Shown here: positions 1-48,753 of the stretch, in pieces
How positions within the stretch are numbered: position 1 is the stretch's first letter
Layout: each line of letters starts with the position of its first letter
Origin: Terriglobales bacterium
GTDB lineage: Bacteria; Acidobacteriota; Terriglobia; Terriglobales; Acidobacteriaceae
Direction of reading: 5' to 3'
Assembly: GCA_035543055.1 (NCBI GenBank)
Contig: DATKKJ010000058.1
Location: 1 to 48,753 of the forward strand
Length of the DNA stretch: 48,753 bases
Notes under the pieces: model-generated
Seen by the model: the letters and a program-made list of their open reading frames with translations, nothing else
The model's database searches: none
Told to the model about the DNA's origin: nothing
Program-made: the position numbers and the translations under genes

Positions 1-1
1 G

Positions 2-472
<471 letters not shown>

Positions 473-479
473 TTGCGTA

Positions 480-502
480 GCGACGGGCGTCTCGCCCGTC
501 GC
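480..502. repeat. REP-like hairpin, GACGGGCG-TCT-CGCCCGTC family
   Basis: Perfect 10-bp inverted repeat (GCGACGGGCG / CGCCCGTCGC) around a TCT loop, just after the tuf stop. It lacks a following T-tract, so it is not a convincing terminator. Related copies with the same TCT loop occur at 16933-16953 and 43242-43258. Confidence 0.8.
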
Positions 503-561
503 TCTGACAAAACAATATGCGCGGCATGCAACCAGCCGCTGGCTCTTTGAGGAAGTGAAAC

Positions 562-887
<326 letters not shown>

Positions 888-891
<4 letters not shown>

Positions 892-915
892 CTAGTAGCT
901 GGTAGTTAGTAGCTA
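888..915. repeat. Direct heptamer array, 4 units of GTAGCTA
   Basis: Four head-to-tail 7-mers: GTAGCTA, GTAGCTG, GTAGTTA, GTAGCTA. The first unit contains the rpsJ TAG stop codon. There is no inverted partner array. A short TCCCC-GCT-GGGGA hairpin follows at 929-941, before rplC. Confidence 0.8.
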
Positions 916-960
916 GGAAAACCTACAGTCCCCGCTGGGGATGATGAGGAAGAGAAGACA

Positions 961-1686
961 ATGATCACGGGAATCCTGGGCAAGAAAGTCGGCATGACGC
1001 AGCTCTTCGACGCGAAGGGCGACGTGCGGCCCATCACGGTGCTGCAAGCCGGCCCCTGCGTGGTGACGCAGAAGAAGAACGCCGCCAAGGAAGGCTACGA
1101 CGCGGTGCAGATCGGCCTGGTGGAGTTCGTCAAGGGCACGCACGTGAACAAGGCCATGGCCGGGCATTTCGGCAAGCACAACGTACCGCCGGTGAAGTTC
1201 ATGCGCGAGGTCGCCATCCAGGCGGTCGCGGACGGCGACGCGGACAAGCAGGTCAACGTCGGAGACAAGGTCCTGGTGGACATCTTCGACGGCGAGAAGT
1301 TCGTGGACGTCACCGGCACCAGCAAGGGACGCGGCTTCGCGGGAGTGGTCAAGCGTCACCATTTCGCGGGCGGCCCCAAGTCGCATGGTTCCATGTTCAC
1401 CATCAACGGTTCCATCGGGTCGTCGGCCTTCCCCTCGCGCGTGTTCCCGGGGATGCGTATGGCCGGGCACATGGGCCAGGCGCGGGTGACGGTGCGCAAC
1501 CTGCGGGTGGTGGGCATCGACCTCGACGAGAACCTGCTGATGGTCGAGGGTGCGGTGCCGGGGCCCAAGGACGGCTACGTCATCATCTGCAAAGCCAAGA
1601 AGCCGCCCAGAGAGCGCCGCGGCTTCGCCGGCGAGGGCACCATCGATCCGCTGAAGGCTTCGAAGCGCAAGGCTGTGAAGAAGTGA
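961..1686 (+). CDS. rplC: 50S ribosomal protein L3
   Basis: L3 is one of the first proteins to bind 23S rRNA and reaches towards the peptidyl transferase centre. The N-terminus [16 protein letters not shown] is diagnostic. The central loop [24 protein letters not shown] lies at about residues 135-170. At 241 residues it exceeds the typical ~210 through a basic C-terminal extension ([11 protein letters not shown] onward). The start is ATG after GAGGAAGAG. It is the second gene of the S10 operon, with a 69-base spacer before it that carries the heptamer array. Confidence 0.98.
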
Positions 1687-1716
1687 CCGCGTTTGGCGGC
1701 GTCTGAGCCCGCCGCG

Positions 1717-1743
1717 GTCATCCTGAGCGACTCGCGAAGGATC
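1717..1743. repeat. Dispersed intergenic element, GTCATCCTGAGCG...CGAAGGATC type
   Basis: A quasi-palindrome (ATCCT...AGGAT arms) between rplC and rplD. A diverged copy in opposite orientation is at 45746-45773. It resembles a widespread class of intergenic repeat in environmental genomes. No coding potential is seen. Confidence 0.55.
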
Positions 1744-1757
1744 AAGGAAGAAGAGTT

Positions 1758-2417
1758 ATGGCATCGATCGACGTTTTGGATCTGACCGGCAAGAAAGTGG
1801 GCTCGCTCGAGCTGTCCGAAGAAGTCTTCGGGGCGGTGAACGAGGACCTGCTGTGGGAAGCGGTCAAGCACTATCGCGCCGGACAGCGCGCCGGGACGCA
1901 CGCCACCAAGAACCGCAAGCTGGTGTCGGGCTCGGGCAAGAAGCTGTGGCGGCAGAAGGGCACGGGGCGCGCCCGCGTGGGCTCCATCCGCTCGCCGCTG
2001 TGGCGGCATGGCGGCACGGTGCACGGGCCGCAGCCGCGCTCCTACGAGTACGACTTTCCCCGCAAGAAGCTGCTGGGCGCGCTGCGCTCGGCGCTGGCGG
2101 CCAAGTTCGCCGACGGCAAGCTGACCGTGGTCGAGAATTTCGACCTGGGTGAAGCGAAGACCAAGGCCTTCCGCCAGGCGCTCGATGCGCTCAAGGTGGA
2201 CAAGACCGCGCTGCTGGTCGAGGTCGCGAAGAAAGAGAACCGGAACCTGGAACTGAGCTCGCGCAACCTCGAGGGCGTGGAGCTGGTGCGAGGGCACCAG
2301 GTACATCCGTATCACCTCCTGCGCTATGACCGCGCGGTGTTCTCGCGGCCGGCACTGGAGAAGCTGCAGAACTCGCTGGCGGCTTCGGCCTCGCGGCGGA
2401 AAGCGGAGGTCGCGTAA
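1758..2417 (+). CDS. rplD: 50S ribosomal protein L4
   Basis: L4 binds 23S rRNA domain I and lines the exit tunnel; in E. coli it also represses its own operon. The 219-residue product begins MASIDVLDLTGKKVG. Its extended tunnel loop with GSGKKLWRQKGTGRARVGS and the HGGTVHGPQPRSY motif spans roughly residues 55-95. The start is ATG preceded by AAGGAAGAAGAG. It overlaps rplW by one base (TAATG), implying translational coupling. Confidence 0.98.
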   Translation: MASIDVLDLTGKKVGSLELSEEVFGAVNEDLLWEAVKHYRAGQRAGTHATKNRKLVSGSGKKLWRQKGTGRARVGSIRSPLWRHGGTVHGPQPRSYEYDFPRKKLLGALRSALAAKFADGKLTVVENFDLGEAKTKAFRQALDALKVDKTALLVEVAKKENRNLELSSRNLEGVELVRGHQVHPYHLLRYDRAVFSRPALEKLQNSLAASASRRKAEVA

Positions 2418-2710
2418 TGAAGAGCGCGTATCAGATCATCCGCAAGCCGGTGATCACGGAAAAAGGGCTGGGGGTGAAGGAGACCGAGCACACGCTGGTC
2501 TTCGAAGTCGCCGCCAAGGCCACCAAGACCGAGGTCAAAGAGGCGGTGCAGCAGATCTTCAAGGTGAAGGTGGATTCGGTGCGCACCGCAAACTTCCAGG
2601 GCAAGGAGCGGCGGCGCGGGCGTTTCGCCGGCTACCGGTCCGACTGGAAGAAGGCGTACGTGAAGCTGAAGGCCGGCGAAAAGATGCCGGAGTACGCACA
2701 GAATATGTAG
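2417..2710 (+). CDS. rplW: 50S ribosomal protein L23
   Basis: L23 sits at the tunnel exit and docks trigger factor and SRP. The 97-residue product starts MKSAYQIIRKPVITEKG and carries the conserved KVKVDSVRTANFQGKERRRG loop and the terminal GRFAGYRSDWKKAYVKL. Its length is normal. The start codon shares a base with the rplD stop. The TAG stop lies inside the first unit of the following heptamer array. Confidence 0.98.
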   Translation: MKSAYQIIRKPVITEKGLGVKETEHTLVFEVAAKATKTEVKEAVQQIFKVKVDSVRTANFQGKERRRGRFAGYRSDWKKAYVKLKAGEKMPEYAQNM

Positions 2711-2789
2711 TCAGGAGTCGGTAGTCGGGAGTCAGCGATTCCCGGCGAAGGCCAAGGGCCAAGAGCCAAGAGCCGAAAGCAAAGAGCGA
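2707..2789. repeat. Two adjacent direct heptamer arrays before rplB
   Basis: The first array has four 7-mers, GTAGTCA, GGAGTCG, GTAGTCG, GGAGTCA (2707-2734). After 13 bases a second set of six follows: AAGGCCA, AGGGCCA, AGAGCCA, AGAGCCG, AAAGCAA, AGAGCGA (2748-2789). The first unit contains the rplW stop. The second array ends five bases before the rplB ATG, so its purine-rich units probably supply the Shine-Dalgarno. Confidence 0.8.
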
Positions 2790-2794
2790 ATCTT

Positions 2795-3619
2795 ATGGCG
2801 ATCAAGACATACAGACCGGTAACCCCGTCGCGGCGCTTCATCACCACGCTGGTGAACGAAGAGATCACGGCGGACCGTCCGCACAAGCCGCTGCTCGAGC
2901 CCAAGAAGCGCACGGGCGGGCGGCGCAATGCGGGCGACATCACCTCGTGGCACCGGGGCGGCGGCCACAAGCGCCAACTCCGCATGGTGGACTTCAAGCG
3001 CGACAAGACCGGCATCCCGGCCACCGTCGCCTCCATCGAGTACGACCCCAACCGTTCGGCGCGCCTGGCGCTGCTGCACTACGCCGACGGCGAGAAGCGC
3101 TACATCCTGGCGCCGGTGGGGGTGCAGGTCGGCCAGAAGCTGGTGAGCGGCGCCGACGCCGACATCCTGGTAGGTAATGCGCTGCCGCTGCGCAACATCC
3201 CGCCCGGCACTACGGTGCACAACATCGAACTGCGTCCGGGCAAGGGCGCGCAGATGGTGCGCTCGGCCGGCGGCGCGGCGCAGTTGGTGGCCAAGGAAGG
3301 CGACTACGCACTGGTGAAGCTGCCTTCGGGCGAGACCCGCAAGGTCCTGATCGACTGCATGGCCACCATCGGCCAGGTCGGCAACCTCGACCACGAGAAC
3401 GTCGCCTTCGGCAAGGCGGGCCGCAAGCGCTGGCTGGGACGTCGCTCGGTGAACCGCGGCGTCGCCATGAACCCGGTGGACCACCCGCACGGAGGAGGCG
3501 AGGGCAAGACCTCCGGCGGACGTCACCCGGTCACTCCGTGGGGACAGCCCACCCGCGGCTACAAGACCCGTAACAACAAGCGCACCGACGCGTTCATCGT
3601 CAGTCGGCGGCAGAAATAA
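2795..3619 (+). CDS. rplB: 50S ribosomal protein L2
   Basis: L2 bridges the subunits and is needed for peptidyl transferase assembly. The 274-residue product has normal length. It starts [15 protein letters not shown], has the SH3-like and OB-like RNA-binding parts, and ends with the signature [36 protein letters not shown] at about residues 223-262. The upstream region is entirely a heptamer array whose AGAGCGA unit is the only candidate ribosome binding site. Confidence 0.98.
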
Positions 3620-3630
3620 AGAGTAGAGAT

Positions 3631-4017
3631 ATGCCACGTTCACCGAAGAAAGGGCCGTTCATCGATTCGCACCTGATGGTGAGGATCGAGGGCATGAACC
3701 GGAGCAACGAGAAGAAGGTCGTGCGCACCTGGTCGCGGCGTTCCACCGTCCATCCGGACATGGTCGGCCACACCATCGCGGTGCACAACGGCAAGAAGTT
3801 CATCCCCGTGTACATCACCGAGAACATGGTGGGTCACAAGCTGGGAGAGTTCTCCCCGACCCGCATCTTCAAGGGGCACGGCATCAAGGGTGCCGCGGAA
3901 GCCGCGGCCGCGGCGGCGGCGCGTCCGGCGGGCGTTCCCGGCGGTCCGGGCGCCATCGTGCCCTCGGCCCCGGCGGCGGGCGGTGCGGCTCCGGCAATTC
4001 CGGCCCCGAAGAGTTAA
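3631..4017 (+). CDS. rpsS: 30S ribosomal protein S19 with Ala/Pro-rich C-terminal tail
   Basis: S19 binds the 16S 3' domain with S13 in the head. The conserved core is residues 1-88 ([47 protein letters not shown]). After the normal end a low-complexity tail of about 40 residues follows, with a run of Ala and then Pro/Gly/Ala ending in PAPKS. Ordinary S19 is about 92 residues, while this one is 128. The reading frame is open and the next gene follows at 12 bases, so the tail is probably translated. Confidence 0.97.
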
Positions 4018-4029
4018 CGAGAGACGATC

Positions 4030-4470
4030 ATGGAATTCAGAGCAGAAGGAAAGTACATCCGAGTCTCGCCGCAGAAGGCGCGCCTGGTGCTGGACCTGAT
4101 CAAGGGGCGCCGGGTGGAGGAAGCGATGAACACCCTCACCTTCACCAAGAAGGGCATCGCTCCCGACGTCGCCAAGCTGCTGCGCTCGGCCATCGAGAAC
4201 GCCAACTACCTGAGCTCCGAGAAGGGGCTCGACGTGGACGTGGACAATCTCTACGTGAAGCGGGCCATCGCCAACGAAGGCCCGCGCATGAAGCGCATCC
4301 GGCCGGCGCCGCAAGGGCGGGCCTACCGCTACCAGCGCCGCATGTCGCACATCGAGATCGCGCTCGCCGAGAAGGGCAAGAACGGCGCCGAAGCGGTGGC
4401 CACCGTGGTCGGCGAGGAAGAACAGCCGGCGCCGCGCGCCAAGGGCAAATCAAAGGCCAGGAGAGGATAG
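4030..4470 (+). CDS. rplV: 50S ribosomal protein L22
   Basis: L22 lines the exit tunnel opposite L4; its beta-hairpin contacts macrolides. The core is residues 1-115, including [19 protein letters not shown] near the start and [20 protein letters not shown] in the hairpin. A polar tail of about 30 residues ([18 protein letters not shown]) brings it to 146 residues against a usual ~112. The start is ATG after GAGAGACG. It is followed by rpsC after two bases. Confidence 0.98.
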
Positions 4471-4472
4471 CC

Positions 4473-5141
4473 ATGGGACAGAAGGTCCATCCTTACGGGT
4501 TCCGCCTCGGCTACACCAAGCCGTGGAAGTCGCGCTGGTACGTGGAGCGTGACTACGAGAAGCTGCTGCTCGAGGACGTGAAACTGAAGAACGAGCTGCG
4601 CGAGAAGCTCAAGTCGGCGGGCGTCAGCTCGGTGGAGATCGAGCGTCCGGGCAACAAGCTGCGCATCATCATCCGCACCGCGCGCCCGGGCATCATCATC
4701 GGCCGCAAGGGGGCGGAGATCGACAAGCTGAAGCAGGAGCTGCAGAAGCGCACCTCGCGCGACGTGTTTATCGACATCCAGGAGGTGCACAAGCCGGAGC
4801 TCGACGCCCAGCTCGTCTCCGAGTCGATCGCGCTGCAGCTGGAGAAGCGGGTGGGCTTCCGCCGCGCCATGCGCAAGGCGGTGGATTCGGCTCTGCGCTT
4901 CGGCTGCAAGGGGATCAAGGTGCGGGTCTCGGGCCGGCTGAACGGCAACGAGATCGCGCGCTCGGAGTGGTACCTGCAGGGACGCCTGCCGCTGCACACG
5001 TTGCGTGCCGACATCGATTACGGCTTCAGCGAGGCCCGCACCACCTACGGCGTCATCGGGGTGAAGTGCTGGGTCTATCGCGGCGAGATCCTGCAGGAGA
5101 AGAAGCGCCAGCCGCAGGCAGCGCCTGCCGGCGGATTCTGA
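4473..5141 (+). CDS. rpsC: 30S ribosomal protein S3
   Basis: S3 forms the mRNA entry region with S4 and S5. The 222-residue product starts [16 protein letters not shown] and contains a KH type-2 domain with the [12 protein letters not shown] loop near residues 70-80. It also has the C-terminal domain with [15 protein letters not shown] and [13 protein letters not shown]. The AGGAGAGGATAGCC stretch overlapping the end of rplV supplies a strong Shine-Dalgarno. The short C-terminus (QAAPAGGF) is normal variation. Confidence 0.98.
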
Positions 5142-5166
5142 GATCTTTGGTCGAGAGAATTGACTT

Positions 5167-5583
5167 ATGTTGATGCCAAAAAAGGTTAAGTACAGAAAAC
5201 AGCAGCGCGGGCGGCGGGCCGGCAAGGCCTGGCGCGGGTCCACGCTGGCCTTCGGCGATTACGGCCTGAAGGTGCTCGAACCCGGCTACATCACCGACCG
5301 GCAGATCGAAGCCAGCCGCGTGGCCATGACGCGCTTCGTCAAGCGCGGCGGCAAGATCTGGCTGCGCCTGTTCCCCGATAAGCCGGTCACCAAGAAGCCA
5401 GCCGAGACCCGTATGGGCAAAGGCAAGGGCGCTCCCGACCACTGGGTGGCGGTGGTCCGCCCGGGCAAGATCCTGTTCGAGATGGAGGGCGTGACCCTGG
5501 CCGAGGCCGACGAGGCGCTGCGCCTGGCGGCGCACAAGCTGCCGCTGAAGACCCGGGTCGTGGCCCGCGAGGGGGTGCACTGA
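5167..5583 (+). CDS. rplP: 50S ribosomal protein L16
   Basis: L16 organises the A-site tRNA region of 23S rRNA. The 138-residue product begins [16 protein letters not shown] and carries [21 protein letters not shown] (read in two parts), RIFP-type [20 protein letters not shown], and the [18 protein letters not shown] block. Length is typical. It overlaps rpmC by one base (TGATGG), consistent with coupling. Confidence 0.98.
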
Positions 5584-5858
5584 TGGCGAAGACCGCCGAA
5601 CGCAAGCCGCCGGCCAACGCCTTCTCGCGCCGCGAGAACAAGGACGTCGAGAAGCTGCGCAACCTCTCGGACAATGAGCTCGTGGCCCGCCAGCGCGACC
5701 TCAACGACCAGCTCTTCCGCCTGAAGTTCCAGATGAAGATGGGACAGACGGAGAGCCTGAAGAAGATCCGCGACCTGCGCCGCGACCTGGCCCGTGTGAA
5801 GACCATCGCGCGCGGCCGCACCCAGGGCCTGGAGCCCACCGGAACGGAGAAGAAGTGA
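5583..5858 (+). CDS. rpmC: 50S ribosomal protein L29
   Basis: L29 lies near the tunnel exit beside L23. The conserved two-helix core is at about residues 20-80, with LRNLSDNELVARQRDLNDQL and LFRLKFQMKMGQTE and the RRDLARVKTI helix. It has an N-terminal Lys/Arg-rich extension of about 20 residues, giving 91 residues against the usual ~65. ATG overlaps the rplP stop. The stop of rpmC overlaps the rpsQ start. Confidence 0.97.
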   Translation: MAKTAERKPPANAFSRRENKDVEKLRNLSDNELVARQRDLNDQLFRLKFQMKMGQTESLKKIRDLRRDLARVKTIARGRTQGLEPTGTEKK

Positions 5859-6175
5859 TGGCTGACACGAACCAGCAGGCGGAGAAGTCCCGCCGCAACA
5901 CCAAGATCGGCTACGTGGTGTCCACCAAGATGGCGAAGACCATCGTGGTCGAGACCACGCGCCAGAAGGCGCACCCGCTGTATCGCCGGGTGGTCTCGCG
6001 CTCCAAGAAGTTCTACGCGCACGACGAGAACAACACCGCCCGGGTGGGCGATGTGGTCCGGATCGAGGAGACCCGGCCCATGTCGCGGCTGAAGCGCTGG
6101 CGGCTGAAGGACATCATCCAGCGCGCCGCCCTCGTGCCGTCGGCCGAGGAAACCCCGGAAGGGAAGCTGGCGTAA
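5858..6175 (+). CDS. rpsQ: 30S ribosomal protein S17
   Basis: S17 binds 16S rRNA helix 11 with an OB fold. The core runs from RRNTKIGYVVSTKMAKTIVV through RRVVSRSKKFYAHDENN and VGDVVRIEETRPMSRLKRW. The ATG at 5858 overlaps the rpmC TGA. An in-frame GTG sits immediately before it but adds only one residue. It has short polar extensions at both ends (105 residues in all, family about 85). Confidence 0.97.
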   Translation: MADTNQQAEKSRRNTKIGYVVSTKMAKTIVVETTRQKAHPLYRRVVSRSKKFYAHDENNTARVGDVVRIEETRPMSRLKRWRLKDIIQRAALVPSAEETPEGKLA

Positions 6176-6202
6176 GGCTCGGGAGATCAGGGAGAGACGC
6201 GT

Positions 6203-6574
6203 ATGGCAGTCATGATGAGAACGATGCTCGATGTCGCCGACAACAGCGGCGCGCGCCGGCTGCAGATGATCCTGCCGCTGGGCGGCGGCGCCGGCCTGGT
6301 GGCCCATCTCGGCGACGTGGTCACCGCCAGCGTCAAGGAAGCCTCGCCCGACGGCCAGGTGCAGAAGGGCAAAGTGGTGAAGGCGGTGATCGTGCGCACC
6401 CGCAAGGAGCACCGGCGCAAGGACGGCACCTATATCCGCTTCGACCAGAACGCCGCCGTGCTCATCAACGAGGCCGGCGAGCCGGTCGGGACGCGCGTCT
6501 TCGGGCCGGTGGCCCGCGAGCTGCGCGAAAAGAAATTCTTGAAGATCGTGTCGCTGGCCCCGGAGGTCCTCTAG
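6203..6574 (+). CDS. rplN: 50S ribosomal protein L14
   Basis: L14 forms an intersubunit bridge with 16S helix 14. The 123-residue product has standard length. Conserved parts are [14 protein letters not shown] at the start, the [20 protein letters not shown] beta-barrel region, [20 protein letters not shown], and the terminal [15 protein letters not shown]. The start is ATG after GGGAGAGACGCGT. It opens the spc part of the cluster. Confidence 0.98.
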
Positions 6575-6605
6575 CCTCCGCCCCGGCGGAGATTGGGAAA
6601 AGCTT

Positions 6606-6932
6606 ATGTCACGAGTGAACGTCGATATCCGGCGCAACGATACGGTGCGGGTCATGACCGGGCGCGACAAGGGCAAGGAAGGGCGCGTGCTGCGCGTCTT
6701 CCCCAGCGACCGCAAGATCCTGGTCGAGCACGTCGCCATGGTGAAGAAGAACGTCCGGCCCAACCCGCAGAAGAACATCAAAGGCGGCGTGGCCGAGCAG
6801 GAGAGCCGCATCTCGATCTCCAACGTGAAGCTGGTCTGCGGCACCTGCGGGCCGGCGCGAGTGAAGCACGAGCTGCACGGCGACCGCTACCAGCGCGTCT
6901 GCCACCGTTGCGGCGCGCCGTTGGAAAAATGA
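6606..6932 (+). CDS. rplX: 50S ribosomal protein L24
   Basis: L24 is an assembly initiator that binds 23S domain I. The KOW motif is at about residues 8-40 (RNDTVRVMTGRDKGKEGRV). The C-terminal half has two CxxC pairs, CGTC and CHRC, about 23 residues apart, which suggests a zinc-stabilised end as in many L24 proteins. Length is 108 residues. The start is ATG preceded by GGGAAAAGCTT. Confidence 0.97.
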   Translation: MSRVNVDIRRNDTVRVMTGRDKGKEGRVLRVFPSDRKILVEHVAMVKKNVRPNPQKNIKGGVAEQESRISISNVKLVCGTCGPARVKHELHGDRYQRVCHRCGAPLEK

Positions 6933-6986
6933 GCACCTCACGAACCCGTCGAACCGGAAACCGTGAGAGAAGGTAGAGAGAAGGAA

Positions 6987-7628
6987 ATGGCTGACAAGCC
7001 GGAGAAGAAGGAAAAGAAGGCCAAGGGCGGGGAGCCGGCGAAGGAAGCGGCGCCCCCGGAGCGTCCGCGGGCCAGCGCCAAGGAGCGTCCGCGGCTGCGC
7101 GCCCGCTTCGAGAAGGAGATCGCTCCTTCCTTGCTGAAAGAGCTGGAGCTGAAGAACCCGATGGCGGTGCCGCGCCTGCACAAGATCGTGCTCAACATGG
7201 GGGTAGGGGAGGCCACGCAGAACGCCAAGATCCTCGATCCGGCGGCCACCGAACTCGGCCAGATCACCGGCCAGAAGCCGGTCGTCACCAAGGCCAAGAA
7301 GTCCATTGCCGCCTTCAAGGTGCGCGAGGGGATGCCCATCGGGGTGATGGTCACGCTGCGCGGCGACCGCATGTACGAGTTCTTCGACCGGCTGGTGAAT
7401 GTGGCGCTGCCGCGGGTGCGCGACTTCCGCGGCGTCTCCACCAAGTCGTTCGACGGCCGCGGCAACTACACCCTGGGGCTCCGGGACCAGCTGGTCTTCC
7501 CGGAGATCGACTACGCCAAGGTGGACAAGATGAAGGGCATGAACGTGACCATCGTCACCACGGCCAAGGACGACAACCAGGCCCGGGCGCTGCTCAAGCA
7601 CATGGGCATGCCGTTCCGGGCGCAGTAA
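6987..7628 (+). CDS. rplE: 50S ribosomal protein L5
   Basis: L5 binds 5S rRNA and the P-site tRNA elbow. The core starts near residue 32 ([20 protein letters not shown]) and contains [58 protein letters not shown] and [19 protein letters not shown]. The ATG at 6987 follows AGAGAAGGAA and was preferred to an in-frame GTG at 6963. The first ~30 residues are a Lys/Glu/Pro-rich extension ([20 protein letters not shown]) not found in typical ~180-residue L5. Confidence 0.97.
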
Positions 7629-7645
7629 GGATTCGAAGGGAAAAC

Positions 7646-7831
7646 ATGGCAACGACCGCAAAACGAGTGAAGGACGCAGGCAAACCGAAGTTCTCGACCC
7701 GGCAGCACAACCGCTGCAAGATCTGCGGGCGCCCGCGCGGATACCTGCGCAAGTTCGGCATCTGCCGCTTGTGCTTCCGCGGGCTGGCGCTCAGGGGCGA
7801 GATCCCCGGCGTGTCCAAGTCGTCCTGGTAA
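7646..7831 (+). CDS. rpsN: 30S ribosomal protein S14, zinc-binding type
   Basis: S14 is a 16S 3'-domain head protein. This is the short zinc form (61 residues, C+ or type Z). It carries [20 protein letters not shown], which gives two CxxC pairs 12 residues apart for one zinc ion. The start is ATG after AAGGGAAAAC. The stop is followed by the first of the GTTTCNN/NNGAAAC heptamer arrays. Confidence 0.98.
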
Positions 7832-7834
7832 GAC

Positions 7835-7890
7835 GTTTCACGTTTCGCGTTTCAAGTTTCGCGCGAAACGAGGAACGGGAAACGCGCAAC
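7835..7890. repeat. Inverted heptamer array (GTTTCNN)4-(NNGAAAC)4
   Basis: Four 7-mers GTTTCAC, GTTTCGC, GTTTCAA, GTTTCGC are followed without spacer by GCGAAAC, GAGGAAC, GGGAAAC, GCGCAAC. The two halves can pair as a long imperfect hairpin. It starts three bases after the rpsN stop. The right half is more degenerate than in the copy at 15017-15072. Confidence 0.85.
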
Positions 7891-7959
7891 GAAGTAAGAA
7901 CCGTCGCCGCAGGTTCCCCGGCTGGCCGGGGCGAACGGGCGACGCGAGGAGAGCAATAG

Positions 7960-8358
7960 ATGAGTTTGACCGATCCGGTGGCAGATTTCCTGGCTCGCAT
8001 CCGCAATGCGATCCATGCCCGGCACCAGAAGCTCGATGTTCCGACCTCCAAGCTGAAGCTGGAGCTGGCCCGCATCCTGAAGGAAGAGGGCTACATCGCC
8101 AACTTCAAGCCGGTGGACGAGGGCGGCCACAAGCTGCTGCGCGTCTACCTGAAGTATGGCGCGAACAACGAGGCGGTGATCACCAACCTGGCGCGGGTGT
8201 CGCGTCCGGGATGCCGCGTGTACGTCGGCCGCAACGAGATCCCCCGGGTGCTGGGCGGGCTGGGCATCAACATCCTGACCACTCCCAAGGGAGTCATGAC
8301 CGGCCGCCAGGCCCGCAAGCAGGGCGTCGGCGGCGAAGTCCTCTGCGAGATCTGGTAA
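7960..8358 (+). CDS. rpsH: 30S ribosomal protein S8
   Basis: S8 binds the central domain of 16S rRNA; in E. coli it is the translational repressor of the spc operon. The 132-residue product begins [18 protein letters not shown]. It contains [36 protein letters not shown] and the terminal [19 protein letters not shown]. Its length is standard. The start is ATG after GAGGAGAGCAATAG. Confidence 0.98.
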
Positions 8359-8380
8359 CGGCGAGAAGAAGAGAACCGAT

Positions 8381-8920
8381 ATGTCGCGAATTGGAAAAAA
8401 ACCTATTCCCATCCCGCAGGGCGTGGACGTGCAGGTGCAGGGCAACGTGGTGGCGGTGAAGGGCCCCAAGGGCCGGGTCGAGACCCGCATCCCGGAAGGC
8501 GTCACCCTGGAGCGCAAGGACGGGCACCTGGTGGCCAGCCGCAGCGGCGACGACAAGGCCGCGGTCCACGGGCTGGTGCGCGCCCTGGTCAATAACGCCG
8601 TCGAAGGCGTGACCAAGGGTTGGTCGAAGGAACTGGAGATCGTGGGCATCGGCTACCGCGCCGAGATGAAGGGGAAGAGCGTCGTGGTGTTCTCGCTCGG
8701 TTACTCCCACCCCATTGAGCTGCCGGTCCCCGAGGGCATCACCATCGCGGTGGACGCCAAGCAGACGCGCCTGACCATCAGCGGCATCGACCGCCAGAAG
8801 GTCGGGCAGGTGGCGGCCGACATCCGCGGGCTGCGCCCGCCGGACCCGTACAAGAACAAGGGCGTGCGCTACGTCGGCGAGCGCCTGAAGAAGAAGGTCG
8901 GCAAGACCGGAGCGAAATAA
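8381..8920 (+). CDS. rplF: 50S ribosomal protein L6
   Basis: L6 lies near the factor-binding site of the large subunit. The 179-residue product is standard. It begins [17 protein letters not shown], has [16 protein letters not shown] in the first domain and the [40 protein letters not shown] and [19 protein letters not shown] blocks in the second. A GCGAGAAGAAGAG stretch precedes ATG. An imperfect hairpin (CGTGCGGCC-TGG-GGCCGTACG, 8924-8944) lies after the stop. Confidence 0.98.
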
Positions 8921-8960
8921 CAACGTGCGGCCTGGGGCCGTACGTAGGTAAGGGAAAACG

Positions 8961-9317
8961 ATGATTCCGCAGATCACGAAGAACGACGTCCGGCAGCGGG
9001 TGCATAAGCGCATCCGCGCGAAGCTGAGCGGCACCGCCGAGCGGCCGCGCCTGAACGTGTACCGCTCGCTGAACCATATCTACGCCCAGGTCATCGACGA
9101 CATGGGGGGCAAGACCATCGTGTCGGCGAGCACCCGCGAAGCCAAGATCAAGACCGGCGGGAACCTGGCGGCCGCCAAAGAAGTGGGCAAGCAGATCGCC
9201 CAGAAGGCGAAGGCCAAGGGCGTAGAGAAGGTGGTCTTCGACCGCGGCGGCTACCTGTACCACGGCCGCATCAAGGCCCTGGCCGATGCCGCCCGCGAGG
9301 CAGGATTGAAATTTTAG
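8961..9317 (+). CDS. rplR: 50S ribosomal protein L18
   Basis: L18 binds 5S rRNA together with L5. The 118-residue product has normal length. Conserved stretches are [35 protein letters not shown], the [20 protein letters not shown] helix, and the C-terminal [20 protein letters not shown]. The start is ATG after AGGTAAGGGAAAACG. It lies between rplF and rpsE as in the standard spc order. Confidence 0.98.
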
Positions 9318-9359
9318 TGAATTCACCCCGAGAGGGGCGCAATAGATTCGAGAGAGAAC

Positions 9360-9869
9360 ATGCCAACTGTCAAGAAGAGACTCGATGCCGGAAGTTACCA
9401 GCTGAAGGACCAGGTGGTCTCCATCAACCGCGTCACCAAGGTGGTGAAGGGCGGCAAGAACCTGTCGTTCGCGGCGCTGGTAGTGGTGGGCGATCCCGGT
9501 TCCGCGGTGGTCGGCTACGGCTCCGGCAAGGCGAAGGAAGTGCCCCAGGCGATCCGCAAAGGGATCGAGGCGGCCAAGAAGAACCTGATGAAGGTCAACA
9601 TCACCCAGACCAGCATCCCGCACAGCGTGCTGGGGCGCTTCGGCTCGGGGATGGTGCTGCTGAAGCCGGCGCCGGAAGGCACCGGGGTGATCGCCGGTGG
9701 GGCGGTGCGCGCCGTCATCCAGTCGGCGGGCATCCAGAATGTGCTGACCAAGTCCATCGGGACCGCCAACCCGCACAACGTGGTAAAGGCCACCTTCGAC
9801 GCTCTCAAGAAACTCCGCGATCGCCAGGAAGTGGCGGCGATGCGCGGCAAGCAGGTGGAGGAGCTCTAA
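9360..9869 (+). CDS. rpsE: 30S ribosomal protein S5
   Basis: S5 shapes the mRNA entry channel and affects accuracy. The 169-residue product contains the double-stranded RNA-binding-like N-terminal domain ([40 protein letters not shown]). The C-terminal domain has [20 protein letters not shown] and [19 protein letters not shown]. The start is ATG after GAGAGAAC. It is followed by rpmD after three bases. Confidence 0.98.
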
Positions 9870-9872
9870 GCC

Positions 9873-10073
9873 ATGCCGGTCAACAAGAAGATCCGCATCA
9901 AATGGGTGCGCTCGGCCATCCAGGCTCCGGTGAAGCACAAGAAGGTCATCAAGGGGCTGGGCTTCACGCGCCTCAACCAGGTCATCGAGCGCGAAGACAC
10001 GCCCTCGATCCGCGGCATGGTGAATGCCGTGCCGCACCTTGTCCAGATCGTGGACAACGCCGCGGCGAAATAA
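9873..10073 (+). CDS. rpmD: 50S ribosomal protein L30
   Basis: L30 is a small globular large-subunit protein. The 66-residue product shows the family features: KKIRIKWVRSAIQAPVKHKK at the start, then IKGLGFTRLNQVIEREDTPS and RGMVNAVPHLVQIVD. Length fits the bacterial form. It is separated by three bases from rpsE, whose terminal GGTGGAGGAGCTC stretch provides the ribosome binding site. Confidence 0.96.
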   Translation: MPVNKKIRIKWVRSAIQAPVKHKKVIKGLGFTRLNQVIEREDTPSIRGMVNAVPHLVQIVDNAAAK

Positions 10074-10085
10074 GGATCTCAGATC

Positions 10086-10622
10086 ATGAACCTTTCAACA
10101 GTTCGAGCACCGAAAAAGGCGTCGGAGAACCGCAAGCGGGTGGGACGCGGCATGGGGTCGGGCATGGGCAAGACCTCCACCCGCGGCCACAAGGGCCAGC
10201 GCTCCCGCTCCGGCTCGCGCATGATGCGCGGCTTCGAGGGCGGCCAGATGCCGCTGCACCGCCGCCTGCCCAAGCGCGGCTTCACCAACATCTTTCGCGT
10301 CGAGTATGCCATCGTGAACCTGGAGCGCTTGGCGGACTTGGGCACTCGGGAGATCACGCCCGAAGTGCTGGTCAAGGCCGGACTCGCCGGCAAGAACGAC
10401 CGGGTAAAGGTGCTGGGCGACGGTGAGCTGAAGTCGGCGCTTACCGTGCGCGCCCATAAGTTCTCCAAGTCGGCGGAGGAGAAGATCACCAAGGCCGGCG
10501 GGAGGGCCGAGGTCATCGGCGGGGCGGGGCCGGAGAAGCCGGCCGCCAAAGCGGAGAAGTCGGCCGCGAAAGCCGAGAAACCGGCTGCCAAGCCCAGGCA
10601 GGGGACCCCCAAGGAACAGTAA
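10086..10622 (+). CDS. rplO: 50S ribosomal protein L15
   Basis: L15 is a late-assembly protein that threads through 23S rRNA. The N-terminal half is Gly/Arg-rich ([51 protein letters not shown]). The C-terminal domain ends near residue 150 with [12 protein letters not shown] further ~28 residues form repeats of the type AxKAEK ([17 protein letters not shown]), giving 178 residues against the usual ~145. The stop is immediately followed by the secY start. Confidence 0.98.
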
Positions 10623-12023
10623 ATGGTCGAGAAGCTGCTCAACATCTTCCGCGTTCCGGACCTCCGCAAGCGCATCCTGTTCACGCTGGGATTGCTGGCG
10701 GTGTACCGCCTGGGTGGGCACATTCCCACCCCCGGCATCAACGCCGACCTGCTGCAGCAGTTCTTCGAGCAGAACGCGGGCAGTTTCCTGGGGTTCATCG
10801 ATTTGTTCAGCGGCGGACAGTTGCGCCGCCTGACCGTCTTCGCTCTGGGCATCATGCCCTACATCACGGCCTCCATCATCCTGCAGTTGCTAACCGTGGT
10901 GTATGAGCCGCTGGCCCGGCTGCAGAAGGAAGGCGAGCTGGGGCGCAAGAAGATCACCAAGTGGACGCGCTACCTGACCGTGGGCCTGAGCGCCATGCAG
11001 TCGCTCGGCATCGCCGTCACCCTGCAGCGTTCGACCGCCGCGGGGACGCAATTCGTCACTACTCCCGGCCCCGGCTTCATCCTGATGACGATGATCACGC
11101 TGACCGCGGGCTCGGCCTTCATCATGTGGCTGGGCGAGCAGATCACCGAACGTGGTATCGGCAACGGCATGTCGCTGCTCATCTTTGCCGGCATCGTGGT
11201 CGGCCTGCCCCGGGGCGTCGCCGACCTGATCGACAAGGCCCGCACCGAGGCCTGGGGGCCGTTCACCCCCATCGCCCTGGCGCTGCTGATCGGGGTCATG
11301 GTCGTGGTGGTGATGTTCATCGTGTTCGTGGAGCGCAGCGAGCGCCGCATCCCGGTGCAGTACGCCAAGCGCGTGGTCGGGCGGCGGGTCATGGGCGGAC
11401 AGAGCACGCACCTGCCGCTGCGGGTCAACACCGGCGGCGTCATGCCGGTCATCTTCGCCAGCTCCATCCTGACCTTCCCGCAAACCGTCGGATTCGCGCT
11501 GCGCGACAACCGCTATTTCGGGCCGATGCTGCGCGCCCTGGGCTGGGGCGAGCCGCTCTACACCCTGCTCTACGCCGTGGGCATCATCTTCTTCGCGTAC
11601 TTCTACGTGTCCATCGTGTTCAACCCGCGCGAGGTCGCCGACAACATGCGCAAGTACGGGGGGTTCATCCCCGGCATCCGCCCTGGCGCCCGCACCGAGA
11701 ACCACATCAACGAGATCCTGACCCGCATCACGCTGGTCGGCGGACTGTACCTGATCATCATCTCCCTCATCCCGGAGTGGATGATCACCGGCATCCATCT
11801 CAACCACCTGCCGGGAGCAGTGGGAGCGTTCTTCGAGCGCTTGCCGGCGTGGGTGACCAACGGCCTGGGCGTGACTTTCTACTTCGGCGGCACGTCGCTG
11901 CTGATCGTGGTGGGCGTGGCCATGGACACGGTGCAACAGATCGAGGCGCAACTGATCATGCGCCACTATGACGGGTTCACCCCGCGCAGCGGACGCATCC
12001 GCGGCCGCCGCGCCTGGACGTAG
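10623..12023 (+). CDS. secY: Preprotein translocase subunit SecY
   Basis: SecY is the channel protein of the Sec translocon in the inner membrane. The 466-residue product begins MVEKLLNIFRVPDLRKRILF. It shows ten expected membrane segments, the plug and pore region (RLGGHIPTPGIN, IDLFSGGQLRRLTVFALGIM, PYITASIILQLL) and the cytosolic loop RRIPVQYAKRVVGRR. The C-terminal NMRKYGGFIPGIRPG and GTSLLIVVGVAMDTVQQIEA blocks are present. It starts at the base after the rplO stop. The rplO end supplies AAGGAAC as Shine-Dalgarno. Confidence 0.98.
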   Translation: MVEKLLNIFRVPDLRKRILFTLGLLAVYRLGGHIPTPGINADLLQQFFEQNAGSFLGFIDLFSGGQLRRLTVFALGIMPYITASIILQLLTVVYEPLARLQKEGELGRKKITKWTRYLTVGLSAMQSLGIAVTLQRSTAAGTQFVTTPGPGFILMTMITLTAGSAFIMWLGEQITERGIGNGMSLLIFAGIVVGLPRGVADLIDKARTEAWGPFTPIALALLIGVMVVVVMFIVFVERSERRIPVQYAKRVVGRRVMGGQSTHLPLRVNTGGVMPVIFASSILTFPQTVGFALRDNRYFGPMLRALGWGEPLYTLLYAVGIIFFAYFYVSIVFNPREVADNMRKYGGFIPGIRPGARTENHINEILTRITLVGGLYLIIISLIPEWMITGIHLNHLPGAVGAFFERLPAWVTNGLGVTFYFGGTSLLIVVGVAMDTVQQIEAQLIMRHYDGFTPRSGRIRGRRAWT

Positions 12024-12030
12024 TTGTTGG

Positions 12031-12084
12031 GGCGCGGCTTCAGCCGCGCCGCGGAGCACTAAGAAGGGAGCGGCTTTAGCCGCT
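12031..12084. repeat. Two REP-like hairpins between secY and adk
   Basis: Hairpin 1 (12031-12050) is GGCGCGGC-TTCA-GCCGCGCC. Hairpin 2 (12069-12084) is AGCGGC-TTTA-GCCGCT. Both belong to the GGC-TTYA-GCC family seen again at 22108, 42415 and 42456. Neither is followed by a T-tract, so transcription may continue into adk. Confidence 0.75.
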
Positions 12085-12145
12085 GAGGGCGTGCTGGATT
12101 CTGGGCTCTGACGTTGCAAGACCGCTTGCAGGTTGGAGGTCACAA

Positions 12146-12877
12146 ATGGGTTCACAGGCGGGAACAGTGCTCGATCCGAAGTCGCGCAACACAGGTCCGG
12201 TGATCCTGCTGGGCGCGCCCGGCGCGGGCAAGGGCACGCAGGCAAAGTTGATCGCGGAGCGCTACGGCATTCCGCAGATCTCGACCGGTGACATCCTGCG
12301 CGACAACGTCGCCCGGGGCACCGAGTTGGGCAAGAAGGCCAAGGCCGTCATGGAAGGCGGCGGGCTGGTTTCCGACGACCTGGTTTGCGCCATGGTCGCG
12401 GACCGGCTCAAGCAGGCGGACTGCAAGCGCGGGTTCATCCTCGACGGATTCCCCCGCACGGTCGCCCAGGCAGAGTGGCTGGACAGGCATCTGACGGACA
12501 ACGTCTCGTTCTTTGATAAAGGGAAACCGTACAAGATCCCGCCCGTTGTGATCAACATCAAGGTGGGCTATAATCAATTGTTGCAGCGACTTACGGGTCG
12601 CCGTTCTTGTCCCACCTGCGGGCGGATCTACAACGTCTACTTCCAGCCTCCTCGCTCTGAAGGCATCTGCGACGTGGATGGGGGGAAGCTCGTCACGCGT
12701 AAGGACGACACCGAAGAGGTCATCTCCGAGCGCCTGAAGGCATACGAGCGGCAGACGCTGCCTCTGGCCGATTTCTATCGCGGCAAACGTCAGTTGCGCG
12801 AGGTGGACGGCGAAGGCTCCGTGGAGTCGATCACGGGAGCGATGTTCAAGGTTGTCGAGAATGCCGATCGTCTGTAA
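12146..12877 (+). CDS. adk: Adenylate kinase, zinc-LID type
   Basis: Adenylate kinase interconverts ATP + AMP and 2 ADP in the cytosol. The P-loop GAPGAGKGTQ is at residues 23-32, the AMP-binding ISTGDILR follows, and GFPRTVAQAEWLD is the NMP/CORE signature. The LID is the long zinc form with ligands Cys155, Cys158, Cys175 and Asp178 (CPTCGRIYN, GICDVDGG). The 243-residue length includes a ~17-residue N-terminal extension. The ATG at 12146 follows GGTTGGAGGTCACAA. It is separated from secY by two REP-like hairpins and overlaps map. Confidence 0.97.
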   Translation: MGSQAGTVLDPKSRNTGPVILLGAPGAGKGTQAKLIAERYGIPQISTGDILRDNVARGTELGKKAKAVMEGGGLVSDDLVCAMVADRLKQADCKRGFILDGFPRTVAQAEWLDRHLTDNVSFFDKGKPYKIPPVVINIKVGYNQLLQRLTGRRSCPTCGRIYNVYFQPPRSEGICDVDGGKLVTRKDDTEEVISERLKAYERQTLPLADFYRGKRQLREVDGEGSVESITGAMFKVVENADRL

Positions 12878-13610
12878 GTCGCCGTCGGAACTGGAGAAGA
12901 TGCGGCGCAGCGGGCACGCGGTGCGCGAGGTGCTGGACACGGTGAGAGGCCTGGTCCGTCCGGGCGTCACCACCATGGACCTGGAGCGGGCCGCCGAGCG
13001 GAAGATCCGCGAACTGGGCGGGGCGCCGGCTTTCAAGGGGTACCAGGATTACCCTTGTGTGCTCTGCACCTCGGTGAACTCGGAGATCGTGCACGGCATC
13101 CCGTCAGAGCGGCGCGCGCTGAAGGAAGGCGACATCGTCTCCATCGATTGCGGCGTGGTGCTCGATGGTTACTACGGCGATGCCGCCGTCACCGTGCCGG
13201 TAGGCGAGGTGAAGCCGGAGGTCGCCAAGCTGCTCGAGGTGACCGAGCAGTCGCTGTACAAGGGCATCGAGAAGATGCGCATCGGCAACACCGTGCAGGA
13301 TGTCGGCTCCGCGGTGCAGGACTGGGTGGAGAAGCACGGGTTCAGCGTGGTGCGGGAGTTCGTCGGCCACGGCATCGGGACCCAGTTGCACGAGGACCCG
13401 CAGGTGCCCAATTACGGCACGCCGGGGCATGGGCCCAAGCTGCGCGAGGGCATGGTGCTGGCCATCGAGCCGATGGTGAACGCCGGCAAGCCCGGCACCC
13501 GCGTGCTGGACGACAAGTGGACGGCGGTGACCGAAGACGGCAGCTACAGCGCCCACTTCGAGCACTGCGTGGCAGTCACCAAGAACGGCCCCATGATCTT
13601 GACGCAGTAG
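12861..13610 (+). CDS. map: Methionine aminopeptidase, type I
   Basis: Map removes the initiator methionine from nascent proteins. The 249-residue pita-bread fold has the dinuclear metal ligands in place: Asp in [14 protein letters not shown] (two), His in [11 protein letters not shown], and Glu in LAIEPMV and [12 protein letters not shown] chose the ATG at 12861, nine bases after AAGG and inside the end of adk (17-base overlap). A TTG three codons upstream is less likely. The adk-map-infA order is typical of the spc-alpha junction. Confidence 0.97.
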
Positions 13611-13660
13611 GTGGAAACGCAGGACTTTGGCCCTGCGAGAGAATCCGATTCAAAGATCAA

Positions 13661-13685
13661 GCCCCTTTAGGGGGCGAAAGAGGTT
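13661..13685. repeat. REP-like hairpin with purine tail serving the infA start
   Basis: The GCCCC-TTTA-GGGGGC hairpin is followed by GAAAGAGG, directly before the infA GTG at 13687. A sister element (GCCCC-TTCA-GGGGC then GATAGAAAAG) lies at about 22073-22097. Here the tail of the repeat appears to double as the Shine-Dalgarno of infA. Confidence 0.6.
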
Positions 13686-13686
13686 C

Positions 13687-13905
13687 GTGAGTAAAGAAGA
13701 CGCGATTGAGGTCATGGCAGTGGTGATCGAGCCCCTGCCCAATGCCATGTTCCGAGTGGAACTGGAGAACAAGCACCAGGTGTTAGCGCACGTCTCCGGC
13801 AAGATGCGCAAGAACTTCATCCGCATCCTGCCCGGCGACCGGGTCGCGGTGGAACTTTCCCCCTACGACCTGACGCGCGGGCGGATCGTCTACCGGTACA
13901 AATAG
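13687..13905 (+). CDS. infA: Translation initiation factor IF-1
   Basis: IF-1 blocks the ribosomal A site during initiation. The 72-residue OB-fold protein reads [19 protein letters not shown], then [20 protein letters not shown] and [20 protein letters not shown], all typical. The GTG at 13687 gives exactly the family length. The open frame continues upstream through a repeat, but that part is unlike IF-1 and is rejected. The sequence AAAGAGG just upstream is the ribosome binding site. Confidence 0.97.
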
Positions 13906-13910
13906 ATTTC

Positions 13911-13938
13911 GCGAAACGCGAAACGTGAAACGAGAAAC
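13911..13938. repeat. Direct heptamer array, 4 units of NNGAAAC
   Basis: GCGAAAC, GCGAAAC, GTGAAAC, GAGAAAC between infA and rpmJ, a half-array of the family at 7835, 15017 and 29961. The single TTTCGCGAAA palindrome at its left edge may be the remnant of the other half. The last unit ends six bases before the rpmJ ATG. Confidence 0.8.
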
Positions 13939-13944
13939 GGCTTT

Positions 13945-14058
13945 ATGAAGGTACGGGCATCGGTCAAGAAGATTTGCGACAAGTGCAAGGTCATCCACCG
14001 CAAGGGCGTGGTCCGGGTGATCTGCGAAAACTCAAAGCATAAGCAGCGTCAAGGTTGA
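13945..14058 (+). CDS. rpmJ: 50S ribosomal protein L36
   Basis: L36 is the smallest large-subunit protein. This 37-residue frame reads [20 protein letters not shown] and continues [17 protein letters not shown]. It has the zinc ligands Cys11, Cys14, Cys27 and His32 of the C+ form. It falls between infA and rpsM, its standard place. The final residue is preceded by the usual RQ. The ATG follows GAGAAACGGCTTT, a weak ribosome binding site that lies in a heptamer array. Confidence 0.97.
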
Positions 14059-14065
14059 GGCGTTT

Positions 14066-14119
14066 AGCGGGCGTGAGCGAAGCGGGAGCCCGCTGCCGAA
14101 ATCCCGAGCGCAGCGAGGG
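14066..14119. repeat. Palindromic GAGCGAAGCGG-type intergenic repeat
   Basis: AGCGGGC (14066-14072) and GCCCGCT (14088-14094) can pair around a GAGCGAAGCGG-containing loop. A second smaller element with TCCC/GGGA arms around GAGCGCAGCGA follows at about 14102-14120. It lies between rpmJ and rpsM and no gene is seen in it. Confidence 0.6.
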
Positions 14120-14159
14120 AGCTCTAAGCATGAAGAGCTTCCGGTACAAGGAGTGATGA

Positions 14160-14546
14160 ATGGCACGCATTGCAGGCGTCGATCTTCCGCGCAACAAGCA
14201 CGTGAACATCGCGCTGACCTACATCTACGGCATCGGCCATCCGCGCGCGAATCGCATCGTAGCGACCGCCAAGGTGGACCCCATGAAGAAGGTCCAGGAC
14301 CTGAACGAGGACGAGGTCAACCGCATCCGCCAGGTCATCGAGGCCGAGGGCAACGTCGAAGGCGACCTGCGCAAGGACACCTCGATGCATATCAAGCGGC
14401 TGATCGAGATCGGCTCGTACCGCGGCCAGCGCCACCGCCGCAACCTGCCGGTCCGGGGACAGCGTACCCACACCAACGCGCGCACTCGCAAGGGCCCGCG
14501 CCGCGGCACGGTGGCGGCCAAGAAGAAAGCGACGGCTAAGACCTAA
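14160..14546 (+). CDS. rpsM: 30S ribosomal protein S13
   Basis: S13 contacts the P-site tRNA and the large subunit from the head of the 30S. The 128-residue product starts [20 protein letters not shown], followed by [20 protein letters not shown]. It has the helix-two-turn-helix region and the C-terminal [28 protein letters not shown] block. The start is ATG after AAGGAGTGATGA, a strong Shine-Dalgarno. It is the first gene of the alpha group. Confidence 0.98.
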
Positions 14547-14560
14547 GAAGGATACTGAGC

Positions 14561-15013
14561 ATGGCGAAGCAACCAGCAGCAGCAGCAGCAGCAGCCGGCG
14601 CCGGGACTCCGGAAGCTCCGGCGAAAAAAGGCAAGCGCAAGCAGTTCAAGAAGAAAGAGCGGAAGAACGTTCCGCACGGCGTGGCCCACATCCAGGCGTC
14701 GTTCAACAACACCATCGTCACCATCGCCGACCAGGAAGGCCGGGTGTTGTCGTGGAAGAGCTCGGGCTCGCTCGGCTTCCGCGGCAGCCGCAAGGGCACG
14801 CCCTTTGCCGCCCAGCAGGCCGCGATGAACGCTGCCAACATGGCCCGCGAGCACGGGCTGCGCAGCGTGGAAGTGCGCGTCAGCGGGCCGGGTTCGGGCC
14901 GCGAGTCGGCCATCCGCGCCCTGGCCGCCGCCGGGATCGACGTCAAGTCCATCAAGGACGTGACGCCCGTTCCTCACAACGGCTGCCGCCCGCCCAAGCG
15001 GCGCAGAGTTTAG
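14561..15013 (+). CDS. rpsK: 30S ribosomal protein S11 with polyalanine N-terminal tract
   Basis: S11 lines the 30S platform at the mRNA exit. The conserved region begins near residue 38 ([18 protein letters not shown]) and includes [39 protein letters not shown] and the C-terminal [18 protein letters not shown]. The first ~35 residues are an extension that opens with seven alanines encoded by GCA six times and then GCC (14576-14596). This simple triplet repeat could vary in length. Total length is 150 against the usual ~129. Confidence 0.98.
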
Positions 15014-15016
15014 GAC

Positions 15017-15072
15017 GTTTCGCGTTTCAAGTTTCACGTTTCGCGCGAAACGAGAAACACGAAACGTGAAAC
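15017..15072. repeat. Inverted heptamer array (GTTTCNN)4-(NNGAAAC)4, best copy
   Basis: Left half: GTTTCGC, GTTTCAA, GTTTCAC, GTTTCGC. Right half, with no spacer: GCGAAAC, GAGAAAC, ACGAAAC, GTGAAAC. It starts three bases after the rpsK stop. The innermost units pair perfectly and the others nearly so, giving a potential 28-bp stem in the transcript between rpsK and rpsD. Confidence 0.9.
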
Positions 15073-15145
15073 GATTTTGGATCGGGAAGAAGGGCTTGCC
15101 AGCCTGTAAACCGATCGGCACCAGAAACACTGAAGGAGAAAAGAA

Positions 15146-15775
15146 TTGGCTCGTTATAAAGATGCAGTCTGCCGCCTTTGCCGCCGCGAAGGCATGAAAT
15201 TGTTCCTCAAGGGCACGAAGTGCTTCTCCGAGAAATGTCCCATCGAGAAGCGCAACTTTGCTCCCGGCCAGCACGGGAAGGACCGCAAGGCCAAGATCGT
15301 CGGCTACGGCCTCCAGTTGCGCGAGAAGCAGAAAGCCAAGCGCATCTACTTCACCCTGGAGAAGCAGTTCCGCAACTATTTCGAGAAAGCCGCGCGCGCC
15401 AAGGGCGTGACCGGCGAGGCGCTGTTGCAGCAGCTGGAGCGCCGTCTCGACAACGTGGTGTACCGCCTGGGATTCGCCATCTCGCGCCGCCAGGCACGCC
15501 AGCTGGTCCGGCACGGGCATGTGGCGGTCAACGGCCGCAAGGTGAACATCCCCTCCTTCCAGGTCGCGGTGGGCGATGAAGTTTCGGTCCGCGAGCGCAG
15601 CAAGGACCTGGTCGTGATCCAGACTTCAAAGGAGACCACCAGCCACCAGTCGGTCGCGAACTGGCTGGAGGTGGACCGCGACAACAACAAGGGTCGCATC
15701 ACGGCGCTGCCCAAACGCGAAGACATCAACCTCCCGGTCAACGAGCAGTTGATCGTGGAGCTGTATTCGAAATAA
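15146..15775 (+). CDS. rpsD: 30S ribosomal protein S4, zinc-binding type
   Basis: S4 initiates assembly of the 16S 5' domain. The start is TTG, giving [20 protein letters not shown], with AAGGAGAAAAGAA just upstream. Cys9, Cys12, Cys26 and Cys31 match the zinc site of thermophile and Gram-positive S4 proteins. The S4 RNA-binding motif follows at about residues 100-160 ([35 protein letters not shown]). The length of 209 is normal. Confidence 0.98.
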
Positions 15776-15889
15776 GGCTTAACGAAGGCCCAGCTTTTCG
15801 AGCCCGATCAGCCTTGGTCACGAAGATTGCGTCTCATGGGCCGGCGCGATTGACCTTGAGCAGCAGGGCCGAAAGGAGAATAGGTAAAC

Positions 15890-16921
15890 ATGCTTTGGAA
15901 AGGCTTCCAGAAACCCAAGCGCCTCGCTTCCGAGCCCGAGACCCTCACCGATCGTTACGGTAAGTTCTCGGCGCAGCCGTTCGAGCGCGGCTTCGGCACC
16001 ACCATCGGCAACGCCCTGCGGCGTGTGCTGCTCTCCTCCATCGAGGGCGCGGCCGTCACCGCGGTCAAGATCGAAGGCGTGCTCCACGAATTCCAGTCCA
16101 TCCCCGGGGTGGTCGAGGATGCCACCGACATCATCCTCAACCTGAAGCAGATCCCCTTCAAGCTGAACGGGGAAGGTCCGAAGACCATCTACGTGCGCTC
16201 CGACCAGCCGGGCGTGGTCACCAGCGGGATGATCGAGGCCGACGCCGACGTCGAGATCCTCGACAAGAATATGTACATCGCGACCATCTCCGAGGGCGGC
16301 AAGCTCGACATGGAGATGCGCCTCAAGCGCGGCCGCGGATACGTCTCCGCCGACAAGAACTTCGACGAGGACCTGGGGCTGGGTTACATCCCCATCGACT
16401 CGGTGCACTCGCCGGTGCGCAAGTGCAATTACACCGTGGAAGCGGCGCGACTGGGCCAGATCACCGACTACGACAAGCTGACCCTCGAGGTCTGGACCAA
16501 CGGTTCGGTCACACCGGCCGACGCCATCGGGCTGGCTGCCAAGCTGCTCAAGGACCACATGAGCATCTTCATCAACTTCGAGGAAGAGGTGGAGGCCACG
16601 GCGGCGGCTGACGACAGCAAGCCGGAGATCCGCAACGAGAACCTTAACCGTTCGGTCGAGGAGCTCGAGCTCTCGGTGCGCAGCTACAACTGCCTGAAGA
16701 ATGCCAACATTCAGACCATCGGCGAACTGGTGCAGAAGACCGAAGCCGAGATGCTGAAGACCAAGAACTTCGGGCGCAAGTCGCTCAACGAGATCAAGGA
16801 GATCCTGGCCTCGATGGGCCTGAGCCTGGGCATGAAGATCGACGAACACGGCAACGCCGTGCCCGCCGGCCAGGGCTCGAGCTCGGCGGCCATGGGCGCC
16901 TATCGCCCCGACCAGTACTAA
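15890..16921 (+). CDS. rpoA: DNA-directed RNA polymerase alpha subunit
   Basis: Alpha nucleates RNA polymerase assembly and its C-terminal domain contacts promoter UP elements and activators. The N-terminal domain (about residues 20-240) includes [40 protein letters not shown] and the LIVEVWTNGS-like [20 protein letters not shown]. The C-terminal domain (about 255-330) has [20 protein letters not shown] and [32 protein letters not shown] sequence precedes the ATG. The 114-base gap from rpsD shows no clear promoter. Confidence 0.98.
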
Positions 16922-16932
16922 AGATCGCGTGG

Positions 16933-16953
16933 GGACGGGCGTCTCGCCCGTCC
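16933..16953. repeat. REP-like hairpin, GACGGGCG-TCT-CGCCCGTC family
   Basis: GGACGGGCG-TCT-CGCCCGTCC, a perfect 9-bp stem between rpoA and rplQ. The same core as 480-502 has different closing base pairs, so stem pairing is kept while the outer sequence differs. Confidence 0.8.
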
Positions 16954-16975
16954 TGCGCTGAACAAGGAACAAGTC

Positions 16976-17476
16976 ATGCGTCATCGTGTTGCAGGTTGGA
17001 AACTCGGACGAAACACCAGTCACCGTCGCGCCTTGCTGCGCAACCTGGTGACTTCGCTCATCCTCGAGGAGCGCATCGAGACCACGGTCCCCAAGGCCAA
17101 GGCCATGCGCCCGCACGTGGAGAAGATGATCACCCTGGGCAAGCGCGGCGACGTGTCGGCCCGCCGGCAGGCCGCGGCCTTCCTCATGACCCGCGCCGCC
17201 GTGGACAAGCTCTTCGAGATCGCCCCTCGCTTCGGAGACCGCGAAGGCGGCTTCACCCGCCTGATCCGCACCAGCTTCCGTCGCGGCGACGGCGGCGAGA
17301 AGGCCTTCATCGAGCTGCTCGGCAGCGAGAAGGTCCTGGAGGCCAAGCGGGAGAAGCGCGCCGAGGCCCGCGCCAAGAAGGCGGAAGAGAGCCGCAAGGC
17401 GATGGAAGAGGCCCAGAAAGAAGCGGGTGCAGCCGACACCGGCGCGGCCGGCGAAGGCGGCGAGACCAAGGAATAG
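16976..17476 (+). CDS. rplQ: 50S ribosomal protein L17
   Basis: L17 is located near the tunnel exit. The core covers residues 1-115: [59 protein letters not shown] and [21 protein letters not shown] charged Ala/Lys/Glu tail of about 45 residues follows ([20 protein letters not shown] onward), probably helical, ending in a Gly-rich piece. Standard L17 is about 117-130 residues. It closes the operon and is followed by an intrinsic terminator. Confidence 0.97.
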
Positions 17477-17500
17477 CGAACAACGCTTAAGAGAAGTTGG

Positions 17501-17533
17501 AGCCCGGCCGGGGGCGGCCGGGCTTTTGTTTTG
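17501..17533 (+). terminator. Intrinsic terminator after rplQ
   Basis: Perfect 10-bp stem AGCCCGGCCG / CGGCCGGGCT around GGGG (17501-17524), then TTTTGTTTTG. It is 25 bases after the rplQ stop and also faces the end of the oppositely oriented kinase-like gene. The stem is the same palindrome found in the dispersed hairpins at 39329-39349 and 42383-42404. Confidence 0.92.
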
Positions 17534-17547
17534 TGGCGCCGTCGAGA

Positions 17548-19680
17548 CTAGTTCTTCGCCAACAGTTCCTCCACTTTCACCTGACCGCCCTTCTCCAACG
17601 AGATCACTCGCTTCGCGGTGCGGTATCCATCCATCCTCACCTCGATCTCGTAGTTGCCGGGATTGAGCAGGAACGTGACCGGGGCCGGCTTGGGCACGGC
17701 TTGCCCGTTCACCGTCACGGCGGCGCCCTTGGGATTGGTCCTCACCTCCACCATACCCATCTCCCGGTCATTGCTGCCAAAGATCTTCTTGAACTTTCCG
17801 ACCGTTTTGACCTCCGTCGTGCTGCCGGCGGTCATCAGTTCCGGCGAGTACTTGAACTCCTGCCCGCGGGCCAGCGTGGGCATCGCCGACTGCGGCAGGT
17901 AGCCTTCCTTGCGGACAGTGATGTTGTGCTGACCTTCGCTGAGCACCAGCTTGGCCGGCGTCAGCCCGCTCTCTTTGCCATCCACTAGGATCGTGGCTCC
18001 CGCCGGCTGGCTGGCCACCGTCACGAACGCGCCGCGCGGCTGCAAGGAAGCGGCCACAAGCGCCTTGCCGCCTGCTGCCACATCGACCTTGCGCGACTCG
18101 CTCACGTACCCAGGCTTGCTGAAGATGACAGTGTGGCTGCCCGCGGGGACCCCAGTCTTGGAGAGCGGTCCAGGCTCGGATGCTCCGTCGTCGATCTGCA
18201 CCAGCGTCCCCGCCGGCTCAACCGAGATCACCAGTTCGCCCGTCGCCGGCGCAGCCGGCAGGGACGGGGCGGGAGCTGCGCCCACCGTTCTCCGTTTTGC
18301 CGGTGTTGCCGGATTCGTCCGTGCCGGGCTGGGCTCGGCCGGCGTAGTGCTCAGAACGGTCTCTTCTTTCGGAGACGTTGGTTCCTTGGTGGCCGCGGTT
18401 CCCGGTCCAGCGTTCCGGTCTCGCGTGTTCCACAGCGCGATCAGCATCACGACGAGCAAGATCGCGGCAAAGCCCGCCAGCAGCATCGCCGGCTTCTTTC
18501 CAGGCGCTGCGGGCGCCTTGATGGGCGCAGGCTCCGGCTCTGCCGGCACTTCTTGCGACTTTGGGGCCGGCTTGATCCAGACTTTTTCGCTGGGCGGCCC
18601 AAGAGGAACTGGCGCTGCCACCGGCCTTGGCATGATCACCCGCGAGGGTACCGACTCCACCGCAGGCGCTGCCATCGGCTTCGGCGTGATCACCGGCTTG
18701 CCCGATACGCCATACGCGGACACCCTTGCCGGTTTCGGCGTTGGGGCCGATGGGGGTTCGGCTTTGGCCGCCGGCTGCTTCGTCCCCAGGCTCTGGAACC
18801 CCTCCAGTTCACGGATCAGGTCCGCCGCCCTCTGGTAGCGGTCGTTCGGGTCTTTGGCCAGGGCCTTGGCCAGCACCGCGCTCAGGCCCGGGTGGATCAT
18901 GGTGCTCGATTCGTGGGCCGGAGGTGCAAAGCCGTTGAGGATGTTCAGCGCGATCTGCTCCCGCGAACTGCCGCTGAACGCTTTCTTGCCGGTCAGGACC
19001 TCATACAGGATGCAGGCCGCGCTGAAAAGGTCGGCGTGCGCGTCCGGGGGCTGCCCACGCAGCAGTTCCGGCGGCAGGTAGGGCAGGTAGGCGACGTCCT
19101 CCCGCGCGTCGCTGGCTACCAGGCTGTGCGCGAGCCCGAAATCCAGGATCTTCAGCGTGCCGTCGTCTTCGAAGATCAGGTTCCAGGGCACCAGGTTCCC
19201 GTGAAAGATCTTGCGGGCGTGCGCGTGCTCCAGACCGGCGCAGAGCTGGCGCGCTATATCGAGGAACTCGGAGGTGCTGAACTTCTCCCCGTTGCCCAGG
19301 CGCTGGAGCAGCGTCGTCCCGGGAATGTACTCCAGCGTCAGGTAGAACAGCTCCTGCAACTCGCCGCCGCCGACCAGGCTGGCTATGTTAGGACTGTTCA
19401 GCCCGCCGGCTGCCTTCGCCGCCTCTCGCAGGCGGAGGCGGGCGACATCCGGGTCGGCGCTGAAGCGAGACATGTGGACGATGCGCATCGCCACCTTGCA
19501 TTGATTCTGCGTGTCGGTGGCCTTGTACACCGCGCCCATGCGGCCGCGCCCGAGCTCCTGCCCCAGCGCAAAGCGGCCGATGCGCGAAGGAGTTGGATTG
19601 ACTGCGACACCCTGAACCAGATCCGCTGTCGACATAACGGTCCTCGATTTGTTAGGGGGGAGGGCCTTGGCCACGAGCAT
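17548..19680 (-). CDS. Ser/Thr kinase-like (probable pseudokinase) membrane protein with three PEGA domains
   Basis: The 710-residue product has a cytosolic kinase-like domain (about 33-295), a Pro/Ala-rich linker, one membrane segment (about 398-417) and an extracytoplasmic part with three PEGA repeats (about 480-710, e.g. VISVEPAGTLVQIDD, VASQPAGATILVDGKESG, VRTNPKGAAVTVNGQ). The glycine loop GRGRMG (44-49) and DFG (180-182) are intact. The VAIK lysine is Arg66 (VAMRIV) and the HRD aspartate is Asn162 (HGNLVPWN). This suggests little or no phosphotransfer and a scaffold or sensing role. A start at 19635 (MSTADLVQG, after GAGGACC) is equally possible. Confidence 0.92.
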   Translation of the reverse strand: MLVAKALPPNKSRTVMSTADLVQGVAVNPTPSRIGRFALGQELGRGRMGAVYKATDTQNQCKVAMRIVHMSRFSADPDVARLRLREAAKAAGGLNSPNIASLVGGGELQELFYLTLEYIPGTTLLQRLGNGEKFSTSEFLDIARQLCAGLEHAHARKIFHGNLVPWNLIFEDDGTLKILDFGLAHSLVASDAREDVAYLPYLPPELLRGQPPDAHADLFSAACILYEVLTGKKAFSGSSREQIALNILNGFAPPAHESSTMIHPGLSAVLAKALAKDPNDRYQRAADLIRELEGFQSLGTKQPAAKAEPPSAPTPKPARVSAYGVSGKPVITPKPMAAPAVESVPSRVIMPRPVAAPVPLGPPSEKVWIKPAPKSQEVPAEPEPAPIKAPAAPGKKPAMLLAGFAAILLVVMLIALWNTRDRNAGPGTAATKEPTSPKEETVLSTTPAEPSPARTNPATPAKRRTVGAAPAPSLPAAPATGELVISVEPAGTLVQIDDGASEPGPLSKTGVPAGSHTVIFSKPGYVSESRKVDVAAGGKALVAASLQPRGAFVTVASQPAGATILVDGKESGLTPAKLVLSEGQHNITVRKEGYLPQSAMPTLARGQEFKYSPELMTAGSTTEVKTVGKFKKIFGSNDREMGMVEVRTNPKGAAVTVNGQAVPKPAPVTFLLNPGNYEIEVRMDGYRTAKRVISLEKGGQVKVEELLAKN

Positions 19681-19701
19681 CGTAAGTCCCCTTGGTCGTA
19701 C

Positions 19702-19716
19702 GACGTTAATTACGTC
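19702..19716. promoter_or_regulatory. Palindrome in the divergent promoter region
   Basis: GACGT-TAATT-ACGTC is a 15-base dyad in the 153-base gap between the kinase-like gene (minus) and the nucleotidyltransferase-like gene (plus). Symmetry and position make it a candidate operator. No known regulator motif is recognised. The rest of the gap shows only a weak TTGCCG/TATCCT pair (15-base spacer) before the plus-strand gene. Confidence 0.3.
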
Positions 19717-19833
19717 CGGCTATGTCCTACTCGGTACCCGAAGAACATTGTCCGGTCGTGTCCCCGGGCTCGGGGGCCGTCACCCAAGTAGGTTGCCGCC
19801 CGCCGCGTTCGTGTATCCTGAGCAGGTCTACCC

Positions 19834-20553
19834 ATGGAGAAGGAGCTCAATGAGCTGGTCACGAGGCTGAAGAAAGCGGCGGGCACGAACCTCACTTCGG
19901 TCGTGCTCTTCGGCTCCGCGGCCAGCGGACAGTACCAGCCCGGCCACTCCGACCTCAATGTTCTTTGTACTCTCGAGCACCTCGACGGCCGCGCGCTGGA
20001 GGCCCTGCGCCCGGCGGTCCAATGGTGGACGGCGAAAGGCAATCCCCAGGTCCTGATGTTCCCCATGGACGAGCTGCGCTGCTCGGCCGACGTCTTTGCC
20101 ATCGAGCTGCTCGATATCAAGGCCCGCCACAAGGTGCTGTACGGCGAAGATTCCTTTGCCGGCTTGAACGTCCCGATGGACCTCCACCGCGTCGAGGTGG
20201 AGCACGAGCTCCGCACCAAGCTGATCCGCCTGCGCCAGGCCTACCTGGAGGTCGCCGGCGATCCCAAGCGGCTGCTCAGTCTGCTTACCGACTCCGTCAC
20301 TTCGTTCCTCACGCTCTTCCGGCACACGCTGATCGCGCTCGGCGAGGAGCCTCCAGCGCACCGGCACGACGTGCTCGACCGCCTCGCGGCCCGGTTCAGC
20401 GTGGATGTCTCGCCCTTTCACGCCGCGCTCGACGTCCGGGAAGGGAAGCGGCGGCCGAAAAACGTCGATGTCACCGCCGTGGCGCGCGCCTACCTGGAAA
20501 GCGTGGGCCGCATCACCGACGAGGTGGATCGCTGCGGTTTGAGAGCTTCTTAG
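19834..20553 (+). CDS. Nucleotidyltransferase-fold protein with altered catalytic site
   Basis: The first ~110 residues match the Pol-beta nucleotidyltransferase fold: VVLFGSAASGQ gives the GS motif at residues 27-28, followed by SDLNVL at 39-44. The normal signature is SDxD. Here the second metal-binding Asp is Asn42, so activity is doubtful. The C-terminal half is helical, with RLRQAYLEVAGDPKRLL, and could be HEPN-like. The product is 239 residues. It is followed by lemA after 13 bases, suggesting one transcript. No substrate can be named. Confidence 0.8.
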   Translation: MEKELNELVTRLKKAAGTNLTSVVLFGSAASGQYQPGHSDLNVLCTLEHLDGRALEALRPAVQWWTAKGNPQVLMFPMDELRCSADVFAIELLDIKARHKVLYGEDSFAGLNVPMDLHRVEVEHELRTKLIRLRQAYLEVAGDPKRLLSLLTDSVTSFLTLFRHTLIALGEEPPAHRHDVLDRLAARFSVDVSPFHAALDVREGKRRPKNVDVTAVARAYLESVGRITDEVDRCGLRAS

Positions 20554-20566
20554 AAGAGGAGATGCC

Positions 20567-21148
20567 ATGAGCAAAGGCTGGATCGTCGTTATCGTCCTGG
20601 TCCTGATCGCGCTGATCGCCGGCAGCATGTACGTGAGCCGGCGCAATGAGATGGTGCAGAAGCGCGAGACCATCAACGCCGCCTGGGCCCAGGTGGACGT
20701 GGTCATCCAGCGCCGCGCCGACCTGATCCCCAACCTGGTGGAGACGGTGAAGGGCATCGCCGCCCAGGAACAGAGTGTCTTCGGGGAGATCGCGCGTGCC
20801 CGTTCCGCGCTGCTCAGCGCCAAGACCCCTGCCGACCGCATCGCCGCCAACCAGCAGCTCGATGGCGCCCTGGGCCGCCTGCTGTTGGTCGTCGAAAACT
20901 ACCCCCAGCTCAAATCCAACGAGAATTTCCTGCGCCTGCAGGATGAGCTGGCCGGCACCGAGAACCGCATCGCGGTGGAGCGCCGCCGCTACAACGAGGC
21001 GCTGAAGGATTACAACGCCTATATCGGGCTGTTCCCCAACAATATCGTCGCCGGGATAGCGGGCTTTACCCGCAACGACCGCTACTTCGAGGCCGCGCCC
21101 GCCAGCCGCGAGGCGCCCAAGGTGCAGTTCCCCGGGCCTAAGCAGTGA
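20567..21148 (+). CDS. lemA: LemA family protein
   Basis: LemA proteins are membrane-anchored coiled-helical proteins of unknown biochemical role. The 193-residue product has an N-terminal membrane segment (about 4-22, IVVIVLVLIALIAG). The family core contains ETINAAWAQVDVVIQRRADL, IPNLVETVKGIAAQE and LLLVVENYPQLKSNENFLRL, and ends with YNAYIGLFPNNIVA-like residues. ATG follows AGAAGAGGAGATGCC. Its stop overlaps the start of the TPM gene by four bases (GTGA), so the two are translationally coupled, a common pairing. Confidence 0.95.
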   Translation: MSKGWIVVIVLVLIALIAGSMYVSRRNEMVQKRETINAAWAQVDVVIQRRADLIPNLVETVKGIAAQEQSVFGEIARARSALLSAKTPADRIAANQQLDGALGRLLLVVENYPQLKSNENFLRLQDELAGTENRIAVERRRYNEALKDYNAYIGLFPNNIVAGIAGFTRNDRYFEAAPASREAPKVQFPGPKQ

Positions 21149-21966
21149 TCGGGTTGCGCCGAAGACGAAGCCCGGCATGGCTCGTCTTGCTCGTGTGGAT
21201 GGTCGCGACCGCCGCCGCCGAGCAGGTCGGCAAGCTCAAGCCTGAAGGCTACGTCAATGATTTCGCCCGGGTCCTGGATGGGCGTACGTCCTCGGACATC
21301 TACCAGCTCTGCTCGCTGCTCGACGAGAAGGCCGGCGCCCAGATCGCCGTGGTCACCATCCACAAGCTGGAAGGCATGGAGGCCTCCGACTTCGCCAACC
21401 GCCTGTTCAAGCAATGGGGCGTCGGACACAAGGACAACCGCGGCGTCCTCATCCTGCTGGCGGTGGACGACCACAAGTATTGGATCGAGGTCGGCTACGG
21501 TCTGGAGCCTATCCTGCCCGACGGCAAGGTGGGCGGCTTCGGCCGCGAGATGGTGCCCTTCCTCAAGCGCGGCGACTACAACAGCGGTGTGCTGCTCTTG
21601 ACCCAGCGCATCGCCGCGGTCATTGCGAAAGATCGCGGGGTGGCGCTCCCGCCCGAGATTCCAATAGAAACGCCGTCGCGCGCCCCAACCAAGACCGATG
21701 AATGGCCCGTGTGGGTCGTCGGCGCTTTCTTCGTGTTATTCGTCTGGCTTGTCGCCGTAATGATCCGTGCCGTTTGGCGCATCTTGGTTTTCTTGATCAC
21801 TGGTAAACGACCACGTCGGGGATGGTTTGGCCCGTCCCCCAGAAGTACTTGGGTCGGTGGAGCCGGCTGGGGTGGTTGGTCTGGCGGTGGTTTCGGCGGA
21901 GGCGGTGGCTTCGGTGGTTTCGGCGGCGGGATGTCGGGCGGCGGCGGCGCCGGCGGAAGCTGGTGA
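21145..21966 (+). CDS. TPM domain membrane protein (YgcG-type) with Gly-rich tail
   Basis: The 273-residue product starts at a GTG overlapping the lemA stop. A signal peptide (about 1-25, LVLLVWMVATAAA) is followed by a TPM_phosphatase domain (about 30-165, GYVNDFARVLDG, GAQIAVVTIHKLEG, VGYGLEPILPDGKVG). A membrane segment lies at 188-219 and a Gly/Trp/Ser-rich tail at 238-273. This layout is typical of proteins paired with LemA. TPM domains are linked to membrane-protein quality control and possible phosphatase activity, but the role here is unknown. Confidence 0.93.
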   Translation: MIGLRRRRSPAWLVLLVWMVATAAAEQVGKLKPEGYVNDFARVLDGRTSSDIYQLCSLLDEKAGAQIAVVTIHKLEGMEASDFANRLFKQWGVGHKDNRGVLILLAVDDHKYWIEVGYGLEPILPDGKVGGFGREMVPFLKRGDYNSGVLLLTQRIAAVIAKDRGVALPPEIPIETPSRAPTKTDEWPVWVVGAFFVLFVWLVAVMIRAVWRILVFLITGKRPRRGWFGPSPRSTWVGGAGWGGWSGGGFGGGGGFGGFGGGMSGGGGAGGSW

Positions 21967-21983
21967 ACAGTTCCGACAAAGTA

Positions 21984-22099
21984 GCCCGCGCGCCCTCGCG
22001 CGGGCCGGCGCCTCTTTCGGTGGACGCCCCCGCCTTCGGGCGGGGGCAAGGCAGGGTTAGAAGAATTCTCCAGCCCCTTCAGGGGCGATAGAAAAGCAG
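21984..22099. repeat. Cluster of REP-like hairpins from different families
   Basis: Four palindromes lie in the 138-base gap after the TPM gene. GCCCGCGCG-CCCT-CGCGCGGGC is at 21984-22005, preceded by CAAAGTA. GCCCCCGCC-TTCG-GGCGGGGGC is at 22026-22047. GCCCC-TTCA-GGGGC is at about 22073-22086. CGGC-TGAA-GCCG is at 22108-22119, inside the next gene's end. The gap separates convergent genes. Confidence 0.8.
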
Positions 22100-22104
22100 G
22101 TCCC

Positions 22105-22577
22105 TCACGGCTGAAGCCGTTCGGGAGGACAATAACTGACCCGCATCGCCTTCCACCTGATAGCTCCCCACAACACCATCTGCGCCGCCAGCGCCCCCGC
22201 CACGTCCAGGAACACGTCGCTGACCTCTCCCGTCCGCGAGGGAACAAAGCTCTGATGCACCTCGTCCACGATCGCGGTCGCCAGCACGACGCCCAGTCCG
22301 AGCCACGCCCACTTCCAGGCGAAGCCCTGTCTCCTCCCCCGCCAGGCACGGAACCAGACTAGACCCAGGATGCCGTACTCGATGACGTGCGCGCTCTTGC
22401 GGGCCAGGAAGTGGAGTGTCGCGAAGGTCTGCCGCTGCACGTGCCCGAACAGGAAGGTGACCACCGCTTCCAGGATGCTGCCGGTGTTCTGGGCGGAGAA
22501 CGCGTCGCTGGAGGCGTACAGGATCACCGCGGTCCACGCCAGCGCCAGCAGCCAGTAGCGAACGAAGTCTCGGCGCA

Positions 22578-22578
<1 letters not shown>
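22105..22578 (-). CDS. VanZ-like membrane protein
   Basis: VanZ-like proteins are small polytopic membrane proteins, with one member affecting teicoplanin resistance. The 157-residue product has about four membrane segments (YWLLALAWTAVILYASSD at the start) and the family marks RKSAHVIEYGILGLVWFRAW and DEVHQSFVPSRTGEVSDVFL. The GTG start shares one base with the guaB stop (TAGTG). The last residues RLQP are encoded by a REP-like CGGCTTCAGCCG palindrome. No antibiotic role can be inferred from sequence. Confidence 0.88.
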
Positions 22579-24089
<1,511 letters not shown>

Positions 24090-24117
24090 TCACGCTCTCG
24101 CATCGGGATAAACGATT

Positions 24118-24123
24118 ATTGTA
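24118..24123 (-). promoter_or_regulatory. Possible guaB -10 element
   Basis: On the minus strand TACAAT lies about 32 bases before the guaB ATG, giving a leader of roughly 25 bases. No good -35 is seen at the expected spacing, so this is a weak call. Confidence 0.35.
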
Positions 24124-24151
24124 ACCGCTTCCAGCTTCCCCCGGGCGGCCG

Positions 24152-24526
24152 CTAGGCGGACTTCTTGCCGCTGCTTTCGAGGCAGGCGTGGATGGCCCCG
24201 ATCAGGACTTCCGGGCCGGCCCGCAGGGGCACGAACGCGTCCGCCTTCTCGTCCTCTCCCGGCCTGTCCTCGAAGAGCACGATGATCGGCACTGCTGGCT
24301 TGAGCGCCCGGAACTGCGCCGCCAGCCCCATGCGCTCTTCCTTGGGGATGGAGTGCCCGAGCACGATCACGTCGATCTCCATGGTCAGGAGGATGTGGAT
24401 TGCTTCCTCCGGGGTCTTGGGCGAAGAGACGGAGAAGCCGGCGATTGCCAGGGCATCGTTGCGCGCCAGCAGAGTACTGCGCTCGCGGCTGACCGAGAGG
24501 ATCTTCTTGGTGCTTCCGGATACCAC
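24152..24526 (-). CDS. Degenerate response-regulator receiver domain protein
   Basis: A 124-residue single-domain protein with the alternating beta/alpha pattern of a CheY-like receiver: KKILSVSRERSTLLAR, EEAIHILLTMEIDVIVLGHS and PAVPIIVLFED. The phosphoacceptor Asp is Gly57 (DVIVLGHSIP), the acidic pair is replaced by Ser13-Arg14, and the conserved Lys is absent. It is therefore probably phosphorylation-independent. I chose the GTG at 24526. The frame is open to 24661 on this strand, but that part overlaps the TATAAT-like and rimP promoter region. It is followed by guaB after 65 bases. Confidence 0.72.
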   Translation of the reverse strand: MVSGSTKKILSVSRERSTLLARNDALAIAGFSVSSPKTPEEAIHILLTMEIDVIVLGHSIPKEERMGLAAQFRALKPAVPIIVLFEDRPGEDEKADAFVPLRAGPEVLIGAIHACLESSGKKSA

Positions 24527-24632
24527 GGCGGCCCCCAAGTCGCAGAAAATGCGGGCCCAGGACGAAACCGGCCCGCGCTGGCGGAGCGCATTATAATCCC
24601 CGGCAGCTGTGGAAATGCCGGGGCCGGCGGGT

Positions 24633-24661
24633 TTGAATTTTGCCCGGCGAGGGCGTATCAT
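24633..24661 (+). promoter_or_regulatory. Sigma-70 promoter of the rimP-nusA-infB operon
   Basis: TTGAAT (24633-24638), a 17-base spacer, then TATCAT (24656-24661), close to consensus. Transcription would start near 24668, giving a leader of about 120 bases that carries the hairpins described next. An 8-bp hairpin CCCCGGCA...TGCCGGGG (24598-24623) and a symmetric ATTATAAT (24590-24597) lie just upstream. Confidence 0.7.
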
Positions 24662-24673
24662 AAACCTTTGTTA

Positions 24674-24719
24674 CTGCTGTGTCGGAACACATCAGTGGGC
24701 GAGAGCCCACTTTTTATTT
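24674..24719 (+). promoter_or_regulatory. rimP leader: attenuator-like terminator hairpin
   Basis: GTGGGC-GAGA-GCCCAC (24695-24710) is followed by TTTTTATTT, a complete intrinsic terminator before the operon's first gene. A preceding stem CTG.TGTGT-CGGA-ACACA.CAG (24674-24695) shares base 24695 with it, so the two may interact. Terminator-like leaders before rimP are known in other bacteria (the rimP-leader class). Attenuation here is inferred. Confidence 0.72.
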
Positions 24720-24787
24720 GAACCGGCGCGGCGGGGTCCCCGGCGCACGCTTCGCGCGACGGGGTGCAGTGGCGGCGACGGTGGGTC

Positions 24788-25285
24788 ATGGCCCTCGAGA
24801 TAGACCACATTCGGCAGATCGCGGAGCGGGTGGCAGCTTCGCATGGCCTGGAGGTGGTGGAGGTCGAGTTCCGCGGAGGCGGCAAAGCCCGCATGCTGCG
24901 CATCTCTATCGACAAGGTCCAGGGCGTCACCCATCAGGACTGCGAGTCGGTGAGCCGGGAGGTGGGCGCCATCCTCGACGTCGAGGATGCGGTCCCGGGC
25001 GGGTCGTACACACTCGAGGTTTCGTCCCCGGGGCTCGACCGGCGGCTGACCAAGCCGGCGGATTACGAGCGCTTCACCGGCAGCCGCCTGAAGGTCCAGA
25101 CCCGCGAGCCCATCGAGGGCAACCGGTTCTTCGAAGGGCGGCTGGAGAGTTTTCGCGACGGCAGGCTGACGGTCGCGGTCACGCCCACGCGGAAAGAACG
25201 GCGGGCCCAGCCCAAGGCGGCGGAAAGAGTATTGGAGATCGAGTTGGCCAACGTGGAGAAGGCCAACCTGGTCCCGGAATTCTAA
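24788..25285 (+). CDS. rimP: Ribosome maturation factor RimP
   Basis: RimP aids 30S maturation. The 165-residue product has the N-terminal domain (LEVVEVEFRGGGKARMLRIS, DCESVSREVGAILDVED, SYTLEVSSPGLDRRLTKP) and the C-terminal SH3-like domain from about residue 95 (RFTGSRLKVQTREP). The ATG at 24788 was preferred to an in-frame GTG at 24764. It is the first gene of the rimP-nusA-infB operon and lies about 70 bases after the leader terminator. Confidence 0.95.
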   Translation: MALEIDHIRQIAERVAASHGLEVVEVEFRGGGKARMLRISIDKVQGVTHQDCESVSREVGAILDVEDAVPGGSYTLEVSSPGLDRRLTKPADYERFTGSRLKVQTREPIEGNRFFEGRLESFRDGRLTVAVTPTRKERRAQPKAAERVLEIELANVEKANLVPEF

Positions 25286-25336
25286 GGTTGAGACGTTGCT
25301 TGCAACGTCTCCAGAGAACGACCCGGAAATCGATTT

Positions 25337-26896
25337 ATGGCCAGTTTGCTGTACCAACAGATCGAAGGCTTGAGCCGCGAGAAGGGGATCGACCCCCAGA
25401 TCGTGGTCAACGCGGTGGAAGACGCCATTGTGGTGGCCACCCGCAAGTTCTACAAGTCCCAGGAGAACCTGCGCGCCGAGCTCAACAAGGAGACCGGGCA
25501 GATCACCGCTTTCGCGGTGAAGACGGTGGTCGAGGCCCCCGAGCAGGTCGAGGATCCCAACCTTCAGATCACCCTGGACGACGCCCGCAAGGTCGATCCC
25601 AACGCCGAGGTCGGCGGCGAAGTGCGCTTCTACAAGCCCACCGACGTCCTGGGGCGCATCGCGGCGCAGCTGGCCAAGCAGGTCATCTTCCAGAAGGTGC
25701 GCGAGGCCGAGCGCGATACGGTTTACAACGATTACATCGGACGCGTGGGCGAGATCGTCACCGCCACCGTCAAGCGGGTCGAAGGCCCGGACGTGATCTT
25801 CGAGCTGGGCAAGACCGAGGCCCGCATGCCGCGCAAGGAGCAGTCGCGGCTGGAGTCGTTCGCCGTCGGCGAGCGCGTGCGGGTGGTCATCTTGCGGGTC
25901 GAGAAATCGTCCAAGGGACCGCAGGTCATCGTCTCCCGTGCCGCTCCCGAGCTGGTGCAGCACCTGTTCCAGACCGAAGTGCCCGAGATCTACGACGGCA
26001 CGGTCGTCATCCGCGCCATCGCCCGCGAAGCCGGCGAGCGCACCAAGATCGCCGTCATGTCCAAGGACAAGGACGTGGACTCGGTCGGCGCCTGCGTCGG
26101 CATGAAGGGCATGCGGGTGCAGTCCATCATCCGCGAGCTGCGCGGCGAGAAGATCGACATCATCGAGTTCCACGAGGACCCGGTCACCTTCGCCGAGAAG
26201 GCGCTGCAGCCGGCCAAGGTCAGCCGCGTCTCTGTCCTCGATTCCTCCGAGAAGCACCTTGAGGTCATCGTGGATGACACCCAGCTCTCCCTGGCCATCG
26301 GCAAGAAGGGGCAGAACGTCCGCCTGGCCGCCAAGCTGCTCGGCTGGAAGATCGACATCAAGAGCGAAGAAGAGAAGCGGCAGGAGGTCGAGCAGCAGAT
26401 GAGCGCCCTCGTCAACCAGCCGAGCACGCCGCTGGACCGCGTGCCCGACCTGGGTGAGGGCCTGGTCGAGAAGCTCACCGCCGCCGGCATCACCACTGTC
26501 GAGGCCCTCGCCGACATGACTCCGGAGCAGCTGGAGGAGATCCCCGGCATCGGCCCCAAGACGGTGGAAAAAATCAGTATCGCGGTCAATAATTACTTTT
26601 CTAGCCTGGAAGGCGGAGAGGTCGCTGTCGCCGAGCAGGGAGACCTGGCGGCGCCTGCGGAAGAGGCTGCGCTCGAAGAACAAGCCAGCGAGCCGCTTCC
26701 CGAGGGAGAGGCCGCTCCGGAGGAAGCCGCCGGCGTGGCGGGCGACGTCAGCGCGTTGTCGAACGTTGCCGAGGCAGCTCCCGCGGGCGCCGAACTCCAG
26801 GCCACCGGTGCCGCCGAGGCGGACGCAACGCACCCGGGTCCGGCGGAGGAGATGGCATCTCCTTCTGAGCCCGAGCCGGAAGAGCAGAAGTCGTAG
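25337..26896 (+). CDS. nusA: Transcription termination/antitermination factor NusA
   Basis: NusA binds RNA polymerase and nascent RNA to control pausing and termination. The N-terminal polymerase-binding domain (about 1-125) is followed by S1 (about 130-200, GEIVTATVKRVEGPDVIFEL). Two KH domains lie at about 205-345 (GACVGMKGMRVQSIIRELRG, LAIGKKGQNVRLAAKLLGW). A helix-hairpin-helix region lies at about 385-440 (LADMTPEQLEEIPGIGPKTV). The last ~75 residues are acidic and Ala/Glu/Pro-rich, an extension beyond the usual ~350-residue non-enterobacterial core. The start is ATG. Confidence 0.98.
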   Translation: MASLLYQQIEGLSREKGIDPQIVVNAVEDAIVVATRKFYKSQENLRAELNKETGQITAFAVKTVVEAPEQVEDPNLQITLDDARKVDPNAEVGGEVRFYKPTDVLGRIAAQLAKQVIFQKVREAERDTVYNDYIGRVGEIVTATVKRVEGPDVIFELGKTEARMPRKEQSRLESFAVGERVRVVILRVEKSSKGPQVIVSRAAPELVQHLFQTEVPEIYDGTVVIRAIAREAGERTKIAVMSKDKDVDSVGACVGMKGMRVQSIIRELRGEKIDIIEFHEDPVTFAEKALQPAKVSRVSVLDSSEKHLEVIVDDTQLSLAIGKKGQNVRLAAKLLGWKIDIKSEEEKRQEVEQQMSALVNQPSTPLDRVPDLGEGLVEKLTAAGITTVEALADMTPEQLEEIPGIGPKTVEKISIAVNNYFSSLEGGEVAVAEQGDLAAPAEEAALEEQASEPLPEGEAAPEEAAGVAGDVSALSNVAEAAPAGAELQATGAAEADATHPGPAEEMASPSEPEPEEQKS

Positions 26897-26997
26897 CATC
26901 GAAATCACTCAGGCCTTGCAAGCGGCCGAGATCAACCGACGAGGACCGTGAGGACTTTATGGACTAGCGGGACAAAATCGGAGGAATAGCGGGGCGG

Positions 26998-29958
26998 ATG
27001 CAGCAGAAGATTCGTATCAACGATCTGGCGCGGGAACTCGAAGTCAAGTCGAAGGCCATCCTCGACGTGCTTTCCCAGGTCGGCGTCACGGAAAAGAAGA
27101 CCCACTCGAGCTCCATCGAGGTCGACGAAGCGGAACGGGTACGGCAGTTCTTTGCTGCGCAGCGGCAGGGCACCCCTGCCGCCGAAAAGCGCGCCGCCCG
27201 CGGTCCCGCCGAGCCGGAGATCAAGACCAAGTTCGACCTTTCCAAGATCTCCCGCCCCGGTGACGTCCTGAAGGCCATCACCCAGCAGCAGCATCCGGAG
27301 GCGGCTCGTCCGCCGCTGGCCCGTCCCACGCCGCCTCCCGCGGCGGTTCCTCCGAAACCAGGGGCTCCGCCCAGCGTCGCCAAGCCGGCTGCACCCGCCG
27401 CTGCACCTCCTGCTCCTGTCGCTCCACCGCCGGCCGCTAAGGCTCCGGTAGCGAAGCCTGCCGCGCCACCGCTGGAAGAGCCGCCGGCGCCGGTCGCCGC
27501 CGAGCCGGTGGCGCCGCCGCGACGGGTGATTGCTCCGCCGCCGCCGGTCGAAGCGCCGCCTCTGCGCGAGCCGGCTGCCCCGGCTCCGCCCCGCGCCGCC
27601 GCGCCGCCGGTTCAGCCCGAGATCGAGGAAGAAGTGGTCATCGAAGAGCCCCAGGCGCCCGCCGTACGGCCCGCCGCGGCCGCGCCCCCGAAAGCGCCGG
27701 CGCCGCCCCCGGCATCGCGCCGTGTCATCACGCCGCAGACCGGTCCTCGGCCGGTGTACACCGCCCCGCCGCCGCGTCCGGCTGCGCCGCCTCGTCCACC
27801 GACCCCAGGACAACCCATCGCCAGCCGTCCGAGTGCGCAGGGACGTCCCGCGCCCGGACGCCCCGTTCCAGGCCAGCCCATTTTCCAGCGTCCACGTCCC
27901 ACCGGAGCTCCCGGTGCGCGCCCGCCGCTGCGTCCCGGCGAGCGCAGGCCGATGCATCCGACGCGCGCCATGCCCACCGGCCGCCCGCTCGGCGTCGGTC
28001 CCGGTGCGCTGCCGCCCCCGCCCGGCCGTCCCACGGGACGTCCCGGTGGTCCGGCTCGCCGTCCCGGGCAGCGGTATGTTCCGCGCGGGGTGAAAGAAGG
28101 CCCGATGAAGGGCTTCGTTCCGCCTCCGCGCCTGGGAGCGCTGAATGCGGCCGAACCCCTGCCCATCACCCGCAGCATCACCATCACCGAAGGCATCAGC
28201 GTCAAGGACTTGGCGGAAAAGCTGGGTGTGCGCGCCAAAGACGTCATCGCGCGCTTGCTCGCCCGCGGCGTCTTCGCCAGCATCAATCAGACGCTCGACG
28301 CTTCCCTGGCCAACGACATGGCCCGCCAGTTCGGGGCGGAGACCAACGTCATCAGCTTCGAAGAGCAGGCGGCCCAGGAGATGGTCGAAGCCGAGCTGAA
28401 GAGCGAAGAGACGACCGGCCTGGTGCCGCGTCCGCCGGTGGTCACCATCATGGGCCACGTGGATCACGGCAAGACCACGCTGCTCGACTCCATCCGCTCC
28501 ACCGACGTTGCCGGCGGCGAGGCCGGCGGCAACACGCAGCATATCGGCGCCTACAAGGTCCGTATCACCGACGAGAACTCCCCCGCCTTCGGGCGCGAGA
28601 TCACCTTCCTCGACACCCCCGGCCACGAGGCCTTCACCCGCATGCGCGCCCGCGGCGCCAAGGTCACCGACATCGTGGTGCTGGTGGTCGCCGCCGACGA
28701 TGGCGTCATGCCGCAGACGCTGGAGGCCATCGACCATGCCAACGCCGCCAAAGTGCCCATCATCGTCGCGGTCAACAAGATCGACAAGCCTGGCGCTCTG
28801 CCCGACCGGGTCAAGAAGCAGCTCGGCGACCGCGGCCTGGTCCCCGAGGACTGGGGCGGCAAGACTGTGTTCGTCGACGTCTCCGCCAAGCAGAAGACCA
28901 ACCTGAACCTGCTGCTGGAGATGATCTGCCTGGTGGCCGACCTGCAGGACTTGAAGGCCAACCCCGAGCGTCCCGCCACCGGCTCCGTGGTCGAAGCCAA
29001 GCTCGACCGCGGCCGCGGCGCCGTCGCCACCATCCTGGTGCAGGACGGCACGCTGAGCGCCAGCGACAGCTTCATCGTCGGCAACACCTTCGGCAAGGTG
29101 CGCGCCATGTTCGACGACCGCGGCAACCAGCTCGAAGAGGCCGGCCCCTCCAGCGCCGTCGAGATCCTCGGCCTGGAAGGCCTGCCCCACGCCGGCGATC
29201 AGCTGGTCGTGGTCGGCGACCGCGCCAGGGCCAAGCAGATGGCGCAATACCGCGAGCAGAAGGCCCGCGAGGCCCAGCTCGCCAAGTCCTCCCGCGTCTC
29301 GCTCGAGGGCCTGGCCGAGCAGCTGAAAACCGCCGGCGTCAAGGAACTGCCCATCATCCTCAAGGGCGACGTGCAGGGCTCGGTCGAAGTGCTGGCCGAC
29401 TCCCTCGCCAAGCTCTCCACCGACAAGGTCAAGATCAAGGTCCTGCACAGTTCGGTCGGCGCCATCACCGAGACCGACGTGCTCCTGGCCTCGGCCTCGA
29501 ACGCCATCATCATCGGGTTCAACGTCCGGCCCGAGCGCAAAGCGCAGGAGATCGCCGAGCAGGAGAACGTCGACATCCGCCTGCATTCCATCATTTACGA
29601 GCTGCAGGACGAGATCAAGAAAGCCATGACCGGCCTGCTCGAGCCGGTGGTCAAGGAGACCTACCAGGGACGCGCTGAGGTCCGCGAGACCTTCCGCATC
29701 CCCAAGGTCGGCATGGTGGCCGGCTGTTACGTCAACGATGGCATCATCAAGCGCGACTCCGAAGTCCGCCTGCTGCGCGACAACGTGCAGATCTTCAAAG
29801 GCAAGATCAGTTCGCTGCGCCGCTTCAAGGAAGACGCCGCCGAGGTGCGCAACGGGCTGGAGTGCGGCATCGCCATCGCCAACTACAGTGACATCAAGGT
29901 CGGCGATGTCATTGAGGCCTTCGTCACCGAGCGCATCGCCGCCGAAGTCCTGGCTTGA
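26998..29958 (+). CDS. infB: Translation initiation factor IF-2
   Basis: IF-2 is the GTPase that recruits initiator tRNA. The N-terminal IF2_N domain ([20 protein letters not shown]) is followed by an unusually Pro/Ala/Arg-rich linker (about 60-370). A second IF2_N-like domain (about 395-450, [20 protein letters not shown]) comes next. The G domain has GHVDHGKT (486-493), DTPGHEAF and NKID (593-596), and domains II-IV follow. Total length is 986. ATG at 26998 follows GGAATAGCGGGGCGG. It belongs to the nusA operon. The linker's base composition explains long antisense open frames. Confidence 0.98.
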
Positions 29959-29960
29959 TC

Positions 29961-30031
29961 GTTTCAAGTTTCCCGTTTCGCGTTTCGCGCTAACCTAGAC
30001 CCCGTGAAACGCGAAACGTGAAACGCGAAAC
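29961..30031. repeat. Inverted heptamer array (GTTTCNN)4 - 15 nt - (NNGAAAC)4
   Basis: Left: GTTTCAA, GTTTCCC, GTTTCGC, GTTTCGC (29961-29988). A 15-base loop follows, then GTGAAAC, GCGAAAC, GTGAAAC, GCGAAAC (30004-30031). The array fills the whole gap between infB and the next gene and its last base touches that gene's ATG. A hairpin of up to 28 bp could form. Confidence 0.9.
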
Positions 30032-30322
30032 ATGCCCATCGCCCACCTCACCATCGAACTTCGCATCGAGGGCGCCAAGTCCCTCAAGGACAAGCGCCAA
30101 GTCCTGCGCCGCCTGAAGGACCGGCTGCGCCACAGCTTCAACGTCTCCGTGGCCGAGATGGATGCGAGCGACCTGTGGCAGCGCGCTACCGTCGGCGTGG
30201 TCGCCATCTCCGATTCCCGCGACTACCTCGAAGGCCTGATGCAGAACGTTGAGCGCTCCGCCGGCGCCATCGCCTCCCGGTCCGGCGCCGAGATCGTCGA
30301 CACCTTCGTCGACTTCCTCTGA
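30032..30322 (+). CDS. DUF503 family protein (YlxP-like)
   Basis: A 96-residue protein with the DUF503 pattern: IELRIEGAKSLKDKRQVLRR near the start, NVSVAEMDASDLWQRATVGV and the C-terminal GAEIVDTFVDFL. The family is small, of unknown biochemical function, and is typically found between infB and rbfA, as here. ATG directly follows the last heptamer of an inverted array, and no Shine-Dalgarno is visible in GTGAAACGCGAAAC. Initiation may depend on coupling or on unfolding of the hairpin. Confidence 0.93.
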   Translation: MPIAHLTIELRIEGAKSLKDKRQVLRRLKDRLRHSFNVSVAEMDASDLWQRATVGVVAISDSRDYLEGLMQNVERSAGAIASRSGAEIVDTFVDFL

Positions 30323-30464
30323 CCTTCCTTTGTGCACCGCAGCCTGCCCTGAGGTGAAAGCCGAAGGGTGTCCTTGGTGGTGAGTCTTTTCTTCCCGCAA
30401 CTCCGTCCTCGCAACTCGCGACTTACTCTGCTATGCTCATGGGTTTTCCTGGGCGAGTCTGACC
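30323..30464. other. Gap between the DUF503 gene and rbfA: degenerate repeat only
   Basis: Contains CCTTCCTTTGTGCACC and GTGTCCTTGGTGGTGAG pieces that resemble the tandem CCTTTGTGT-type repeats at 37542-37582. No promoter or gene is evident. rbfA may be read from the upstream operon transcript. Confidence 0.4.
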
Positions 30465-30854
30465 ATGCCGGAGCAGCGCGGCCGCGAACATCACCGTGAG
30501 CGCCTGGCCGAGGCCATCCGCGACGAGATCGGGGCCATCCTCGAAGGCGAGCTGGCCGACCCCCGCATCGGGCTGATTACGGTCAGCGAGGTCAAGCTGG
30601 CCCCCGACGGCAAGAACGCCCACGTCTTCGTCTCCGCTCTGGAACAGGACGAGACCCAGAGCGAGCAGAGCCTGAAGGGTCTGCAATCGGCGCGGAACTA
30701 CATCCGCCACGAGCTGGCGCAGCGCTTGGGTTTGCGCACCGCTCCCGAGCTGCGCTTTGTGCTCGACCAGTCCGAACAGTACGGCGGCCGCATCGAGGAG
30801 CTCCTGCAGCGCGCTCGCCGCAAGCGCGGCAAGGATTCTGGGACCAAGTCGTGA
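30465..30854 (+). CDS. rbfA: Ribosome-binding factor A
   Basis: RbfA helps mature the 16S 5' end in the 30S subunit. The 129-residue KH-like protein contains RLAEAIRDEIGAILEGELAD, PRIGLITVSEVKLAPDGKNA, HVFVSALEQDE and RNYIRHELAQRLGLRTAPEL, then RFVLDQSEQYGGRIEELLQ. The ATG at 30465 follows GGGCGAGTCTGACC. Its stop overlaps the following nrnA start (GTGATG). The order infB-DUF503-rbfA-nrnA is a conserved arrangement. Confidence 0.97.
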   Translation: MPEQRGREHHRERLAEAIRDEIGAILEGELADPRIGLITVSEVKLAPDGKNAHVFVSALEQDETQSEQSLKGLQSARNYIRHELAQRLGLRTAPELRFVLDQSEQYGGRIEELLQRARRKRGKDSGTKS

Positions 30855-31810
30855 TGTTGGAGAAAGTCTTACGCACGATCGACCAAGGCGGGCGCTTCGT
30901 CCTCACCTCGCATGCCCGGCCCGATGGCGATGCCATCGGATCGGTCCTCGCATGCTGCGAGATCCTGAAGAAGATGGGCAAGTCAGCCGAGGTCGTCCTT
31001 GCCGACGGCGTCCCCTACATCTACCGCCCTCTGCCGTTCAGCGACACCGTGGTCCACTCGCCCGCCGTGCAGGGACAGTTCGATGCCGCCATCATCCTGG
31101 AGTGCGATTCCATCGCCCGCACCCGCCTGCAAGGGCTCGAGGAACGCTTCCTCATCAGCATCGACCACCACCTCAGCGGCAAGCCTTTCGCCCACATCAA
31201 CTGGATCGATCCCACCGCCTGCGCCACCGCGGAGATGATCTTCCGCCTGGCCCGCGAGGCCGGGGTCAAGATCTCCCCCGAGATCGCCACCTGCCTCTAC
31301 ACCGCGGTGCTGACCGACACCGGTTCGTTCTGCTTCCCCGGGACCAACGAGCGCACCTTTGCCCTGGCACAGGAGCTGGTGCGCGCCGGCGCCGACCCGG
31401 TGGCTTGCGCCCACCACGTTTACTTCGCTAATCCCACGTCGAAGATGCGCCTGCTGGGCGCCGCCCTCTCCACCCTGCACCGCGACGGCGACCTGGCCTG
31501 GATGTACATCACCCGCGCTGATTTCGACCGCTGTGGCGCCTTCGACGAGGACGCCGAGGGCCTGGTCAATTACGCGCTCAGTATCGCCTCCGTCGAAGTG
31601 GCGGTCTTGTTCCGCGAGCTCCCCGAAAGGCGCTTCCGGGTCAGCCTCCGCAGCAAGGGCAAGGTCAACGTCGCCGCCATCGCCGACCGCTTCGGCGGCG
31701 GCGGACACGAGTGCGCCAGCGGCTGCGCCCTCGACGGCCCGCTCTCCGTCGCCACCGAGCGCATCCTGGCACAGGTACGCTTCGCCTTTCTCGCCCTTCC
31801 CGAGCAATGA
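30854..31810 (+). CDS. nrnA: DHH/DHHA1 phosphoesterase, NrnA-like (oligoribonuclease / pAp phosphatase)
   Basis: NrnA-type enzymes degrade short RNA oligomers and dephosphorylate pAp in the cytosol. Metal ligands are visible: His20, Asp24 and Asp26 in SHARPDGDAIGS, an Asp in ILECDS, the DHH motif in ISIDHHLSGKPF, and DTGSF. The DHHA1 domain carries RFGGGGHECASGC. Length is 318 residues. The start is ATG overlapping the rbfA stop, or the adjacent GTG at 30851. The product of the next gene converges seven bases away. Function is by family, not proven. Confidence 0.93.
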   Translation: MLEKVLRTIDQGGRFVLTSHARPDGDAIGSVLACCEILKKMGKSAEVVLADGVPYIYRPLPFSDTVVHSPAVQGQFDAAIILECDSIARTRLQGLEERFLISIDHHLSGKPFAHINWIDPTACATAEMIFRLAREAGVKISPEIATCLYTAVLTDTGSFCFPGTNERTFALAQELVRAGADPVACAHHVYFANPTSKMRLLGAALSTLHRDGDLAWMYITRADFDRCGAFDEDAEGLVNYALSIASVEVAVLFRELPERRFRVSLRSKGKVNVAAIADRFGGGGHECASGCALDGPLSVATERILAQVRFAFLALPEQ

Positions 31811-31817
31811 CGCTCAC

Positions 31818-33200
31818 CTAGGTGGGGTTCCGCGGACCCCGGTCCTGGAGGATCTGGAGCAGCAGCAACCAACGCCGCAGATTACTGGTCACGAGGAAGT
31901 TCTCCTTCACATGTTCGCGGCCGTTCTTTCCCAGCTGCCGGGCGATCTCGGGATGGGTGAGCAAGTAGCGGATCTGGTAGGCGCACCCCTCCACAGAATG
32001 GACCAGGGCGCCGGTGAGGTTGTGGATCACCTGGTTGGGGATGCCGCCCACCGCGCCGGCGATGGTGGGTTTGCCCTTCCATAGCGCTTCCGTGACGGTG
32101 AGGCCGAAACCCTCCCGAAGGGACTTCTGCACGATCAGTGTGGAGGCACGCTGCAGAGCATTGATTTCCAGCGCGCACCAGGGCGGCAAGTCGAGCACCA
32201 CGATGTCGGGATCGCCGTTCGCCGCGGCCCTCACTTCCTGGAGGACGGCGGCGCCTTCGGGATCGTCGGCTGCGCCGCCCCCGGCCAGCACAAGTTGAAA
32301 GTCAACGTACTTCCTGGCCAGCCGGTAGGCTTGGACCACTCCCACCGGGTCCTTGAGCCGGTCGAAGCGTGAAACCTGGGTCACGATCGGCCGGGAGCGG
32401 TCGATGCCGCATTCGTCACAGATCTGCTGGACGAAGCTCTCTTCCAGCTCCTTGTTCTTCTCCGAAAGCGGATCGATGCAGGGGTAGAAGAGGTACTGCG
32501 GGATGGCCAGCTGGCGCGCAAACGACTGGGACGAGAAGATGGCAGCGTCGTACTGCTCGATCATCGGCCGGAGGAATCCCCACACTTCGGGATGAGGGTT
32601 GGAGAGGTCGATGTGGCAACGCCAGATCCAGTGCGCATGCGAGCTCGGTCGGGCGCGCACCAGGGCCGCGGGCTGGGGGTCGTGGATCACCACGAAGTCC
32701 TCCTCGAACTGCATGCGCTCCCGGTTCTGTTCGTTGCTCAGGAGGAAGATCTCACGCGCTTCCCGGGTGAGCTGGTATTCACCGCCATGCAGTGCGTTGT
32801 GAAACCCCTTGGTGATCTCGAAGAAGTCATTGCCGCCGGTGATGACCTCCCAGCGGGTGGCGATCTCCAGTTCTTGCAACAGCGGGACCAGGTGATGGAG
32901 CATCTCGGCGACCCCTCCGCCGACCGCCGTGGAGTTGACCATCTTGACGGTCTTCCCGCGGAGCCCGCCGGCAAGGAATCGCAATTCGTCCAGGACTGGC
33001 TTGCCGGTGACCGGCCCGTAGTCATCCAGGCGCGGCGCTGGGGTCGGAAGCGGCGGGACGGGGCAGATGCGGGGGGTCTTGCGGCGCTCCGGCTGGGGGG
33101 CAGGCAGGCTCGCTGGAGCCGCTCCCCCCGGCGTGTTCTGACTGCCGGAAGGGGAGGGCTCGAATGGCCTCACCCTATCGCGATTGCGTTCTATGGTCAT
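31818..33200 (-). CDS. treT: GT4 glycosyltransferase, trehalose synthase TreT-like
   Basis: TreT joins NDP-glucose and glucose to make trehalose in one reversible step. After a Pro-rich N-terminal stretch (1-58) the GT-B fold includes NSTAVGGGVAEML (89-101) and the acceptor-side VIHDPQPAAL, IWRCHIDLSNPHPEVW region. The donor-side motifs are VSRFDRLKDP (276-285) and the E-x7-E block EGFGLTVTE (363-371). Length is 460. The family match plus the neighbouring trehalose genes supports the call. Another NDP-sugar transferase activity is possible. It lies 21 bases downstream of the DUF5752 gene. Confidence 0.82.
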   Translation of the reverse strand: MTIERNRDRVRPFEPSPSGSQNTPGGAAPASLPAPQPERRKTPRICPVPPLPTPAPRLDDYGPVTGKPVLDELRFLAGGLRGKTVKMVNSTAVGGGVAEMLHHLVPLLQELEIATRWEVITGGNDFFEITKGFHNALHGGEYQLTREAREIFLLSNEQNRERMQFEEDFVVIHDPQPAALVRARPSSHAHWIWRCHIDLSNPHPEVWGFLRPMIEQYDAAIFSSQSFARQLAIPQYLFYPCIDPLSEKNKELEESFVQQICDECGIDRSRPIVTQVSRFDRLKDPVGVVQAYRLARKYVDFQLVLAGGGAADDPEGAAVLQEVRAAANGDPDIVVLDLPPWCALEINALQRASTLIVQKSLREGFGLTVTEALWKGKPTIAGAVGGIPNQVIHNLTGALVHSVEGCAYQIRYLLTHPEIARQLGKNGREHVKENFLVTSNLRRWLLLLQILQDRGPRNPT

Positions 33201-33221
33201 CTCTCCGGCATTGCTCCATGC

Positions 33222-33914
33222 TCATGCCAGCGCCCGCTCCACCACGCGGATGATCTGCCGGCGCACGTCTTCCAGTGTCGCCGTGTAGATGTCGACGCGG
33301 TTGAGACGCCGGGCGGCGTCGGGCAGGCCCAGCTCGTCCTGCAGCCAGACGGAAAAGTCGTTGGAGATGAGCTTCAGGCGCAGCCGCGCCTCGATGAAGT
33401 GATGATGGATGGAGTGCACGCTGACCCGCGCCAGAGCGTCGGCGAATTCGACCAGGTTGCGGGCTACGAACGGCGTGGGCAGCACCACGCTCTCGGCGGC
33501 GCAGAAGTAGAAGGGTTCCGCCACCGGCTTCTGCAAAGAGCGCGGATGCCGCCGGGTGAAGTCCTCCACGATCGCGACAATGCGCGCCCGCAGGTCGGCC
33601 AGCGAGGTGAACTCGCGCACATCCACCCCGGCCAGCCGTTCGGCGAGCGCAGGCTCACCGCAGGCCGCCAGGGCCCAGTGCGCAAAATCGTTGGAGAACC
33701 CTTCGGGGATGAAGTGATGCTCTTCCAGGGTGCGAAAGGTGTGCTGGAAGATGGAGTCGTCGGGGCAGGAGCGTAGTGCCTCCAGCAACTCTCCGAGGTT
33801 CCTCGCCACCTCCCGCCCGATGCGGAGCAGGTGGACCGAGGAGTTGAAATAGAAGGGCCGGCGGGCGTCGCCCGGGTGTCCGGAGGGCCTGGGGTTGGGT
33901 AGCGCAGCGCTCAA
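33222..33914 (-). CDS. DUF5752 family protein with internal duplication
   Basis: A 230-residue protein of unknown function made of two similar halves. Each begins PFYF (20-23 and 134-137). Each then has a His-rich helix and SNDF..W (FSNDFAHW, ISNDFSVW), and ends with an AGVDVREFTSLADLRARI / NRVDIYTATLEDVRRQI pair. I place the start at TTG 33914. It overlaps the trehalose-phosphatase stop (TTGA) and has AGGAGG five bases upstream. A longer frame to 34007 would run into the phosphatase gene. Position between otsB and treT suggests a role in trehalose metabolism. Confidence 0.82.
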   Translation of the reverse strand: MSAALPNPRPSGHPGDARRPFYFNSSVHLLRIGREVARNLGELLEALRSCPDDSIFQHTFRTLEEHHFIPEGFSNDFAHWALAACGEPALAERLAGVDVREFTSLADLRARIVAIVEDFTRRHPRSLQKPVAEPFYFCAAESVVLPTPFVARNLVEFADALARVSVHSIHHHFIEARLRLKLISNDFSVWLQDELGLPDAARRLNRVDIYTATLEDVRRQIIRVVERALA

Positions 33915-34705
33915 CGGCCCCTCCTGCGCGCCCGCAGCCACTGGGAGAGGAAATCCAGCAGTTCGGCGGGAGGCCGGATCCAGAGATGGGCGGCAGTGCT
34001 TCGCCATTCCGGACGGACCAGCACCCCAAATCCCCCCGGCCCCAGCGCAGAGAAGGCTTCCTCATCGGTCTGGTCGTCGCCCAGGTAGGCGATCACCGCC
34101 TCTTTCCCCATTTCCGCCCGGATGGTGTGGACGGCGTCGGTCTTGTTCCTGTCGGTCACTCGGAGTTCAAGGCCACCGTCGAACTCCAGCAAACCGAGGT
34201 TAAAACGGAATGCGAGCGGCATCCACAGCAACAGGACCTTGCTCTTCAACTCAGCCGACTCCGCCTCCGGCAGGCCCCGCCAATGCAGCGCGACGCTTCC
34301 CGGTTTGACCTCCGCCCGGTCTCGTAGCCCGAGCTGCTTCAGCCACGCGGACGCCGCGGTCAGCCCCTGCTGCGCCTCCGAGTCCACCACCGTCATCTCG
34401 AAGCTGCCGTCCGTGCGCAGCCTTTGCAGGCCGTAGGCCCCCCAGACCTCGGGATAGGGATAGACACCCAGCAACCGCACCACTTCTCCGGCGGGGCGGC
34501 CGGTGACCATGACCACCCGCGTGGAGCCCTCGCGCATGATTTCCTGGAGCAACTGGGCCACGCCCGGGTAAGGCATGGCCCGATCACGCTCCACGTTGAA
34601 GGGTGCCAAGGTCCCGTCGTAATCGAGCAGGAGAGCGGCCGAGCGCGCACCCGCCAACTGCGCCAAGAATTGTTCGCGGTCCACGATGTCAGTGGTGTCC
34701 GGCAA
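33911..34705 (-). CDS. otsB: Trehalose-6-phosphate phosphatase
   Basis: OtsB removes phosphate from trehalose-6-phosphate. The HAD nucleophile motif is LLLDYDGTLAPF (DYDGT at 28-32), motif II is VVMVTGRPAGEV, and motif III/IV is IAYLGDDQTDEEAFSALG. The residues DRNKTDAVHTI fit the cap-proximal region. The 264-residue length is normal. The end overlaps the DUF5752 start by four bases and supplies its Shine-Dalgarno. It is 35 bases downstream of the synthase gene. The pair with the GT20 gene is strong support. Confidence 0.95.
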   Translation of the reverse strand: MPDTTDIVDREQFLAQLAGARSAALLLDYDGTLAPFNVERDRAMPYPGVAQLLQEIMREGSTRVVMVTGRPAGEVVRLLGVYPYPEVWGAYGLQRLRTDGSFEMTVVDSEAQQGLTAASAWLKQLGLRDRAEVKPGSVALHWRGLPEAESAELKSKVLLLWMPLAFRFNLGLLEFDGGLELRVTDRNKTDAVHTIRAEMGKEAVIAYLGDDQTDEEAFSALGPGGFGVLVRPEWRSTAAHLWIRPPAELLDFLSQWLRARRRGR

Positions 34706-34740
34706 GTTTCACACCCTCCGTTTGCCATCGCCGGACCTGG

Positions 34741-37026
34741 TCAGGCCACGGATGCGCGTTCGCCGGCGGGAGATTCAAGCCCCTCCGGCATGTCCAGGCG
34801 CACCCCGCAGAGGTCCGCCATCAGCGTACCGGCCCACCGGTACACGTTCTGGTCCTTGATGATGCGGCGCATGTGCCGCATGCGTGTCCTCCGCTCGGCC
34901 GGGTCCATTTCCAGCGCCGAGTAGATGGCCTGGGCCATCTGGTCGATGTCATAGGGATTCACCAGGAGCGCGTCGCGCAGCTCGTGGGCGGCGCCGGTGA
35001 AGCGACTCAGAACGAGCATCCCTTGTTCATCGTGGCGCTCGGCCAGGAACTCCTTGGCCACCAGATTCATGCCATCGTGCAGCGAGGTGACCATGCACAC
35101 GTCCGCAGCGCGATAGAACCGCTGCAACTCCTGATGACTGTGTTGGCGTTTGAGGAAGACGATAGGTTTCCAGTTCTCTGTTTGGAAGCGCCAGCTGATC
35201 CGTTCGGCCTCGGCTTCCACCTCCGCGTACAGGTCGTGGTAGCGCTTGATGTGGGTGCGGCTGGGCGCCCCGACCTGCACGAAGGTGAACTTGTTCCGGT
35301 ACTCGGGGTACTTCTCGAGGAAGCGCTCGACCGCGAGCAGGCGCTCCAGGATGCCCTTGGTATAGTCCACGCGGTCCACACCCAGGCCGACGTAGAGCGC
35401 GTCCACGCCCAGGTCCTTGAGCAGGGCGTTGCGCTCCGTCGCGGACAAGTCCGGCGCAGACCCCGGGCGCGGGGGCTCCTGGAACTCCACGCTGATGGGA
35501 AACGGGCGGACCAGGGTCACGTGCCCCTGGCGCTTGACCGAAAAGTGTTCCCAGTCGACCCGCGACTCCAGCGCCCGGTCCACCGTCTGCATGAAATGGT
35601 TGCAGTGGGATTGGATGTGGAAGCCCACGAGGTCGGCCGCCAGCAGGCCATCCAGCAACTCCCGCTGCACCGGGCAGATGCCGAAGACCTCCGGGTTCGG
35701 CCAGGGGATATGCCAGAAGATCGCCACCCGCGCCTCAGGACGCTTTTCCTTCACGTAGCGCGGCAGCAGGGCGAAGTGATAGTCCTGGGCCAGGAGCACC
35801 GGCGTTTCCGTGCCCGCCATCTCTTGCAGCACCGCATCGGCGAACCGGCGGTTCACCCGCTGGTAGTGCTCCCAGTCAGCGCTGCGGAAGGTGGGACGCG
35901 TGTGCGCGATGTGGCACAGGGGCCACAACCCCTCGTTCGCGAAGCCATAGTAGTAGCCTTCCTCTTCTTCTTTGCTCAGCCAGACGCGGCGCAGGGTGTA
36001 GCGGGGATCGTCCGGCGGGACGCGCAGCCGGTCGTGTCCGTCCACGGTCTCCTGGTCGGCATCGCCGGAGCCATGCGCAAGCCAGGTGCCGTCGCAGGTG
36101 CGAAGCACCGGCTCCAGCGCCGTGACCAGGCCACTGGCCGGTACGATCATCTCCACCGCCTTCCCCTTGCGCAGGTGCATGTAAGGCTCGCGGTTGGAGA
36201 CCACGAACAAGCGGCTGCCCCCCAGCTTGCTGCGCACGTGGACGGCGAGGCGTTCCGCGGTCCACAACGACTCGCCTGCGTCGCGCAGCCGGGCCTCGGT
36301 CTCGGCCGCCGACCGGGCCTGCTTCAGGCTCTCCGCAAACGTGGCTACCTCGCTCGCCAGGGGGCGGAAGAAGTCCCAGTCGGGAAAATTGTGACGCGCC
36401 GATGTCCGGTTGGTGCGCAGGGCCTTCATCCATTGGGCGACGCTGGCGATCGGGCCGGCGATACTCCAGCGCACGATCAACAGAGTGATGAGTGCGATGG
36501 CCAGCGTCTGCACCAGGACATGCAGGAACGTCGTGCGCCACAGGCCTTGCAGCTGGGCATTGATGTAAGTGGCATCGTGCACGATGGCCAGGCCGCCGAT
36601 CGCGGTCTCATTACCGTGGAGCGGCAGGGCGTAGATGTGCATCAGTACCTCGTCGATGCGCACAAACCTGCTCTGGGCGTGATTGCTGGCGATGGCGCTT
36701 CGGACTGCTTCCGGCTCGACGGCGATCCTCTCGGCCAGTTTCGGGGTCATGGCGAGCGCGACGCCCTCGCTGTCATAGACGGCGATCCCGGCCAGGCGTT
36801 CGCGGTTGCCGAAGCGAGTCACGATCCGTTGCAACTCGGTGCGCGAACCTCTCGCCGCCAGAGGCTCGACGGTTTCCAGCAGGCTGTCTCCCAGGACTTC
36901 GGCCCGCTTCTGCAATTCATTCCTCCGGCTCTGTTTTTCGGAATGAACCTCATACAAGGCGAAGATCGTCGATACCAGGGAAATGCCCAGGACAAGGGAG
37001 ACGATCAGTCGCAGGCTTAAGCGCAT
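34741..37026 (-). CDS. Membrane sensor-HAMP-trehalose-6-phosphate synthase (GT20) fusion
   Basis: The 761-residue protein has membrane segments at about 7-27 and 164-187 flanking a ~135-residue periplasmic Cache-like sensor (e.g. [18 protein letters not shown]). A HAMP-like segment (about 188-240, [13 protein letters not shown]) and a coiled linker follow, then a full GT20 domain (272-745). Candidate OtsA active-site equivalents are present: Arg279 (SNRE), Asp415 (QDYH), His439 ([13 protein letters not shown]), Arg552 and Lys557 (VDRVDYTKG), and Asp651 ([11 protein letters not shown]). Ordinary OtsA is ~470 residues and soluble. A related GT20 product such as glucosylglycerol-phosphate cannot be excluded. 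Confidence 0.93.
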
Positions 37027-37187
37027 GTTCCGCTGTACTCCCTTCTGTCTTTGCTTTCCGGTGGCCGGGTACGAAGGGCGCGTTGGAGACTATCTGCGGC
37101 GCTGACTGCACGAAGCTGAACGGGCTGGTCCCAGCAGGGCTCTGGCGTACTGACAGCCAGGACCCGCCTGTCCGCCTCGCGCAGTCC

Positions 37188-37427
37188 CTACGCCGCCTCC
37201 TTCTCGTCCCAGGAGGGCTTCACGCGCACGGCGCCGGCATATTCGAAGAACCGCTCATAGCAGAAGCGGCAGCGGTACGCGCGCAGCCGAAGGACCCACA
37301 GCAACAGGGTCTCAAATCCACCCCTGCGCCGGGAGCGACGCACATCGTGGCTACCGCAATACGGGCACTCCAGCAGCCCAGAGTACAGATGTCGCCACAT
37401 CATCTCCGGCTTAGATGCGAGAAGCAT
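37188..37427 (-). CDS. Small zinc-ribbon-like protein
   Basis: A 79-residue frame with two CxxC pairs, CPYC (21-24) and CRFC (53-56), separated by RRSRRRGG and a hydrophobic stretch (about 40-48, LLLWVLRL). The layout suggests a zinc ribbon, perhaps membrane-associated. The start at 37427 was chosen over an internal ATG at 37403. The open frame continues far upstream antisense to the next gene, and only this end looks protein-like. It lies 161 bases upstream of the sensor-synthase gene on the same strand. Function unknown. Confidence 0.62.
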   Translation of the reverse strand: MLLASKPEMMWRHLYSGLLECPYCGSHDVRRSRRRGGFETLLLWVLRLRAYRCRFCYERFFEYAGAVRVKPSWDEKEAA

Positions 37428-37541
37428 GCCTGGAGCTTGCTGGCGTAAGGACGATGCCAGGTCGGGACATGGTCCATATCGCGACGATGTCCAGTCGGCC
37501 GAGGGGTCGTTGTCGCTTTGCCGTGCCGGCTCTGGCCGGTT

Positions 37542-37582
37542 TTCCTTTGTGTCCTGCTTTGTGTACCTTTGTTTCTCTTGTG
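37542..37582. repeat. Degenerate tandem CCTTTGTGT array in divergent gap
   Basis: Units TCCTTTGTG, TCCTGCTTTGTG, TACCTTTGT, TTCTCTTGTG in the 171-base gap between the zinc-ribbon gene (minus) and the glycosyltransferase gene (plus). On the opposite strand they read ACACAAAGG. It belongs to the same general class as the CACAGAG array at 45680. No clear promoter is seen in the gap. Confidence 0.55.
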
Positions 37583-37598
37583 AGCCCTTTCTTGGACT

Positions 37599-39269
37599 AT
37601 GCCGCTGCGTCGTAAGGACTGGCTCGGCCTGCTCACCGTCGCCGGTTTCTGCGCCTTCTTCTGCTTCTACGGCCTGGGCGCCTTCGGCCTGACCGGCGCC
37701 GATGAGCCCCGCTACGCCCAGATCGCGCGCGAGATGCTTCAGCGCCACGACCTGGTCACCCCCGTGCTGTACGGCAAGCCTTGGCTGGAAAAGCCGGCGC
37801 TCTACTACTGGCTGGCGGCTCTCTTCTACAAGCTCTTCGGCGTCAGCGACTGGGCCGCCCGCTTGCCCTCGGCCTCGCTCGCGACCGCGATGGTGTTCGC
37901 CATCTACCTCCACGTCCGCCGCTTCCGCCCCGGCGCCGAGCTCGATGCCGCCTTGATGACCGCCTCCTGCGCCGGCGTGATCGGCTTCTCCCGCTCCGCC
38001 GCCACCGACATGCCACTGGCCGCCTGCTTCGTTCTCGGCATGCTGGCCTGGCACACTTGGTTCGCCACCGGACGCCGCCTCTGGCTGGCGGCCTTCTATC
38101 TTTCCATCGCGCTTGGGACGCTGGCCAAAGGACCGGTGGCCGCGGTCCTGGCCGGACTGATCGTCGTGGTCTTCGCCATTCGCGAGCGCGACTTCGCCAT
38201 CGTTGTTCGCACTTTGTGGCTTCCCGGAATCGCGCTCTACGTTGCCGCCGTGCTGCCCTGGTACATCGCTGTCCAGTTGCGCAACCCGCAGTTCTTCCGC
38301 GAATTCATCCTCCAGCACAACCTGGAGCGCTTCGCCGTCCAGGACCTCTACCACCACCGCCAGCCCTTCTGGTACTACCTGCCGGTCCTGCTGCTGGCCG
38401 TGATGCCCTGGACCGTGTACCTCATCGCTGCGCTGCTCGAGCACCTGCGCCACTTCCGCCAGCGCGCCGCGGCCGGCGCAGCCTACGATCCACTGCCGCG
38501 CTTTCTGGTCCTCTGGATCATCGTCGTGGTCGTGTTCTTCTCGCTCTCCCAATCGAAGCTTCCCGGATACATTCTGCCCGCCATCCCGCCCTGCACCATC
38601 CTGGTCGCCGACTGGCTCCAGCGTCGCGGCGACAAGCCGGTGCGCTGGTGGCGTGCCGCGGTCCACGCCGCCTGCGTGGCTGCGCTGACGATCGGCGCCG
38701 TCCTCGCGCCCTTGCTGGTGGCCGCTCGCCGCGCCGGACATCCCCTCGTCCTCTCGCCGCAATTCAGGACGCTGGCCATTGTCCTCGGCCTCGCCATCTT
38801 TGCCGCCGTGCTCCTCACCCTTGGCCTCCGCGGTCTCTCCATGCTGCGCTTCGTCACCCTGGCGCCCGTGATCTTCGGGGTCGCCTGGCTGCTCCGTGCC
38901 GGCGGCCCGACGCTCGACAACGCCCTCTCCGCCCGCCCGGTCGCCCGCCAGGTCGTTGAGATCACCGGCGGCAAGGCGCCCGTCGCTCTGTACTCTCCCG
39001 GACACCGCGTCAAAGGCGAGGGCGCCAACCGCGAGATCGAATACGGCCTCGCCTTCTATCGCAACCAGCCCATCCCTCGTTACGATCGCGAAGAGGTCCC
39101 CGCCGCCGACCACCTCGTGGTCGGGCGCACCGGGGACGAGCGTGACATCGCCGACGCCGTCGCCCCGCGACGCCTCTCCCACATCGGCTCTTTTCCCGCC
39201 CAGCGCCTGGAATTTTTCTGGATCTCCCCGCCCCCGCCCCCCGCTGAAGAGCACCCGCATCACCACTAA
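37599..39269 (+). CDS. ArnT/PMT-like polyprenyl-phosphate glycosyltransferase
   Basis: A 556-residue polytopic inner-membrane protein of the GT-C fold. The first periplasmic loop has the acidic catalytic motif GADEPRYAQIAREML, followed by PVLYGKPWLEKPALYYWL. Further on are the typical RSAATDMPLAACFVLGMLAW and ERFAVQDLYHHRQPFWYYLP. About ten to twelve hydrophobic segments cover residues 10-440, and a soluble domain occupies the end. Family members transfer sugars from polyprenyl-phosphate carriers to lipid A, proteins or other acceptors, and the acceptor here is unknown. ATG follows a weak Shine-Dalgarno. Confidence 0.9.
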   Translation: MPLRRKDWLGLLTVAGFCAFFCFYGLGAFGLTGADEPRYAQIAREMLQRHDLVTPVLYGKPWLEKPALYYWLAALFYKLFGVSDWAARLPSASLATAMVFAIYLHVRRFRPGAELDAALMTASCAGVIGFSRSAATDMPLAACFVLGMLAWHTWFATGRRLWLAAFYLSIALGTLAKGPVAAVLAGLIVVVFAIRERDFAIVVRTLWLPGIALYVAAVLPWYIAVQLRNPQFFREFILQHNLERFAVQDLYHHRQPFWYYLPVLLLAVMPWTVYLIAALLEHLRHFRQRAAAGAAYDPLPRFLVLWIIVVVVFFSLSQSKLPGYILPAIPPCTILVADWLQRRGDKPVRWWRAAVHAACVAALTIGAVLAPLLVAARRAGHPLVLSPQFRTLAIVLGLAIFAAVLLTLGLRGLSMLRFVTLAPVIFGVAWLLRAGGPTLDNALSARPVARQVVEITGGKAPVALYSPGHRVKGEGANREIEYGLAFYRNQPIPRYDREEVPAADHLVVGRTGDERDIADAVAPRRLSHIGSFPAQRLEFFWISPPPPPAEEHPHHH

Positions 39270-39281
39270 AGGGATTACGTG

Positions 39282-39349
39282 GCGCGGCCGCCCCCGGCCG
39301 CGCTGTGCTTTTCCTGAACGAAGTTGTAGCCCGGCCGCCCCGGCCGGGC
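39282..39349. repeat. Two REP-like hairpins between the ArnT-like and GNAT genes
   Basis: GCGCGGCCG-CCCC-CGGCCGCGC (39282-39303) and GCCCGGCCG-CCC-CGGCCGGGC (39329-39349). The second is preceded by GAAGTTGTA, as is the copy at 42383-42404. Neither is followed by a T-tract. Confidence 0.8.
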
Positions 39350-39369
39350 CCTCTTACGCCGTATCCACC

Positions 39370-40464
39370 ATGGTTCCCGCGACCGCATCCCTTGGCGCTG
39401 CCGCCCCGGCACAGCTAGACTTTTCCTGGGTGTCCCCCGCGCTGGTCCCGGCATCCCCCGCCGCCCACGCACAGGAGCATTCTCTGGACATCATCGACCT
39501 CAGGCACTTTGCTTCCAAGGACCTCCGTTCTCTGCTCGAGGAGGAGTCGCGGGAGTGGGTGCGCCAACTCGATTGGGATTATCACGGCTCGGCGGAGATG
39601 ATCCTCCGCTACGTAGATGCCAAGATCCTCCCCGGATACGCCGCCGTCGATCACGGCCACGTGCGCGGCTACGCCTTCTTCGTCTACGAGGGCGGCAAGG
39701 GCGTCATCGGCGATCTCTATGTCCATCCCGGCTCCCGCCAGGGCAACGGCGACGCCCTGCAATCCGCCCTGCTCACCCACGTCATCGAGACCCTGCAACA
39801 TTCACCCGGCATCCACCGCGTCGAGGCCCAGTTGCTGATGCACGAGACCGGCGCCGTCACCCGCCCCTTCTTGCAGCAGGGATTCCGCGGCTATCGCCGC
39901 CTCTTCATGGTTCTGCCGCTCGCCCAGGGTGCCACACCCGGGTCCGCTGTCGGCTCGGGTGGGAATGGACCCGATCACCTGACACTTCCTCCCGACATCG
40001 AACTGCGCAAGTGGAGCGAAGCCGATTTCCAGGGCGCGGCCTCGGTCATCACCGCTGCCTACCGCGGTCACGTGGACGCCGAGATCAACGACCAGTACCG
40101 CAGCGTCAGCGGCTCCATGCGCTTCCTGAACAACATCGTGCGCTTTCCCGGGTGCGGCGTGTTCGATGGGGAGTCGTCGTTCGTGGCCATCAGCCGCCGC
40201 ACCCACACCGTGGTCGGCATCATCCTCTGCTCGCGGGTCAAGGAGGATGTCGGGCACGTCACCCAGGTCTGTGTGCTGCCCGAGCATCGCGGCCGCCAGA
40301 TCGGAGAGTCGCTGATGGCGGCCACCACCGCCGAACTGCGCCGCCGACACTTCTCCTCGCTCTCCCTCACCGTCACCGAGGCCAACCACCGCGCCGTCGA
40401 GCTCTACAAGCGGTTAGGCTTCGATGTGATCAGGGTCTTCGATGCATTTGTCTGGGAAGGCTAG
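39370..40464 (+). CDS. Tandem GNAT acetyltransferase-like protein
   Basis: A 364-residue protein with two GNAT-like halves. The first (about 45-195) contains GKGVIGDLYVHPGSRQGNGD, where the acetyl-CoA loop is degenerate. The second (about 215-364) has the complete pattern THVTQ-like GHVTQVCVLPEHRGRQIGES (the R/Q-x-x-G-x-G/A loop) and LTVTEANHRAVELYKRLGFD. The second half therefore looks catalytic and the first structural or regulatory. ATG 39370 has no good Shine-Dalgarno. Substrate unknown. Confidence 0.85.
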   Translation: MVPATASLGAAAPAQLDFSWVSPALVPASPAAHAQEHSLDIIDLRHFASKDLRSLLEEESREWVRQLDWDYHGSAEMILRYVDAKILPGYAAVDHGHVRGYAFFVYEGGKGVIGDLYVHPGSRQGNGDALQSALLTHVIETLQHSPGIHRVEAQLLMHETGAVTRPFLQQGFRGYRRLFMVLPLAQGATPGSAVGSGGNGPDHLTLPPDIELRKWSEADFQGAASVITAAYRGHVDAEINDQYRSVSGSMRFLNNIVRFPGCGVFDGESSFVAISRRTHTVVGIILCSRVKEDVGHVTQVCVLPEHRGRQIGESLMAATTAELRRRHFSSLSLTVTEANHRAVELYKRLGFDVIRVFDAFVWEG

Positions 40465-40471
40465 AAGGATT

Positions 40472-40551
40472 GTGTAATTGTGTAATCGGGGAATTGTGTA
40501 ATTGAAAATCGCCCCTGCAAATTACCCGATTACCCAATTACCCAATTTCTC
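40472..40551. repeat. Inverted octamer array (GTGTAATT)4 - 16 nt - (AATTACCC)4
   Basis: Left units GTGTAATT, GTGTAATC, GGGGAATT, GTGTAATT (40472-40503), a 16-base spacer, then AATTACCC, GATTACCC, AATTACCC, AATTTCTC (40520-40551). It is far more AT-rich than its surroundings. It lies between convergent gene ends, and its last unit overlaps the stop of the 58-residue gene. Confidence 0.85.
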
Positions 40552-40726
40552 AATGCCTGATGAGCCACATCACCCATCCGCCCGCGATGACTCCCGCCGC
40601 GAAGAACGCGAAGCACTTCGCTCCGTAGCGGAACATCTCCCGGGGGGTATTGCGCTGGGTGATGCCGAACACGACCGAGGCGAACAGCGAGAACACCAGC
40701 GCGGCGGAAAAGTGCGACAGGATCAT
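40550..40726 (-). CDS. Small membrane protein (58 residues)
   Basis: MILSHFSAALVFSLFASVVF begins a 58-residue protein with two hydrophobic segments (about 4-22 and 38-55), ending in WVMWLIRH. Its ATG overlaps the stop of the upstream membrane gene (ATGA), which is the main evidence that it is real. It has no recognised family. It forms the end of a three-gene set with the DUF6677-like gene and the M24 peptidase. Confidence 0.72.
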   Translation of the reverse strand: MILSHFSAALVFSLFASVVFGITQRNTPREMFRYGAKCFAFFAAGVIAGGWVMWLIRH

Positions 40727-41133
40727 GGTTTCTTCCCGATGGCGATGTGGTAGGCATCCACCGCGCTGATCACGTTCAGCAGCCCGGACGCGATAATGAA
40801 CATCGTCCCGTAGGATGCGGTGGCCAGTTGGATGGCCCCCCGCCCGATCTCCAGCGCCCGGCTCACGATGTACAGCCCGCCCGCCCCCGCGTCCCCCACG
40901 AACCCCAGCACGTCCAGGATGTCGCCCGTGTTGGGCGCGTACACCTTGCCCTCCATCAGGATGCCGAGCACGAACATGGTGCCCACCGACGCCATCAGCA
41001 GCAGGCCCCGGCCCCAGCGCTTCTGGATCAAGTGCCCCGCGCCCGGGATGAGCCATCCCACCGCCGGGGCCACGACGGCCATCGCCGTCAGCGGCGGAGC
41101 GGGAGTAGGTTTTGTCGCGGCTGCCTTGGCCAT
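40723..41133 (-). CDS. DUF6677-like membrane protein
   Basis: The 136-residue product has about three to four hydrophobic segments. The first includes AVVAPAVGWLIPGAGHLIQK, a pattern seen in small polytopic proteins with a PGxGHxxQ/K-type motif, and a later one is YGTMFIIASGLLNVISAVDA. I assign it to DUF6677 from memory of the family in Acidobacteriota, so that name is tentative. It starts at the base after the peptidase stop and overlaps the following small gene. Confidence 0.75.
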   Translation of the reverse strand: MAKAAATKPTPAPPLTAMAVVAPAVGWLIPGAGHLIQKRWGRGLLLMASVGTMFVLGILMEGKVYAPNTGDILDVLGFVGDAGAGGLYIVSRALEIGRGAIQLATASYGTMFIIASGLLNVISAVDAYHIAIGKKP

Positions 41134-42303
41134 CTAGATGAGAATGATCTCCCGCTGGATTTTACCAGTGACTTCGGCCTTGCCGGGACGCACCAGCACG
41201 TTCACCTCGCTGCGCACGCCGAATTCCGGAAGGTAGATACCCGGCTCGATGGAATTGCAGGTGAAGGGAATGACTTCGCGCTCGTCTTTGGTCTCCAGGT
41301 TGTCCATGTTGGGGCCGTTGCCGTGGACGTCGGCGCTGCCGATCGAGTGCCCGGTCCGGTGGGTAAAGTATTTGCCGTAGCCCTTCGACTCGATGAACTC
41401 CCGCGTCGCCTTGTCCACCTCCCAGCCGTACAGCTTGCGCCCGGCGGAGATGGCCTCCTGCATCGTCTTCACCCCCACGTCGCGCGCCGCGGTCACGATG
41501 CCGAACACCTCGCGCTGCTTGTCGCTCGGCGTCTTGCCCACGAATCCCGTCCACGTGATGTCGTAGAACACCGCGCCCGGGCGCTCCTTCTTCCCCCACA
41601 CGTCCAGCAGCACCCAGTCGCCCTCTTTGATCTGCTGCGAGCGCGTGGAACTCGGCTCGTAGTGCGGGTCTCCGGCGTTGGCATTCACCGCCACCACCGG
41701 CCCGTCCGGGGTCGTGATCCCCTCCCGGCGGAACGCCTCCAGGAACCACTGCTGGATCTCGTACTCGCTGGTGCCGCCGTGGCGCACCCGCCGCCCGATC
41801 TCCTTGAACGCTTCTTCCACGATGCGGTCGATCGCGTCCCGCGCCTCAAAGTGCGAGCGCACCTGGTCTTCGTTCCACGCCGCTTCGAACCGGCTCACCA
41901 GGTCGGCTGAGCTGACGATCTCCTTGCCGAAGCTGCGCAACAGCTCCACCGTCCCTGCGTCCACCAGCCCGATATACGGGATGGCGTTCTGCGGCGAGTA
42001 CTCCATGGCGATGGTCTTGTGCCCGGCCAGCATCTGTTTCAGGTGCTCGTGCTGCTCCGGCCACGACGAGTACTCCCGCTTCCGCCCCGGCAAGGTGTCC
42101 AGGTGATGGCTCTCGATGCGATGGTTCAGCTTCTCCGGCTCGCCTTCCGCCGGCACCACGTAGTACCAGCGGCGCGTCACCATCAGGCTCGCCGGCACTC
42201 CCAGGATGCTGTAGGCGATGGGGTCCCGGTGATGGTGGTCGTAGAACAGCCAGGCGTCGAACTTTCGCTCCCGCAGCGCAGACTGGATGGCCTTCAGGTC
42301 CAT
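41134..42303 (-). CDS. M24 family metallopeptidase (Xaa-Pro aminopeptidase-like)
   Basis: M24 enzymes of this type cleave N-terminal residues before proline. The creatinase-like N-terminal domain (about 1-140) is followed by the pita-bread domain. It contains the metal ligands: Asp in VLLDVWGKK and VFYDITWTG, His in HRTGHSIGSADVHG, and Glu in SIEPGIYLPEFG and RSEVNVLV. The length of 389 is typical. An ATG start at 42303 is preceded by a REP-rich gap. It leads a small operon with two membrane protein genes. Confidence 0.92.
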   Translation of the reverse strand: MDLKAIQSALRERKFDAWLFYDHHHRDPIAYSILGVPASLMVTRRWYYVVPAEGEPEKLNHRIESHHLDTLPGRKREYSSWPEQHEHLKQMLAGHKTIAMEYSPQNAIPYIGLVDAGTVELLRSFGKEIVSSADLVSRFEAAWNEDQVRSHFEARDAIDRIVEEAFKEIGRRVRHGGTSEYEIQQWFLEAFRREGITTPDGPVVAVNANAGDPHYEPSSTRSQQIKEGDWVLLDVWGKKERPGAVFYDITWTGFVGKTPSDKQREVFGIVTAARDVGVKTMQEAISAGRKLYGWEVDKATREFIESKGYGKYFTHRTGHSIGSADVHGNGPNMDNLETKDEREVIPFTCNSIEPGIYLPEFGVRSEVNVLVRPGKAEVTGKIQREIILI

Positions 42304-42341
42304 AGCGAATCTTCTATTTAATCACACATCTTCACAAAGTA

Positions 42342-42434
42342 GCCCGCGCGCCCTCGCGCGGGCCATCCCCAACGAAGTTGTAGCCCGGCCGCCCTCGGCC
42401 GGGCCCGGTGGAAGCCCCCGGCTTCAGCCGGGGG
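42342..42434. repeat. Cluster of three REP-like hairpins
   Basis: GCCCGCGCG-CCCT-CGCGCGGGC (42342-42363, preceded by CACAAAGTA), GCCCGGCCG-CCCT-CGGCCGGGC (42383-42404, preceded by GAAGTTGTA), and CCCCCGGC-TTCA-GCCGGGGG (42415-42434). They fill the 142-base gap between the peptidase start and the AlkD gene end, and another copy lies inside that gene's 3' end at 42456-42469. Confidence 0.85.
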
Positions 42435-42445
42435 ACGATAAGTCC

Positions 42446-43180
42446 CTAAGAGGATGCGGCTTCAGCCGCGGCCACGCCGAGCACCCGCCTCTTCTGCTCC
42501 ACCCTCAGCGTCTCGCACGCCGTCCTTAGTACGAACCGCGGGATCCGGTCACGAATCATCAGAAGATAGGGAACTGTCTTCCCCGGATCGGATTTCGCCG
42601 TCTCCCGCAGCAGCCATCCCAATCCCTTCTGCACCATGTCGTCCTGGTCCTGGCGCAGGAGTTCCGTGACCCGCTTGATCTCGGGGAAGAACAAGTGCTT
42701 CCGCGTGCCCCGGATCAGCCCCACCGTCGCCGCCCGCCGGTGCCAGCGGTTTCTCGACTTCGCCCACGCAAATACCCGCGCCGCCCGCTTGGGCTCCGCC
42801 GCAATCATCGGCCCGATCAGATAGTGCACCAGCCCGTCGTGGTCCGCCCAGCTGCTGACCCGCGAAAGCCACGATTCGAAGAGCTTGAATTCCTTGTCGC
42901 CGAACTTCCCGACCGACTTCTCCAGCAACAACACTGCGAACACTTTTTCTTCCAGATTGTCGCCCCGGAAGAGGGCGTCTGCCACCTTCACGGCATCCCC
43001 GCCGCTGGCCGCCATCTCCCGCGCGCTCTTGCGCGCGAACCGCCTCAGGTCTGCGGTGTACCAGCCGTGCGACCGGATCTCTTCTTTGAAGAACCACTGC
43101 ACGCCCTTGGCATGCTCCGCCGACCCGCCCCGCTTCAACGCGGAGCGGATTTCGCGCGCTGTCCCAGCCGAACTCTTCAT
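42446..43180 (-). CDS. AlkD-like DNA alkylation repair protein (HEAT-repeat glycosylase)
   Basis: The 244-residue protein is all-helical and matches the AlkC/AlkD HEAT-repeat family, which excise N3- and N7-alkylpurines. Visible features are GVQWFFKEEIRSHGWYTADL near the start, WLSRVSSWADHDGLVHYLIG and SRNRWHRRAATVGLIRGTRK, the last containing the Arg-rich DNA-facing helix. The final AAEAA residues are encoded by a REP-like palindrome (GCGGC-TTCA-GCCGC). It probably has its own promoter, since repeats separate it from both neighbours. Confidence 0.88.
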   Translation of the reverse strand: MKSSAGTAREIRSALKRGGSAEHAKGVQWFFKEEIRSHGWYTADLRRFARKSAREMAASGGDAVKVADALFRGDNLEEKVFAVLLLEKSVGKFGDKEFKLFESWLSRVSSWADHDGLVHYLIGPMIAAEPKRAARVFAWAKSRNRWHRRAATVGLIRGTRKHLFFPEIKRVTELLRQDQDDMVQKGLGWLLRETAKSDPGKTVPYLLMIRDRIPRFVLRTACETLRVEQKRRVLGVAAAEAASS

Positions 43181-43204
43181 ATTGTCATCAATCTCGACAA
43201 AGTA

Positions 43205-43283
43205 GCCCGCGCGCCCTCGCGCGGGCCGCTTGTGACGTAGCGCCGGCGTCTCGCCGGCTGTCCTGAGGGCGTCCCGCCCTCAG
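43205..43283. repeat. Cluster of three REP-like hairpins
   Basis: GCCCGCGCG-CCCT-CGCGCGGGC (43205-43226), GCCGGCG-TCT-CGCCGGC (43242-43258) and CTGAGGGCG-TCC-CGCCCTCAG (43263-43283). They occupy the gap between the AlkD gene start and the transporter gene end. Confidence 0.82.
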
Positions 43284-43297
43284 CCCTCCACGCGAAA

Positions 43298-44578
43298 CTA
43301 AGCGCCTTCACGGGCGGCAGAACGTTCCGGCCTCACCGCCCGGTCATAGGCGAACAGCGCCACCGCTGTCGCCAACCCGATTCCCGTCACCGCCCACCAC
43401 ACCCGCTCCGGCTGTTTGTTCACCTCGCCGAAATGGTGCATCAGCGCGCCTCCCGCCCATCCCCCGATGAACGATCCGATCCCGATGGGCAGGAACGCGA
43501 ACCCCATGTACGTTCCCTGCTGCCCAGACGGCGCCAGCCGCGAGATGTAATCGTAATAGCGCGGCGCCTGGATGATCTCCCCGATCGCCAGCACCAGGAT
43601 CGACGCCACCGCCCCCCACACCGTCGGCCGGAACGCCAGGATCAGCCACGACAGCGACGTGATCACCGTCCCGATGATCACCGCCTGGAAGGCCGGGATC
43701 TTGCGCGTCAGGTAATTCACCGCGATGGTGCAACAGATCACCGTCAGCCCGTCGGTGATCAGGATCAGCTCTACGTCGGCGCGCGGGTCCACGTAGCTGT
43801 GCAGGTACCCGGGCAGGCTGATGTACTGCTGCCAGAACACCACCCAGTAGCCCGTGAAGATGATCAGGAAGGACATGAACTTCCAATTCCGCACCACGGT
43901 GGCGAAGTTGCGCGCCACTTCGCCCATGGTGGGCGCTGGCGCCTCGCCCGCCTTGCGCGGCTCGCGGAAGAAGATGAGCACCACCACGAACATCGCGAAC
44001 ACGCTCAGCGCCGCCACCCGGTAGACGTTCTCCACCCCCAGGTTGCGGTGTGCCCACGAGGCCACGTACGGCCCCGCCGCCCCGCCCACGTTCACCAGCG
44101 TGTAGTAGATCGAGTAGCCGATCGAGCGCACGTTCTCCTTTGATGCCCGCGCCGTCGTGCCCACCACGCACGGCTTCACCAGCGAGATGCCCAGTGCCGG
44201 CAGCATCAGGATGAACCCGACGAACAGCCCCAGCGGCACCGCGTTGCGCACCGGCCCCAGCCACGGCGCTCCGATGGACCCGATCAGGAAGTACGCCACC
44301 GCCAGGATGAGGTACGCCACCGACAGCGCCCGCCGGAATCCCAGCCGGTCCGCCGCCGCCCCGCCGAAGATGGCCAGGAACCATACCATCCCCCCGAAGA
44401 TGCCGGTCAGGGTCCCCGTCTGCTGGGTCGAGAAATCCAGTTTCTCCTGGAGATAGAGCGCGAGTGAAGAGAACGCGCCGTAGTAGGAAAGTCGCTCGAA
44501 AATCTCGCTGATGTTGGCGACCCAGAAAGGCCGCTCGAATCCCGTCCGTACCTCTTCCAGCCGCTGCGCAAAGCTCAA
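43298..44578 (-). CDS. POT/PTR-type MFS transporter
   Basis: The 426-residue polytopic membrane protein has the POT signature ExxER as EIFERLSYYG near residue 25 and the loop GGAAADRLGFRR. About twelve hydrophobic segments are seen. POT members take up di- and tripeptides with protons. The family is broad and some members carry other solutes, so the substrate is open. ATG at 44578 follows GGAGAGCG. A variant REP hairpin lies just upstream at 44605-44626. Confidence 0.88.
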   Translation of the reverse strand: MSFAQRLEEVRTGFERPFWVANISEIFERLSYYGAFSSLALYLQEKLDFSTQQTGTLTGIFGGMVWFLAIFGGAAADRLGFRRALSVAYLILAVAYFLIGSIGAPWLGPVRNAVPLGLFVGFILMLPALGISLVKPCVVGTTARASKENVRSIGYSIYYTLVNVGGAAGPYVASWAHRNLGVENVYRVAALSVFAMFVVVLIFFREPRKAGEAPAPTMGEVARNFATVVRNWKFMSFLIIFTGYWVVFWQQYISLPGYLHSYVDPRADVELILITDGLTVICCTIAVNYLTRKIPAFQAVIIGTVITSLSWLILAFRPTVWGAVASILVLAIGEIIQAPRYYDYISRLAPSGQQGTYMGFAFLPIGIGSFIGGWAGGALMHHFGEVNKQPERVWWAVTGIGLATAVALFAYDRAVRPERSAAREGA

Positions 44579-44604
44579 TCGCTCTCCTTGATCTTCACAA
44601 AGCA

Positions 44605-44626
44605 GCCCGTGCGCCCTCGCACGGGC
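44605..44626. repeat. REP-like hairpin with compensatory change
   Basis: GCCCGTGCG-CCCT-CGCACGGGC. Compared with the GCCCGCGCG copies, the left arm has C to T and the right arm the matching G to A, so pairing is preserved. It is preceded by CACAAAGCA. Confidence 0.85.
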
Positions 44627-44652
44627 CGCTCACCTACCGCCGGGCGTCGCCC

Positions 44653-44946
44653 TCAGATCGCGCTACGCAATCTCTCTTCCACCTGCGCCGCCGTCAGCCC
44701 GCGCACGCGCATCACTTTGCTCCTGCTGGATTGCCCGGCGGCTATGCTAACCGACCCTCGTGGCACCCGCAAAACCTCTGCCAGCAACTCGATCACCGCC
44801 TCGTTCGCCCGTCCCTCCACCGGCGGCGCGGTCAGCGCGATCTTCAGCGCCTCCCCCACCTCTCCCGTGATCGCGTTCCTCTTCGCCCGCGGATGCACCT
44901 TCACCGCGAACGTCACCATCCCGCCGCTCTCCTTGATCGGGATCAT
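44653..44946 (-). CDS. yggU: DUF167 / YggU family protein
   Basis: A 97-residue protein with the family pattern FAVKVHPRAKRNAITGEVGE, LKIALTAPPVEGRANEAVIE and GSVSIAAGQSSRSKVMRVRG. Its function is unknown. I start it at the ATG at 44946 (MIPIKESGG). The frame is open 13 codons further upstream, but that part is encoded by a REP palindrome (MARARARG). It lies downstream of yggS, an association known from other bacteria. Confidence 0.92.
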   Translation of the reverse strand: MIPIKESGGMVTFAVKVHPRAKRNAITGEVGEALKIALTAPPVEGRANEAVIELLAEVLRVPRGSVSIAAGQSSRSKVMRVRGLTAAQVEERLRSAI

Positions 44947-44960
44947 GAACGCACAAAGTA

Positions 44961-44982
44961 GCCCGCGCGCCCTCGCGCGGGC
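44961..44982. repeat. REP-like hairpin, GCCCGCGCG-CCCT-CGCGCGGGC
   Basis: Perfect copy preceded by CACAAAGTA, filling the 40-base gap between yggS (end 44987) and yggU (start 44946). Confidence 0.85.
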
Positions 44983-44986
44983 CAAG

Positions 44987-45667
44987 CTATTTCTTTGCTC
45001 TCTCCCCGAAGATCGCCGTCCCCACCCTCACGCACGTCGACCCCTCTTCGATCGCAACCTCGAAATCATGCGACATGCCGATGGAGAGCTCTCTGACGCC
45101 CGGCCACTTGCGCGCTACCTCCTCGCGCAGCTCCCGCATCCTGCGAAAATAGGGGCGTGCGCCCTCCGGGTCTTCGGTGAACGGCGGGATCGCCATCAAT
45201 CCCCGGACCTCCACCTTCTTGAACTCCGCCCGCAACAGCTCTTCCAGGTCGCCGGAGTGCGGATCCACTCCGGACTTCGCCTCTTCGCCGCCGATGTTGA
45301 TCTCGATCAGTACCGGCAAGGGCTTCTCCGCCGCCTCATCCAACTTCCGCGCCAGCTTGAGCGAATCCACCGAATCGACGGCTCCAAACAATTCCGCCGC
45401 CTTCTTCGCCTTGTTCGATTGCAGGTGCCCGATCAGATGCCACTCCGCTTCCGCCAGGTCGTGCAGGGCCGCGGCCTTGCTCTCGAATTCCTGCACCCGG
45501 TTTTCCCCGAACAGGCGGATCCCCGCCGCGTACGCCTCCCCGATGCGTTCTGGCTCCACCGTCTTGCTCACCGCCATCAGCTTGATCTCATCCGGCCAGC
45601 GCCCCGCCCGCAGCCCCGCCGCCGCCATCCGCTCACGCACCCGCGCGATGTTGTCCGCGATCGACAC
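44987..45667 (-). CDS. yggS: YggS family pyridoxal phosphate homeostasis protein
   Basis: YggS/PLPBP proteins hold pyridoxal phosphate and affect amino-acid and vitamin B6 balance. The 226-residue TIM-barrel shows the PLP lysine as Lys35 in LMAVSKTVEPE, followed by GENRVQEFESKAAAL and HLIGHLQSNKAKKAAELFG. The C-terminal part has ELSIGMSHDFEVAIEEGST and CVRVGTAIFG. Length is normal. The start codon is ATG at 45667. A tandem array lies just upstream of the start. Confidence 0.96.
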   Translation of the reverse strand: MSIADNIARVRERMAAAGLRAGRWPDEIKLMAVSKTVEPERIGEAYAAGIRLFGENRVQEFESKAAALHDLAEAEWHLIGHLQSNKAKKAAELFGAVDSVDSLKLARKLDEAAEKPLPVLIEINIGGEEAKSGVDPHSGDLEELLRAEFKKVEVRGLMAIPPFTEDPEGARPYFRRMRELREEVARKWPGVRELSIGMSHDFEVAIEEGSTCVRVGTAIFGERAKK

Positions 45668-45679
45668 TCGAAGAACCTA

Positions 45680-45739
45680 CCACAGAGACACAGAGGGCAC
45701 AGAGAACCCAGAAAAACTCTGTGCGCTCTGTGCCTGTGG
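45680..45739. repeat. Inverted CACAGAG array
   Basis: Left units CCACAGAGA, CACAGAGGG, CACAGAGAA, then CTCTGTGCG, CTCTGTGCC, TGTGG on the right. Spacing is roughly 9 bases. It lies in the gap between yggS and the OPT transporter gene and is followed by a dispersed element copy (45746-45773). No terminator or promoter is clear. Confidence 0.75.
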
Positions 45740-45745
45740 TGAAAA

Positions 45746-45773
45746 GATCCTTCGGCTTCGCACTCAGGACGAC
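45746..45773. repeat. Dispersed element, reverse copy of the 1717-1743 type
   Basis: GATCCTTCGGCTTCGCACTC with the following AGGACGAC reads in reverse as GTCGTCCTGAG...CGAAGGATC, matching the pattern between rplC and rplD with several differences. Confidence 0.5.
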
Positions 45774-45813
45774 CGCGCCGGGCTCCCGCCCCGCTCACGC
45801 CCGGCAAGCGCGG

Positions 45814-47856
45814 TCACATGATGGCTGTCGGCGGCGCCGGCTCGTCCGGCGACCCCGCGTTGGCCAGCGGCAGCCTGATCATCACCGCGATCAGCACCGC
45901 GAACGCGATCAGCCCCGAGATCCAGTGGTTGCCCCATTCCAGTTGGAAGAGCTGGCCGGGACCTCCCTTGGCCAGTTGCTGCGCGATGATGGCCGCGATC
46001 ACGATCCCGCACAGCGCCTCGCCCGCGATCAGCCCCGACGCCGTTAGCACCCCGGTGTTGTCCACTCGTGCCTTCTGTGCTTCGTTGTAGCCGCGCTTGT
46101 CGCGGATCTTGTCCGTGCCCCAGCGCACCAGCCCGCCCACGAAGATGGCGAACGTGGTCTCCAGCGGCAGGTACATTCCCACCGAGAACAGCATTGGGCT
46201 GCGCACCTCCAGCATGATCATGGCGAAACCCATGAAGATCCCCACCACCACCAGCGGCCAGGCCATGTTGCCGCCCACGATGCCCTGCGCCAGCATCGCC
46301 ATCAGCCCGGCTTGCGGCGCCGACAGGGCCGCGCTGCCGAAGGTGTACGCCTTGTGCAGCATCATCAGCGGGAAGAACAGCACCAGGCTGGCGATCACGA
46401 TCCCGATCAAGTCCCCGATCTGCATCTTCGACGGGGTGCCGCCCAGGATGTGTCCGACCTTCAGGTCCTGCAGCATTTCGCCGGCGACCGCCGACGACAC
46501 GCAAACCACCGCCGCCACCCCCAGTACCGCCGCCACCCCGCCCGGCCCCTTGACCCCCAGCGCCACCATCAACAGCGCCGCCACCACCAGCGTGCACAGC
46601 GTCAGCCCGGACACCGGGTTGTTCGACGACCCGATCATCCCCACCAGGTTCCCCGAGACCGCCGCGAAGAAGAACCCCAGCACCAGCATCACGATCGCTG
46701 CCACCGCCGCGCCGGGCAACGTCTTGGAGAAGTACAGGTACAGCAGCACCATGCAGATGAACACCACGCTGATGCCCAGGAAAACCACCTTCGAGCTCAG
46801 GTCCTGCTCGGTCCGGTCGGCCGCCTTGTGCGCTTCCGTCGATTTCTTCAGGTCCGAGATCGCCCGCCTCATGCCCACGATCAGTTGCTTTCGCATGCGG
46901 AACAGCGTGAACCCGGCGCCCACCAGCATGCCGCCCACCGCGATCGGACGCACGATCGAGTACCACACGCTGCGCGCCAGGTCACCCGGCCCCAGCGTCG
47001 TTCCCGCCGGCAGGTTCGCCGTGATCCCCGGCGACAGGAAGTAAACGAGGAGCGGGACTAAGAGTCCCCACGAAATCACCCCGCCCGCAAAATTCAGCGC
47101 CGCCAGCCTCGGCCCGATGATATAGCCAACGCCGAGATAGGCGGGGCTGACGGCCGGGGAATTGAACACCGTCAGGCCGCCGGTGGCGACCGACGGCGCG
47201 TTGGCGCCACGGCCCACCCGCAGCCCGCCCATCATGGACGCGATATTCACCGGGATGGCGCGGATGTACCAGAACAGGTTGATCTGCGACAGGAAGTACA
47301 TCACCGCGCCGAAGCCCATGTTGGCGAACAGGATCTTGGCCGCCTTGGCGCCCTGCTGCCCGGCCTTGTGGATCTCCGAGGCGGCCACCGACTCGGGGTA
47401 GGGAAGCTCGGGGTCCTCGACCATCACCCGGCGCAGCAGGGTGACGAAGAGGATGCCCAGCGTGCCGCCCACCGCCATCAGTGCCACCGACGGCCAGTAG
47501 GCATGCTCCATGTCGAACACCGGCCACACCCCGGCCAGCACGAAGGCGGGGATGGTGAAGACGGCGCCGGCGGCCACCGATTCGCCGATCGACCCGATGG
47601 TCCGGGCGATGTTCTCCTCCAGGATCGAGCCCTTGGCCAGCCGCAGCAGCGACATGCCGATCACCGCCGCCGGGTAGGTGGCGGCGATGGTCATCCCCGC
47701 CTTCAGGCCCAGATAAGCATTGGCGAAGCCCAGGATGGCGGTCAGCGGCAGCCCGATCAGGACCGCCCGGAACGTGAACTCTTTCATCTCCCGGTCTACC
47801 GGTACATAGGGGCGGTACTTGCGCTCGGCGCCGCTCGGGGGTGCAGTCGTACTCAT
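45814..47856 (-). CDS. OPT family oligopeptide transporter
   Basis: A 680-residue membrane protein with about fourteen to sixteen hydrophobic segments. The N-terminal AILGFANAYLGLKAGMTIAA and IVLLRLAKGSILEENIARTI-like SLLRLAKGSILEENIARTIG match the bacterial OPT family. YPESVAASEIHKAG and LVGMIGSSNNPVSGLTLCT are further typical motifs. OPT members import oligopeptides or metal chelates, and the bacterial substrate is usually unknown. ATG at 47856. It is the second peptide-type transporter near this locus, besides the POT gene. Confidence 0.93.
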   Translation of the reverse strand: MSTTAPPSGAERKYRPYVPVDREMKEFTFRAVLIGLPLTAILGFANAYLGLKAGMTIAATYPAAVIGMSLLRLAKGSILEENIARTIGSIGESVAAGAVFTIPAFVLAGVWPVFDMEHAYWPSVALMAVGGTLGILFVTLLRRVMVEDPELPYPESVAASEIHKAGQQGAKAAKILFANMGFGAVMYFLSQINLFWYIRAIPVNIASMMGGLRVGRGANAPSVATGGLTVFNSPAVSPAYLGVGYIIGPRLAALNFAGGVISWGLLVPLLVYFLSPGITANLPAGTTLGPGDLARSVWYSIVRPIAVGGMLVGAGFTLFRMRKQLIVGMRRAISDLKKSTEAHKAADRTEQDLSSKVVFLGISVVFICMVLLYLYFSKTLPGAAVAAIVMLVLGFFFAAVSGNLVGMIGSSNNPVSGLTLCTLVVAALLMVALGVKGPGGVAAVLGVAAVVCVSSAVAGEMLQDLKVGHILGGTPSKMQIGDLIGIVIASLVLFFPLMMLHKAYTFGSAALSAPQAGLMAMLAQGIVGGNMAWPLVVVGIFMGFAMIMLEVRSPMLFSVGMYLPLETTFAIFVGGLVRWGTDKIRDKRGYNEAQKARVDNTGVLTASGLIAGEALCGIVIAAIIAQQLAKGGPGQLFQLEWGNHWISGLIAFAVLIAVMIRLPLANAGSPDEPAPPTAIM

Positions 47857-47929
47857 CCGATTAAGCCTCGCAGAATCGAAGGGTTAGATGCGTGTTGCGG
47901 TCAGACCGGACAGGCTAGCACCGGCCCGA

Positions 47930-47949
47930 GTGCGGCACAAGTGCCGCAC
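47930..47949. promoter_or_regulatory. Perfect 20-bp dyad before comF
   Basis: GTGCGGCAC-AA-GTGCCGCAC, a perfect dyad placed where the -35 region of the TATACT promoter (47957-47962) would be. This geometry fits a repressor operator. It could equally be a REP-like hairpin. No second copy is seen in the window. Confidence 0.45.
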
Positions 47950-47956
47950 GCTGCGC

Positions 47957-47962
47957 TATACT
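47957..47962 (+). promoter_or_regulatory. Possible comF -10 element
   Basis: TATACT fits a -10 box. No consensus -35 lies 16-18 bases upstream, where the perfect dyad sits instead. Transcription would begin near 47969. Confidence 0.4.
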
Positions 47963-48090
47963 GTTGGACGTCTCCCGATTCGAGGAGTTGGAGGGTCGTC
48001 TTCAGCAGTAGCAGTGACCTAAGCCGGGCCCGGGCCCAGATCCCAAGCAGGGCGGGGCATTTCGCGTGGCTGGACGAAGCCGCTCAGGCT

Positions 48091-48753
48091 GTGCTGGCCA
48101 TCCTGTTCCCCGCCGACTGCCGACTTTGCCGCCAGCCCCTCACCCGCCTCTCCCGCCTGCCCGTCTGCGACGCCTGCCTCCAAGCCATCCGCCCTACCGA
48201 CTGCCACACCTGTAGCCTCTGCGGCGAGCGCCTGGAGAGCCAGTTTGCTGAAGGACTCTGCGGGATGTGCCGCCGCATCGAGCCGCGCTTCGCCAAAGCG
48301 GCGGCGTATGGCGCCTACGACGGCGGCCTGCGCGAACTCATCCATCTCCTGAAGTACGAACAGGTGCGCCCGGCGGCCCGCGTCCTGGGACGCATGCTGG
48401 CCGAAGTCCTCGACGACCTCCGCCCCAGTTTCGGCGACACTTTGCCGCTCATCGTCCCGGTGCCTTTGCATGGCGCCAAGCTGCGCGAGCGCGGATTCAA
48501 CCAGTCAGAAGAGATCGCCCGCGCCGCCCTCAAGCTGCGCCCCGGGTTCCCGATGAGCACCCGTGCGCTGGTGCGCCGGCGCGCCACCGCCTCGCAGATC
48601 GGCCTGACCCGGGCCCAGCGCCGGGCCAATGTCCGCGGGGCCTTCGCAGTCATGGCGCCGGAACAGATCGCCGGCCGCGACGTCGTCCTGGTGGACGACG
48701 TCTTCACCACCGGCACCACCGTCTCCGAGTGCGCGCGCGTCCTGCGCCGCGCC
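48091..48753 (+). CDS. comF: ComF family phosphoribosyltransferase-like protein (3' truncated by window)
   Basis: ComF proteins have a zinc-finger N-terminus and a phosphoribosyltransferase-like domain and act in DNA uptake or use in competent bacteria. The frame begins VLAILFPADCRLCRQPLTR. Cysteine pairs (CRLC, CDAC, CSLC, CGMC) are followed by VPVPLHGAKLRERGFNQSEE and the PRPP-loop VVLVDDVFTTGTTVSECA near the window edge. Homology seems to extend a few residues before GTG 48091 (WLDEAAQ), yet no ATG, GTG or TTG lies in frame between 47944 and 48090. The true start is therefore unsettled. Confidence 0.88.
   Translation, partial: MLAILFPADCRLCRQPLTRLSRLPVCDACLQAIRPTDCHTCSLCGERLESQFAEGLCGMCRRIEPRFAKAAAYGAYDGGLRELIHLLKYEQVRPAARVLGRMLAEVLDDLRPSFGDTLPLIVPVPLHGAKLRERGFNQSEEIARAALKLRPGFPMSTRALVRRRATASQIGLTRAQRRANVRGAFAVMAPEQIAGRDVVLVDDVFTTGTTVSECARVLRRA

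Follow-up and report, generated by a model that had tools for sequence, protein, structure and literature searches.

The window, by which we mean the whole 48,753-nucleotide stretch of Terriglobales DNA that was analysed, carries translation operons whose genes (rpsN, infA, rpsK, infB, a DUF503-like gene and others) are presumably those suggested by operon order. There are four places in which 7-base units of the form GTTTCNN, or the complementary NNGAAAC, are repeated in register. A preliminary description of this DNA had reported four such sites, and all of them were found where it had placed them (Table 1). These arrays begin 2-7 nt past the stop codons of rpsN, infA, rpsK and infB, which agrees with the earlier remark that they start a few bases after a stop.

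Table 1. Heptamer and octamer arrays of the window (positions are those of the window; strand as reported).
Feature	Position	Strand	Description
rpsJ-rplC spacer	887..916	+	(AGTAGCT)4 heptamer array, takes in the rpsJ stop codon
rplW-rplB spacer	2707..2733	+	(NAGTCNG)4 heptamer array, first base at the rplW stop codon
rplW-rplB spacer	2750..2787	+	(GCCAAGA)5 heptamer array
rpsN-rpsH spacer	7835..7891	.	(GTTTCNN)4 facing a degenerate GAAAC-type arm
infA-rpmJ spacer	13910..13939	-	lone (GAAACNN)4 arm immediately 5' of the rpmJ start
rpsK-rpsD spacer	15017..15072	.	(GTTTCNN)4 facing (NNGAAAC)4, 3 nt past the rpsK stop
infB to DUF503-like gene spacer	29961..30031	.	(GTTTCNN)4 facing (NNGAAAC)4, right arm reaches the next ATG
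single-spacer octamer arrays	40469..40554	.	(ATTGTGTA)n and (AATTACCC)n, a less common period-8 variant of this type

Each arm of the rpsK-rpsD and infB arrays contains four exact cores. The left arm of the rpsN-rpsH array likewise has four exact cores and its right arm is degenerate. Relative to first-order Markov resamples, the predicted folds are stable at the rpsK-rpsD (MFE -31.2, z -3.16), rpsN-rpsH (MFE -27.2, z -2.12) and infB (MFE -36.7, z -4.54) sites. However, the hairpins of about 28 bp that had been proposed are overstated. When the two arms are compared, only 2 of 6 letters of the free dinucleotides match in the rpsK-rpsD array and 3 of 6 in the infB array, and since only the 5-base cores pair, the predicted folds are core helices with small internal loops. 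There are 18 copies of the sequence GTTTCNNGTTTC in the window, compared with 0.03 on average and never more than 1 in dinucleotide shuffles, which supports the view that a family of inverted heptamer arrays with a 7-base register is present that did not arise by chance.

The same window also contains heptamer arrays with unrelated sequence, and thus GTTTCNN is one word among several. There is in addition a period-9 array, (CACAGAGGA)3.7, at positions 45681-45712 that is possibly a nine-base relative of the heptamer phenomenon. A REP-like element (GTCATCCTGAGCG...CGAAGGATC) is located in the rplC-rplD spacer at 1687-1757, and similar sequences are found in the spacers of relatives. Conserved elements immediately 5' of rpsD, rpsH, rplC and rpoA (15077-15145, 7902-7950, 921-960 and 15776-15889) also recur in relatives and look like autogenous ribosomal-protein leader RNAs. 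The element preceding rpsD (GGGAAGAAGGGC...GTAAACCGATC) is one that we take to resemble helices 16-18 of 16S rRNA. No Rfam family reached its gathering score in the window, the leader-like elements included.

There are 51 matches to the pattern GTTTCNNGTTTCNNGTTTC on 13 contigs of the bacterium's own 3.32-Mb draft genome (G000), grouped into 23 places, and none to the reversed pattern. The genome-wide search suggested previously therefore yielded neither a scarcity of copies nor a loss of the 7-base register. The four-unit pattern is found in 32 of 297 genomes of the phylum, and also in many other phyla, with at least 119 stretches in named genomes; Flavobacterium, Desulfobacterales, Planctomycetota and Verrucomicrobia are among the four-unit matches listed. 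Within the 119 stretches listed from named genomes, 97 of 146 runs of at least four cores have exactly four, and at 20 of the 119 loci an inverted partner lies no more than 120 nt away. The reversed pattern gives zero matches in G000 but is unusable as a null in the phylum's other families, because there it matches real arrays of the (CTTTGNN)n type.

Within 386 ribosomal-operon spacers from 21 genomes of the family, there are 111 arrays with a period of 7, compared with 1.0 expected from Markov resamples. Period 8 is represented by 11 arrays versus 0.7 expected, and periods 5, 6 and 9-12 by 0-2 arrays each. Samples from five genomes yielded 32 (G000), 18 (G001), 26 (G007), 21 (G029) and 9 (G026) spacer arrays, and their shuffles yielded none. 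The stretches from G001, G007 and G029 were evenly spaced, but 9 of 20 G000 stretches came from eight contigs with GTTTC matches and both G026:C6 stretches were picked near a match, and thus the densities for G000 and G026 are biased upward. The gene caller was home-made and its start codons are approximate. Array length has its mode at 28-32 nt, which corresponds to four units, and a total of 113 distinct canonical units is represented in 246 arrays. The GTTTCNN family is therefore real but was drawn too narrowly, being one word among many.

The tandem 7-base units in register are a feature of simple-sequence repeats, and one possibility is that the arrays are ordinary 7-bp repeats produced by polymerase slippage and then altered by point mutation. 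Bacterial simple-sequence repeats are over-rich in heptamers, for which a slippage hypothesis exists in the accessible part of the relevant paper (PMC4692102). Furthermore, some arrays are long and pure, such as 66 nt of TCTCAGT units in G007, and by eye the rpsN-rpsH spacers of G000 and G001 seem to be one 7-nt unit apart. However, runs of consecutive exact cores in the sampled G000 stretches comprise 5 of two units, 4 of three, 19 of four and 1 of five. This peak at exactly four (19 of 29), with no tailing off, is not a slippage-like distribution and bears out the fixed unit count claimed at the outset. An unbiased period scan of the GTTTC/GAAAC arrays of G000 found mismatches in 1 of 218 core cells versus 26 of 87 free positions, so cores are constant where the free bases vary, although the corresponding contrast pooled over all families, measured as the degree to which mismatches are concentrated at two neighbouring positions, is modest (0.726 versus a null of 0.628). 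In addition, a hand count of 26 same-spacer pairs identified 20 as inverted, 2 as direct and 4 as unclear. We therefore consider slippage unlikely as the explanation. A true unit of 14 bases with alternating free pairs was rejected, since identity at lag 14 minus that at lag 7 has a mean of -0.0007 with a null standard deviation of 0.0075.

Arrays are also found outside translation operons and outside spacers. Ten of the 19 GTTTC sites in the sampled G000 stretches fall within called ORFs, and thus the intergenic placement within translation operons described earlier is accurate for the window sites but not for the genome. Nine of these ten are within conserved proteins, and the remaining one is N-terminal in a transporter whose start may be miscalled. 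The in-frame hosts are GMP synthase (GuaA), ThiE (two arrays), ImuA, ImuB, DnaE2 near its N-terminus, a second DnaE2-like contig (two arrays) and a PMT-type glycosyltransferase, wherein ImuA, ImuB and DnaE2 are names assigned to RecA-like, IMS and polymerase III-like matches. A PIG-L family protein carries an extra array with fewer exact cores. The ThiE and GuaA inserts are among those with a single arm. A GMP synthase from the PDB aligns contiguously on either side of the GuaA insert, which it lacks, and the alignment with thiamine-phosphate synthase (ThiE) of B. subtilis has gaps at both array positions. The ThiE reading frames of G001, G004 and G006 continue through their arrays. Because 7 mod 3 is 1, a stop-free array encodes one heptapeptide in every frame, shifted in phase. 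The predicted peptides include FHVSRFTFHVSR, and no Pfam family scored above cut-off for the encoded heptapeptides.

The imuA, imuB and dnaE2 genes hold 5 of the 23 GTTTC sites of G000 (L138:2002-4382 and L140:14989-15331; contigs C47 and C68), for which the binomial P is about 2e-8 when these translesion-polymerase genes are assumed to span about 12 kb. Both DnaE2-bearing contigs, C47 and C68, end within the gene and are 84% identical in their overlap, and thus may reflect a duplicate copy or a second strain within the draft genome. The enrichment could reflect tolerance of inserts by these genes or a causal link to error-prone synthesis.

The position of the arrays relative to genes is not random. 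There are 70 array flanks within 10 nt of a stop codon versus 29.6 expected if arrays were placed in the spacer at random, and 22 near start codons versus 20.2 expected. By hand count, 17 of the 20 inverted pairs begin with the T-rich arm, 2 are in the opposite order and 1 is a tie, and arrays located near starts but away from stops are A-rich in 20 of 21 cases. At two G000 locations (L343:1039 on contig C20 and L347:1077 on contig C186) the initial G of a GTTTC array is part of a TAG. The array at L343 begins within a stop codon, since this TAG is the stop of the upstream gene, and one ORF call at L347 looks like a wrong-strand artefact.

Such placement just past stop codons is what might be expected if the arrays were selected RNA hairpins that serve as terminators, 3'-end protectors or translation control elements, wherein structure alone matters and sequence is free. 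Hairpins are indeed predicted at several sites in different genomes. Of 16 inserts tested at two DnaE2 sites (A and B), with those of G010 and G007 at site A excluded, 15 have predicted folds that surpass Markov resamples; z is -2 or lower in 8, between -1.9 and -1.1 in 7, and +0.19 for G012 at site B. Moreover, REPs no more than 15 nt from a stop are described as stalling ribosomes in the available part of one study (PMC12306157). However, pairing alone would not keep cores uniform from unit to unit within an arm, the free bases of opposite arms are unpaired, many arrays have only a single arm, and nine of the sampled GTTTC sites are within proteins. No U-tract was seen by eye at the window sites. 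These considerations cause us to regard selection for RNA structure alone as fairly unlikely.

Comparison of orthologous sites reveals that the location of an array can be shared where its sequence is not. The same-genus genome G001, which is 85% identical to G000 over rpsK-rpsD, lacks the DnaE2 N-terminal insert and the ImuB insert, and its ImuA gene carries octamer arrays at the position of the GTTTC array of G000. Arrays are present at one codon position of GuaA in 3 of 27 genomes, with the words GAAACGY in G000, AAATTAC in G001 and GAAACTC in G002. At this position there are 72 nt with no array in G006 and 3-30 nt in each of the remaining 23 genomes. At DnaE2 site A, 9 of 15 genomes carry arrays, and these are built from no fewer than six words, although that of G001 is weak (10 of 500 shuffles scored equally high) and the inserts of G010 and G007 were scored on their first 65 and 69 nt. 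Site B also has arrays in 9 of 15 genomes (for G010, 3 of 500 shuffles scored equally high), and several non-array inserts, including those of G037 and G040 at this site, were left unscored.

At the two ThiE sites, GAAAC is kept in G000, G001, G004 and G006 and the free bases differ, as judged from 14 of 15 loci, the locus of G038 being the one that did not align. ThiE site A has another weak array in G007 (1 of 500 shuffles equally high), and the corresponding number for G010 is 21 of 500. In the rpsK-rpsD and infA-rpmJ spacers, the heptamers differ between genera.

Mean unit similarity across genomes is slightly higher for the same site (3.78) than for different sites (3.67), with 9 of 500 permutations equally high, which suggests that some units are simply inherited. 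Such a weak excess speaks against simple vertical inheritance of every unit. Passive inheritance at such divergence should also erase the regularity of the arrays, and thus we infer that this regularity is either kept up or re-made. A change of word at a shared site might occur by rewriting in situ or by repeated insertion at a hotspot, and both fit the genomes compared.

The free bases also carry information on the genome in which they reside. Their mutual information with genome identity is 0.950, compared with a maximum of 0.481 in 2000 whole-array shuffles, and for family members alone the values are 0.652 and 0.322. This sample covers ten of the 32 genomes with matches and, for each, the places listed first, among which overlapping matches were thinned out manually. 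The preferred free bases are AC or GC in G000, TA, TC or TG in G001, and GA or AA in G011. Slippage that acts on each site separately leaves such genome-wide dialects unexplained. The GTTTC arrays of G004 appear by eye to form two sets in which the first free base is either a purine or a pyrimidine and rarely mixed, and so this genome seems to hold two dialects.

REP/BIME elements have an associated RAYT/Y1 transposase, and perhaps the arrays are likewise a MITE or REP family moved by an encoded enzyme, such as an IS200-like or RAYT transposase. The arrays are interspersed, palindromic and sometimes in frame within genes, the loops of some elements have TTCTTCCTCGCGC in common, and Y1 transposases (PF01797) are encoded in 29 of 37 genomes. 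However, across these 37 genomes the Y1 counts are out of step with array density, which speaks against a link to this transposase: G008 has 16 copies and no array in 7 spacers, and G011 has 2 copies and 99 GTTTC matches. Between genomes the elements lack a constant sequence, and an unsystematic search found no duplications. A family of this kind is thus quite improbable.

More improbable still is that the arrays are sites for a repeat-reading protein with a spacing of 7 bases. Such a protein would account for a fixed core, a free spacer and a fixed count, and S1, Csp or Csr were proposed by MacGregor for TAACTGA repeats, as stated in the available part of that report (PMC4679880). Nevertheless, there are dozens of unrelated words, these are swapped at orthologous sites, and arrays are also located within coding regions. 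None of these four rivals, namely slippage by itself, structure by itself, a Y1 transposase and a single binding protein, passes every test.

We favour, at about even confidence, the interpretation that the arrays of the window are members of an extensive class of short, interspersed palindromic elements, similar to REPs and RPEs, that are copied and rewritten in place. The typical element would consist of two inverted arms, each with about four 7-base units of approximately five fixed and two free bases. These elements would be non-autonomous, would resemble REPs or RPEs in behaviour and would spread by copying. At an occupied site, the array might be rewritten repeatedly from other arrays of the same genome, perhaps through short-homology copying or through a switch of template at the hairpin, and 7-base slippage might assist. 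Insertion into protein loops would often be harmless, since a stop-free array gives one heptapeptide in all three frames. When transcribed after a stop codon, the hairpin probably acts by analogy with the REPs of E. coli, such that it would shield the upstream mRNA end or slow terminating ribosomes. We make no claim for a single protein that would read every unit, and no enzyme or donor copy for the arrays was found in the genomes examined.

A stronger version, which is possible but on the unlikely side, is that an undescribed process dedicated to this purpose in Acidobacteriota, and perhaps in other phyla, builds palindromes of four heptamer units at fixed addresses and overwrites them with the current word of the genome. 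These addresses would include codon positions of essential enzymes, wherein the site is inherited and the sequence is replaceable.

One expects a short repeat either to change slowly by mutation where it stands or to move as an unchanging sequence. In these arrays it is the address that persists and the sequence that is exchanged, even within GMP synthase, thiamine-phosphate synthase and translesion polymerases, and a process of copying or rewriting is therefore directly testable. The arrays explain odd heptapeptide inserts in annotated proteins, offer a natural set of tolerated loop insertions, and provide a clean comparative system, in little-studied bacteria (Acidobacteriota), for the upkeep of palindromes and of 7-base periodicity.

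The heptameric repeats of cyanobacteria are known as STRR, and the resemblance to them that was suggested early on is chiefly one of unit length; it does not extend to the fixed count, the inverted halves, the in-frame insertion or the site-specific swapping of units. Heptamer simple-sequence repeats are common in bacteria, and those described in the accessible portion of one survey, including the cyanobacterial repeats and the GGGAATC repeats of Xanthomonas, share with our arrays a 7-base intergenic unit, variation in sequence among relatives at the same spacer, and some inverted cases (PMC4692102). However, in that portion they are of one G-rich word type, and in-frame insertion in conserved enzymes is not described. 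TAACTGA direct repeats of Beggiatoaceae, Cyanobacteria and Bacteroidetes are likewise intergenic 7-base arrays that occur in ribosomal-protein operons, among other places. According to the part of the report available, they are of one word, direct (with a single indirect repeat in the main genome) and mostly located immediately before starts (PMC4679880), whereas the arrays described here have many words, form inverted pairs and are placed just past stops.

REPs, as portrayed in the available text of one study, are hairpins near stop codons, inside operons and between genes, and can slow translation (PMC12306157). The clustering of our arrays near stops is similar. In contrast, REPs share one consensus and seldom overlap coding regions in that text, whereas our elements have a large repertoire of canonical units and in-frame intragenic copies. 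The RPEs of Rickettsia are palindromic repeats of several families that are found in frame in unrelated protein genes and also elsewhere (PMC10969869). Our arrays resemble them in their in-frame insertion in unrelated conserved ORFs (GuaA, ThiE, ImuA, ImuB, DnaE2 and the PMT-type protein) and in their palindromic nature, given the inverted arms and predicted hairpins, although some inserts have a single arm. RPEs differ in being about 150 bp long with a conserved peptide, compared with heptamer arrays of mostly 30-80 nt, and the arrays have no family-conserved sequence or peptide, since orthologous sites carry different words. The open-licence literature yielded no relevant paper on heptamer, 7-bp tandem or intergenic palindromic repeats in Acidobacteria, and the accessible parts of the papers on heptamer simple-sequence repeats, TAACTGA repeats, RPEs and REPs do not describe an exchange of unit words at orthologous sites. 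Thus, heptamer repeats, REPs and in-frame RPEs are each known, but their combination with the swapping of units at fixed sites appears not to have been described in that literature.

Follow-up and report, generated by a model that had tools for sequence, protein, structure and literature searches.

Known sensor-enzyme systems and directly controlled GT20 synthases

HAMP receptors drive kinases, cyclases and chemoreceptors, and in membrane adenylate cyclases and DgcN-type diguanylate cyclases a periplasmic sensor and a HAMP domain directly control the enzyme. The protein described here resembles these cyclases in carrying a sensor and HAMP on an enzyme; however, the cyclases make second messengers, whereas the fusion would make an osmolyte precursor. 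Further related systems are the histidine kinases WalK/YycG, KinD, CitA and DcuS, which share with the fusion the TM-Cache-TM-HAMP topology, the Cache fold, the position of the HAMP and the signalling helix, but whose output is a DHp/ATPase kinase core, as opposed to a biosynthetic glycosyltransferase preceded by a degenerate HAMP.

Direct control of a GT20 synthase has been described in two other settings. In Thermoproteus tenax, a partner GT4 glycosyltransferase is required for the trehalose-6-phosphate synthase (TPS) activity of the GT20 protein TPSP, and the trehalose operon also holds a mechanosensitive channel (PMC3634074). In Synechocystis, the GT20-type osmolyte synthase GgpS is activated directly by salt, where ions release GgpS from nucleic acid (PMC6753628). 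Together, these systems provide a precedent for direct control of synthase activity (PMC3634074; PMC6753628). The T. tenax TPSP-GT-MSC operon is like the locus described here in its GT20 synthase, phosphatase and GT4; its mechanosensitive channel has a counterpart near one homologue of the fusion (L003), and its activity is controlled at the protein level, as is proposed for the fusion. However, its TPS is fused to the phosphatase (TPP) rather than to a sensor and is activated by the partner GT4. GgpS parallels the proposed action of the fusion in being activated directly by salt without a relay, while differing in that it is soluble and controlled by ions and nucleic acid.

A sensor-GT20 fusion gene in a Terriglobales bacterium

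The window (the whole stretch of 48,753 nucleotides that was analysed) carries at complement(34741..37026) a single gene of 761 residues, called from the open reading frame, its homologues and an AlphaFold2 model, whose product is laid out from N to C terminus as a first membrane helix (TM1), a periplasmic single-Cache domain, a second membrane helix (TM2), a degenerate HAMP, a signalling helix and a complete GT20 synthase. The original prediction that one open frame joins two membrane segments, a Cache-like domain, a HAMP-like segment and a GT20 synthase is borne out by this gene and by its colinear homologues. The gene begins with ATG, 11 nt after a Shine-Dalgarno-like AAGGGAG (37038..37044, minus strand) that would serve as its ribosome-binding site, and its codon-position GC is 67/43/85%. 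An 805-residue open reading frame on the opposite strand was dismissed, as it mirrors the codon-position GC of the fusion gene. No tRNA was found in the window, and there was no Rfam match.

By hydropathy, the full protein has two membrane segments and no more: TM1 at residues 7-25 (36952..37008, minus strand; hydropathy 2.36), which lies within a modelled helix of residues 2-59, and TM2 at residues 162-187 (36466..36543, minus strand), whose span is fixed in homologues. These agree with the segments expected beforehand at residues 7-27 and 164-187, and in 45 of 51 homologues, hydropathy likewise gives two segments for the N-terminal half. Between them lies the periplasmic single-Cache domain (residues 28-160; 36547..36945, minus strand), assigned by structure alignment and profile match. 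In the AlphaFold2 model, which was built on the 51-sequence alignment and has a mean pLDDT of 83, the helix of residues 2-59 is followed by an alpha/beta domain (60-152), helices at 153-205, 218-253 and 257-268 and then the GT-B enzyme, and modelling the N-terminal half alone gave the same fold. The long N-terminal helix and PAS-like beta-sheet that this model places between the two membrane helices are those of a Cache domain.

Comparison with known structures points the same way. VIA-align superposes the model on WalK 4ywz with Z 14.7 (2.6 A over 136 residues), on KinD and CitA entries with Z 13.7-14.6, on DcuS 3by8 with Z 12.6 and on an integrative full-length WalK model with Z 16.1 over 265 residues. 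A profile of the sensor module matches the WalK/YycG sensor chains 5is1, 4ywz and 7dud (E 1e-6 to 2e-5), the NCBIfam WalK model covers residues 3-246 (E 1e-6), and the NCBIfam DgcN model weakly touches residues 38-210. Pfam Cache models gave no match above threshold on the window protein alone, and Pfam sCache_3_2 is present in 12 of the 51 homologues (best E 3.9e-7). The Cache-like sensor that had been proposed thus stands on its fold, with matches to WalK, KinD, CitA and DcuS, and not on a Pfam match in the window protein itself. Among the large segments, the Cache core varies most across the 51 homologues (mean entropy 2.27 bits), and it has no strongly conserved polar pocket, which makes one common ligand unlikely.

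A degenerate HAMP shared with sensor kinases

The segment following TM2 (residues 188-236; 36319..36465, minus strand) is assigned as a degenerate HAMP by alignment to the Pfam-detected HAMPs of four histidine kinases (L094-L097). It consists of two helices, AS1 (188-205) and AS2 (218-236), joined by a connector (206-217), with a nearly invariant P192 in AS1 and an invariant E226 in AS2 among homologues, and it is homologous to true HAMPs. Pfam HAMP PF00672 gave no match at its cut-off on the window protein and matches only 4 of the 51 homologues (best E 0.0048). Accordingly, the HAMP-like segment named in the original prediction holds up through the kinase HAMPs that align to residues 187-236, but not through the Pfam profile, which stays below threshold.

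When 199 genomes of the phylum were scanned with the sensor-module profile, histidine-kinase frames of 484-540 residues were matched at E 1e-22 to 1e-31, which carry HAMP, HisKA and HATPase domains and whose HAMPs are detected by Pfam at E 2e-9 to 5e-14. BLASTP aligns the window protein to these kinases at E 2e-14 (L095 and L096) and 9e-14 (L094), and hhalign aligns the sensor half to the kinase sensors with a probability of 99.8% over 261 columns. Taken together, the BLASTP, hhalign and profile matches, the fold and the HAMP alignment indicate that sensor-kinase receptors are either the ancestors of the module or its relatives by common descent. In the fusion, a GT20 enzyme stands where these receptors have their kinase core. 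Among phages, no relative of the sensor was found.

Proposed coupling of the sensor to the enzyme

The HAMP is followed by a signalling helix (S-helix; residues 237-253; 36268..36318, minus strand) of fixed length, in which A237, A241, A245 and R248 are invariant and whose mean entropy of 1.10 bits is the lowest in the N-terminal half. A further helix containing WTAERL (the W-helix; residues 254-268; 36223..36267, minus strand) links the sensor to the enzyme; as several relatives that are stand-alone or TM-anchored share the W-containing sequence, it is probably part of the enzyme. Distances along this path are strikingly constant. The TM2-AS1 distances (153-204) are unchanged across the 51 homologues, the span of residues 153-192 being 40 in every one; AS2 and the S-helix (P222-W255) show no length change in 51 of 51; and the stretch 255-279 differs in length in just one. 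By contrast, homologues differ in the length of the connector of the HAMP (17-22) and of the Cache domain (93-99). Fixed lengths of TM2-AS1 and AS2/S-helix next to a variable Cache domain and connector form the pattern of a transmission rod, not of a loose tether, and these alignments support the view that HAMP and enzyme are linked rigidly and at a fixed distance. An actual signal would then pass through TM2, HAMP and S-helix to the enzyme.

The reading that we favour, with a probability of roughly 60%, is that of a receptor-enzyme, in which a cue at the Cache domain shifts the TM2-HAMP-S-helix rod within a dimer and alters GT20 activity. In such a protein, the two helices seen by hydropathy and in the model would anchor it in the membrane, and it would form a dimer by analogy with Cache/HAMP receptors and with dimeric or tetrameric OtsA. 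The single Cache domain, with its modelled fold, would sense a periplasmic ligand or physical cue, and its state would pass through TM2, the degenerate HAMP and the alanine-rich S-helix of fixed length to the GT20 domain, where it would favour or disfavour the catalytically closed form. The enzyme would convert UDP- or ADP-glucose and glucose-6-phosphate to trehalose-6-phosphate at the membrane, as expected from its family and residues, and the phosphatase encoded next to it would go on to produce trehalose. Among possible cues, osmotic or desiccation stress would be the most natural one, and osmolarity, which had been suggested originally, is plausible by analogy with the ion-activated GgpS (PMC6753628).

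The main rival, which is rather unlikely, is a passive tether: the half derived from a sensor would do no more than hold the synthase at the inner membrane and would transmit no signal, an arrangement whose use would be to make trehalose near the envelope or beside partner proteins. A homologue on plasmid pAA02 of Aminobacter aminovorans (L171:4755-6572) consists of one N-terminal TM, the W-helix and a GT20 domain of the same subfamily, sensor-free, and fusions of antiporters to GT20 exist (see below), which suggests that being at the membrane may be useful in itself; the missing Pfam HAMP match and the variable Cache core also fit a simple anchor. However, in a passive anchor one would not expect the lengths and residues of TM2-AS1 and AS2/S-helix to be invariant across 51 homologues, nor the S-helix to have a lower entropy than any other N-terminal segment, and the Cache domain has been kept across phyla. 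These features argue for the receptor-enzyme.

The GT20 enzyme and its product

The catalytic domain (residues 272-739; 34810..36213, minus strand) matches the trehalose-6-phosphate synthase-type family PF00982 at E 2.4e-120, with 402.9 bits against a cut-off of 32.5 and model positions 2-471 of 473 covered, and Foldseek aligns it to Mycobacterium thermoresistibile OtsA 5l3k (E 2e-33). On E. coli OtsA, where the active-site mapping uses a one-residue offset, the equivalents of R9, G22, Y76, W85, D130, H154, R262, K267, R300, D361 and E369 are kept in 51 of 51 homologues (50 of 51 for W85) and correspond to R279, G299, Y359, W368, D415, H439, R552, K557, R590, D651 and E659 of the window protein. 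Most of the mapped residues bind glucose-6-phosphate or UDP-glucose in OtsA (PMC1769515), and mycobacterial OtsA gives equivalent residues, including Ser323/Arg324 (PMC6879718). E. coli W42, near the acceptor site, corresponds to His318; W315 is invariant and H318 stands at the other tryptophan, Trp40 of the literature being mappable to neither with certainty. An apparent loss of the acceptor arginine, in which R300 was matched to Y600, was ruled out, as R300 aligns with the invariant R590 (PMC6879718). Thus the synthase does have its catalytic residues, as had been claimed, with the OtsA substrate-binding equivalents invariant except for the one W-to-H change at His318.

Against the OtsA equivalog model TIGR02400 (cut-off 564.85), the fusion scores 441.2 bits and the second GT20 of the same genome 536.9. 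It also misses the cut-off of 569 of the GgpS model TIGR02398 with 316 bits; since E. coli OtsA (277) scores lower on this model and the second GT20 (355) higher, the fusion shows no special affinity, and an identity as GgpS was rejected. For 90 GT20 domains, most of them sampled from the phylum and few from outside Acidobacteriota, a tree built by a quick method and supported by SH-aLRT values alone puts the fused synthases in a subfamily apart from classical OtsA and TPS-TPP fusions (SH-aLRT 100; 58 versus 32 rows). The signature of this subfamily includes H, Q or A in place of the tryptophan at Q318, a change from R/K to H at Q650, and W438/W442. Owing to this separate subfamily and the missed equivalog cut-offs, the protein is named a GT20 synthase and not a strict OtsA. 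The OtsA of E. coli (1uqt) and M. thermoresistibile (5jij) shares its GT-B fold and substrate-binding residues, but is soluble and sensor-free, and lies outside the subfamily with the W-to-H change at Q318.

As judged from its residues and relatives, the product of the fused synthase is most likely trehalose-6-phosphate. That the same receptor-enzyme instead uses an acceptor other than glucose-6-phosphate, glucosylglycerol-phosphate-like or other, is quite improbable. This would suit a distinct subfamily with its own changes at Q318 and Q650 in the active-site region, which misses all NCBIfam equivalog cut-offs in a genome that also holds a classical-type GT20. On the other hand, the acceptor-phosphate equivalents of R9, Y76, W85 and R300 are conserved, the GgpS score is no higher than for OtsA-like proteins, the neighbouring phosphatase matches trehalose-phosphatase, and in five genomes from different phyla, CP085323 included, the fused protein is the sole GT20 found; these points argue for trehalose-6-phosphate.

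Spread of the fusion

Of 173 relatives found in species-representative genomes, the best 80 were taken as homologous loci, and most of these align from residue 1-3 to about residue 745, a few being cut by contig ends. Among these best 80 of 173, the fusion occurs mostly in Acidobacteriota, and also in Bacteroidota, Ignavibacteriota, Nitrospirota, Elusimicrobiota and Thermodesulfobacteriota. Within the source family, the sensor module is found in 61 of 150 genomes at E<=1e-8, nearly all on frames of 740-850 residues, and one homologue lies on the complete chromosome of Acidobacteriaceae bacterium ZG23-2 (CP085323; L060). A fused frame, an assembly or annotation error or a wrong start codon, with the real enzyme beginning near residue 260, would be in keeping with the stand-alone members of the subfamily and the long antisense reading frame, but is rejected as extremely improbable given colinear, in-frame homologues in many independent assemblies, one a complete chromosome, whose in-frame starts sit near residue 1, the ribosome-binding-site-like sequence at residue 1 and consistent codon-position GC.

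The alignments support the view that the whole fusion is old and has been retained across at least six phyla. What had first been noted as a single fusion is real and belongs to a widespread family. The fused enzymes are strongly clustered in the GT20 tree with stand-alone members on separate branches; the label 'sensor' needs two changes on this quick-method tree, which therefore establishes no single origin of the sensor fusion. In the plasmid collection, GT20 relatives are present, and a near-full-length sensor fusion was not found. The literature searched, whose coverage is partial and by which absence is unprovable, held no relevant description of HAMP-GT20 or antiporter-GT20 proteins, in agreement with the original statement that no characterised example was known. 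The parts are known in kind; the combination appears to be undescribed in that literature.

Sister architectures

Other membrane fusions occur in the same subfamily. In an Acidobacteriota sister clade, a multi-TM N-terminus and GT20 are joined in single open reading frames (L100-L104, L107-L109). Five of these (L100, L102, L104, L107 and L109) match the Pfam Na_H_Exchanger PF00999 at E 4e-18 to 7e-23; in L101, which resembles them in its multi-TM region, Na_H_Exchanger gives no match at the threshold used, and L103 and L108 were outside the Pfam scan. In the sampled phylum, no membrane fusions of GT20 were seen on the classical side of the tree, and TPS-TPP fusions occur only there. Another group of GT20 fusions with two TMs (L099, L105, L150, L152, L162 and L164-L166) has diverged; the alanine pattern is not conserved in its linker, and it may represent a sensor fusion that arose independently or has degenerated. 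The chances are about even that this GT20 subfamily repeatedly became the output domain of membrane sensing or transport proteins, namely of Cache-HAMP receptors in many phyla and of Na+/H+ antiporters in Acidobacteriota, in which an external or ionic cue would gate osmolyte synthesis within one polypeptide, with neither phosphorelay nor transcription.

Neighbouring genes

Three further genes follow on the same (minus) strand. A trehalose-phosphatase gene (33911..34705) with a TTG start, a GGAGG upstream and a DYDGT motif matches PF02358 (E 1.8e-12); a DUF5752 gene (33222..34007; PF19027, E 6.6e-57) has its true start probably inside the open reading frame; and a TreT-like GT4 glycosyltransferase gene (31818..33200) matches PF21269 TreT_GT1 (E 1.9e-56). 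Among the best 80 of 173 loci, many of them incomplete, these neighbours are found in about 40% (TPP 33/80, DUF5752 31/80, TreT 35/80), and they adjoin homologues in other phyla too. In several phyla, the DUF5752 gene again takes the middle position, with the trehalose-phosphatase gene on one side and the TreT-like gene on the other. The second, classical-type GT20 of the source genome (G000:C230, L001) has phosphatase- and TreT-like neighbours of its own, which gives this genome two trehalose loci.

Several other observations were made around these genes. A mechanosensitive-channel-type gene (L003:11543-12247) lies about 3 kb downstream of one sensor-GT20 homologue, echoing the T. tenax operon. 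The pAA02 GT20 gene of A. aminovorans has GT4 and amylo-alpha-1,6-glucosidase genes as neighbours. Elsewhere in the window, positions 17548-19680 encode a Ser/Thr protein kinase that ends in a PEGA domain and may be an envelope signalling protein.

Significance

Cells with this fusion may switch the synthesis of a protective sugar directly from outside. If true, an anabolic enzyme linked to a HAMP would be the shortest possible osmo-response circuit, and would offer a direct test of HAMP signals on an unrelated fold. The sister antiporter-synthase fusions would physically join ion transport and osmolyte synthesis. The receptor-enzyme idea can be tested in strain ZG23-2 (CP085323), where no GT20 besides the fused gene was found, and the fusion is a candidate explanation for the stress tolerance of soil Acidobacteriota.
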